Shown: positions 1-40,117 of the stretch, one piece after another
How positions within the stretch are numbered: the first letter of the stretch is position 1
Layout of the letters: every line of letters starts with the position of its first letter
Origin: Desulfobacterales bacterium
GTDB taxonomy: Bacteria; Desulfobacterota; Desulfobacteria; Desulfobacterales; JAHEIW01
DNA length: 40,117 nucleotides
Direction of reading: 5' to 3'
Assembly: GCA_030066985.1 (NCBI GenBank)
Contig: JASJAN010000048.1
Coordinates: 1 to 40,117, forward strand
Notes under the pieces: generated by a model
Database searches by the model: none
The model's input: the letters and a program-made list of their open reading frames with translations, nothing else
Told to the model about the DNA's origin: nothing
Made by a program: the position numbers and the translations under genes

Positions 1-78
1 AGATTCATACCACAAAAGACGCAGAAGCCTATTGGTAAAACTTGGGTGCCTATTATTTTACGGGACTGCATAAAAATA

Positions 79-145
79 TGCGATTTCTCCAACATATCAA
101 AGGTTTTTATCCTCCGAAAAACTTGTGATATTCATTTTATATCAC
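79..145 (+). repeat. Imperfect direct repeat, copy 1
   Basis: The copy begins with TGCGATTTCTCCAACAT (79-95), which is identical to 1186-1202. It continues with a diverged middle and ends in an AAAAACTTGTGATATTC-type tail at 117-145 that matches the tail of copy 3. The copies lie either side of the IS3-type remnant, at a distance of about 1.1 kb. They could be diverged flanks of an old insertion or members of a dispersed repeat family. Confidence 0.55.
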
Positions 146-377
146 AGGTAAAAATTCCACCATTTTTGATCCTATCTGAGAGTTTATATTAGATTACGCA
201 TCCCACATTTTGGCTGGATTTTAGGTTTCGGCTATGTACCTACAATCGTAATAATTTGCACCGTACATCATCACATCTAACACATTTCCAGATCCTTTAG
301 TTTTTCGACTCAGGCACGAAGTCTACAATTTCAAATAGACCAAATTTTATTATATTTGCCATTGTAATGCACAATTT

Positions 378-406
378 GAAAACTCGTGTGATATCCGTTT
401 GATATC
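378..406 (+). repeat. Tail-only copy of the same repeat
   Basis: This segment reads AAAACTCGTGTGATATCC and then GTTTGATATC. It resembles only the 3' tail of the copies at 117-145 and 1225-1250. The 17-base head shared by the other two copies is missing. Confidence 0.4.
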
Positions 407-581
407 TGTAAAATTGCCAAAGTTGTAATATTCTCATATCGGTAGTTTTGTTTTAGGCATTCCTGAGCAACAGTTCCGAGACGGACCTACTTTTATCCAT
501 TATATTTAATAAATATCAATAGGTTATGAATTGACATTGTGAGTTAAATAAATAGGTGTTTAAATTTTAATTCTGTTTGAC

Positions 582-818
582 GTGAGCATTATGGGCAAAA
601 CGGGTGTGAAATTACATTTTATTCAGCCGGGCAAGCCTAATCAAAATGCTTTTGTTGAATCATTCAATGGCAGATTCAGGGATAGTTGCCTGAACCATCG
701 TTGTTTTCTGAATCTGGACGATGCCGCTCAGGTCCTTGATCAGTTGCGAAAACATTACAACCAGGTCAGGCCCCATAGTTCACTTAGCTATGTGCCACCG
801 GAATTTTATGAAAAACAA
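582..818 (+). mobile_element. Truncated IS3-family element (integrase tail only)
   Basis: This is the transposase-derived part of the chimeric frame. Only the last ~75 residues of an IS3-type OrfB remain, with the catalytic Glu in the ESFNG motif. No terminal inverted repeats or target duplication were recognised, so the element's ends are unknown. Confidence 0.65.
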
Positions 819-1121
819 GCTGCCCGATACTATCAGACTTTGGGCAGAGCTTACAGAAAAAAGGGGCAGTATGAAAATGCACTAAAAGAATTTAAAAAGG
901 CCCTTCAGCGCGCCCCGGAGTCCCCTTGGTGTCATTTTGATTTGGCCATTATATATATTTTTTTGGGCCGGGATGAGGAGGCTCGTGTATCGGCCGCAAA
1001 ATGCATGGAGTTAGCACCCTATATTACCGTGGGTATGTTCCCCAAACCTCGTTGTAAGGTGGATAAAGCCTTATTTAATAAGTTTCTCGACGCCATGCGC
1101 AAAGCGGGATTTCCAGAGTGA
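582..1121 (+). pseudogene. IS3-family transposase C-terminus fused in frame to a TPR tail (chimeric remnant)
   Basis: Reading from a GTG, about residues 8-79 match the C-terminal end of an IS3-type OrfB integrase core: the NAFVESFNG segment with the third catalytic acid, then YNQVRPHSSLSYVPPEFY. The two upstream aspartates of the DDE triad and the helix-turn-helix OrfA are absent, so it cannot be an active transposase. From about residue 80 the frame continues into TPR repeats (YYQTLGRAYRKKGQYENALK, then a second unit) and ends in FLDAMRKAGFPE. That ending is typical of TPR tails on class III adenylate cyclases, but no cyclase domain is present. The likeliest history is insertion of an IS into a TPR-bearing gene followed by deletion. 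Expression as a chimera is possible but unproven, and no good ribosome binding site precedes the GTG. Confidence 0.7.
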
Positions 1122-1185
1122 GCGTAGCTAAATTCTAATTTCATATATCTATCATAAAAACAAATTATCTCAAGCTTCTAAGAGT

Positions 1186-1250
1186 TGCGATTTCTCCAAC
1201 ATTTCCACACTTTTGAATCCATCCAAAAACCTGTGATACGCGTTATATAT
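1186..1250 (+). repeat. Imperfect direct repeat, copy 3
   Basis: It starts with the same 17 bases as copy 1 (1186-1202) and ends with AAAAACCTGTGATACGCG followed by TTATATAT (from 1225). It lies about 65 bases after the stop codon of the transposase/TPR chimera. Confidence 0.55.
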
Positions 1251-1269
1251 TAATAATAAGGAATGGAAT

Positions 1270-1298
1270 AGAGGCAGGGCCTATGCGACCCTGCCTCT
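1270..1298 (+). terminator. Candidate hairpin terminator after the chimeric ORF
   Basis: A perfect 10-bp stem, AGAGGCAGGG (1270-1279) and CCCTGCCTCT (1289-1298), encloses a 9-base loop and is followed by TAAATTTT. The U-tract is short and interrupted, so termination strength is uncertain. The hairpin is the most stable structure in this gap. Confidence 0.55.
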
Positions 1299-1684
1299 TA
1301 AATTTTCAAAGAGCGTTCAAATATGCCGCCGCCAGCCAAAAGAGGAAAAACCGACGACGGCCCCAGTGTGGCCACATTGGCAAAAACAAGGTTCAGCTAT
1401 TCTTATTCTGCCAATGAAAGGTCAATTCCAAAAATATGACCCATTTTTCTTCAGAAGAAGAACCATAGGCTTTCTAACACGTTAAGCCAGAAAACGACAA
1501 TTCATGGCTCCTGGAGGACGATTCAGGCCGGAAACGACAATTTGTGTTTATTTCTTTGACCCATCTGGACAATTGTACTATATAGCATTCATCTTTTAAG
1601 CGCTGAATCCTGTCTTTAAATTTGATATAGCAAATAAATTTGCGTTTAGTCTTTTAAACTTCAATTAATAAAGGAGTTTATCCT
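1299..1684. other. Gene-free stretch with degenerate mobile-element-like repeats
   Basis: No gene is supported here. There is a near-palindrome at 1363-1380 (CCAGTGTGGCCACATTGG). Two direct repeats, GCCAGAAAACGACAATT (1486-1502) and GCCGGAAACGACAATT (1527-1542), resemble the multiple terminal repeats of some insertion sequences. The last bases hold the ribosome binding site (AAAGGAG, from about 1670) of the next gene. Confidence 0.4.
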
Positions 1685-2017
1685 ATGGCCAAAGCCAAAA
1701 AGCCGAGTTCTGTAGATGATAAAAACAGGCGCTCTGGATTAGACCGCAGATGGATTATCGCACCGCATGATGGACCGGAAAGACGCAGCGGCAAAGATAG
1801 AAGAAAGGTTCTGGAGGAAGGCAGTATCGTTGCGACAGAAGAAACGGAGACAAATGAAATCGCAACCATACAAGATCTTCTGATGGCCAATTCGATGCAA
1901 CTGGATGCCATCGCCCAGCTGTTGATTGAAAAAGGTATTTTTTCCAAGGATGAGCTCTTCAATATGCTCAAACGAATTCAGCGGGAATACCAAAAAACGG
2001 GACATATTGAAGATTAA
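1685..2017 (+). CDS. Small hypothetical protein with paired RRSG-x-DRR motifs
   Basis: This is a 110-residue soluble protein of unknown function. The start is well supported by AAAGGAG eight bases before the ATG. Two arginine-rich motifs, NRRSGLDRR (~14-22) and ERRSGKDRR (~32-40), recall the RRxxxDRR signatures seen near PilZ-like domains and in many short deltaproteobacterial proteins. The rest is acidic and helical (about 60-110) and has no membrane segment. The arginine motifs could bind a phosphate-rich ligand such as a cyclic dinucleotide or nucleic acid, but that is inference. The next gene starts 6 bases after its stop, so the two are very probably co-transcribed. Confidence 0.7.
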   Translation: MAKAKKPSSVDDKNRRSGLDRRWIIAPHDGPERRSGKDRRKVLEEGSIVATEETETNEIATIQDLLMANSMQLDAIAQLLIEKGIFSKDELFNMLKRIQREYQKTGHIED

Positions 2018-2023
2018 ATCAAC

Positions 2024-2839
2024 ATGATTCGGAAGATTATCTCAGGTGGTCAGACGGGAGCAGATCAGGCGGCTCTTGATGCCGCCATCAAATTGGGCAT
2101 TCCCCACGGCGGACAAATTCCAAAAGGCCGCTTGACCGAAGCAGGTCCCCTGCCGGACAAGTATAATTTATCAGAAATGTCCAGCAGCAGTTACCCGCAA
2201 AGAACTGAGCAGAATGTGATCGATTCAAGCGGTACATTGATCATCAGTCATGGCCCTTTAAGCGATGGTTCAGACTACACCCGCAAAAAGGCCATTCAGC
2301 ACAAACGCCCCTGGTTGCATATCGACTTAAACAAAACCCCTGCCTTTCAGGCCGCAACCCAAATACGTTCCTGGCTCGAGGATCATCAGATAGAGACACT
2401 CAATGTGGCCGGCCCCCGCGCCAGCAAAGATGAAAAAATTTATAAGGCTGTGTTCAATTTAATCGAAAGTGTCTATTACTTGCAAATGATGAATAGCGCT
2501 CAAAACGAGGCTGCAAGCTATCAGAGAAGAAACCGCGGCGTCGCAGTTAAGCCAAAAACAATTGACGAGGCCATCCAGTTATTGATCAACGAACTGCCCT
2601 TGAAAGAAAAGATCACGATCGCCAATATGGCAGCAGACGAATTGATTAACCTCAATGCCAATATCGGAAGATATATACTGGATCAATTTGGTCTATGGTC
2701 CGGCAATGAAGAACTGGTTGAATCCTGTTTACCATATGTAGACTATCCGTTACACAATGAGGATGATGTTGCTGCCGTCATCATTAAAGAGCTATGGCTT
2801 CGATTGAGGCAAACCCATCGACTTAGAATTATCAAATGA
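2024..2839 (+). CDS. Putative molybdenum carrier-like protein with C-terminal DUF6794-like domain
   Basis: The protein has 271 residues. The N-terminal ~150 begin with IISGGQTGADQAALDAAI, a glycine-rich nucleotide-binding loop typical of the putative molybdenum carrier/YpsA-like SLOG-type Rossmann family; the GGQIPKGR and GPLPDKYNL segments fit the same family. From about residue 183 (TIDEAIQLLINELPLKEK) to about 245 (IGRYILDQFGLWSGNEELV) it resembles DUF6794, a helical domain of unknown role. Family members are assumed to bind a nucleotide or molybdenum cofactor, but the biochemistry is not settled. It lies 6 bases downstream of the RRSG-x-DRR protein gene, suggesting a two-gene unit. A stable hairpin follows at 2872. 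Confidence 0.75.
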   Translation: MIRKIISGGQTGADQAALDAAIKLGIPHGGQIPKGRLTEAGPLPDKYNLSEMSSSSYPQRTEQNVIDSSGTLIISHGPLSDGSDYTRKKAIQHKRPWLHIDLNKTPAFQAATQIRSWLEDHQIETLNVAGPRASKDEKIYKAVFNLIESVYYLQMMNSAQNEAASYQRRNRGVAVKPKTIDEAIQLLINELPLKEKITIANMAADELINLNANIGRYILDQFGLWSGNEELVESCLPYVDYPLHNEDDVAAVIIKELWLRLRQTHRLRIIK

Positions 2840-2871
2840 TTCAGTCGGGCCGGTTGACCCTGGAACTTGAG

Positions 2872-2909
2872 TCACCGACCACCCACAAAGCGGGTGGCTT
2901 AATCGGTGA
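2872..2909 (+). terminator. Nested stable hairpin in the 147-bp gap before lptA
   Basis: TCACCGA (2872-2878) pairs with TCGGTGA (2903-2909). Inside it CCACCC (2879-2884) pairs with GGGTGG (2892-2897) around a 7-base loop, with a 5-base bulge on the 3' side. There is no U-tract, so it may be a Rho-independent-like stop of low efficiency, an RNA-stabilising element, or a leader element of lptA. Confidence 0.4.
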
Positions 2910-2986
2910 AAACAACGCGGTGGAATCGGGCGCAAAGCACCCGGTTTGACAACACCCAATCAAATTTTATCCAATGAGAGGAAATC

Positions 2987-3571
2987 ATGAAAACACCTCA
3001 AATCTTCCGGGCTGCAGCTTACCGGGTTTGGATCCTTAACGTCGTGTTTACCGTCCTGACACCGCTGCTATTATCATCCATAGTGGTGGCCGAGGAGCCG
3101 TCGTCCAATCGTAGCGCAAATGCCAGCGAGGCTGAGATTCAGATTGTCGCAGACCAATTGGTTACCAACGATGCGGAAAAATTTGCAGAGTTTAGCGGTG
3201 ATGTTCGTGCCAGCCAGGGGTCCTTTGTGATTACCTCCGATCGCCTCAGAATATATTACCAATCAGCAGCAGCGGGTGCCGAAGATCAAAGCGCTGATCG
3301 GCAATCTGTAAAGCGCATCATCGCCAACGGCAATGTTCAGGTGTCAACGGATCGATTTACAGCTAAATCCGATCGCGCCGAATACGACATGCAAACACAA
3401 GTTGTCGTATTTACAGGAGAAAATTCCAGCATCAAGAGCGACAAAAATATCTTAACCGGATCCAAGATCACCCTCGATCGAAAAACCGGGCAGATGAAGG
3501 TTGAAAGCCCCCCACAGCAACGGGTCAAGGCTATTTTTTATCCAAAAAAGGAAGCAGAGAAAAAAGAGTAA
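2987..3571 (+). CDS. lptA: LptA-like LPS transport periplasmic protein
   Basis: This 194-residue protein is predicted to be a periplasmic bridge protein carrying lipopolysaccharide from the inner-membrane LptBFGC complex to LptDE in the outer membrane. An N-terminal hydrophobic signal segment (about 10-35, ending near VVA-EEP) is followed by an OstA/LptA domain: IQIVADQLVTNDAEKFAEFS, GDVRASQGSFVITSDRLRIY, later ANGNVQVSTDRFTAKSDRAE and ILTGSKITLDRKTGQMKV. These are the repeating beta-jellyroll strands expected of the family, and the length fits. AGAGGAAATC lies just before the ATG. It is not next to lptB, lptC or rpoN, the common partners, so this could be a second OstA-domain protein. The adjacent lptE region supports an LPS role. 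Confidence 0.78.
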   Translation: MKTPQIFRAAAYRVWILNVVFTVLTPLLLSSIVVAEEPSSNRSANASEAEIQIVADQLVTNDAEKFAEFSGDVRASQGSFVITSDRLRIYYQSAAAGAEDQSADRQSVKRIIANGNVQVSTDRFTAKSDRAEYDMQTQVVVFTGENSSIKSDKNILTGSKITLDRKTGQMKVESPPQQRVKAIFYPKKEAEKKE

Positions 3572-3649
3572 CATACGGGTAGGCCGGCTGAATAATGCGG
3601 TTTATGGCAAGTAAAAGACGGCAGGCTCGTTGCAATCGAGGCAGTGCGG

Positions 3650-3919
3650 TTAACGATTCAAGTTGCGAAGTTTTTGTAAATTACTATATTTGAGCATCAG
3701 GTCAAACCATTGGTGAAACAAAGCGCCTAAATCTTCAAGCGAATCATTATGGCTTTGCTTCACCTTTTTCTCTACCCGCGCCAGCGCCGCCAGATAATCA
3801 TCACGATCAGGTTCTTGCACCAGTAAATGGCGATAAATTTCAGCAGCCTTTTCCCAGTGCCCTTGTTCAGAATATACCTGAGCCATTGTGGCGGTATAGA
3901 ATTCAGGTTCTTTTCCCAT
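3650..3919 (-). CDS. Small TPR-repeat protein
   Basis: This is an 89-residue protein with one clear TPR unit: FYTATMAQVYSEQGHWEKA, then EIYRHLLVQEPDRDDYLAAL (about 7-45). A helical tail follows (VEKKVKQ; LGALFHQWFDLMLKY). It has no signal peptide or membrane segment. AGGA lies 6 bases before the ATG. It sits 45 bases downstream of ftsB in the same direction and probably forms the third gene of a murJ-ftsB-TPR unit. A scaffold role in division or envelope assembly is only a guess from context. Confidence 0.7.
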   Translation of the reverse strand: MGKEPEFYTATMAQVYSEQGHWEKAAEIYRHLLVQEPDRDDYLAALARVEKKVKQSHNDSLEDLGALFHQWFDLMLKYSNLQKLRNLNR

Positions 3920-3964
3920 TGTTCATCCTGATCCGTGAACAGCAAAAGGCGCAAAATGCGCTAT

Positions 3965-4258
3965 TCAGGGTTTGGGCATGTGCCGGGGTTTTAGAATCAG
4001 TTCATTCTCACCCACCATACCCAGTTCTTGACGGGCCACATTTTCGATGTAATGCGGATCATGCTTGAGTCGATCAATTTCGACACTCAACGAGAGGTTC
4101 TGATCCGTCAGCTGTTCGTTTCTTTCCTGAAGCTGAACTTTTTCATCCCTTAAAGTGTTTAAATCGATGAAGCCATGCTCACCAAAGATGATAAAAAACA
4201 GCATTGAAAACATTAGCGCAACAGCAATGGTGATAAGGATGCTTTGTTTTTTGGTCAT
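3965..4258 (-). CDS. ftsB: FtsB/DivIC-type septum formation initiator
   Basis: The protein has 97 residues: a short cytoplasmic tail, one membrane segment (about 7-25, ILITIAVALMFSMLFFIIF), a coiled coil (about 36-66, LRDEKVQLQERNEQLTDQ onward) and a C-terminal segment YIENVARQELGMVGENELI. The last segment is the family hallmark (E-x-x-A-R-E/Q-x-L-G-M-x-x-x-x-E). FtsB links FtsL and FtsQ in the divisome at the septal inner membrane. Its ATG overlaps the murJ stop codon by 4 bases, so translation is probably coupled to the flippase gene. Confidence 0.85.
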   Translation of the reverse strand: MTKKQSILITIAVALMFSMLFFIIFGEHGFIDLNTLRDEKVQLQERNEQLTDQNLSLSVEIDRLKHDPHYIENVARQELGMVGENELILKPRHMPKP

Positions 4259-5823
4259 TTCCGGTTTATGCCCTTTTTTAGTTCAGCAAGCATGCTGGCA
4301 AATTCAGGGCTTTTGATACCGTACGAACAGGTACCGAAAACCGCCAGCCCGACCATCACACAGCCCAGCAGTCCCACCAGTAATTCAATGAAAGCCGCCC
4401 CTTCGGTCGGAATAATCAGCGTTGATGCACCCCAGACGACGGCTCCCATGACAACAGCGCACCCCAGTGTTTTCAATGCAGATTGCGCAAGGCGTCGCCA
4501 TCCCAGTGAGCCTAGTTTTTTGCGCAGCGCCATTACCAGCAGCATGAGGTTTAATACCGAGGCCAGCGATGTCGCCAGCGCAAGCCCTGCATGGCTGAGC
4601 GGCTTCATCAAAACGACGCCAAGCACCATATTGGCCAAAATGGAAACCATTGCCACGATCATCGGTGTGCGGGTGTCTTTAAGCGCGAAAAAGGTTGCGG
4701 CCACAATTCGCACAGCCGAAAAGGCCCACAGACCTATAGCATAGTACAAAAGTGCCTGAGCAGTCAACAGCGTGGCCTGCGAGCTGAATTCACCTCTTTG
4801 AAACAAGACCATTATAATCGGTTCTCGCAGGATGATGAGTCCTACCATTGACGGAATGGTCATAAACAGCGTCATCCTGACGGCATAACCAAAAGTGTCT
4901 TTTAAACCCGCAAAATCTTCCAAGGCGGCCTGACGGGAGAGACTCGGCAAAACCGCTGTGGCCGCAGCAATCGCGAATATACCCAGAGGAAATTGAACCA
5001 GACGATCGGCAAAGTATAAAACGGTTATACTGCCCTCCACCAGAAACGACCCCAGCAACGTACCAACCAGAACATTGATCTGGTATACGGCACCGCCGAG
5101 TATGATCGGTGGAATGAGCCGACTTATTTTTTTTAAACCCGGATGAAAAAGTTTTGTTTTCTGCCAAAAACGAAATCCCCTGCCTGCCATAGCGGGCAAC
5201 TGCAGCGTCAACTGTAGCAACCCACCAATGAGGACCCCGATGGCCAGCCCCAACACGGGCGTGCTCAGATGGGGGCACAAAAAAAAGACCGAGAAAATAA
5301 TCGCCAGATTCAACAAAACCGGTGCGAGTGCAGGTGCGGCAAAGTGTCCGAATACATTTAGAATCCCCATACACAGAGCGACCAGGCCGATAAAGAAAAT
5401 GTAAGGAAACATGATGCGGGTTAGGGTGATGGTAAGGGACAATTTGTCGGGAGCGTCTATGAAACCAGGGGCAACCATTTTGACGATAAGCGGTGCCATG
5501 AGGATGCCACCCAGTGAAATCACCACCAGAATAACGGACATCAACCAGAGGGCGGAACGTGCCAGTCGAAAGGCTTCATCTTTGCCGTCAATGGCCAGGT
5601 AATCCGTTAGGACCGGCACGAAAGCATTACTGATCGAGCCTTCCCCCAAAAGCTTTCTAAGCAGATTGGGTATTCTAAACGCAGCGATAAAAGCATCTGA
5701 ATTTTGACCGGCACCGAAATACCAGGCAATGACCGCATCACGAACAAATCCCAGGATACGGCTCAGTAAGGTCGCAGATCCGACGACGCCGGCGGCTTTA
5801 ATCACCTGGGATTTTTCAGACAT
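4255..5823 (-). CDS. murJ: Lipid II flippase MurJ
   Basis: This 522-residue polytopic membrane protein of the MOP superfamily is expected to flip undecaprenyl-linked peptidoglycan precursor (lipid II) across the inner membrane. The N-terminus (VVGSATLLSRILGFVRDAVI, then FGAGQNSDAFIAAFRIPNLL and RKLLGEGSISNAFVPVL) is the classical MurJ/MviN signature with its conserved arginines. About 14 hydrophobic segments follow, and the length matches the family. No strong Shine-Dalgarno precedes the ATG. The gene is first of a unit with ftsB (4-base overlap) and the small TPR gene, and is divergent from rpsT. The murJ-rpsT neighbourhood is common in proteobacteria. Confidence 0.93.
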   Translation of the reverse strand: MSEKSQVIKAAGVVGSATLLSRILGFVRDAVIAWYFGAGQNSDAFIAAFRIPNLLRKLLGEGSISNAFVPVLTDYLAIDGKDEAFRLARSALWLMSVILVVISLGGILMAPLIVKMVAPGFIDAPDKLSLTITLTRIMFPYIFFIGLVALCMGILNVFGHFAAPALAPVLLNLAIIFSVFFLCPHLSTPVLGLAIGVLIGGLLQLTLQLPAMAGRGFRFWQKTKLFHPGLKKISRLIPPIILGGAVYQINVLVGTLLGSFLVEGSITVLYFADRLVQFPLGIFAIAAATAVLPSLSRQAALEDFAGLKDTFGYAVRMTLFMTIPSMVGLIILREPIIMVLFQRGEFSSQATLLTAQALLYYAIGLWAFSAVRIVAATFFALKDTRTPMIVAMVSILANMVLGVVLMKPLSHAGLALATSLASVLNLMLLVMALRKKLGSLGWRRLAQSALKTLGCAVVMGAVVWGASTLIIPTEGAAFIELLVGLLGCVMVGLAVFGTCSYGIKSPEFASMLAELKKGINRK

Positions 5824-5845
5824 GGCTGATTTCGAAGAAAATCGC

Positions 5846-5872
5846 TTGACATTCGGATTTGTGTTTTATAGG
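5846..5872 (+). promoter_or_regulatory. Candidate sigma-70 promoter of rpsT
   Basis: A perfect -35 box TTGACA (5846-5851) is followed after 15 bases by TATAGG (5867-5872); TAATAT at 5873-5878 is a less well spaced alternative. It lies about 70 bases before the rpsT start and in the murJ-rpsT divergent gap. Confidence 0.45.
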
Positions 5873-5940
5873 TAATATCGTTTATTGTACCTTTCGTTAG
5901 AGTTCGATTCAGGAATTTATGGAAAAAAGGAGTAAAAAAC

Positions 5941-6210
5941 TTGGCAAATCATAAATCAGCTGAAAAACGCGCCCGTCAAAACGAGAAACGGCGCCTTCGC
6001 AATAAAGCGGTTAAATCCAGAATAAAGCATATCACCAAAGATGTTCGCCTGGCTTCTGCTGAAGGTTCCAAAGAAGATGCCATGGCCAAAATGAATGCGG
6101 CTCAAGCGTTAATCGACAAAGCCGTTAAAAAAGGTGTCATCCACAAAAAAACGGCTGCCCGCAAGGTCTCTCGCCTATCCAAACTGGTCAATACGATTGT
6201 CATATTTTAG
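5941..6210 (+). CDS. rpsT: 30S ribosomal protein S20
   Basis: This is an 89-residue, highly basic protein starting ANHKSAEKRARQNEKRRLRN and ending in TAARKVSRLSKLVNTIV, the standard bS20 sequence that binds the 5' domain of 16S rRNA. The start codon is TTG, preceded by AAAGGAG. A non-AUG start is also known for enterobacterial rpsT, where it takes part in autoregulation, so the same control may operate here. The gene is divergent from murJ and convergent with lptE. Confidence 0.96.
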   Translation: MANHKSAEKRARQNEKRRLRNKAVKSRIKHITKDVRLASAEGSKEDAMAKMNAAQALIDKAVKKGVIHKKTAARKVSRLSKLVNTIVIF

Positions 6211-6230
6211 GGATTGCCGGGCTGAATCCC
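6210..6230 (+). terminator. Small hairpin at the rpsT stop
   Basis: GGGATT (6210-6215) can pair with AATCCC (6225-6230) directly after the rpsT stop codon, in the 23-base gap before the convergent lptE stop. It has a 6-bp stem with no U-tract on the + strand and TAAAAT on the - strand, so it is a weak candidate for either gene. Confidence 0.3.
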
Positions 6231-6233
6231 GCC

Positions 6234-6755
6234 TCAGAAATCATCGCTGAATCGATTAACGACTTTTTCGGCGATGCGTCTTGACAGTACCTTTATCGCC
6301 GTGCGCCGATTTGCATCGGTAATTTCCGGATCCAGGTCTACCAGATAGGCTTCAAAATCCGATATCTCTCTTGCCGCCCACACAATGTTACCATCGGTGT
6401 CGGTCAATCTTAAATCAATGAGTACGGTCACGCGCCTCTCATTTGCGACGGTGGGTTGATTTACGGAGATGGTCCTTGTGTGGACGCCTTTAACCACGCC
6501 GCTGAGGACCACATCGGCATCTGTCGTTCCATTGGCCAGATAATAGGTTTTGCGCAAGGTCAGTTCATCTAACAGTTCGGCAGTAATGATGTTTTCCACG
6601 CCGGTTTCCTGGGTTTGATTTTCCAAAACCATTACGAACAGACGCTCGTTATCGCCGGGGAAACCGCCCTGATCCGCAAACCGATAACCGCAAGCCCAGC
6701 ATAACACTGCCGTTAGGATGGCGATTAGGCTTAGCTTGCATATTTTCAAATTCAT
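6234..6755 (-). CDS. lptE: LPS-assembly lipoprotein LptE
   Basis: This 173-residue lipoprotein has a short signal (IAILTAVLCWAC) with a lipobox cysteine at about residue 22, followed directly by GYRFADQGGFP, the typical mature start of LptE. The rest (ENIITAELLDELTLRKTYYL, later VTVLIDLRLTDTDGNIVWAA) is the alpha/beta LptE fold that plugs the LptD barrel and hands LPS to the outer leaflet. AGGAG lies directly against the annotated ATG with no spacer. The TTG two codons later is 6 bases from AGGAG and may be the true start. The gene is downstream of leuS, as in many proteobacteria, but separated here by an inverted-repeat element. Confidence 0.85.
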   Translation of the reverse strand: MNLKICKLSLIAILTAVLCWACGYRFADQGGFPGDNERLFVMVLENQTQETGVENIITAELLDELTLRKTYYLANGTTDADVVLSGVVKGVHTRTISVNQPTVANERRVTVLIDLRLTDTDGNIVWAAREISDFEAYLVDLDPEITDANRRTAIKVLSRRIAEKVVNRFSDDF

Positions 6756-6772
6756 CTCCTGTGAGAAGTTCC

Positions 6773-6952
6773 AAGGTTCATAGGTTCAACGTTCAGAGGT
6801 TAAACTTTTTTGTTTTTTCGGCCACTGGCTTATAGCTTCTCGCCACTGGCCATGCGCTAGTGATCAATTACTGACAGCCAGCTGCAAGATGCCAGCAGCC
6901 AGTTACTGAAATGTACAACCCTGAACCTCTGAACCCTGAACTCTTGAACCTT
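6773..6952. repeat. Intergenic inverted-repeat element, GGTTCA type
   Basis: The left arm (from 6773, AAGGTTCATAGGTTCAACG then TTCAGAGGTT) is roughly the reverse complement of the right arm (6917-6952, built of CTGAACC units and ending TTGAACCTT). The arms are made of repeated GGTTCA-like units. The middle contains shorter related words (CCACTGGC, CCAGC). The right arm overlaps the leuS stop codon by two bases. It could fold into a long hairpin in leuS-lptE mRNA. Confidence 0.7.
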
Positions 6953-9542
6953 AGACAACAATATTAACCAATTTATCCTTCACATAAATCACCTTTTTGA
7001 CCGTCTGGCCCTCGGTGAATTTTGCAACGCGCGGGTCTTCCAGTGCCTGCTTTTTGATTTTTTCTTCCGGTGTGTCGGTCGCCACCGAGAATTTACTGCG
7101 CAATTTGCCGTTTACCTGGATGACAATTAATACTTCATCTTTTTCAAGTGCCGCATCCAGATAAGTAGGCCACGGGGCAAGCAATACACTGGACGTCTTG
7201 CCCAGTGAATGCCACAACTCTTCAGCAAAATGAGGAACAATGGGTGCCATCAGCAGCGTCACTGATTCAATTGCCAACCGCATGACCGCAACGGCTTGTG
7301 GATCTTCTTCGGCTTTGTCAATGGCCGACATCATATTAAAAAGCTCCATAACGGCACTGATAGCGGTATTAAAATGGAAACGGTCCTCAATATCACGCGT
7401 GACTTTCATGATGGCTTGATGCGTTTTTTGGTAAAGCGACTTGACGGGCCCTTTCAGCGCATCGGGCGGCCCATTGTATGCAGCAATATCATTAACGCGA
7501 TCCATCCACGTTGCAGTCAAGCGCCATACGCGGTTTAAAAATCGATAGCCGCCTTCAACGCCTTGTTCGCTCCATTCCAGATCCCGCTCCGGCGGTGCCG
7601 CAAACAAACAAAAGAAACGGGTGGTGTCGGCGCCGTATTTTTCCAGAAGAATGTTCGGGTCAATCACATTCTTTTTTGATTTGGACATCTTTTCAACCCG
7701 GCCCACTACAACCGGCTGATCACACTGGGTGCAAAACCGTTGGCCATCTGTGACTTTGATTTCGTTTGGAAGCAGATAGCCATGCCGCTGGCAGGAAACC
7801 GTTTCTTTGCAAACCATTCCCTGAGTCAGCAGCCGCGTAAAAGGTTCTTTAAAACCGACCAGTCCCTGATCGTTCAAAACACGAGTGTAATAGCGCGAAT
7901 ATAGCAGATGCAAAATCGCATGCTCAACACCGCCGATATATTGATCCACCGGCATCCAGTAATCTACTGCTGCTTTGTCAAACATGCCGGTATCAAAATT
8001 CGGGCTACAGTAGCGGTCAAAATACCAGGACGATTCGACAAAGGTATCCATCGTGTCGGTTTCGCGGCGCGCATTCAGATCACCGCACTGGGGGCACTTC
8101 GTCTTTACAAATGCATCCAGCTCGGGCAACGGAGATTTGCCGCCTTCGAGCAGTTCAACGTCTTCCGGCAGTTTGACCGGAAGATCTGAATCTGGTACCG
8201 GAACGACGCCACAAGTGCCACAATGGATAATTGGAATCGGGGCGCCCCAATAGCGTTGCCTGGAAATACCCCAATCGCGCAGTCGGAAACTGACTTCTTT
8301 TTGTCCCAGGTTATTTTTTTCCAGATAAGCAGCAATTCTATCCATTGCCGCTCTATTGTCCAAGCCGTCAAATTCACCGGAATTCACCATGATGCCGTCA
8401 CCGGTGTAAGCTTCAGTGAGACCATCTGCTGCCAAGTTTTGATCCGAAGGATTGACAACCAGCACGATGTCCAAGTCGTATTTTTTGGCAAAATCAAAAT
8501 CGCGTTGATCATGAGCAGGGACTGCCATCACCGCACCGGTCCCATATTCCATCAGGGCAAAATTGGCCGTATAAATCGGCATACGGGCACCGTTTAAAGG
8601 ATTGATACAATAGGCCCCGAGAAAAACCCCTTCTTTTTCATACTCCTCTAAGGCTCTGTCGGAACGGTCTTGCAGCGACATCCGCTCGACAAATTCCCTC
8701 ACAGGCGTTTCCTGGGGTGTGCCGCTTGCCAGCTGCAGCGTCAACGGATGCTCCGGTGCCAGACACATGAAAGTCGCACCAAAAACCGTATCGTGGCGGG
8801 TGGTAAATACCGGGATGACGATATCCTGATTGTCAACTTTGAAGCGTATTTCAGCGCCGTAGCTTTTGCCAATCCAATTCTTCTGCATGGTGATGACTTT
8901 TTCCGGCCATCCGGGCAATTGATCTGAATAGGTCAGTAAATCATCCGCATAATCGGTGGTTTTAAAAAACCATTGCGCTAATTTTTTTTGCCGCACCGCC
9001 TCCCCGCAGCGCCAGCACATGCCAGCTTCAACCTGTTCGTTAGCCAGAACCGTCTGGCACGATTGACACCAATTGACAAAGGACTCTTTGCGGTAGGCCA
9101 TTCCATTGGCATACATCTTGAGAAACAGCCACTGCTCCCAGCGATAATATTCGGGTCGGCAAGTGGCGATCTCTCGGTCCCAGTCGTAAGAGAAGCCTAA
9201 TTTTTTCAACTGCGCACGCATGGCATCGATGTTGGCATATGTCCATTTGGCGGGGTGGGTATTGTTGGCAATCGCCGCATTTTCAGCCGGCATGCCGAAT
9301 GCATCCCAGCCCATGGGATGCAAAACATTAAAACCGCGCATCCTTTTATAACGGGCAACGACATCACCGATGGTATAGTTGCGCACATGTCCGATATGGA
9401 TTTGCCCGGAAGGATACGGAAACATTTCCAACAGATAATATTTCTCCTTAGCCGGATCTTCTGTCACCTTAAACAGCTGATTGGACTCCCAATAAGCCTG
9501 CCATTTGGGTTCGATATGATGCGGATCGTATTTCGGGTTCAT
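6951..9542 (-). CDS. leuS: Leucyl-tRNA synthetase
   Basis: This is an 863-residue class I aminoacyl-tRNA synthetase that charges tRNA-Leu in the cytoplasm. The HIGH motif is at about 49-52 ([14 protein letters not shown]). Zinc-type cysteine pairs (CQSC, CWRC) and the editing domain CP1 ([25 protein letters not shown]) follow, then KMSKSKKNV near residue 600 and the C-terminal anticodon-binding and tRNA-tail domains. The start at 9542 ([19 protein letters not shown]) gives the usual length and has AGAGGTAGAGG upstream. A GTG 63 bases upstream is in frame but lacks a binding site and adds non-conserved residues. lptE lies downstream across a repeat element. Confidence 0.95.
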
Positions 9543-9893
9543 TGCCTCTACCTCTACCAGCCTGGATTCTTGTTCAGCAAAAAGTACCGAGGTCTTCCTT
9601 GCCACAAAATGATAACAATAGCAAGATAGTCCGTCAACTCAGCCTTATCGTGGGTCCCGAAAACGCTTGCCTTTGTCTGGTGATAAACCCCTTGTGTATC
9701 CAATCCAACAAACAGAAATCGTTTGACTTGTCATTGACAATTGCATATTCAGGCAATACGCTCGATAAAAGATTCGTGCGAACTGAAATGTTATCAAACC
9801 ATCATTCCATTATTTCAAAGCCGACCCGGCTTGTAGGCTTCGCGTGAGTTTTAGATATTCAATCGATGTTAGATATTAAAAGGCTTTATCTTT
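9543..9893. other. Divergent control region between leuS and rng
   Basis: No gene is seen in this 351-base gap. It must hold promoters for leuS (-) and rng (+). A candidate rng promoter is described separately at 9734-9762. No T-box-like or other structured leader was recognised upstream of leuS. Confidence 0.5.
9734..9762 (+). promoter_or_regulatory. Candidate promoter of rng
   Basis: TTGACA at 9734-9739 and TACGCT at 9757-9762 are separated by 17 bases. An overlapping alternative is TTGACT (9723-9728) with TATTCA (9746-9751). Either would give an mRNA leader of about 125-135 bases. Confidence 0.35.
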
Positions 9894-11369
9894 ATGGGAA
9901 TCAAAATACTCATTAACGCCATTGATCCGGAGGAATGCCGGGTCGCTGCAGTAAAAGCAAATAAACTGGAAGAGTTTTATGTTGAAAGCGCTGCCCAGGA
10001 AATTACCCAGAATAACATATACAAAGGAATTATTTCCCGAATAGAACCCAGCCTGCAGGCGGTCTTTGTAGATTACGGCGCCGAGCGGCACGGTTTCTTG
10101 CAACGCCATGAGATTCACAGTGACTATTTTCATGAAAGTGAGGACGGTGATCACTCGATTGAAAAACTGGTCCGCCGCGGACAAGAAGTCATGGTTCAGG
10201 TCACCAAAGAACCCTTCATGAAAAAAGGCGCCATGTTGACAACATATGTATCCCTGGCTGGCCGATATTTGGTCCTTATGCCCGGAAACGACAAACACGG
10301 CATCTCACGTAAGATTGCTGATGAAGATGAGCGCAATCGCCTCAAAGACCTGTTGGATAAATTAAAAATCCCCGAAGACTTCGGTCTCATTGTGCGCACC
10401 GTTGGGATCAATTGTACCAAAACCCTTTTGGCTCGCGATTTAAGGTATTTGCTGCGGCTTTGGAAAACCATAAAAAAAAGTGTAATGAAGGAAACTGCCC
10501 CTGCCCTACTCTATCGCGAAACGCATCTGGTTTTAAGGTCCATTCGCGATTACTTCACGCCAGAAGTGACCGAAATTCTAATTGATGACCCTTCAGTGTT
10601 TCAGGAAGTCAAAGATTTTATTAAAATAATTTCTCGCAAACACCACAAAATCGTTAAATTGTATAAAGGGGCCAAACCGATTTTTACCCAATTTGGCATC
10701 GAGAACCAGATCGCACCCATTTTCGAAAGCCGTATCAATCTGAAATCGGGTGGATCTATCGTCATCGAACAAACCGAAGCGCTGGTATCCATTGATGTCA
10801 ACTCTGGCAAATCCACCCATGAACGCTCGATTGAGAAAACTGCCTTCTTGACCAATCGCGAGGCGGCTGAAGAGGCTGCCCGACAATTACGGCTAAGAGA
10901 TCTGGGTGGCCTGATCGTCATTGATTTTATTGATATGCGCGAGCCCAAGAATCGCTCCGAAGTGGAACGCCATCTGCGACGTTTTGTCAGCGAAGACAAA
11001 GCCAAGACAAAGGTTGGTAAAATTTCAAGATTCGGATTGTTGGAAATGTCCCGCCAGCGAATCCGGCCTTCGATTGAATTTGGCAGTTACCATCCCTGTC
11101 GCCATTGTAAAGGTAAGGGCCTGGTCGCCTCAACAGAGACACTGGCCGTTGGGTTTCTTCGAAAACTCAGTTTAGAAACGCTTAAACCGGGTATTACCGC
11201 TGTTTTAGGGATCGTGCCCGTGGATGTAGCTGCTTATCTATTGAATAAAAAACGTAAAGAAATCGCTGAACTGGAAGAACGCCGCAATCTGAGTGTCAAC
11301 ATTGAAGGTGACCTATCAATGACCCCCGGAGATAGCAAGATTATCTATCAAGACCACAAGAAGCCCTAG
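9894..11369 (+). CDS. rng: Ribonuclease E/G family endoribonuclease (RNase G length)
   Basis: This 491-residue enzyme cleaves single-stranded AU-rich RNA and processes rRNA and mRNA. An S1 RNA-binding domain (about 38-120, YKGIISRIEPSLQAVFVDYG) is followed by a 5'-sensor/RNase H-like region. The DNase I-like catalytic core has D301 in SIDVNSGKS and D344 in IDFIDM, the two metal-binding aspartates. The zinc-link cysteines C402 and C405 (CRHCKGKG) are present. The length equals RNase G; the long disordered degradosome scaffold of RNase E is absent, so rng is preferred over rne. The start (ATGGGAATC) has only a weak AAAAGG upstream. Confidence 0.9.
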   Translation: MGIKILINAIDPEECRVAAVKANKLEEFYVESAAQEITQNNIYKGIISRIEPSLQAVFVDYGAERHGFLQRHEIHSDYFHESEDGDHSIEKLVRRGQEVMVQVTKEPFMKKGAMLTTYVSLAGRYLVLMPGNDKHGISRKIADEDERNRLKDLLDKLKIPEDFGLIVRTVGINCTKTLLARDLRYLLRLWKTIKKSVMKETAPALLYRETHLVLRSIRDYFTPEVTEILIDDPSVFQEVKDFIKIISRKHHKIVKLYKGAKPIFTQFGIENQIAPIFESRINLKSGGSIVIEQTEALVSIDVNSGKSTHERSIEKTAFLTNREAAEEAARQLRLRDLGGLIVIDFIDMREPKNRSEVERHLRRFVSEDKAKTKVGKISRFGLLEMSRQRIRPSIEFGSYHPCRHCKGKGLVASTETLAVGFLRKLSLETLKPGITAVLGIVPVDVAAYLLNKKRKEIAELEERRNLSVNIEGDLSMTPGDSKIIYQDHKKP

Positions 11370-11595
11370 CGCAAATAAGTTCGATATTGACAGCCTTGGT
11401 ATATTGCTGTATCTGGTGGCTCAATTTATCGATTGACCGCTTTTTATTGGAACCATCAACTTGCAATCCTTAAAAATTGCTCTAAATTTGATAGTATCCA
11501 GATCAGTGGTTTGCAAAGCCATTGACGCATGAAACAAGGGTCAAGACTAAAATTACAATGGACTGGATTGTATCGCAATTAGAGGAGGTATTATT

Positions 11596-11931
11596 TTGAT
11601 TGATATCGCTTATGCAATGGGTGGAGGAGCTGGCGGAGAGGGTGCTGCCGGATTTGGCGGGTTTATCCCGATCATCCTGATGTTCGTTATTTTTTATTTT
11701 TTGTTAATCCGACCCCAGCAAAAAAGACAAAAAGAGCACCGCAGTATGATATCCAGCTTAAAAAAAGGAGACCGGATTATTACGAGCGGAGGACTGCACG
11801 GTCGAATTACGGGAATTGATGATACGACGTTAACTCTGGAAATAGCGGACAAAGTCAGAGTTAAAGTTGCGCGCTCCAATGTATCAGCAATGTTTCAGCC
11901 GTCTTCACAGCCGCAACCGGAAAAAAAATAA
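11596..11931 (+). CDS. yajC: Preprotein translocase subunit YajC
   Basis: This 111-residue protein has one membrane helix (about 23-40, FIPIILMFVIFYFLLIRPQQ) and a basic cytoplasmic domain with KRQKEHRSMISSLKKGDRII and TSGGLHGRITGI, the YajC signature. YajC associates with SecDF and the holotranslocon. The start codon is TTG with a strong AGAGGAGG seven bases upstream. secD and secF follow, as in most bacteria, though with unusually long gaps (192 and 152 bases) instead of tight coupling. Confidence 0.93.
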   Translation: MIDIAYAMGGGAGGEGAAGFGGFIPIILMFVIFYFLLIRPQQKRQKEHRSMISSLKKGDRIITSGGLHGRITGIDDTTLTLEIADKVRVKVARSNVSAMFQPSSQPQPEKK

Positions 11932-12123
11932 CCGCAAATTTCGCAGTGGATTATTTTTAAATGCGATTGAGGACATCTTAAATGGTTGAATCGTTAAACG
12001 CCTTGCTGGAAATGGCTGTTTAGCAATTCAGCCATTTGTCTATTCAGCGGAGTCAATTGCGCTGCCCGCGGCAAGCTTGCCAAAGCACATGTGCCGCAGT
12101 AAGCCAAAAGCAGTGCTAAACAA

Positions 12124-13710
12124 ATGAGGAAATCACCATTGAAAAATTTTTCATGGAAAGTGGTTTTGGTGTTTGCGGTCATTGTTGCGGCGATCATATA
12201 TGTGCTGCCAACCTTGGCGCCGGATTTATGGCCTCACAAACAGATAAATCTTGGGCTGGACCTTCAGGGAGGGATGCACTTGGTGCTGGAAGTTGACACC
12301 GCCAAGGCTGTCGATGGTCAAGTTGAACGCATTACACAAGAAATTCGAGACCAGCTTCGCAATGAGCGGCTTCGCGGTGTCTCATTGGACCGCACAGAAG
12401 GAAATAAAATTACCGCCAGCATTAAAGACCCCCAGATTGCTGATAAATTTAACACCCTGATTGAAGAAGAATTTGATCCACTCAAAAGTTCTCAAAAGTC
12501 AGAAGGCGGCCAAACCCAAATCGTGCTGCAGCTGCCGCCTGCTGAAGCCGAAAATGTTGAAAAGCTGGCGGTCGATCAGGCGTTGGAGACCATCCGCAAC
12601 CGCATAGACCAATTTGGTGTGGCCGAGCCCGATATCCGCCGTCAGGGACAAAGACGCATTTTAATCCAACTGCCGGGCATTCGAGATGCGGACCGGGCTA
12701 AAGATTTGATCGGCAGGACCGCGCTTCTGGAATTTAAACTGGTGGATGACACCCAGGATGTCAATACGGCCTTAAAGGGCAGTGTCCCCCCCGGCAGACA
12801 AATTCTCTATCGCGTGGAAACAGATACCGAAACCGGTGCCGTCACAAAAGTCCCCTTGCTGCTCAAAAAACGAACGCTTTTGACCGGTGCCAATCTGACC
12901 AATGCGCGGGTGGATTTTGATCAATTTAACATTCCTTTTGTGTCCATCAATTTTGATAAAAAAGGTGCCCGCGATTTTGAACGCATCACCGGTGAAAACG
13001 TTAATAAAAGATTGGCCATTGTTCTTGATGACACTGTGGCTTCAGCGCCCGTCATTCAAGAAAAGATTGCCGGCGGTCAGGCACGCATAACAGGCAACTT
13101 TAGTCTGGAAGAAGCCAAAGATCTCGCCATTGTGCTGCGGGCGGGTGCGCTTCCGGCACCGGTAAACATATTGGAAGAACGCACGGTGGGTCCATCGCTT
13201 GGAGCGGACTCTATTCGTAAAGGGCTGATTTCCATGTTAATCGGCGGCATTTTGGTGATCTTTTTTATGATTCTGTATTATAAGGGCGCCGGGTTGATTG
13301 CTGATGTAGCGCTGGTATTGAACATTGTTTTGATTGCAGCCGGTCTGGCGGCAGCCGGCGCAACCTTAACGCTCCCGGGAATTGCCGGTATTATTTTGAC
13401 GATCGGCATGGCGGTGGATGCCAATGTGATCATATTTGAGCGCATCCGGGAAGAATTGGCATTGGGGCGAACACCCCGGGCTGCAATTGACGCCGGCTTT
13501 AACCGCGCCACCTTGACGATTCTCGATGCCAATGTAACCACCTTGATTGCCGCCGTCGTCCTGTTCCAATTCGGAACTGGACCGGTCAAAGGATTTGCGG
13601 TAACCCTGAGTTTGGGTGTCATCGCCAGTATGTTCACAGCCCTGGTGCTGTCGCGTTTGATATTTGACACCATATTGGCTGGACGCAAAGTAAAGACATT
13701 AAGTATTTGA
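12124..13710 (+). CDS. secD: Protein translocase subunit SecD
   Basis: This 528-residue RND-type membrane protein forms SecDF with SecF and uses the proton gradient to help pull secreted proteins across the inner membrane. Helix 1 (about 12-30) is followed by LGLDLQGGMHLVLEVD, a periplasmic P1 domain (about 35-340) and five further helices, including the GPSLGADSIRKG and AVDANVIIFERIREEL motifs. The ATG at 12124 has no ribosome binding site. A TTG at 12139 is eight bases after AGGA and would give a protein starting MKNFSWKVV, so it may be the real start. Its gap to secF is 152 bases. Confidence 0.94.
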   Translation: MRKSPLKNFSWKVVLVFAVIVAAIIYVLPTLAPDLWPHKQINLGLDLQGGMHLVLEVDTAKAVDGQVERITQEIRDQLRNERLRGVSLDRTEGNKITASIKDPQIADKFNTLIEEEFDPLKSSQKSEGGQTQIVLQLPPAEAENVEKLAVDQALETIRNRIDQFGVAEPDIRRQGQRRILIQLPGIRDADRAKDLIGRTALLEFKLVDDTQDVNTALKGSVPPGRQILYRVETDTETGAVTKVPLLLKKRTLLTGANLTNARVDFDQFNIPFVSINFDKKGARDFERITGENVNKRLAIVLDDTVASAPVIQEKIAGGQARITGNFSLEEAKDLAIVLRAGALPAPVNILEERTVGPSLGADSIRKGLISMLIGGILVIFFMILYYKGAGLIADVALVLNIVLIAAGLAAAGATLTLPGIAGIILTIGMAVDANVIIFERIREELALGRTPRAAIDAGFNRATLTILDANVTTLIAAVVLFQFGTGPVKGFAVTLSLGVIASMFTALVLSRLIFDTILAGRKVKTLSI

Positions 13711-13862
13711 CACGATATTTCGTTCAAGCAGCTCAACGATTCATTCTGTGAGGCCACCAGATTCAATGCCTATGCGCAAATGACGTGATTTACGCATAAC
13801 CCATAACGATCAAGACAGCAGCGCGCTTTAGGCGCAATGCAAATATTGAAAGAGACAGCGCC

Positions 13863-14903
13863 ATGCGGTTCATAAAACCTGACATTAACGTTGATTTCAT
13901 CGGCAAAAAAAAGATCGCCTTTTTTCTGTCTATTGCCTGTGTTGCCATAAGCCTTTTATCGCTGATCTTTCACGGCGGCCCCAGACTCGGTATTGATTTT
14001 GCCGGTGGCACCCTGGTGCAGATCAAATTTACCTCACCAGTTCAAATTGATGATATTCAAACCGGTCTGAATACAATTGGTCTGGGCAAGTCATCTGTGC
14101 AGCAATTCGGCCAAGATATTGACAATGAATTTCTCATCCGAACAGAAATTTCCTACGGCAGCGGTGAAGGTTTCAGCTCAGATTTGAAAAAAGCGCTGGC
14201 AGATTCAACTCAAAAAGAAGTGGAAATTCGACGGGTAGAAATGGTGGGTCCCCAGGTGGGAAAAGACTTACGCGAAAAAGCATTGTTTGCCATTTTTTAT
14301 GCCTTGCTGTTTATCACCATCTACATATCCGGACGATTCGAACTGAAATGGATATTGAGCGGAGTGGTTGCAGCCGCCCTGATAGGAGCCGTTTATCTTT
14401 TCGATCTGTTTAACGTCAGCATCCCATTTTTAATCGGTGCCGCCCTAATCGTTACGCTTGTGGTTTTCTGGTTTCTTGAGCTCAAATACGCTATGGGCGC
14501 TATCGTCGCCTTGATGCACGATGTAATTATTACCGTTGGGATCTTTTCGATATTCGACAAGGAATTCACGCTGCCGATTATCGCTGCGCTGTTGACCATC
14601 GTCGGATACTCGCTAAATGATACGATTATCGTATTTGACCGCATCCGTGAAAACCTGAAAAAATTCCACAAAAAGCCGCTGGCATTTATCGTCAATCGAT
14701 CCATTAACGAAACGCTGAGCAGGACAATTTTAACCTCACTGACAACCCTTATGGTCGTCGTAACCTTATTTGTCCTCGGCGGAGGTATCATTCACGATTT
14801 TGCGTTCGCGCTGATCATCGGTGTTCTGGTGGGCACGTATTCATCTGTTTATGTCGCAAGCCCAATTTTACTGGCCTGGCAGGGGCGCAGCAAAAAGAAA
14901 TGA
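13863..14903 (+). CDS. secF: Protein translocase subunit SecF
   Basis: This 346-residue partner of SecD has helix 1 (about 18-37), LGIDFAGGTLVQIKF, a small periplasmic domain up to about 135, and a five-helix C-terminal block with GYSLNDTIIVFDRIRENL, the SecF D4 motif. The end ASPILLAWQGRSKKK is typical. It acts in the inner membrane in protein export and membrane protein folding. The ribosome binding site is weak (GAGA 10 bases before the ATG). A hairpin with a U-tract follows at 15049. Confidence 0.94.
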   Translation: MRFIKPDINVDFIGKKKIAFFLSIACVAISLLSLIFHGGPRLGIDFAGGTLVQIKFTSPVQIDDIQTGLNTIGLGKSSVQQFGQDIDNEFLIRTEISYGSGEGFSSDLKKALADSTQKEVEIRRVEMVGPQVGKDLREKALFAIFYALLFITIYISGRFELKWILSGVVAAALIGAVYLFDLFNVSIPFLIGAALIVTLVVFWFLELKYAMGAIVALMHDVIITVGIFSIFDKEFTLPIIAALLTIVGYSLNDTIIVFDRIRENLKKFHKKPLAFIVNRSINETLSRTILTSLTTLMVVVTLFVLGGGIIHDFAFALIIGVLVGTYSSVYVASPILLAWQGRSKKK

Positions 14904-15048
14904 ACAACACCCAGTGGCATTTATCACCATCCAAAACCGACAGTTATTCTTGGCAATCCATATAACAGCGGAATATCGAATTGACATTGAGATGAACAGA
15001 CTTTAAAATTAAACCAGAAATATGACCATTAGCCTGCGCCTGACCATT

Positions 15049-15070
15049 CCCCCTTTCACAGGGGGTTTTT
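15049..15070 (+). terminator. Intrinsic terminator between secF and dprA
   Basis: CCCCC (15049-15053), a 7-base loop, GGGGG (15061-15065) and TTTTT (15066-15070) form a compact terminator-like hairpin. It ends only six bases before the dprA start codon, so it would stop the secDF transcript. In read-through RNA it would also sit over the dprA ribosome binding region. Confidence 0.65.
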
Positions 15071-15076
15071 AACGAG

Positions 15077-16192
15077 ATGGATAAACTTCTACCGTGGCTT
15101 TGTCTAAAACAGGTTTCCGGCATCGGCAACCACTTGTTCAAGCGCTTGATAGAAAGGTTCGGATCACCGCAGCGTGTTTTCCAGACGACCGCGCAAACGC
15201 TTTTGGAAGTTGAGGGTATATCACAGCATCTGGCATCGGCTATTCTGAAATTCAAAGCACCCGAATGGATTGCGGCAGAGCTTGATCGCATTCGCCAAAA
15301 AGGTTACACGGTGGTCTGCTTAACAGATGCGTCCTATCCGTCGTTGCTAAGGGAAATTCCGGATCCGCCGCCACTTCTGTATGTCTGCGGCAACCTTGAA
15401 GGCACGCACAAAAACATTGCTGTCGTCGGCTCGCGTCATGCAACCGCATACGGCATCTCGGCCACACAGAAACTGTGTGCAGATCTGACGGCATTTGATT
15501 TATCGATCGTTAGCGGTATGGCATTGGGAATTGATACAGCTGCCCACCAGGGCGCTCTGGCGGGAAAAGGCACAACCGTTGCTGTACTGGGCAGTGGTTT
15601 CAACCACATATATCCGGCTGAAAACCGGAGACTGTTCAAACGCATATCGGAAACAGGTGCAGTCATTACAGAATTTGCATTGGACACAAAACCTGAACCG
15701 CATAATTTTCCAATTCGCAACCGGATCATCAGCGGAATGAGTTTGGGGACTGTCGTTGTTGAGGCCTCTCGTAAAAGTGGGTCATTGATCACGGCGCGGC
15801 TTGCAGCCGAACAAAACAGAGAGGTTTTTGCCGTCCCGGGAAGTATCCACTCGTTTAAGAGCACCGGTACCCATACCCTGATCAAACAGGGCGCAAAATT
15901 GGTAGAAAACGCCCAAGACGTTCTTGAGGAACTCACAGCGTATCTGGCGCCAGCGCCAAAGCCGGCGCAACCCAAACCAAATGCTATCACCGAAATGATA
16001 GCCTCACTGGCACCTGAAGAAATGGAGCTGTATAAGATTCTCGGCCCTTATCCGGAGCATATCGATGCCATTGTCCGCAAAACAAGCATTGAACCGGGCA
16101 AACTGCTCAGCCTGTTGTTGCAATTAGAACTTAAAGGTATGGTGCAACAGCTACCGGGCAAGCTTTTTGCTATTTCGGAGCCCAAACCTTAA
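15077..16192 (+). CDS. dprA: DNA-processing protein DprA/Smf
   Basis: This 371-residue DprA protein loads RecA onto incoming single-stranded DNA during natural transformation and is also widespread in non-competent bacteria. It has an N-terminal helix-hairpin-helix/SAM-like region (1-70). A Rossmann-like DprA core follows (about 105-300) with IAVVGSRHATAYG, SGMALGIDTAAHQGAL, TVAVLGSGFNHIYP and FPIRNRIISGMS. A C-terminal winged-helix (DML1-like) domain covers about 318-371. The length is normal. The ribosome binding site (ACGAG) is poor and lies next to a terminator hairpin, which suggests low or regulated expression. topA follows 115 bases later, a very common pairing. Confidence 0.93.
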   Translation: MDKLLPWLCLKQVSGIGNHLFKRLIERFGSPQRVFQTTAQTLLEVEGISQHLASAILKFKAPEWIAAELDRIRQKGYTVVCLTDASYPSLLREIPDPPPLLYVCGNLEGTHKNIAVVGSRHATAYGISATQKLCADLTAFDLSIVSGMALGIDTAAHQGALAGKGTTVAVLGSGFNHIYPAENRRLFKRISETGAVITEFALDTKPEPHNFPIRNRIISGMSLGTVVVEASRKSGSLITARLAAEQNREVFAVPGSIHSFKSTGTHTLIKQGAKLVENAQDVLEELTAYLAPAPKPAQPKPNAITEMIASLAPEEMELYKILGPYPEHIDAIVRKTSIEPGKLLSLLLQLELKGMVQQLPGKLFAISEPKP

Positions 16193-16306
16193 ACAATGGG
16201 AAATGGGGTTCCATCTTCACCGAGACATTCGACCCAATCTTAATTGGGCAACCAATCCTTAACCGCTGGCAACCTACAGATATGGGATTGAGTACAAGGA
16301 GAGATC

Positions 16307-18583
16307 GTGACCAAACCGCTTGTAGTTGTGGAATCGCCAACCAAAGTCAGAACGATTAAAAAGTATCTGGGTAAAAATTATAATGTAGCGGCAACTGTCG
16401 GCCACATTAAGGATCTGCCGAACAAAGAGATGGGGATCGATATCGAAAACGGTTTTAAACCCGAATACAAAAACATCCCCGGCAAACAAAAAGTCATCAA
16501 AGAATTAAAGCAAGCTGCCGGTGATGCGGATGATATATACTTGGCACCGGATCCGGATCGTGAAGGGGAAGCGATTGCATGGCATGCCTCAGAGGTGCTT
16601 AAAAAAAAGAATCGAAAATTTTATCGCGTTCTTTTTCACGAATTAACCAAAGATGCCATTAACAAAGCAATGGCATCACCTGAAGCGCTTGATCGACCCA
16701 AATATGAAGCCCAACAGGCACGCCGGATCCTCGATCGCCTCGTCGGGTACCATATCTCACCCTTGCTATGGCGCAAAGTCAAAGGCGGTTTGAGCGCCGG
16801 ACGCGTTCAATCCGTTGCCGTGCGCATCCTTTGCGAAAGAGAGCGCGCTATCCAGGCCTTTGAGCCACAGGAATATTGGTCGATCACCGCTCACCTTGAA
16901 GGTGAGTCCCCGCCACCGTTTACGGCCAAATTGGCCAAAAAAAATGATGACAAGATCAAAATACCCGATGAAGCCGCGGCCAACTCGATTTTAGAGCAGC
17001 TTGAAGGCGAGAAGTTCGTTGTCAAAAAAATAGCCGAAAAAACGATCCGCAAAAACCCGCTACCCCCGTTTACAACCAGCAAACTGCAACAGGATGCGAT
17101 ACGAAAACTGCGATTCTCCGCCAAAAAGACCATGCTGATTGCTCAGCAACTTTACGAAGGTATTGAGCTGGGCCCTGGCGAACCCGTGGGTCTGATTACG
17201 TATATGCGTACCGATTCAACCCGCATTGCCAAGGAGGCTGCTGATGAAGCCTTAAATGTTATCCGGGAAAAATTTGGTGCTGAATACGCAATGGATAAAC
17301 CGCGGTTTTTTAAAAACCGCCAAAAGGCACAAGATGCACATGAAGCCATCCGGCCAACGGCGGTCACGAACACGCCTGAAAAGATGGCCTCCTATCTGTC
17401 AAAGGATCAACTGGCTTTATATCGTCTCATTTGGCAACGGTTTGTCGCTTCACAGATGAAGCAAGCGCTGATTAACCAGGTTTCGGTAACCATCGCGGCC
17501 GGCCCGTATTCTTTTTCAGCCAGTGGGTCCACCATTAAATTCCCTGGCTTTATGGCGCTTTATATGTCGGTTGCGGATGAACGTGCCGAAAAAGACAAGA
17601 ATAAGAAACCAGTTTTGCCAGCACTGACAGAGGGCATGCGCTTAAAACTGCTGCAACTGGAGCCTAAGCAGCATTTTACCCAACCGCCGCCTAGATTCTC
17701 TGAAGCGTCTTTGGTAAAAGAGCTTGAGGAAAACGGGATTGGCCGCCCCAGTACGTATGCCAGCATTCTATCGACCATTCGCATAAAAGAATATGCTGAC
17801 CTGCACAACAGGTATTTTCGGCCGACTGAGCTCGGATTTATCGTCAACGATCTGCTGGTAGAAAATTTTCCGGATATCATTGATGTAGAATTTACCGCCC
17901 GCATGGAAGAAAATCTGGACCGTGTCGAATCTTCAGAGGTGGAGCTGGCCAAAATATTGGCCCAATTTTATGATCCTTTCAAGAAGGAACTGGATACGGC
18001 ATCTGAAGAAATGCTCAGCGTTAAAGGCGTGGGGCTGCCCACAGGGCTCAATTGCCCGGATTGCGGCAAACCGCTGAATATTAAAGTGGGTAAACACGGC
18101 CATTTTCTGGCTTGCAGCGGATATCCGGATTGCGACTACTCCAGGGATTACCTGCGAGATGAACGTGGAAACATCCAGACTATTGAAACCAATAGCGAAG
18201 AGGTTGTGGACAAGCAGTGCGATAAATGCGGAAACCCAATGGTGGTCAAACGGGGCCGCTATGGAGAATTTTTGGCCTGCAGCGCATATCCGGATTGCAA
18301 AAACACCCAGTCACTTAATTCCAATGGTGCCAACCAAAAAACCGGGATCAAGTGTCCTGAAGATAATTGTGAAGGGGAAATTGTTGAAAGACGTTCAAGA
18401 CGCGGCAAACTGTTTTACGGCTGTAGTCAGTTTCCCAAATGTGAATTTGCTACCTGGGACAAGCCGGTTGCCAAAACATGCCCGCAATGCGATGCCAAAA
18501 TATTACTTGAAAAAACCACCAAAAAAGAAGGCACTTTTCTAACTTGCCTATCCAAGGATTGCGACTATAAGGCCTATCTTTAA
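16307..18583 (+). CDS. topA: DNA topoisomerase I
   Basis: This 758-residue type IA topoisomerase relaxes negative supercoils. The TOPRIM domain (1-115) has VVVESPTKVRTIKKY and the acidic DPDREGEAI motif. The active-site tyrosine is Y299 in LITYMRTDSTR. Four C-terminal zinc-ribbon units follow: CPDCGKPLNI (~585), CDKCGNPMVV (~640), CPEDNCEGEI (~684) and CPQCDAKILL (~725). The start codon is GTG with AAGGAGA six bases upstream. It lies behind dprA as in many genomes. There is no clear terminator after it, so topA transcripts could enter the ilv leader region and meet the attenuator. Confidence 0.95.
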   Translation: MTKPLVVVESPTKVRTIKKYLGKNYNVAATVGHIKDLPNKEMGIDIENGFKPEYKNIPGKQKVIKELKQAAGDADDIYLAPDPDREGEAIAWHASEVLKKKNRKFYRVLFHELTKDAINKAMASPEALDRPKYEAQQARRILDRLVGYHISPLLWRKVKGGLSAGRVQSVAVRILCERERAIQAFEPQEYWSITAHLEGESPPPFTAKLAKKNDDKIKIPDEAAANSILEQLEGEKFVVKKIAEKTIRKNPLPPFTTSKLQQDAIRKLRFSAKKTMLIAQQLYEGIELGPGEPVGLITYMRTDSTRIAKEAADEALNVIREKFGAEYAMDKPRFFKNRQKAQDAHEAIRPTAVTNTPEKMASYLSKDQLALYRLIWQRFVASQMKQALINQVSVTIAAGPYSFSASGSTIKFPGFMALYMSVADERAEKDKNKKPVLPALTEGMRLKLLQLEPKQHFTQPPPRFSEASLVKELEENGIGRPSTYASILSTIRIKEYADLHNRYFRPTELGFIVNDLLVENFPDIIDVEFTARMEENLDRVESSEVELAKILAQFYDPFKKELDTASEEMLSVKGVGLPTGLNCPDCGKPLNIKVGKHGHFLACSGYPDCDYSRDYLRDERGNIQTIETNSEEVVDKQCDKCGNPMVVKRGRYGEFLACSAYPDCKNTQSLNSNGANQKTGIKCPEDNCEGEIVERRSRRGKLFYGCSQFPKCEFATWDKPVAKTCPQCDAKILLEKTTKKEGTFLTCLSKDCDYKAYL

Positions 18584-18589
18584 AAAGCC

Positions 18590-18624
18590 TTGACAATCCT
18601 ATGGCATCCTGCTACACAGTAGCA
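18590..18624 (+). promoter_or_regulatory. Candidate ilv operon promoter with overlapping palindrome
   Basis: The -35 box TTGACA (18590-18595) starts seven bases after the topA stop. TACACA (18613-18618), 17 bases further, is a candidate -10. A perfect inverted repeat, TGCTAC-ACA-GTAGCA (18610-18624), covers the -10 and could be an operator. Transcription would start near 18625, about 27 bases before the leader peptide ATG. Confidence 0.5.
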
Positions 18625-18651
18625 GCATAAACTTTATCATATCAAAAGACA

Positions 18652-18744
18652 ATGAACAACATCATCGCCATTAACAGCCTAATTAACCTTATTCTGGTAC
18701 TCGTCAGCGGCATTATTATTAGCTGCTGGGGAGCAAAGGGTTGA
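18652..18744 (+). CDS. ilv leader peptide (30 codons, rich in Ile/Leu/Val)
   Basis: The frame is ATG at 18652, 30 codons, stop TGA at 18742. Of 30 residues, 14 are branched-chain: eight Ile, four Leu and two Val, including the runs LINLILVLV and GIII. This enrichment, the position between promoter and terminator, and the placement of its stop codon inside the antiterminator strand match classical ribosome-mediated attenuation. Stalling of the ribosome at Ile/Leu/Val codons would report scarcity of the operon's own products. The ribosome binding site is weak (AAAAGA). The tail after the Ile run reads SCWGAKG. It is very unlikely to have a function beyond regulation. I did not recognise the peptide from any described leader. 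Confidence 0.82.
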   Translation: MNNIIAINSLINLILVLVSGIIISCWGAKG

Positions 18745-18814
18745 TAATGGCCTGATTCTGCTAAAATAGAAAAAACAAAAACCGTTATCAGCCAAAACTG
18801 ATAACGGTTTTTTT
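18668..18814 (+). promoter_or_regulatory. Transcription attenuator of the ilv operon (regions 1-4)
   Basis: Four segments can pair in the classical way. Region 1 (CCATTAACAGCC, 18668-18679, inside the leader peptide) pairs with region 2 (GGTTGATAATGG, 18739-18750) with one mismatch and one G-U pair. Region 2 pairs with region 3 (CCGTTATCAGCC, 18782-18793) over 12 positions with two G-U pairs, forming the antiterminator. Region 3 pairs with region 4 (CTGATAACGG, 18798-18807) in the terminator. The leader stop codon lies in region 2, so a ribosome that finishes the peptide hides region 2 and lets the terminator form. A ribosome stalled upstream at Ile/Leu/Val codons frees region 2 and blocks termination. 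Confidence 0.85.
18779..18814 (+). terminator. Intrinsic terminator of the ilv attenuator
   Basis: AAACCGTTATCAG (18779-18791) and CTGATAACGGTTT (18798-18810) form a perfect 13-bp stem with a 6-base loop (CCAAAA), followed by a run of T to 18814. This is the strongest intrinsic terminator in the window, and it ends about 70 bases before the ilvB start. Confidence 0.92.
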
Positions 18815-18886
18815 ATTGACTTCCTTGGTTTTAACCGCAAAAGGCTAAATACTGCTTTGGAACCATGAATTTAAAGGGGTAAAAAA

Positions 18887-20572
18887 ATGAAATTGACCGG
18901 TGCTCAAGTATTGATGGAAGTATTGAAAGAAGAGGGGGTCGACACCATCTTCGGATTCCCCGGAGGCGCTGTCATAGATATTTATGATGAACTGGATAAA
19001 ACCGATATCCGGCATATCCTTGTCAGGCATGAGCAGGGAGCAGTCCATGCAGCTGACGGTTATGCACGGGCCGGAAACAAGGTTGGGGTTTGCCTGGTAA
19101 CCTCCGGTCCGGGTGCAACCAACACGGTTACCGGAATTGCCTCAGCTTATATGGACTCAATCCCCATGGTTGTTTTAACAGGCCAGGTGCCGACTCAATT
19201 GATTGGCAATGATGCCTTCCAGGAAGTCGATATCGTGGGTATCACGCGTCCATGTACCAAACATAATTACCTCGTACCATCAGCCGAAGCATTTCCCCGA
19301 ATCGTTAAAGAAGCATTTTACCTGGCGCGCTCAGGCCGTCCAGGGCCTGTGTTGGTCGATATTCCCAAAGATGTGACCAAGACCGTAATTGATTATCAAC
19401 CCATTAAAGAGGTCCGGATGAAATCCTACAACCCGACCTACGAACCGAACATGAAACAGTTAAAAAAAGTGGTTGATCTCATCAACGCATCGCAGCGACC
19501 TGTTATTTTCGCAGGCGGTGGGGCTATCCTTTCTGGAGCGGCAGCCGAATTGACTCAATTTGCTCGCACCACCCGTATTCCGGTAACCACATCTCTGATG
19601 GGGCTGGGAACATTTCCCGGAACAGATCCGTTATGGCTTGGAATGATCGGTATGCACGGCACTTATCGCGCCAATATGAGTACCGGCGCCTGCGATCTTT
19701 TGATTTCAATCGGCGTCCGATTTGATGACCGCGTTACCGGAAAAACAGACGCATTTGCCGCACAGGCTAAAATTGTTCATATTGATATTGATCCCACCTC
19801 TATTCGCAAAAATATTCCGGTGACCATCCCAATTGTCGGGGACTGCAAAATCAGCCTGGAGCACCTCAATCAACTTGTCAAGGAAAGCGATCTAGGTGAG
19901 GTCGAACAGAATCGCCAGGAGTGGCTGGCCCAAATTGAAGAATGGAAAAACACCAAACCCCTGGCCTATAAGCAGGAAGATACCCTCAAACCACAGTTTG
20001 TGGTTGAAAAACTGTATGAGCTGACCAAAGGCGAAGCGATCATAACGACCGAAGTGGGCCAAAACCAGATGTGGGCAGCACAATATTATCATTTTGATCA
20101 GCCCAACCATTTTATTACTTCCGGCGGTCTTGGCTGCATGGGCTTCGGGCTGCCGGCAGCTATTGGCGCCCAAATGGCATGCCCGGATAAGTTGGTCATT
20201 GATATTGCCGGCGACGGCAGCATCCAGATGAACATTCAGGAAATGGCGACTGCCGTCCAAAGCGGCCTTCCGGTCAAAGTGGTCATTCTCAATAATGCCT
20301 ATCTCGGGATGGTGCGCCAATGGCAAGAGCTGTTTTACGGAAGGCGCTATGCGTGCACGGGCATGGATTGCGCACCTGATTTTGTCAAACTTGCCGAAGC
20401 GTATGGAGCAGTCGGATTAAGGGCAACAAAACCGCAGGAAGTCGAAACGGTGCTCAAGGAGGGCCTTTCAGTCCCCGGTCCGGTCATTATGGATTTTAAA
20501 GTCGATCGTGAAGAAAGTGTTTACCCCATGGTGCCCGCCGGTGCACCCATTACAGAGATGCTGCTGGTATAA
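18887..20572 (+). CDS. ilvB: Acetolactate synthase, large (catalytic) subunit
   Basis: This 561-residue ThDP-dependent enzyme condenses two pyruvates to acetolactate (valine/leucine) or pyruvate with 2-oxobutanoate (isoleucine). The N-terminal Pyr domain has FGFPGGAVIDIYDEL and the catalytic glutamate E49 (VRHEQGAVHAADGYAR). A central FAD-binding domain covers about 190-330. The C-terminal PP domain carries GDGSIQMNIQEMAT with NNAYLGMVRQWQ, the ThDP/Mg motif. AAAGGGG lies seven bases before the ATG. It is the first structural gene behind the attenuator and is followed after 94 bases by its regulatory subunit ilvN. Confidence 0.96.
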   Translation: MKLTGAQVLMEVLKEEGVDTIFGFPGGAVIDIYDELDKTDIRHILVRHEQGAVHAADGYARAGNKVGVCLVTSGPGATNTVTGIASAYMDSIPMVVLTGQVPTQLIGNDAFQEVDIVGITRPCTKHNYLVPSAEAFPRIVKEAFYLARSGRPGPVLVDIPKDVTKTVIDYQPIKEVRMKSYNPTYEPNMKQLKKVVDLINASQRPVIFAGGGAILSGAAAELTQFARTTRIPVTTSLMGLGTFPGTDPLWLGMIGMHGTYRANMSTGACDLLISIGVRFDDRVTGKTDAFAAQAKIVHIDIDPTSIRKNIPVTIPIVGDCKISLEHLNQLVKESDLGEVEQNRQEWLAQIEEWKNTKPLAYKQEDTLKPQFVVEKLYELTKGEAIITTEVGQNQMWAAQYYHFDQPNHFITSGGLGCMGFGLPAAIGAQMACPDKLVIDIAGDGSIQMNIQEMATAVQSGLPVKVVILNNAYLGMVRQWQELFYGRRYACTGMDCAPDFVKLAEAYGAVGLRATKPQEVETVLKEGLSVPGPVIMDFKVDREESVYPMVPAGAPITEMLLV

Positions 20573-20666
20573 GTTGGTTATTCGTTATTGGTTATTGGAA
20601 CAACAAATGACCGCTAGCGCTTAACTGCAGTTTAATAATGAATACAGCTCGATTAGGAACATAACG

Positions 20667-21155
20667 ATGGATGAAACCAAACATACCATGACAATGCTGG
20701 TCGATAATCAACCGGGGGTGCTGTCAAGAGTGGCCGGTCTTTTCAGTGGCAAGGGCTTTAATATCGAAAGCCTGTGTACGGCACCCACCATGGACCCACA
20801 GATTTCCAGAATTACAATTGTGACCAAGGCCAATCCGCCGGTGATCGAACAAATTGAGAAACAGCTCAGAAAGCTAATCAATGTCGTAAAGCTACGTGAT
20901 ATGACCGGCCCCAAAGCAGTCAAACGCGAAATGGCATTGATTTGCGTGAGGGCGAAACCGGATTTGCGAGCCGAAATTCTGCGAATTGTCGATATCTTTC
21001 GTTGCAAAGTAATTGATGTCGGCACAGAGCATTATATTATCGAGGTCACTGGAGATGAGGGCAAATTAAGAGCATTGATCAACCTGCTCAAACCAATGGG
21101 CATAAAAAAAATTGCACGCAGCGGAACATTGGCGCTGTATCGAGAACCCAAGTAG
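20667..21155 (+). CDS. ilvN: Acetolactate synthase, small (regulatory) subunit
   Basis: This 162-residue protein has an N-terminal ACT domain (about 6-80, MTMLVDNQPGVLSRVAGLFS, GKGFNIESLCTAPT) and a C-terminal ACT-like domain (MALICVRAKPDLRAEILRIV, VTGDEGKLRALINLLKPMGI). It binds valine or other branched-chain amino acids and confers feedback inhibition on IlvB. The length is standard for the short IlvN/IlvH type. AGGA lies eight bases before the ATG. The name ilvN is used because it partners the adjacent ilvB; ilvH would describe the same fold. Confidence 0.94.
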   Translation: MDETKHTMTMLVDNQPGVLSRVAGLFSGKGFNIESLCTAPTMDPQISRITIVTKANPPVIEQIEKQLRKLINVVKLRDMTGPKAVKREMALICVRAKPDLRAEILRIVDIFRCKVIDVGTEHYIIEVTGDEGKLRALINLLKPMGIKKIARSGTLALYREPK

Positions 21156-21228
21156 TTTTATAAATAAAAGGTTCGAATGAATCATTATTTAGAAGTATAA
21201 ATGCGTGACTGAAAAAAGGAGATGACGA

Positions 21229-22281
21229 ATGGCACAATTTAATTTTGGTGGAACCACAGAAGAAGTGATCACGGATGAGGAGTTTCCGCTGCAAAAAGCC
21301 CGTGAAGTTCTTGCCAATGATGTCGTAGCGGTATTGGGGTACGGTGTCCAGGGCCCCGGTCAGGCGTTGAACATGAGAGACAACGGGATTAATGTGATCG
21401 TCGGTCAGCGAGAAAACAGCAACTCCTGGGACCGGGCGGTGGCAGATGGTTTTGTAGCAGGCAAAACACTTTTTCCATTGACGGAAGCCGCAAAGCAAGC
21501 AACCGTTATTCAATACCTGCTGTCAGATGCCGGCCAAAAGGCCCTTTGGCCGCAGATAAAGGAATGCCTGGCAGACGGCAACATGCTTTATTTTTCGCAT
21601 GGTTTTTCAATTGTGTACCATGAACAAACCGGTGTGATTGCTCCGCCAAATGTGGATGTGGTTATGGTGGCGCCCAAAGGATCCGGACGGACTGTCAGGA
21701 GCAATTTTCTGGATGGCAGCGGTATTAACTCGAGTTTTGCCATTCATCAGGATTATACCGGCAATGCGCGGGAAAAAACCATTGCCCTCGGAATTGCGAT
21801 CGGCTCCGGTTACCTGTTCCCAACCACCTTTGCCAATGAAGTGTACAGCGATTTAACCGGCGAACGCGGAGTGCTGATCGGGTGCCTGTCAGGTGTTATG
21901 GAAGCCCAGTACGCGCTGTTACGCAAACATGGGCACAGCCCAAGTGAAGCATTCAATGAGACCGTCGAAGAATTAACCCAGAGCCTCATTCGTCTGGTGG
22001 CTGCAAACGGCATGGACTGGATGTTTGCCAGTTGCTCCACCACTGCTCAACGCGGGGCTTTGGACTGGGCACCGAAATTTCGTGATGCCGTCGCTCCGGT
22101 TTTTGATCAGCTGTATGATCGCGTCATATCCGGCGCAGAAACCAAACGGGTACTGGAAGCCAACAGTGCGCCAGACTATCGCGAAAAGCTCGATCAAGAA
22201 CTGGCAGCTATCAGAGACTCAGAGATGTGGCAGGCCGGTGCGGTGGTCCGCTCACTCAGACCCGAAAACCGCAGAAAATAA
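21229..22281 (+). CDS. ilvC: Ketol-acid reductoisomerase, GYGVQGPGQALN type
   Basis: This 350-residue enzyme converts acetolactate or acetohydroxybutyrate to the dihydroxy acid using NAD(P)H and Mg2+. The Rossmann motif reads GYGVQGPGQALNMRDNG instead of the GYGSQGHAHALN of common class I enzymes. The long segments SHGFSIVYHEQTG, VAPKGSGRTVRSNFL and SFAIHQDYTGNA belong to the subgroup best known from Bacteroidetes and fungal mitochondria. The C-terminal knotted domain has EVYSDLTGERG and FNETVEELTQS, with metal-binding acids. The end WQAGAVVRSLRPE is typical of this subgroup. AAAGGAG precedes the ATG by about nine bases. It is co-directional with ilvBN and directly abuts an inverted-repeat element. 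Confidence 0.94.
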   Translation: MAQFNFGGTTEEVITDEEFPLQKAREVLANDVVAVLGYGVQGPGQALNMRDNGINVIVGQRENSNSWDRAVADGFVAGKTLFPLTEAAKQATVIQYLLSDAGQKALWPQIKECLADGNMLYFSHGFSIVYHEQTGVIAPPNVDVVMVAPKGSGRTVRSNFLDGSGINSSFAIHQDYTGNAREKTIALGIAIGSGYLFPTTFANEVYSDLTGERGVLIGCLSGVMEAQYALLRKHGHSPSEAFNETVEELTQSLIRLVAANGMDWMFASCSTTAQRGALDWAPKFRDAVAPVFDQLYDRVISGAETKRVLEANSAPDYREKLDQELAAIRDSEMWQAGAVVRSLRPENRRK

Positions 22282-22284
22282 ATC

Positions 22285-22376
22285 GGGCGCAAGGCGCACG
22301 GCTTATGGCGCAAGGCAGTGGTTCAAAACCCGCAAATTTAAATCGTTCCTTTGCCTTGAGTCTGACGCCTTTGGTC
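22285..22376. repeat. Intergenic inverted-repeat element, GGCGCAAGG type
   Basis: The left arm starts four bases after the ilvC stop with GGGCGCAAGGCGCACGG and GGCGCAAGGCA. The right arm (about 22345-22376, TTGCCTTGAG, ACGCCTTTGG, CTTGAGCC) is an imperfect reverse complement. The same GGCGCAAGG words build the element at 33830-33930. It separates ilvC from cimA and could form a hairpin in the operon mRNA. Confidence 0.6.
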
Positions 22377-22404
22377 TTGAGCCATCATGTTTTGGAGAAC
22401 CCCA

Positions 22405-24024
22405 ATGGACCCGATCTTCTTGTACGATACCACTTTGAGAGATGGAACTCAGGGAGAAAACGTCACCTTTTCTGCAGAAGAAAAACTGAATATCGCCATG
22501 CGTCTGGATGATTTCGGCATTCATTACATTGAAGGCGGCTGGCCCGGCTCGAATCCCAGGGATGTTGCTTTCTTTGATTTGGCCAAAAGAGTCAATTTTA
22601 CACAGGCGCGACTGGCAGCCTTTGGTTCGACCCGCAAACCCGGTATCAGCCCGGGTGAAGACCCGAATCTCAACGCACTGTTAAAAACAGAAACGCCGAC
22701 GGTGACAGTTTTTGGTAAAAGCTGGGATCTGCATGTCGAACAAATAATGGGTAACACATTGTCGGAAAACCTGGCCATGATTAACGACAGCGTTGCATTT
22801 TTAAAACAGCATAATCGTGAAGTGGTCTATGATGCGGAGCATTTTTTCGACGGCTATAAGAACAATGAGGAATACGCCTTAAAATCCTTACAGGCGGCCT
22901 TAGACGGTGGCGCCGATTTTATTGTCTTATGTGATACCAACGGAGGAACGTTGCCTTATGAGTTGGAAAAAATCATAAATACATTGGGCGCAAAACTAAA
23001 AAACGACGGTGCCGATTCGTCTCAACATCAAGCCATTAAACTTGGAATCCACTGTCATAATGACTGCAATATGGCGGTGGCAAATTCGATAAGTGCCGTC
23101 CACCAAGGTGCCGTCATGGTCCACGGGACCATCAATGGTTATGGCGAAAGATGCGGCAATGCCGATTTAACGTCGATCATTCCAATTTTGGAAGTTAAAA
23201 TGGGGCGTGGGAGTATTTCGGCCGACAATCTAAAAAAACTTAAAAATCTTTCCCGCTATGTCAGTGACACGGCCAATCTGGTGCCGCTCAATTCGCGGCC
23301 ATTTGTCGGAAAGAGCGCTTTTGCGCATAAAGGCGGTATCCACGTCAGCGCCATAATGAAAACGCCGCGTGCTTATGAACACATGGATCCCGCAACTGTC
23401 GGCAACAAACGCCGGGTGCTGGTATCCGATCTTGCCGGTAAAAGCAACGTCGAATACAAGGCCAAAGAGCTGGGCGTCGAACTCGGCAAAAACGGGTTTG
23501 ATAGCCGCAAAATTGCCACTGAGGTCAAACAGCTAGAACAGGAGGGCTACCAATTTGATTCAGCGGATGGCTCATTTAAAATCCTTTTGGAAAAATTTAC
23601 CGATCAATTCCATCCGCATTTTGAGCTTGAATCTTTCCGGGTTACCATCGAAAAGGACAAAGACCAACCCTGCTCTGCGCACGCGACGATAAAAATCAGC
23701 GTCAACGGTAAAAAAGAAATTACAGCCGGTGAGGGATACGGGCCTGTCAGTGCCCTTGACAATGCATTAAGAAAAGCGCTGGATAAATTTTATCCCGATC
23801 TGGATACCATGCGCTTGGTCGATTTCAAGGTACGGGTCATTGATGGCACCCGCGGTACGGCCGCCAAGGTCCGCGTGCTAATCGAATCGAGAGATCAAAA
23901 CGAAATCTGGAGCACAATGGGCGTATCAGAAGACATTATTGAAGCCAGCTGGCAAGCGCTGGCGGACAGTTTTCAATTCAAACTCGCCAATGCGCAGCGG
24001 GCCCGAATCGAAAACTCAGTTTAA
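22405..24024 (+). CDS. cimA: (R)-citramalate synthase
   Basis: This 539-residue DRE-TIM metallolyase is predicted to condense pyruvate and acetyl-CoA to citramalate, giving 2-oxobutanoate for isoleucine without threonine. LYDTTLRDGTQGENVTFS is the metal/substrate motif of the CimA branch (GTQGENVTFS rather than GEQSPGASM of LeuA). IEGGWPGSNPRD, VLCDTNGGTLPYE and HCHNDCNMAVANSI follow. The C-terminal LeuA-type allosteric domain (about 405-530) is present. The start at 22405 is seven bases after GGAG; the ATG 18 bases upstream is in frame but lacks such a site. Its location between ilvC and leuA, with an Ile-rich leader upstream, supports the isoleucine role. Confidence 0.9.
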   Translation: MDPIFLYDTTLRDGTQGENVTFSAEEKLNIAMRLDDFGIHYIEGGWPGSNPRDVAFFDLAKRVNFTQARLAAFGSTRKPGISPGEDPNLNALLKTETPTVTVFGKSWDLHVEQIMGNTLSENLAMINDSVAFLKQHNREVVYDAEHFFDGYKNNEEYALKSLQAALDGGADFIVLCDTNGGTLPYELEKIINTLGAKLKNDGADSSQHQAIKLGIHCHNDCNMAVANSISAVHQGAVMVHGTINGYGERCGNADLTSIIPILEVKMGRGSISADNLKKLKNLSRYVSDTANLVPLNSRPFVGKSAFAHKGGIHVSAIMKTPRAYEHMDPATVGNKRRVLVSDLAGKSNVEYKAKELGVELGKNGFDSRKIATEVKQLEQEGYQFDSADGSFKILLEKFTDQFHPHFELESFRVTIEKDKDQPCSAHATIKISVNGKKEITAGEGYGPVSALDNALRKALDKFYPDLDTMRLVDFKVRVIDGTRGTAAKVRVLIESRDQNEIWSTMGVSEDIIEASWQALADSFQFKLANAQRARIENSV

Positions 24025-24044
24025 ATCCGAAAAGGAGACTTCAA

Positions 24045-24134
24045 TTGAAAACAATGAAAGGAATCAATGCCGCAGGCCAACCCATGGTTGCGTACCTGCG
24101 GCCGATGCTCCCTGCGTTTGGGATAAAGCGTTAA
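24045..24134 (+). promoter_or_regulatory. Possible leuA leader: short reading frame over a strong hairpin
   Basis: An AAAGGAG at 24031-24037 lies seven bases before a TTG (24045) opening a 29-codon frame with stop TAA at 24132. Inside it GCCGCAGG (24069-24076) pairs with CCTGCGGC (24095-24102), and CAACC (24078-24082) pairs with GGTTG (24086-24090) in the same stem. The peptide is not rich in leucine, so this is not a copy of the ilv attenuator. It could be a translational or processing element between cimA and leuA, or a decayed remnant. Confidence 0.35.
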
Positions 24135-24218
24135 GTGGTCAAGCAACCAAAGTGACTGCGCGATATGCCATAGGAATAACTATTTAACAAATGATTAAGC
24201 CACAGGGAGTAACAAAAA

Positions 24219-25757
24219 ATGAATGATCAAGTATTGATATTTGACACGACCCTCAGAGACGGTGAGCAAAGCCCAGGGGCCAGCATGAATACAGCTGAGA
24301 AATTGCGAATTGCGACGCAATTGGAAAAACTGGGCGTCAATATTCTTGAAGCCGGTTTTCCGGCCGCGTCCGAAGGCGATCTCGAAGCGGTATCGCGAAT
24401 TGCCGGTAAACTGGAAAGGACAGAAGTGGCAGCGCTGGCGCGCACTTCCAAAGACGATATTGACCGCGCTTGGCAGGCTATCCGCCATGCAGCCAAACCC
24501 CGGATCCACACCTTCATTGCCACCTCTGACATTCACCTGGAATACAAGCTAAAGATGTCCCGCGACGAAGTTGTCAAAGCTGCAGTGGAGGCGGTCAAAT
24601 ATGCCCGCACGTTGACCGATAATATCGAATTTTCGGCTGAAGACGGCTCCCGCAGCGATCGCGATTTTCTTTGCAGGGTATTTGAAGCCGTTATCGAAGC
24701 CGGCGCCACAACGGTGAATTTGCCAGATACGGTCGGCTACGCCATCCCGCAGGAATTTTCAGACCTGGTCAGTTATGTCAACACTCACACGCCCAATATC
24801 GGTAAAGCCATACTCAGTGTGCACTGCCATAATGACCTGGGGCTGGCAACGGCCAATACACTTTCAGCCATTACCGCCGGCGCCCGCCAGGCGGAGGTAA
24901 CCATCAATGGAATTGGCGAGCGGGCGGGCAACACGTCTCTTGAAGAGGTCGTCATGTCGCTGGTCACCCGCAACAATTCTTTGGGGCTGACCACCTCCAT
25001 TGAAACGGAATACATTCACCCCACCAGCCGGTTGGTGAGCATGATTACCGGTATCATCGTGCAACCCAACAAGGCCATTGTCGGTGCCAATGCCTTTGCC
25101 CACGAGGCAGGGATCCACCAGGACGGTGTATTGAAAAATCCCATGACCTATGAAATCATGAAACCGGAAACAATCGGTTTGAGTACCAACAAACTTGTTC
25201 TGGGCAAGCATTCCGGTCGACATGCATTGCGCTCACGTCTAAAAAACATGGGCTATGACCTGTCCGATGAAGAGATCAACCTGGTATTTACCCGATTTAA
25301 AGAATTGGCGGATAAGAAAAAGCACGTCGTCGACGAAGATCTTGAAGTCATCGTGACTGAGGGAATCTTGCGGACGGCCGATATTTTTAAATTGGAATAT
25401 CTGCACGTGACAGCAGGCACGACGGTACTGCCCATGGCCAGTGTCAAGCTTGATATAAACGGTCGTCCGGTACAAGGTGCCGGTTACGGAAACGGTCCTA
25501 TTGACGCGGCCTTCAATACCATCGGAAAGCTTGCCGGAACGGCATCGGAGCTGTTACGCTTTTCGGTCAGTGCCCTGACCGGCGGCACCGACGCTCAAGG
25601 GGAAGTAACCGTTCGGTTGAGAGAAAATGGCCTTCTGGCGCTGGGTCGCGGAGCGGATCCCGATATCATCACTGCTAGCGCCAAAGCATATGTAAACGGC
25701 CTAAACCGGCTGGAGTATCTTAAGACCAATCCTGTCAAAGACGCCATCGTCTTATAA
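24219..25757 (+). CDS. leuA: 2-isopropylmalate synthase
   Basis: This 512-residue DRE-TIM enzyme condenses 3-methyl-2-oxobutanoate with acetyl-CoA in the first committed step of leucine synthesis. The catalytic domain has DTTLRDGEQSPGASMNTAEK, NLPDTVGYAIPQE, HCHNDLGLATANTLSA and NGIGERAGNTSLEEVV. A linker with HQDGVLKNPMTYEIM and LGKHSGRHALRSRL follows. The C-terminal regulatory domain (about 390-500) is complete, so leucine feedback is likely. GGGAG lies nine bases before the ATG. Among DRE-TIM paralogues the GEQSPGAS motif and C-terminus separate it from homocitrate synthase and from the adjacent cimA. Confidence 0.94.
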   Translation: MNDQVLIFDTTLRDGEQSPGASMNTAEKLRIATQLEKLGVNILEAGFPAASEGDLEAVSRIAGKLERTEVAALARTSKDDIDRAWQAIRHAAKPRIHTFIATSDIHLEYKLKMSRDEVVKAAVEAVKYARTLTDNIEFSAEDGSRSDRDFLCRVFEAVIEAGATTVNLPDTVGYAIPQEFSDLVSYVNTHTPNIGKAILSVHCHNDLGLATANTLSAITAGARQAEVTINGIGERAGNTSLEEVVMSLVTRNNSLGLTTSIETEYIHPTSRLVSMITGIIVQPNKAIVGANAFAHEAGIHQDGVLKNPMTYEIMKPETIGLSTNKLVLGKHSGRHALRSRLKNMGYDLSDEEINLVFTRFKELADKKKHVVDEDLEVIVTEGILRTADIFKLEYLHVTAGTTVLPMASVKLDINGRPVQGAGYGNGPIDAAFNTIGKLAGTASELLRFSVSALTGGTDAQGEVTVRLRENGLLALGRGADPDIITASAKAYVNGLNRLEYLKTNPVKDAIVL

Positions 25758-25767
25758 TATTGCTTCA

Positions 25768-25906
25768 TTGGAGTGATGGAGTAGCCCACTCCGCCTGAGT
25801 AGCTTCGGCTACGAAGGCCGGGCTGGAGTGTTGGACTATTGGAGAAAGCCTGGCGCAAGTGTGCTGATTCCCATTACTGCACTACGCCACCACTCCATCA
25901 CTCCAA
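25768..25906. repeat. Intergenic inverted-repeat element, GGAGTGATGGAG type
   Basis: The left arm TTGGAGTGATGGAGT (25768-25782) is the exact reverse complement of 25892-25906. Between the arms lie smaller hairpins (GTAGCTTCGGCTAC, 25799-25812) and further related words (CTGGAGTGTTGG). It lies between the convergent leuA and pyrD genes. Its right arm includes the pyrD stop codon and the codons for the last two residues. Confidence 0.8.
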
Positions 25907-26839
25907 CATATGAGGACTAGCGGTTTCCAGTGTCCCGATCAAATCCGTAATGCCGCCAATATTTTTTTGCGCCAAATACGCTTCAATTCCGTCAACAATA
26001 TCGGTTGTCACCTGCGGGTTAATAAAATTGGCGGTGCCAATCTGGACGGCGGTTGCACCGGCAACGATAAATTCGAGGGCATCTTCAGCTGTCATAATCC
26101 CGCCAATACCGACGACCGGAATATTGGTGGCTTGCACCACCTGCCAAACCATTCTGAGCGCAACGGGTTTGATGGCCGGCCCCGATAATCCTCCGGTGAT
26201 ATTGGCAATTTTGGGCCGTCGGGTTTCAAGATCAATCGCCATGCCGGTAATGGTGTTGATCAGCGAAAGCGAATCAGCGCCGGCCTGTTCGGCCGCGCGT
26301 GCGATTAGGGTAATATCGGTTACATTCGGCGACAGTTTTACCATCAGGTGTTTGGTTGTTTTTTTACGCACGGCCTTGATCACGCGATGGGCAGCCTGCG
26401 GATCAGCGCCAAAAGCAATCCCCCCCGCTTTAACGTTGGGGCATGAAATATTGACCTCTACCCCGGCAATACCTTCCAATGCATCCAGACGCGCTGCCAG
26501 TGCGGCATAATCTTCGATGCAGGTGCCGTAGATATTCGCCAACACAGGCGGTGAAAGCGTTTTTAAAAAAGGAAGCTTTTCGTCCGAGAAAGCATCAATA
26601 CCCACGTTTTCCAGACCGATGGCATTTAGCATACCGCAGGCTGTTTCAACAATTCGCGGCGGAGGGTTGCCTTTGGTTGGCTGTAAAGCAAGCCCTTTGA
26701 CAATGATGGCCCCCAGGCGATTTAAATTCACAAAGGCCTCAAATTCACGCGCATACCCGAAAGTGCCGGAGGCGGTCATCACCGGGTTTTGTAGTTGGAT
26801 GCCACTCAGCCTAACGTTGAGATCAGGTTTTTTGCTCAT
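25898..26839 (-). CDS. pyrD: Dihydroorotate dehydrogenase, class 1B catalytic subunit
   Basis: This 313-residue FMN flavoprotein oxidises dihydroorotate to orotate in pyrimidine synthesis. The N-terminus (NPVMTASGTFGYAREFE), GAIIVKGLALQPTKGNP, GIAGVEVNISCPNVKAGG with the catalytic cysteine, LMVKLSPNVTDI, LINTITGMAIDLETRRP and GGIMTAEDALEFI define the cytosolic class 1B family. Class 1B enzymes normally work with the iron-sulfur/FAD subunit PyrK, which is not in this window. AGGA lies nine bases before the ATG. The last residues (MLE and stop) are encoded inside an inverted-repeat arm, so the original C-terminus was probably altered by that element. Confidence 0.93.
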   Translation of the reverse strand: MSKKPDLNVRLSGIQLQNPVMTASGTFGYAREFEAFVNLNRLGAIIVKGLALQPTKGNPPPRIVETACGMLNAIGLENVGIDAFSDEKLPFLKTLSPPVLANIYGTCIEDYAALAARLDALEGIAGVEVNISCPNVKAGGIAFGADPQAAHRVIKAVRKKTTKHLMVKLSPNVTDITLIARAAEQAGADSLSLINTITGMAIDLETRRPKIANITGGLSGPAIKPVALRMVWQVVQATNIPVVGIGGIMTAEDALEFIVAGATAVQIGTANFINPQVTTDIVDGIEAYLAQKNIGGITDLIGTLETASPHMLE

Positions 26840-26924
26840 CTATTTATTTCCTGCTGTGATGGGTAACTGCAATCAATGGGATTTGGATGGGGATACAGGT
26901 GAATCATATGACGGATAGGATCAC

Positions 26925-26998
26925 CCCCCGCGGGGGAGTCATTAGCTGCCTCGCCTTAGGATTGTTAAAAAATATTGTCAAAACCAGCCCCCGGGCTG
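26925..26998 (+). promoter_or_regulatory. GC-rich palindromes upstream of the radical SAM gene
   Basis: CCCCCGCGGGGG (26925-26936) is a perfect 12-base palindrome. CAGCCC-CC-GGGCTG (26985-26998) forms another short hairpin ending two bases before an in-frame ATG at 27000. Their function is unknown. The second hairpin makes a start at 27000 less plausible. Confidence 0.3.
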
Positions 26999-27098
26999 TA
27001 TGTATAAGGCAATTTCGATCCGGGGTCAATGGCACCCTGGTGCAGCGCAGGTGATTTTAAGTCAACAACCTGTAAAAAAATGGCCCCCGTACAAGTCC

Positions 27099-28952
27099 AT
27101 GAAAAAAACATTGAATAAAATCGCACTGATCTCGACGCCATGGCCCCTTTTCAAGCGACCCTCGATCCAGTTGGGAACGCTGAAGGCATTCTTACAGCAC
27201 CGTCTGCCCGACCTTCAGGTCGATGCTTTGCACTTTTACCTGCGACTGGCGCAAGCCATCGGCTATCACATTTACCATGAAATTTCGGAGCGCACCTGGC
27301 TGGCAGAAAGCATATATGCCGCACTGCTGTTCCCGAATCGCACTGCACAGGCAGAAGCGCTCTTTCACAAAGAATCTGCCGGCAATAAAACCCTGCGCCA
27401 AGTCCGGTTCAAAACACTGACCAGCCGAATCAAAAGAGCAACCGACACTTTCTTAAAGCAGCAGGCTTGGGAAACATACGGACTGCTGGGGTTCAGCATC
27501 TCCCTGTGTCAGCTGACGTCTGCCTTGTACACGATCAAATGGCTCAAAAACAGATTTCCGGAATTGACCATCGTCGTCGGCGGAGCGTCAACCTCAGCAA
27601 TTGCAGCGAGCGGCCTTCTGCAACATTTTTCAGGTATCGATATGGTGGTCAACGGTGAAGGTGAGCGGCCTTTGTATCAAATCATTCGACATCTCAGAAA
27701 TTACCCACATGACTGGCGTTCTATCGAAGCCAGGGGCGTCATAACCCGATTATCGGCCCCTGATCAGGCCGGTGGCTGGCCAGTTTCACAACTCGAAAAT
27801 CTAAATGACCTGCCGGCCCCGGATTACGATGACTATTTTCGCCTGCTCAACTCTTTTGATCCCGCTAACGTTTTTTTCCCTACCCTGCCCGTCGAAATTT
27901 CGCGGGGGTGCTGGTGGAAACGAACCGCCAGGTCCACCCAAACCAGTGGTTGTGCCTTTTGCAACCTTAATCTTCAATGGGAGGGCTACCGGGCGAAGTC
28001 CGCTTCTCAGGTTGTTTCTCAAATCGACCATCTCACTCGACGTCATCAGACGCTTTCGGTGGCAGTGACCGACAACGTCCTTCCGAAAAGGGAATCTATT
28101 GAAATATTCAGGCAAATCGAAAACCTCCATAAGGATTTGCGTCTTTTCGGCGAGGTGCGCGCCACCACCCCAAGTAATGAACTAAAGGTTTTGCGTGATG
28201 CTGGCATGCGCCAGGTGCAGATTGGTATCGAAGCCCTGAGCACCGGTCTGCTTAAAAAGCTGCATAAAGGCACCACCGCCATCCAGAATCTTGAAATCAT
28301 GAGAAATTGTGAAGCACTTGGCATTGAAAGCGTTTCAAATCTCATTTTGCAGTTTCCGGGAAGCAGTGAGCTGGATGTGGCCGAGACGCTGAGCGCTATC
28401 GAGTTTGCCTGGCCGTTTTATCCGCTTAAAGCGGTCAGCTTCTGGTTGGGATTGGGGAGTCCGGTTTGGCAGAACCCAAAAGCATATGGCATCAAGGCGC
28501 TGTTTAATCACCCCAAATGGTCCTATTTGTTCCCCGCCAAAATCTATCGCTCTTTGCCGTTCATGATTCAGGCCTACCGCGGAGATCTAACATATCAGAA
28601 AAAAATCTGGCAGCCCGTCAAAAAAAAGATTTCCGAATGGCAACACCAGTATACGGCAATCAAAAGGGCTTGTGGTAATGAACCGATTCTAAGCCTGCGG
28701 GATGGAAGAGATTTCCTTATCATCCACCAGCAACGGTATCAGGCTGAACCTGCCGTTCACCGGATGGTCGGCCCCTCCCGACAAATTTACCTGTATTGTC
28801 AGAAGCACCGTCCGGTCGAGTCCATCTGCCGTGCGTTTTCAAGCATACCGCAAGAAGCCATCGCAATTTTTTTAAAGATGATGGTAGATAAAAAATTGAT
28901 GTTTACTGAAAAAAGCAGTTATTTAAGCCTGGCTGCACCTGTAAAGGAATAA
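27099..28952 (+). CDS. Orphan B12-binding radical SAM protein, related to RiPP-maturation radical SAM enzymes
   Basis: The protein has 617 residues from the chosen ATG. KIALISTPWPLFKRPSIQLG opens the family; a cobalamin-binding Rossmann domain follows (LTIVVGGASTSAIAAS, VVNGEGERPLYQ). The radical SAM core begins at EISRGCWWKR: C271 is separated from SGCAFCNLN (C285, C288) by 13 residues, against three in canonical enzymes. A core barrel (TDNVLPKR, FGEVRATT, VQIGIEALSTGLLKKL) and a C-terminal winged-helix-like region complete it. Order and motifs resemble the RiPP maturation radical SAM protein 1 type, suggesting C-methylation or a related step on a peptide or small molecule. No precursor peptide was found nearby. 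An in-frame ATG at 27000 follows a hairpin and adds non-conserved residues; neither start has a good binding site. Confidence 0.75.
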   Translation: MKKTLNKIALISTPWPLFKRPSIQLGTLKAFLQHRLPDLQVDALHFYLRLAQAIGYHIYHEISERTWLAESIYAALLFPNRTAQAEALFHKESAGNKTLRQVRFKTLTSRIKRATDTFLKQQAWETYGLLGFSISLCQLTSALYTIKWLKNRFPELTIVVGGASTSAIAASGLLQHFSGIDMVVNGEGERPLYQIIRHLRNYPHDWRSIEARGVITRLSAPDQAGGWPVSQLENLNDLPAPDYDDYFRLLNSFDPANVFFPTLPVEISRGCWWKRTARSTQTSGCAFCNLNLQWEGYRAKSASQVVSQIDHLTRRHQTLSVAVTDNVLPKRESIEIFRQIENLHKDLRLFGEVRATTPSNELKVLRDAGMRQVQIGIEALSTGLLKKLHKGTTAIQNLEIMRNCEALGIESVSNLILQFPGSSELDVAETLSAIEFAWPFYPLKAVSFWLGLGSPVWQNPKAYGIKALFNHPKWSYLFPAKIYRSLPFMIQAYRGDLTYQKKIWQPVKKKISEWQHQYTAIKRACGNEPILSLRDGRDFLIIHQQRYQAEPAVHRMVGPSRQIYLYCQKHRPVESICRAFSSIPQEAIAIFLKMMVDKKLMFTEKSSYLSLAAPVKE

Positions 28953-29289
28953 CGCGCATCAATGACACCCGTTGTTTCTTAGAATATGACCATCTGCAGA
29001 GCATTTAGATGGAATCAAAATCAGTTATTGAAAACAAGCCACTTAATGATTAATTTGACTTATAAGAAAACACACTTATTCTTTATCTACTTTACTTCTA
29101 AGTGAGCAAAAAATTTTGTTGGGATGCACTGAGGGGGACGCCAACCGGATTCCAATTACAAATAGATGCTCATTAACACCCAATATTCCTTTTTCATCGT
29201 TCATCTTTTAAATCATTGAGTATCACCCCTCTGTTATTTAGGAAATAAAGTCAGTGACTTAAATATATAAAAGAGGAGAAACAGTCGAA
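28953..29289. other. Gene-free control region before the inositol phosphate synthase gene
   Basis: This 337-base AT-rich stretch has no credible gene. I checked it for a short peptide gene that could serve the radical SAM protein; only frames of 6 and 14 codons were seen. TTGACT near 29053 with TATTCT 16 bases on is a possible promoter. AGAGGAG ends 11 bases before the next ATG. Confidence 0.5.
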
Positions 29290-30453
29290 ATGAGCAGAAT
29301 TAAACTAGCCATCGCCGGTTTGGGGAACTGCGCCAGTTCCCTTGTTCAGGGCATACATTATTACCGGAATAAGGGCCCGAAGGATGCTGTCGGCCTGATG
29401 CACTGGGATATTGGCGGATACACACCTGCTGATATTGAAGTTGTAGCGGCCTTTGATATCGACAAACGCAAAGTCGGCAAAGATGTCAATGCTGCCATAT
29501 TCGCCGAACCCAACTGCACAACCGTGTTTTGCGACAGCTTACCTGCTTCAGGGGTTAAGGTTCAAATGGGTCGTATCATGGATGGTATCGCCGATCACAT
29601 GAAAGAGTATGAAGACCGCTATACGTTTTTAGAAGCGGATCTGCCGGAGCCTTCAATGGAAGACATCGTTGCTGAATTAAAAAAATCCGGGGCTGAAATC
29701 CTGCTGAACTATATGCCGGTTGGCTCAGAAAATGCTGCCTGCTTCTATGCAGAATGCGCCCTTCAGGCAGGCGTGGCGCTAATCAACAACATCCCGGTTT
29801 TTATTGCCAGTGATCCGAAGTGGGCCCAGCGCTTTGCAGACAAAAATGTGCCGCTGATAGGAGACGATATAAAATCCCAGTTGGGGGCAACCATTACCCA
29901 CCGTGTTTTAACCGATCTGTTTAAAAAGCGCGGTGTCAAAATGGAAAAAACCTATCAGTTGAATACCGGCGGCAACACGGATTTCCTCAATATGCTCAAC
30001 CGCCATCGCTTAAAATCTAAAAAGAGATCAAAAACCGAAGCGGTTCAATCGGTGGCAGCCCGTCGATTGGAAAACGAAAACATTCACATTGGCCCCAGTG
30101 ATTATGTTCCTTGGCAAAAAGACAACAAGGTTTGTTTCATCCGTATGGAGGGCAAACTTTTCGGTGATGTCCCCATGAATCTGGAACTGAGGCTTTCGGT
30201 AGAGGATTCACCCAACTCGGCCGGAGTGGCCATTGATTCATTGCGCTGCGCCAAACTGGCCATAGATCGTGGCCTGGGTGGTGTGCTGGAGGCCCCATCG
30301 GCCTATTTTTGTAAACATCCACCGCGTCAATTTACAGACGATGAAGCCTACCAAATGCTTGAAAATTTTATCAAAAAACTTCCGGGAAATGTGCGCGAAA
30401 TGTCCGATTATCGCAGCAAAAGAGGGCAAAAAATTACCGCCAAAGAGCATTAA
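29290..30453 (+). CDS. ino1: myo-Inositol-1(3)-phosphate synthase
   Basis: This 387-residue enzyme is predicted to turn glucose 6-phosphate into L-myo-inositol 3-phosphate through an NAD-dependent aldol cyclisation. It has the N-terminal NAD-binding GLGNCASSLVQGI and central NYMPVGSENAACFYAE. IGDDIKSQLGATITHRVL and NTGGNTDFLNM contain the core active-site lysine/asparagine motifs. LRLSVEDSPNSAGVAIDSLR is at the C-terminal end. The length fits the short bacterial/archaeal type. Its stop overlaps the stop of the convergent Dus-family gene (shared TTAA). With the PfkB kinase and CDP-alcohol phosphatidyltransferase downstream it suggests inositol phospholipid synthesis. Soluble inositol compounds such as di-myo-inositol phosphate are an alternative end point. 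Confidence 0.9.
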   Translation: MSRIKLAIAGLGNCASSLVQGIHYYRNKGPKDAVGLMHWDIGGYTPADIEVVAAFDIDKRKVGKDVNAAIFAEPNCTTVFCDSLPASGVKVQMGRIMDGIADHMKEYEDRYTFLEADLPEPSMEDIVAELKKSGAEILLNYMPVGSENAACFYAECALQAGVALINNIPVFIASDPKWAQRFADKNVPLIGDDIKSQLGATITHRVLTDLFKKRGVKMEKTYQLNTGGNTDFLNMLNRHRLKSKKRSKTEAVQSVAARRLENENIHIGPSDYVPWQKDNKVCFIRMEGKLFGDVPMNLELRLSVEDSPNSAGVAIDSLRCAKLAIDRGLGGVLEAPSAYFCKHPPRQFTDDEAYQMLENFIKKLPGNVREMSDYRSKRGQKITAKEH

Positions 30454-31472
30454 CTGAAAAAATTCAAATTCGGCCTGGAAAAGATTTCCGGTGGGCGCTC
30501 AAAAAATGTTGTTACATTTTGCTTGGCCTCGCTCATATTCCCGGCTTTCTGGATAGCGCTGCAAAGTGTATGGCCGAATTTAAAGCTGGCCGAAAAATAA
30601 ACACCAAATTTCTTGTAGCGCCGCAATGCTTTGGGCTCATCAAAATGTGCCTCTAACAGTTCAGCCAGCCGCAGTGCGCTGTCCAAATAAATTTCCGAGC
30701 TAAACCGGACCCCATCCGTCCACTCTGCAAACAGCCAGGGTTTTGCAAGCGCCATCCGGCCGACAGCCACTCCGTCACATCCGGTATTCATCAGCATTTT
30801 TAAACAATCTGATTGATCAAAAACATCCCCGTTGCCGAACACGGGGATGGTTACCGCTTGTTTGACTTTGCCGATATATTCCCATTTGGGCGGTCGTGAG
30901 CGTCGATCCGGTGCGATCCTCGGATGAAAGGTCAGCGCATCGGCACCTGCATCTTCGAAACGTCTGGCCATTTCAACTGCGGAGCGGAAATCATCTTGCC
31001 AGCCGATGCGGTATTTGACAAACAGCGGTATGGAGACGGCCTTGCGAACTGCTGAAACGATGTCAGTGGCCAAGTCGGGAAAATTCAGCGCAGCCGCACC
31101 AGCTTTTAGCCGGCAAATAGAAGCATCGGAACAGCCGAAATTGATGTCTACGCCAAAGAACTGTTCAGCCTCAATACGCTGTGCAGCTAACGCCATAGCA
31201 GCCGGATCAGCGCCATAAATCTGGCAGACCAATTTTGACAGCTCTGCATCCCGCCACCTGAAATAGGAAGATCGGTACCGGTTTTCCTGCGGTATTTTTC
31301 TGGCACTGCACATCTCGCTAAATAAAAGGCCATAGCCGCCGAATTGGTCCACCAGCTCTCGAAAGGCAACATTACCCAAAAACGCCATGGGCGCCATGAC
31401 CAGTCGCTTTTCGATGAACGTGTTGCCGATGGCAAGCGGTTGATTGAGGATATTGGCAAGCTGTGTGATCAT
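30450..31472 (-). CDS. tRNA-dihydrouridine synthase family flavoprotein
   Basis: This 340-residue TIM-barrel flavoenzyme belongs to the Dus family that reduces uridines in tRNA using FMN and NADPH. LVMAPMAFLGNVAFRELVDQ, KLVCQIYGADPAAMALAAQR, GVDINFGCSDASICRLKAG (catalytic cysteine in the NFGC motif), LFVKYRIGW, DALTFHPRIAPDR, IPVFGNGDVFDQ and DGVAVGRMALAKPW follow the family order. The GCS in place of the usual GCP and the A-G-A-A-A-L segment in place of GSALL make it a diverged member, so the target uridine cannot be assigned. It is convergent with ino1, sharing four bases at the stops. No clear ribosome binding site is present. Confidence 0.82.
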   Translation of the reverse strand: MITQLANILNQPLAIGNTFIEKRLVMAPMAFLGNVAFRELVDQFGGYGLLFSEMCSARKIPQENRYRSSYFRWRDAELSKLVCQIYGADPAAMALAAQRIEAEQFFGVDINFGCSDASICRLKAGAAALNFPDLATDIVSAVRKAVSIPLFVKYRIGWQDDFRSAVEMARRFEDAGADALTFHPRIAPDRRSRPPKWEYIGKVKQAVTIPVFGNGDVFDQSDCLKMLMNTGCDGVAVGRMALAKPWLFAEWTDGVRFSSEIYLDSALRLAELLEAHFDEPKALRRYKKFGVYFSASFKFGHTLCSAIQKAGNMSEAKQNVTTFFERPPEIFSRPNLNFFS

Positions 31473-31685
31473 TTTTAGGTGGCTGTGGCTATCATCTATT
31501 TGGTATCTTTGATTTTGGTGTAATTTACCAAATCGGTAAAGCGTTTAAAAGCGCTTTATTGCTATTTGCCGGCTGCTAAGTTTGCGTCCATCGAATCAAC
31601 GATGTATGATTTGAAAAAATAACGTCGATCATTTATATATTACGGTGAATTCGACCTTTGACATCTTTGCTCAGGAATGTGTCAG

Positions 31686-31865
31686 ATGTCCATCAAAGGA
31701 ATCGCACAAGATCTATATCGTCTTCAGCAGGCAGTCGATGCGCTCGAAAAAAAGTTGGTGTCTGCGCCAATAGAAGAGCGCCCGGAGATTGAACGTCAGT
31801 TGCAAAAAGCCAAAGCCGAATATTATCAGGTGCGCCGAATTTTAGACGGCCAGCTGGACCGCTAA
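31686..31865 (+). CDS. Small coiled-coil hypothetical protein
   Basis: This is a 59-residue, charged, fully helical protein (IAQDLYRLQQAVDALEKKL, ERPEIERQLQKAKAEYYQVR) with no membrane segment. The start at 31686 is nine bases after AGGA; an ATG three codons earlier overlaps the binding site. It does not match a family I recognise. It lies 114 bases before the PfkB gene on the same strand and may be co-transcribed. Its size and heptad pattern suggest a dimeric helical hairpin. Confidence 0.6.
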   Translation: MSIKGIAQDLYRLQQAVDALEKKLVSAPIEERPEIERQLQKAKAEYYQVRRILDGQLDR

Positions 31866-31979
31866 GCAAGACGCCTGAACAACAGTATGTGGGTTGCGGA
31901 TGCAATCGATTTTACTTTTGCATAGCACGCAGAGATATTCCTTATAGCCAAAAATTGATAGCACCAACACAATTCCGGT

Positions 31980-32846
31980 ATGAATGAAAAAGGTATCGCC
32001 GTCATCGGTTCAACAACGATCGATCAAATCATCCATAAACATCGCCGAACGCTCAAAGTCGGCGGCGTTACCGTTTATGCTGGCATGACTTACAGCCGTC
32101 ACGGTGTTAACACATTGGCAATCACAAACATTGCCGACAGCACCCCGCAAGTTATTGAACGGCTGCGCAATCAACAAATTCGGGTTCACAATGGCCAAAC
32201 CCCAAAAACAACCTGCTTCATAAACGATATTCGCACCGACGACCGACGACAAAAAAATCCACAACGCGCCGCTCCGATCAGCCGCCAACAGGTAATCAAC
32301 CATATCAAAAATCTAGCTTGTGTGCATCTTGGGCCGCTGCACCCAAAGGATATAGACATAGCGGGCATAAAATCTCTCAAGGGTTTAGATATAGAGATTA
32401 TCCTGGACATCCAGGGTCTGGTGAGAGCAATTAAAAACGGAAATGTGGTCCCGGATGTTTCACCGTCTATAAGCGATGCGCTCAGCGTTTCACATATCGT
32501 CAAGGCAAGCAAACACGAATATGAGTTGATAATCAATTTTTTCAAAACCGACCTGGCGGCTTTGATGCGACAATTTACAATTCGCGAATTTATTGTCACA
32601 AATGGTGCCCGTGGCGGTTTTGTCCAGAAATTTGACGCATCAGTGGTTCGCTATGCTGCCGTTGCAGTGAAGTCCGATGGTGATTCTACCGGTGCCGGTG
32701 ACATCTTCCTGGCTGCATATGTCATCGCACATTTATTGAAGCGGCGTTCGATTCGGCAGGCCTGTCAATATGCCGCCGGATTGGTTGCCCAACAAATCGA
32801 GGGAAAATTCATTAAGGACGGCGAACTGCGCATAAAAAACACTTGA
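31980..32846 (+). CDS. PfkB-family carbohydrate kinase
   Basis: This 288-residue ribokinase-like kinase begins GIAVIGSTTIDQIIHKHRRT and KVGGVTVYAGMTYSRHGVN. The C-terminal PfkB signature SDGDSTGAGDIFLAAYV carries the GAGD anion hole and the catalytic aspartate. VTNGARGGFVQKF precedes it. The middle of the protein is shorter and more diverged than ribokinase. The substrate is unknown. Because ino1 and a CDP-alcohol phosphatidyltransferase flank it, and because some archaeal PfkB proteins phosphorylate myo-inositol, an inositol or other polyol is a reasonable but unproven guess. No clear ribosome binding site is present. The phosphatidyltransferase gene follows 142 bases later. Confidence 0.82.
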   Translation: MNEKGIAVIGSTTIDQIIHKHRRTLKVGGVTVYAGMTYSRHGVNTLAITNIADSTPQVIERLRNQQIRVHNGQTPKTTCFINDIRTDDRRQKNPQRAAPISRQQVINHIKNLACVHLGPLHPKDIDIAGIKSLKGLDIEIILDIQGLVRAIKNGNVVPDVSPSISDALSVSHIVKASKHEYELIINFFKTDLAALMRQFTIREFIVTNGARGGFVQKFDASVVRYAAVAVKSDGDSTGAGDIFLAAYVIAHLLKRRSIRQACQYAAGLVAQQIEGKFIKDGELRIKNT

Positions 32847-32922
32847 GGCTGATACGATTATTGTCGCTGCGAACGTAAGGTCGAAACTTTCTTCATCGAT
32901 CTGATTGTGTTAAGAGTCTGTC

Positions 32923-32940
32923 ATCTGGATATCGCCAGAT
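32923..32940 (+). promoter_or_regulatory. Short hairpin in the PfkB/phosphatidyltransferase gap
   Basis: ATCTGG (32923-32928) and CCAGAT (32935-32940) form a perfect 6-bp stem with the loop ATATCG. There is no U-tract after it, and its role is unknown. Confidence 0.25.
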
Positions 32941-32988
32941 AATGTACTGAAAGCCACACCCCGGAATTGATATCTGAAAGATAAAAAA

Positions 32989-33636
32989 ATGACACAACCA
33001 CTATCACGCTTGCTTCCGGAGAATTTGCAAAACCGCTTTCTGGGTTTATTAACCCCTCTGATCAACAGATTCACCCGCTGGGGGATCCACCCGAACGCCT
33101 TTACCCTGGCCGGTTTTGTCTTCTCACTGATAGCGGCTGCGGCTCTGTATATGCAACATTTGCGCATCGGCGGAATTCTTATCTTGACAGGCGGTTTATG
33201 CGATTGCATTGATGGCGGTCTGGCGCGGGCAATGGGCAAAGACAGCCGATTCGGTGCGCTGTTTGACTCCACGATTGATCGCTATTCAGAGTTTGCCATT
33301 TTTTTGGGTATCCTTGCCTATTGTCTGACAAACAATGCCGGTTTGACAACGGTGGTGGCTTTCATGGCTTTATGTGGCTCCATCATGGTCAGTTACTCCC
33401 GGGCCCGGGCGGAGAGTCTCGGGTTTGAATCTCAAACGGGATTGATGCAAAGACCGGAACGGATTGTTTTTCTTGGAGGGGGTGCGTTGATCCATCCGGT
33501 GGCTTTTACAGCGGCCATTTGGGCTGTTGCCATTTTTGCAAACCTGACGGCTTTGCAGCGCCTCCGCCACACCCAGCAGCAGAATCAAGCAAAAATAATG
33601 AAAAACCAAACCTCGCGAGATCACGAAATCCTTTAG
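32989..33636 (+). CDS. CDP-alcohol phosphatidyltransferase (possible phosphatidylinositol-phosphate synthase)
   Basis: This 215-residue inner-membrane enzyme has about five to six hydrophobic helices. The signature D-x2-D-G-x2-A-R-x8-G-x3-D-x3-D is complete in LCDCIDGGLARAMGKDSRFG followed by ALFDSTIDR (about 70-100), so the catalytic aspartates and metal sites are intact. The family transfers a phosphatidyl group from CDP-diacylglycerol to an alcohol. The start RWGIHPNAFTLAGFVFSLIA is typical of the PgsA/PI-phosphate synthase group. With ino1 upstream, inositol 3-phosphate is a plausible acceptor, giving phosphatidylinositol phosphate as in actinobacteria. Glycerol 3-phosphate (PgsA) cannot be excluded from sequence alone. 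Confidence 0.82.
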   Translation: MTQPLSRLLPENLQNRFLGLLTPLINRFTRWGIHPNAFTLAGFVFSLIAAAALYMQHLRIGGILILTGGLCDCIDGGLARAMGKDSRFGALFDSTIDRYSEFAIFLGILAYCLTNNAGLTTVVAFMALCGSIMVSYSRARAESLGFESQTGLMQRPERIVFLGGGALIHPVAFTAAIWAVAIFANLTALQRLRHTQQQNQAKIMKNQTSRDHEIL

Positions 33637-33936
33637 AGTTGTCTATTTTGGTGTTTCCTTGGTTTTATCCCCCACTGCTGCTCATACAGATGGTCAACAA
33701 TGGCGCGTGAGTTGCACGCAGCAGAAAGGGTTTCCAGGATTGGCAGGATCGGCACAACCCCAGATCCCGCAAGTTGGCTCAATATATCATCAACTCGGCT
33801 GAAGGTATGATGCATCGGGTAAGATGAAGCAGGCTCAGGGCGCACGGCAAACGGCGCAAGGTAGTGGATAGGGAACACCAAAGAAAGATTATTCAATTAT
33901 TAGGCCTTGTGCCCTGTACCTTGCGCCTTTATCCGA
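33637..33936. other. Gene-free stretch between convergent genes, with repeat element
   Basis: This 300-base gap lies between the phosphatidyltransferase (+) and the glycyl radical enzyme (-). The right third is an inverted-repeat element (33830-33930). The left part on the minus strand encodes, without a ribosome binding site, about 45 residues (RVDDILSQLAGSGVVPILPI onward) that vaguely resemble the start of KDPG-type aldolases. I regard it as at best a remnant. Confidence 0.45.
33830..33930. repeat. Intergenic inverted-repeat element, GGCGCAAGG type (second copy)
   Basis: The left arm carries CAGGGCGCACGG and GGCGCAAGGTAG. The right arm (about 33902-33930, GGCCTTGTGCCC, TACCTTGCGCC) is its imperfect reverse complement. 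The words match those of the element after ilvC. The right arm ends about seven bases before the stop codon of the glycyl radical enzyme gene. Confidence 0.65.
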
Positions 33937-36297
33937 TCAAAAGGTGTCATGCTGTGTTCTGGCAATGATCTCCTCCTGATGGTCCACATCCAGATCCACA
34001 AAATAATCGCTGTAGCCGGCCACCCTGACCAGCAGATCACGATAATCATCAGGCGCCTGCTGGGCTTTGCGCAAGGTGGCCGAATCGATGATATTAAACT
34101 GGATGTGATGCCCGTTGAGATTGAAGTAGGTTCGGATCAGATGGCACAGCTTTTCAATACCGTCTTCATCTTTGAGGACATCGGGCAAAAATCTCTGATT
34201 TAAAAGCGTCCCACCGGATTTAACCTGATCCATCTTGGCCAACGATTTGATGACCGCTGTCGGACCATTGCGATCTGCACCATGCGACGGAGAGGTACCG
34301 TCTGAAATTGGCAATCCCGCCAGCCGTCCGTTGGCAGACGCGCCCAACATTTTCCCGAAGTACACATGGCAGGTTGTTGACAGCATATTCAGATGATATG
34401 TCGTGCCTTTGGTATTGGGCTTACCGTCAATGGCTGCGAAAAGATCGGCGTAAATCCTTCTCATGAGCATATCGGCCGCCTCATCATCATTGCCGAAAAA
34501 GGGGGTTTTGTTCAGCAACCGCAGGCGCAGCGCCTCCTGACCGCTAAAATTTCCCTGAAGGGCGGTCAGCAATTCATCCATGGTAATCGTCTTGTCTTCA
34601 AACACATGCTTATTGATGGCCGAAAGGCTGTCGGTCACCGTACCGATGCCGCAGCATTGAATATAATTGGTATTATAACGCGGCCCGCCATTGTAATAGT
34701 CCTTCCCGTTGGTAATGCAATCGGCAATGACCACCGAGAGAAATGGTGCCGGGGCATATTGGGCATACATCCGCTCGATGTAGTTATTGGTTTTGATTTT
34801 ACGATCAACCACGAAATTTAGTTGCTTGGCAAAGGCCTCATAAAGCCCATCGAAATCTTCAAACGCTCTGGGATCTCCGGTCTGCAATCCGACGGTTTCG
34901 CCGTTCAGCGGATTGGCTCCATTGTTTAAGGCCAGTTCCAAAATTTTAGGAACATTCAAATAGCCGGTCAAAATATAGGCTTCTTTACCGAAAGCGCCGG
35001 TTTCAATACACCCGCTGCATCCGCCTTCGCGGGCATCCTCCAGGGATTTGCCGGTCCGGATTTGCTCCATCACAACTTCATCAGCATTAAACACCGAGGG
35101 GTAGCCGTAGCCTTTACGAATCACCCGCGCAGCCGCCTTTAGAAAACGATTGGGCGTCTTATGGCTGATTTGCACATTGCTGCCCGGTTGCAACAAATGC
35201 AGCTCATCGACTGCTTCCAGCATAATGTAAGAGACGTCATTGACACCATCAGAGCCATCGATTTTCAGGCCGCCGATATTGATGTTTGTAAAATCATTGT
35301 AGGTGCCGCTTTCCAGCGCAGTAACCCCCACTTTGGGTGGCGCCGGATGGTTGTTAAATTTGATCCAGAGGCATTCGATCAGTTCTTTGGCACGTTCACG
35401 GTCCAGCGCATTGTCAGCCAGATCCTTTTCATAAAAGGGGTGCAGATGCTGATCCAGATGGCCCGGACTCATGGCATCCCAGCCGTTGAGTTCGGTAATG
35501 GTCCCCAGATGTACAAACCAATACATCTGAAGCGCCTCCCAGAAATCGCGCGGGGCACGGGCCGGCACACGGCGACAGATACCGGCAATGCGTTCCAGTT
35601 CTTCTTTGCGCTCCGGATTTTGCTCTTTGGCGGCCAATTCCAGTGCCAATTCAGCGTGGCGCTCGGCAAATATGATGGCCGCATCACAGGCAATCTCCAT
35701 GGCCTTGAGCTCTTCGGCTTTATCGGCGGCCTCCGGATCATTCAAGAAATCCAGCCGTTCAAGACTGGCAGCGATGTCCGCCTTAAAATCCAGCATGCCT
35801 TTACGATAGATCACCCCATCTAGGGTGGTGTGTCCCGGGGCGCGTTGTTCCATAAACTCGGTAAACGCCCCTGCCTTATAAGCCCGCTTCCAGTCTTCCG
35901 GCACCTGACCAAATACCCGTTCTCGCATAGTGCGTCCGGACCAATAAGGAATGACCGTTTCTGCATAGACCTGCAAGGCTTCATCAGGCACCGCATAGCG
36001 CGTCATATTCCTGGAATCCAGAATCTTCAGGTCTTCTTCACTGTGGCAGGTCAGCTCAGGGAACGTCGACACCGCCTTGGGGTATGGCCCGCGTTCACCG
36101 ACGATCAGTTCGTCATCACCGATGTAAATGGTCTTTTTCTCACACAGGTTTTTAAAATTTAAAGCGCGCAAAACGGGTACTGAATATTTTCCCTCATTTT
36201 CTTGATAAAATTCGGTGACCAGCAAGGCCCGTTCTGCCGATATGCAGGGCTGAGCGCTGAAGCTTTGTTCGCGCAGTCGGGATATTCTGTTGTTCAT
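33937..36297 (-). CDS. hypD: Glycyl radical enzyme, trans-4-hydroxy-L-proline dehydratase type
   Basis: This 786-residue glycyl radical enzyme is predicted to dehydrate trans-4-hydroxy-L-proline to pyrroline-5-carboxylate. The glycyl loop is RVAGYSDYF with G761, and the radical cysteine/acid pair is C430/E432 in GGCSGCIETGAFG. Recalled active-site residues of Clostridioides difficile HypD (F152, H160, D278, S334, F340, C434, E436, Y450) all fall here at a constant offset of -4: F148, H156, D274, S330, F336, C430, E432, Y446. That argues against choline, glycerol, propanediol or isethionate lyases. The ATG follows AGGAGG by nine bases; this binding site lies within the last codons of the activase gene, five bases upstream, so translation is coupled. 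No proC is in the window. Confidence 0.85.
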   Translation of the reverse strand: MNNRISRLREQSFSAQPCISAERALLVTEFYQENEGKYSVPVLRALNFKNLCEKKTIYIGDDELIVGERGPYPKAVSTFPELTCHSEEDLKILDSRNMTRYAVPDEALQVYAETVIPYWSGRTMRERVFGQVPEDWKRAYKAGAFTEFMEQRAPGHTTLDGVIYRKGMLDFKADIAASLERLDFLNDPEAADKAEELKAMEIACDAAIIFAERHAELALELAAKEQNPERKEELERIAGICRRVPARAPRDFWEALQMYWFVHLGTITELNGWDAMSPGHLDQHLHPFYEKDLADNALDRERAKELIECLWIKFNNHPAPPKVGVTALESGTYNDFTNINIGGLKIDGSDGVNDVSYIMLEAVDELHLLQPGSNVQISHKTPNRFLKAAARVIRKGYGYPSVFNADEVVMEQIRTGKSLEDAREGGCSGCIETGAFGKEAYILTGYLNVPKILELALNNGANPLNGETVGLQTGDPRAFEDFDGLYEAFAKQLNFVVDRKIKTNNYIERMYAQYAPAPFLSVVIADCITNGKDYYNGGPRYNTNYIQCCGIGTVTDSLSAINKHVFEDKTITMDELLTALQGNFSGQEALRLRLLNKTPFFGNDDEAADMLMRRIYADLFAAIDGKPNTKGTTYHLNMLSTTCHVYFGKMLGASANGRLAGLPISDGTSPSHGADRNGPTAVIKSLAKMDQVKSGGTLLNQRFLPDVLKDEDGIEKLCHLIRTYFNLNGHHIQFNIIDSATLRKAQQAPDDYRDLLVRVAGYSDYFVDLDVDHQEEIIARTQHDTF

Positions 36298-36302
36298 CAG
36301 TG

Positions 36303-37211
36303 CTATCCTCCTATTTTAACCGGCAAGCCGGTTTGGGAAAGCCAACCGGCAACGGTGTTCAAATGTTCGTCGCTGGGGCGCTGCATATCCGCTGGTATAC
36401 ATTCCAGTCCCAGACGGCCGTATTTTTCCCGGGCGGAATTGTGAAAAGGCAGAATCGCGATATGGTCAATCCCGGACAGTGCCGCCACAAATTCAGCGGT
36501 TCGATTGATATTGTCAACATCATCATTGATGCCGGGAATCAGCGGTATGCGCACCTGAATGCGGGCTTTATTTTCGGACAGCAGTTTCAAATTATCGAGA
36601 ATCAGCCGATTGGATACGCCGGTAAAATCGCGGTGTTTGGCCACATCCATAAGCTTGATGTCATACAAAAACAAATCTGTTTTTTGGGCCACTTTCAGCA
36701 GCAGCTCAGCATCTGCATACCCGGTCGTATCCACCGTGCGATGAAGATCCAGATGGCTGCAGGCGTCAAGCAGGTCCAGCAAAAAATCAGGTTGCATCAG
36801 AGGCTCACCGCCCGAAAACGTGACCCCGCCGCCCGATTGATCATAAAAAGCGGTATCTTTTTCGATTTGTCGGACCACTTCGGCAACGGTCACCTTACGG
36901 CCCACAAATTCAACGGCTCCAGATGGGCATTGCTCGGCACAGGTTTGACACAGGTCACAGTTGGCCGTATCGGAATCCATTCCATCAGCTGTCTCGACTA
37001 TAACGTTCTGGGGACAGATTTGAATGCATTCTCCACAGCGTACACAGCGCTCTTGCCGATAAACACGCTGGGAGGCAACGGATATGCCTTCTGGATTGTG
37101 ACACCAGCGGCATGCCAGCGGACAGCCTTTAAAAAACACGGTCGTCCGAATGCCCGGTCCATCATGAATCGCATATTTTTTAATATCAAAAATGACGCCT
37201 TCGGTCATCAT
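36303..37211 (-). CDS. Glycyl radical enzyme activating protein (HypD activase)
   Basis: This 302-residue radical SAM enzyme installs the glycyl radical on the adjacent dehydratase. The N-terminus IFDIKKYAIHDGPGIRTTVF and the cluster motif CPLACRWCHNPEG (C-x3-C-x2-C) define the PflA-type family. An inserted ferredoxin-like domain with two 4Fe-4S motifs (CVRCGECIQICP and CDLCQTCAEQCP) is typical of activases for HypD-, choline- and glycerol-type enzymes. VTFSGGEPLMQPDFL follows. ATG at 37211 is five bases after AGGA and gives the family N-terminus; an in-frame TTG at 37274 coincides with a likely -35 box and is rejected. The gene precedes hypD in the same transcript, with five bases between them. 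Confidence 0.92.
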   Translation of the reverse strand: MMTEGVIFDIKKYAIHDGPGIRTTVFFKGCPLACRWCHNPEGISVASQRVYRQERCVRCGECIQICPQNVIVETADGMDSDTANCDLCQTCAEQCPSGAVEFVGRKVTVAEVVRQIEKDTAFYDQSGGGVTFSGGEPLMQPDFLLDLLDACSHLDLHRTVDTTGYADAELLLKVAQKTDLFLYDIKLMDVAKHRDFTGVSNRLILDNLKLLSENKARIQVRIPLIPGINDDVDNINRTAEFVAALSGIDHIAILPFHNSAREKYGRLGLECIPADMQRPSDEHLNTVAGWLSQTGLPVKIGG

Positions 37212-37252
37212 CCAAATCCTGCTTAAAAATTCGGTCTGATGTTTAAAATTAT

Positions 37253-37274
37253 GCCCGGTGACTTGAAAAGTCAA
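37253..37274 (-). promoter_or_regulatory. Candidate promoter and palindromic operator of the hypD operon
   Basis: On the minus strand TTGACT (37274-37269) is followed after 15 bases by CATAAT, which ends just beyond this interval. A perfect inverted repeat, TGACTT-GAA-AAGTCA (37259-37273), overlaps the -35 box and is a good operator candidate. It lies in the gap shared with the divergent ABM-domain gene. Confidence 0.45.
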
Positions 37275-37378
37275 TTATTATAAAATCTTATTTGGTGTTG
37301 AAAATTATTGAAACAGACACATAATTGTTTTATGCGATACCTGTAAAATAATAAAATCCAGCAAAAGGAGCCGTCAAG

Positions 37379-37663
37379 ATGATTAAGGTCCACATTAAAC
37401 GAAGGGTGCCACCTAAAAAAATGGAAGCGCTGCGAATCCTGATCAATCAGTTGCGGTCCATGACAATGGGTCAGCCCGGCTATATCGCCGGAGAGACCCT
37501 GCAACGTGTCGATCAACCCGGGGAAAGCATGGTGGTCTCCAAGTGGCGATCCCTGGATTACTGGCAGCAATGGGTGCAAAATGATGCCCGCAAAGAGGTT
37601 CAGTCACAAATCGATCAGCTATTGGGGGAAGAGACACAGTACGAAATCTATGAATTCGACTAA
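37379..37663 (+). CDS. Antibiotic biosynthesis monooxygenase (ABM) domain protein
   Basis: This is a 94-residue dimeric alpha/beta-barrel type protein: IKVHIKRRVPPKKMEALRIL, PGYIAGETLQRVDQPGESMV, then SKWRSLDYWQQWVQN. The pattern of strand-helix-strand with a W-x-S-x-x-x-W-x-x-W segment is typical of the ABM superfamily. Members act as quinol oxygenases, haem-degrading enzymes or unknown small-molecule binders, so no substrate can be named. AAGGAG lies eight bases before the ATG. It is divergent from the HypD activase. A hairpin follows its stop. Confidence 0.82.
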   Translation: MIKVHIKRRVPPKKMEALRILINQLRSMTMGQPGYIAGETLQRVDQPGESMVVSKWRSLDYWQQWVQNDARKEVQSQIDQLLGEETQYEIYEFD

Positions 37664-37684
37664 AACGGGTTTATAGACCCGTTT
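37663..37684 (+). terminator. Hairpin terminator after the ABM gene
   Basis: AAACGGGT (37663-37670) pairs with ACCCGTTT (37677-37684) around a 6-base loop, starting at the last base of the stop codon. A modest T-rich stretch (AACTAGATTTTA) follows. Confidence 0.5.
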
Positions 37685-37794
37685 AACTAGATTTTATAAA
37701 TGTGTTGAGCCAATAAGCAACTTGCCTTTCGAACTCATCAACGTCTTTTCAATTTAAGTGTGCCGTAAGCCGAACACATTGCGCCAGTAATCAA

Positions 37795-38844
37795 TTAGAC
37801 AATGCGCACGTGGGGCTTATCGGCAGCAACAACTTCACCGACCTTGACGGCTGTTTCGATTCCCGCTGCTTTTAACTGCTTGATGAGCGCATCGGTTTGC
37901 GCGGCGGGCAACACCAGCAAGAGACCGCCGGAGGTCTGGGGATCGAACAATAGGTCCTCCTCAGCGGCGGACCGCCGCGTTGTCATCTCCCAAGCGTTAG
38001 CCGCCAATTTGCGATTGGCCTTGTTACTGCCGGTGGTTTCTCCTTTTTGATACATCCGCAGCGCATTGGGGTAAAAGGGAAGGTTTTCGTAGATGAGATC
38101 AATTTGAACATCATTGCCGCGGGCCAACTCGAGCGTATGCCCCACAATTCCAAACCCGGTCACATCGGTGCAGGCATGCACTTCAAAATTGAGGGCCACT
38201 TCAATGGCGTTGCGATTCAAAGCCGCCACCTGGGGCAAAATGGATTCCAGTTCTGCGTAGGGCAATTTACCGGAACGATTGGCGTTAAACAGCACGCCCG
38301 TCCCCAGAGGTTTGGTCAGAACCAAGTCGTCACCCACTTGAGCACCGCAGTTGGTCAGAATGCGATCTGGATGAACACGGCCGGTAACTGCCAAGCCGTA
38401 TTTCGGTTCGTTATCATCCACGGAGTGCCCACCGGCCATGGATGCCCCTGCTTCGAGGACCTTGGCACTGCCGCCCCGCAAGATCTCAGCTAAAAAACTC
38501 AGATCTAGCTTTTTAGATGGAAACATCACCAAATTCAGGGCAGTCAGCGGTTGGCCGCCCATGGCGTAAACATCAGACAGAGAATTGGCCGCTGCAATCT
38601 GGCCGAACCAGTAAGGATCATTTACCGGTGGGGTAATATAGTCCACCGTGCTGATCAAGGCGATCTCGGGTGAGACTTGATACACGGCAGCATCATCCAT
38701 GGTATCATATCCTACCAGCAGATTTGGATCCTCTGAGGCATCCAGCCCCTTAAGCGCTTCCGACAGCTCCGTCGGACCGATTTTGGCCGCTCAGCCGCAG
38801 GTGCGCGAAAGGCCCATGAGGGTTTTTTTCTTTTTGAAAAACAT
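37795..38844 (-). CDS. selD: Selenide, water dikinase with in-frame UGA (selenocysteine SelD)
   Basis: This enzyme makes selenophosphate from selenide and ATP, the selenium donor for selenocysteine and selenouridine. Reading from ATG at 38844, the frame gives T-C-G-UGA-A-A-K at residues 15-21. The UGA (38791-38793) sits exactly at the catalytic Cys/Sec position (C-G-C/U-x-x-K family motif) and the rest of the frame is open for 331 further codons. The protein is 349 residues with Sec18. Downstream motifs are standard: TVDYITPPVNDPYWFGQIAA, AMGGQPLTALNLVMFP, GGHSVDDNEPKYGLAVTGR and SGGLLLVLPAAQ. A stem-loop suited to be a bacterial SECIS follows the UGA. If UGA is not decoded, only an N-terminally truncated, inactive protein from an internal ATG (38700) would result. 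Confidence 0.93.
38759..38793 (-). promoter_or_regulatory. UGA codon and candidate SECIS stem-loop in selD
   Basis: After the UGA (38793-38791) there are 14 bases, then TCCGAC (38776-38771), the loop GGAGCT (38770-38765) and GTCGGA (38764-38759), a perfect 6-bp stem. The distance, the short stem and the G- and U-containing apical loop fit bacterial SECIS elements bound by SelB. Confidence 0.75.
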
Positions 38845-39254
38845 GCCTTTTCCCTATTATATAATTATACCTTAATGCCCTTATATGTTCCCTAATCATT
38901 AACACAGAACTATAATATGGCAACGGGAAAAATTCAAATATGAAATATTGATCAAACCAGCTTAAGTATAGAAATTTTCGATGTAAAAATTCTCGATAGA
39001 AATCATTACAAAAGCACTTTGGAGATCTATTTGTGGACTTTTGATGTAAGCGCTTTCAAACAGAAGTGCAAAATCTTGAACTGTATTGAGAATATGAGCC
39101 TGAGTTATTAAGATTTCACGTAGCAAGAAGCTTAGCGCTTTTTTTAAAAGCTGCAAACCCGAGCAAAAGGGGTTTTGAGATCGCTCTAAACATGCAACTC
39201 GGAGATGTAATGGAAGGATTAAAACACAATTAAAGCGGCGCAGCAAATAATAAA
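38845..39254. other. Gap between selD and the PilY1-like gene
   Basis: No supported gene is present in these 410 bases. A minus-strand frame of 105 codons (38962-39279) covers much of it but starts inside the terminator hairpin below and has no ribosome binding site. Its C-terminal part (about 38962-39110) very faintly recalls HEPN-type helical proteins. The 38850-38960 part is AT-rich and probably holds the selD promoter. Confidence 0.45.
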
Positions 39255-39299
39255 AAACCCGCAATCCCCGGGTGAGCACAAAATAGGGATTGCGGGTTT
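39255..39299 (-). terminator. Strong intrinsic terminator after the PilY1-like gene
   Basis: AAACCCGCAATCCC (39255-39268) and GGGATTGCGGGTTT (39286-39299) form a perfect 14-bp stem. Read on the minus strand it is followed by TTTTTTATTATT. It lies about 20 bases after the stop of the minus-strand PilY1-like gene. Confidence 0.9.
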
Positions 39300-39319
39300 A
39301 ACTTAGCATTCATTCATTA

Positions 39320-40117
39320 TTATCTGGCTCTCCAAGAATTAATCAGCATTGGCCTTTCTTTTAGATTGGGATTCTTGTCGACGATCTCGGAACTGCTCTT
39401 TTGAACCAGAATGCTGGGCTTTTTCTTTTTCGGGTCGAAATAAAAGACCGGTTCTGAAGGAATCCCCGTACCGATATCGATATGTCTTTCGGTAGAGGCC
39501 ATTTCCGTGAAGACTACATCGTCTACCACACCATATAGATAATCGATGGCATATAATCTGGCATCGCCGCCGTAGCCGCAAACATCCTGGTTGGGCACAA
39601 AGGAGGTAAAGAACACCACTCCCGAGACGACCAGGGCTTTGCCCAGTACCCGTTCGGCCGGATAAGCTGCCGGTATGTCCAGTTGGATATACCATCCTTT
39701 ATCGGTTGCTTTGGTTTGGGCGCTGGCAGCCAGATCATTGTCAAACTGATATTTGGTGACCGTAGCCGTTAAATCTTGCAGTTCGCCGGTTAAAGAACTG
39801 GTACCCGTATAGTGCCCATCGTTGGCGTTGCCCGGGTATTGCTTTTTTTCCACCAGGCAGAAAAAAGCATTGCGGGTATTGTTGTCTTTATCACTTTCTT
39901 CCAGGTAAGCGCCGGTTCCAAAATAAATCCGCAGGTTACCGTCAGCATCAAAAGCAACCGCCGGTGGGGCAGTTATGGGCTGGCCGCCGGTATTAAAGAG
40001 CTCTCTTTTCCTCCAGTATTGATCTTGATAGTCATAATAGAACTTCCACAGGGAGCCCTCGGTGTCGCCCGCATAAATCAGATCCAGATAGCCGTCCATG
40101 TCAGAGTCAAGAGCAGT
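39320..40117 (-). CDS. PilY1-like type IV pilus protein, C-terminal part (5' end outside window)
   Basis: About 265 C-terminal residues are visible; the frame stays open to the window edge, so the start is missing. The first residues (TALDSDMDGYLDLIYAGDTEGSLWKFY) contain a D-x-D-x-D-G-x-x-D calcium loop and the typical AGD-x-x-G-x-x-W-K-F beta-propeller blade of PilY1 (Neisseria_PilC family). APPAVAFDADGNLRIYFGTGAYLEE and later VFFTSFVPNQDVCGYGGDARLYAIDYLYG match the conserved end of that domain. PilY1 proteins act at the cell surface or pilus tip in type IV pilus assembly, adhesion and surface sensing. A strong terminator follows. Minor pilins are usually encoded nearby, but that side is outside this window. 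Confidence 0.85.
   Translation of the reverse strand, partial: TALDSDMDGYLDLIYAGDTEGSLWKFYYDYQDQYWRKRELFNTGGQPITAPPAVAFDADGNLRIYFGTGAYLEESDKDNNTRNAFFCLVEKKQYPGNANDGHYTGTSSLTGELQDLTATVTKYQFDNDLAASAQTKATDKGWYIQLDIPAAYPAERVLGKALVVSGVVFFTSFVPNQDVCGYGGDARLYAIDYLYGVVDDVVFTEMASTERHIDIGTGIPSEPVFYFDPKKKKPSILVQKSSSEIVDKNPNLKERPMLINSWRAR

Follow-up and report, generated by a model that had tools for sequence, protein, structure and literature searches.

A selD gene with a predicted selenocysteine codon and a conserved SECIS-like hairpin in a Desulfobacterales bacterium

The selD gene and its in-frame UGA

The window, that is, the whole 40,117-nt stretch of Desulfobacterales DNA that was analysed, carries a gene for selenide, water dikinase (selenophosphate synthetase, SelD) whose frame is broken by a single TGA and closes at a TAA stop (Table 1). 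The protein obtained by reading through this TGA scored 362.1 bits against TIGR00476 (SelD; cut-off 125), and its matches to PF00586 and PF02769 were both above cut-off. The genes of the two nearest relatives aligned with it across the full length and in the same frame, with 86-87% identity. A SelD tree was built without L001 (a duplicate of the window), L099-L109, rows short of codon 18 or of fewer than 280 residues, and identical proteins; in this tree, the window gene adjoined L003, titled uncultured Desulfobacterales, and L002. The same tree placed the SelD genes of Nitrospirota-labelled bins (L012, L015, L017, L022, L026, and L038) among those of Desulfobacterota, for which transfer between phyla and binning error are candidate explanations.

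Other genes were noted in the window. Positions 33937-37274, near selD, encode a trans-4-hydroxy-L-proline dehydratase (HypD glycyl radical enzyme; NF043068 above cut-off) and a radical SAM glycyl-radical activase that matched TIGR02494 above cut-off and the HypD-specific model below cut-off. Part of a PilY1/PilC-like pilus-tip protein lies near the contig end (39320-40099; both family matches below their cut-offs), and a protein encoded at 582-1121 presumably resembles an IS3-type integrase, judging from its sequence. The terminator-like hairpin upstream of selD would fit a gene transcribed on its own; four terminator-like sites were counted in the region, compared with a mean of 2.7 in shuffles.

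Table 1. Features of the selD locus, in window coordinates
Feature	Position	Strand	Basis
selD, selenide, water dikinase (selenophosphate synthetase), 349 codons, one in-frame TGA	37795..38844	-	TIGR00476, PF00586, PF02769
TGA codon 18, predicted selenocysteine at the active-site position	38791..38793	-	Alignment to PDB chains, relatives' codons
Predicted SECIS hairpin: stem 38776-38771 with 38764-38759, loop 38770-38765 (GGAGCT)	38759..38776	-	Perfect 6-bp stem
Truncated 301-aa ORF from ordinary gene calling, without the active site	37795..38700	-	Standard ORF call
Terminator-like hairpin that follows the PilY1-like gene, upstream of selD	39257..39273	-	Pattern match only

The TGA is codon 18 and stands in the residue context R-T-C-G-U-A-A-K. 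In alignments with the solved SelD chains PDB 2yye and 3u0o, U18 falls on a Cys and K21 on a Lys; we take this Cys to be the catalytic residue, and the conserved Lys three residues on likewise. A sequence-only reading of the window had placed the in-frame TGA at the Cys/Sec position of SelD, and it had also argued that ordinary gene calling loses the first 48 codons together with the active site. Both statements hold: the standard call begins at codon 49, and the gene model is corrected here. The positions given in that reading were all found to be right.

A start at Met49 is what this standard call gives, and it would make the 301-residue form the functional SelD and leave the upstream part untranslated. 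We regard such a start as very improbable, given that the active site precedes Met49, that relatives resembling the window gene keep the protein sequence of codons 1-17 (K-K-T-L-x-G-L-S/A-R-T-C-G), and that the Met49 codon encodes Ser in one relative checked (L021).

A lone in-frame TGA in one assembly could be a sequencing error or a nonsense mutation, that is, a Cys codon turned into TGA in a broken selD, and an error of this kind had been raised in the sequence-only reading as well. However, the same TGA occupies codon 18 in 75 of the 77 relatives' genes, from other assemblies, which rules out a sequencing error; the other two genes (L080 and L081) carry TGT. These genes come from the best 80 of 145 loci, among which L013, L021, L058, and L059 are short of codon 18 or masked there. 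The 76 loci that reach the codon yield 77 genes because L029 holds two, and a few loci share an assembly (e.g., L046 and L048). Across the same order, exactly one TGA was found in 148 of the 150 SelD matches listed, the remaining two beginning at residue 39 or 40. This search covered 194 genomes and returned at least 150 matches, the place of the TGA being checked in the fetched loci only, and a match at E <= 0.001 was present in 186 of the 194 genomes, some of these matches being only weak.

The broken-gene explanation also sits poorly with the substitution pattern, which indicates that purifying selection acts both before and after the TGA. Comparison of selD with its two nearest relatives gave a pS of 0.48 and a pN of 0.077-0.088 over the whole gene, and a pN of 0.025-0.049 in codons 1-17. 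Moreover, this is the sole SelD above cut-off in a genome that has selA, selB, and tRNA-Sec. Since pN is far below pS and the TGA is kept in relatives, selD looks functional rather than broken, and we consider a pseudogene or an error highly unlikely. Within the genus of the window genome, another genome (G172, 79% complete) has as its sole match a SelD of a distant lineage, 44% identical, unlike two other members of the genus, which carry the 86-87% identical form; candidate explanations are that the distant gene replaced this form, that one of two copies was lost, or that the genome is incomplete.

The hairpin downstream of the UGA

Bacterial SECIS elements, as defined by the rule used in bSECISearch, are hairpins that lie just downstream of the UGA and have a G near the start of the apical loop. 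In selD, the arms TCCGAC and GTCGGA form a perfect 6-bp stem that begins with the 15th base past the UGA, at the position given in the sequence-only reading, and 20 nt separate the UGA from the loop, whose GGAGCT sequence follows the rule. Taken alone, this hairpin is unremarkable and constitutes weak evidence. The single-sequence fold of 54 nt had a z of -0.96, with 36 of 200 shuffles equally stable, and of the window's 1554 TGA triplets, counted over both strands, 64 (4.1%, selD's included) have a 6-bp hairpin of Watson-Crick pairs placed loosely as in a SECIS. The exact offset combined with a 6-base loop was found for selD's TGA only. At gathering thresholds, no Rfam family was matched anywhere in the window.

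The hairpin was next compared among relatives. Stem pairing was counted in 60 of the 72 distinct 42-mers (the window's included), those from relatives that are 58% or more identical; the remaining 12 carry a hairpin elsewhere by eye. Pairing was observed in 98.6% of the 360 cells, compared with 97.0% in shuffles, and none of 500 shuffles reached the observed value. The five unpaired cells correspond to the outermost pair, lost in L020, L024, and L104, to pair 21-32 in L024, and to pair 22-31 in L038. Sliding the 3' partners lowered pairing to 17.5-49.2%. Two stem pairs were changed on both sides, from C-G to U-A in L055 and from A-U to U-G in two sequences; this number of pairs was reached by 1 of 500 shuffles, while the corresponding three cells and the stem covariation score were each reached by none of 500. 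Against covariation stand five further pair types, equalled in 62 of 500 shuffles, and the control slid by +1, in which two pairs are likewise changed on both sides; one stem pair is invariant and hence uninformative. All six pairs occur at selD's offset in 52 of the 76 TGA genes (window included), the rest belonging mostly to distant lineages.

Bias in synonymous codon choice was likewise concentrated around the hairpin. In a set of 56 rows (the window plus 55 genes from relatives with at least 58% identity, near-copies kept), codons 23, 24, 25, 27, 28, 29, and 30 made up 7 of the 12 most biased among 326 codons, the other five being far from the hairpin and all Ser or Arg. For example, Ser28 was TCG in 53 of 53 rows with Ser (background of 21%), Pro24 was CCG in 54 of 54 rows with Pro (background of 40%), and Gly23 was GGT in 94% of 54 rows (background of 24%), while codon 26, in the loop, was unbiased (rank 171 of 326). 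Between the window gene and its two nearest relatives, pS was 0.10 in codons 19-30, which offer only about 10 synonymous sites, versus 0.51 in codons 31-349. Judged from these alignments, the comparative signal for a SECIS hairpin is well beyond chance, and we accept the predicted element as real because of this comparison among relatives, fold energy alone not showing it.

By eye, distant SelD lineages (L117-L127 and L060-L079) display a different hairpin nearer to the UGA, and a lineage of about 50% identity carries the hairpin AGCCC-GGTC-GGGCT. From these sequences, the SECIS seems to have been moved or rebuilt between SelD lineages.

The closest known counterparts of the window gene are the Sec-type selD genes of Deltaproteobacteria, which have the UGA at the catalytic position and differ from it in nothing essential, only by sequence divergence. 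The selD of the Olavius symbiont Delta 1 (L010), for instance, is 73% identical, shares the TGA codon, and has all six stem pairs. Cys-type SelD proteins (E. coli, PDB 3u0o, and those of L080 and L081) share the family and the active-site alignment, but have a Cys codon where the window has TGA; in L080 and L081, the hairpin is absent at the window's place, with 2 and 1 of the 6 pairs, respectively. Selenoprotein SelDs are listed for several Deltaproteobacteria, e.g., Syntrophobacter fumaroxidans and Desulfotalea psychrophila, in Table 3 of PMC1794560. PMC4561486 reports that Sec occurs in 19% of the SelD genes found in its reference prokaryotes, in every case at one and the same position, and that misannotation of selenoprotein genes is the usual situation. 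Against this background, the window selD is unsurprising. Sec-type SelD is thus already well known, and the window gene is an ordinary further case.

Selenocysteine and pyrrolysine genes in the same genome

The window genome (5.07 Mb in 81 contigs, 97.8% complete, 2.9% contamination) was searched for the rest of the selenocysteine machinery. The sequence-only reading had predicted that selA, selB, and selC must accompany such a selD, and the genome indeed encodes all four sel genes, with selA (C21; 614 bits, cut-off 268), selB (C5; 376 bits, cut-off 242), and tRNA-Sec (C19; 75 bits, cut-off 47) all on contigs other than selD's own (C48). ARAGORN read the anticodon of this tRNA-Sec as TCA (UCA). 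It was the only one of 11 RF01852 matches in the genome to exceed the cut-off. ARAGORN scanned seven loci, namely those of selB and selA and five of the eight that had been fetched for RF01852, leaving aside L087, L088, and the match at C19:63981. The four other RF01852 loci scanned contain Ser, Trp, or Leu tRNAs, and three further RF01852 matches lie within the scanned loci L083, L085, and L090, where ARAGORN called Ser, Ser, and Arg tRNAs. Besides the window's selD, the genome gave three weaker SelD matches that stayed below cut-off; these probably represent other proteins of the AIRS fold.

Other UGA-containing genes, which the sequence-only reading had suggested seeking, were found as well and include molybdopterin oxidoreductases of formate dehydrogenase type. 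One TGA each was present in 3 of the 13 molybdopterin-oxidoreductase matches and in 4 of the 5 FlpD matches of the genome. The TGA contexts read in these genes include C-A-R-L-U-H and C-H-W-U-A-Y, which we take to be typical of formate dehydrogenases and FlpD/MvhD. In the families searched, the reading frames point to at least eight candidate selenoprotein genes.

Read-through of TGA, which several of the genome's genes show, would also be expected if UGA had been reassigned to a sense codon genome-wide, as in codes 4 or 25. Further frames of the window also run through a TGA. Against such a reassignment, TGA ends 10 of the 30 window ORFs picked as the main ones, tRNA-Sec and SelB are present, and TGA occurs at one Sec-like place in the other genes read. 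Because TGA also serves as an ordinary stop, UGA recoding looks local, and we give a genome-wide reassignment even less credence than a broken gene or a start at Met49.

The same genome also contains pyrrolysine genes. A segment of contig C24 (83155-89999; L146 and L162) encodes a tRNA-Pyl (CUA), pylS, and pylB, the PylS C-terminal-domain protein scoring 325 bits (cut-off 178) and PylB 476 bits (cut-off 348). Reading the contig around pylS located a TAG-bearing gene some 3 kb upstream. It encodes a dimethylamine methyltransferase (TIGR02368; 503 bits against a cut-off of 369), has its single in-frame TAG as codon 359, and is followed by a gene for a B12-binding protein. MtmB (PF05369) had no match in the genome, and none of the nine genome matches to MttB (PF06253) contained an internal stop. 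On the strength of these gene sets, the organism appears to use selenocysteine and pyrrolysine alike, the 21st and 22nd amino acids. Marine Deltaproteobacteria with a Sec-containing SelD and pyrrolysine machinery are described in part of PMC8318568. According to that part, Deltaproteobacteria-bbl likewise has selA, selB, tRNA-Sec, a Sec-type selD, and pyl genes in one genome, but the methyltransferase described there is one for trimethylamine, whereas the TAG-bearing gene found here is a dimethylamine methyltransferase.

Proposed decoding of selD and its consequences

Taken together, these results support the view, held in the sequence-only reading, that selD is a selenoprotein gene; we put at about 0.97 the probability that it is an ordinary bacterial one whose UGA codon 18 is read as selenocysteine. 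From the known mechanism, we infer selenocysteine insertion, SelB binding, and catalysis as follows. The selD mRNA would carry the SECIS hairpin 15-32 nt past the UGA, where SelB with Sec-tRNA(Sec) would recognise it, allowing selenocysteine to be inserted at codon 18 and translation to continue to the TAA. The resulting 349-residue SelD, with Sec at the catalytic position occupied by Cys in other SelDs, would convert selenide and ATP into selenophosphate, which SelA would then use to form Sec-tRNA(Sec). Since the genome has a single SelD above cut-off and a genome search for selenouridine synthase gave 0 matches, the SelD product most likely serves selenocysteine synthesis, including its own.

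No Cys-type SelD copy was seen in the window genome, and its single SelD above cut-off is of the Sec type, so that making selenocysteine seems to depend on an enzyme in which selenocysteine is already required. An earlier suggestion, in PMC1794560, is that the Sec trait may be maintained for SelD, supporting itself and selenouridine synthesis. A text search for autocatalytic SelD found no paper in the collection covered, which says little. Among the matches listed for the order, 18 of the 194 genomes had at least two SelD matches (e.g., G058, G025, and G001), and 17 of these 18 had at least two TGA-bearing SelD matches; these counts, like the 148 of 150 above, were made by hand from the order-level list. 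One relative's locus (L029) holds two Sec-type selD genes in tandem (L029:1666-2688 and L029:2979-3998).

The organism is a likely Sec-decoder with several candidate selenoproteins. More speculatively, and in our view doubtfully, the dependence of SelD on its own product could form an obligate loop that acts as a selenium-dependent switch with memory and could underlie the second SelD copies; if such a loop exists, cells that lose SelD in low selenium would restart poorly.
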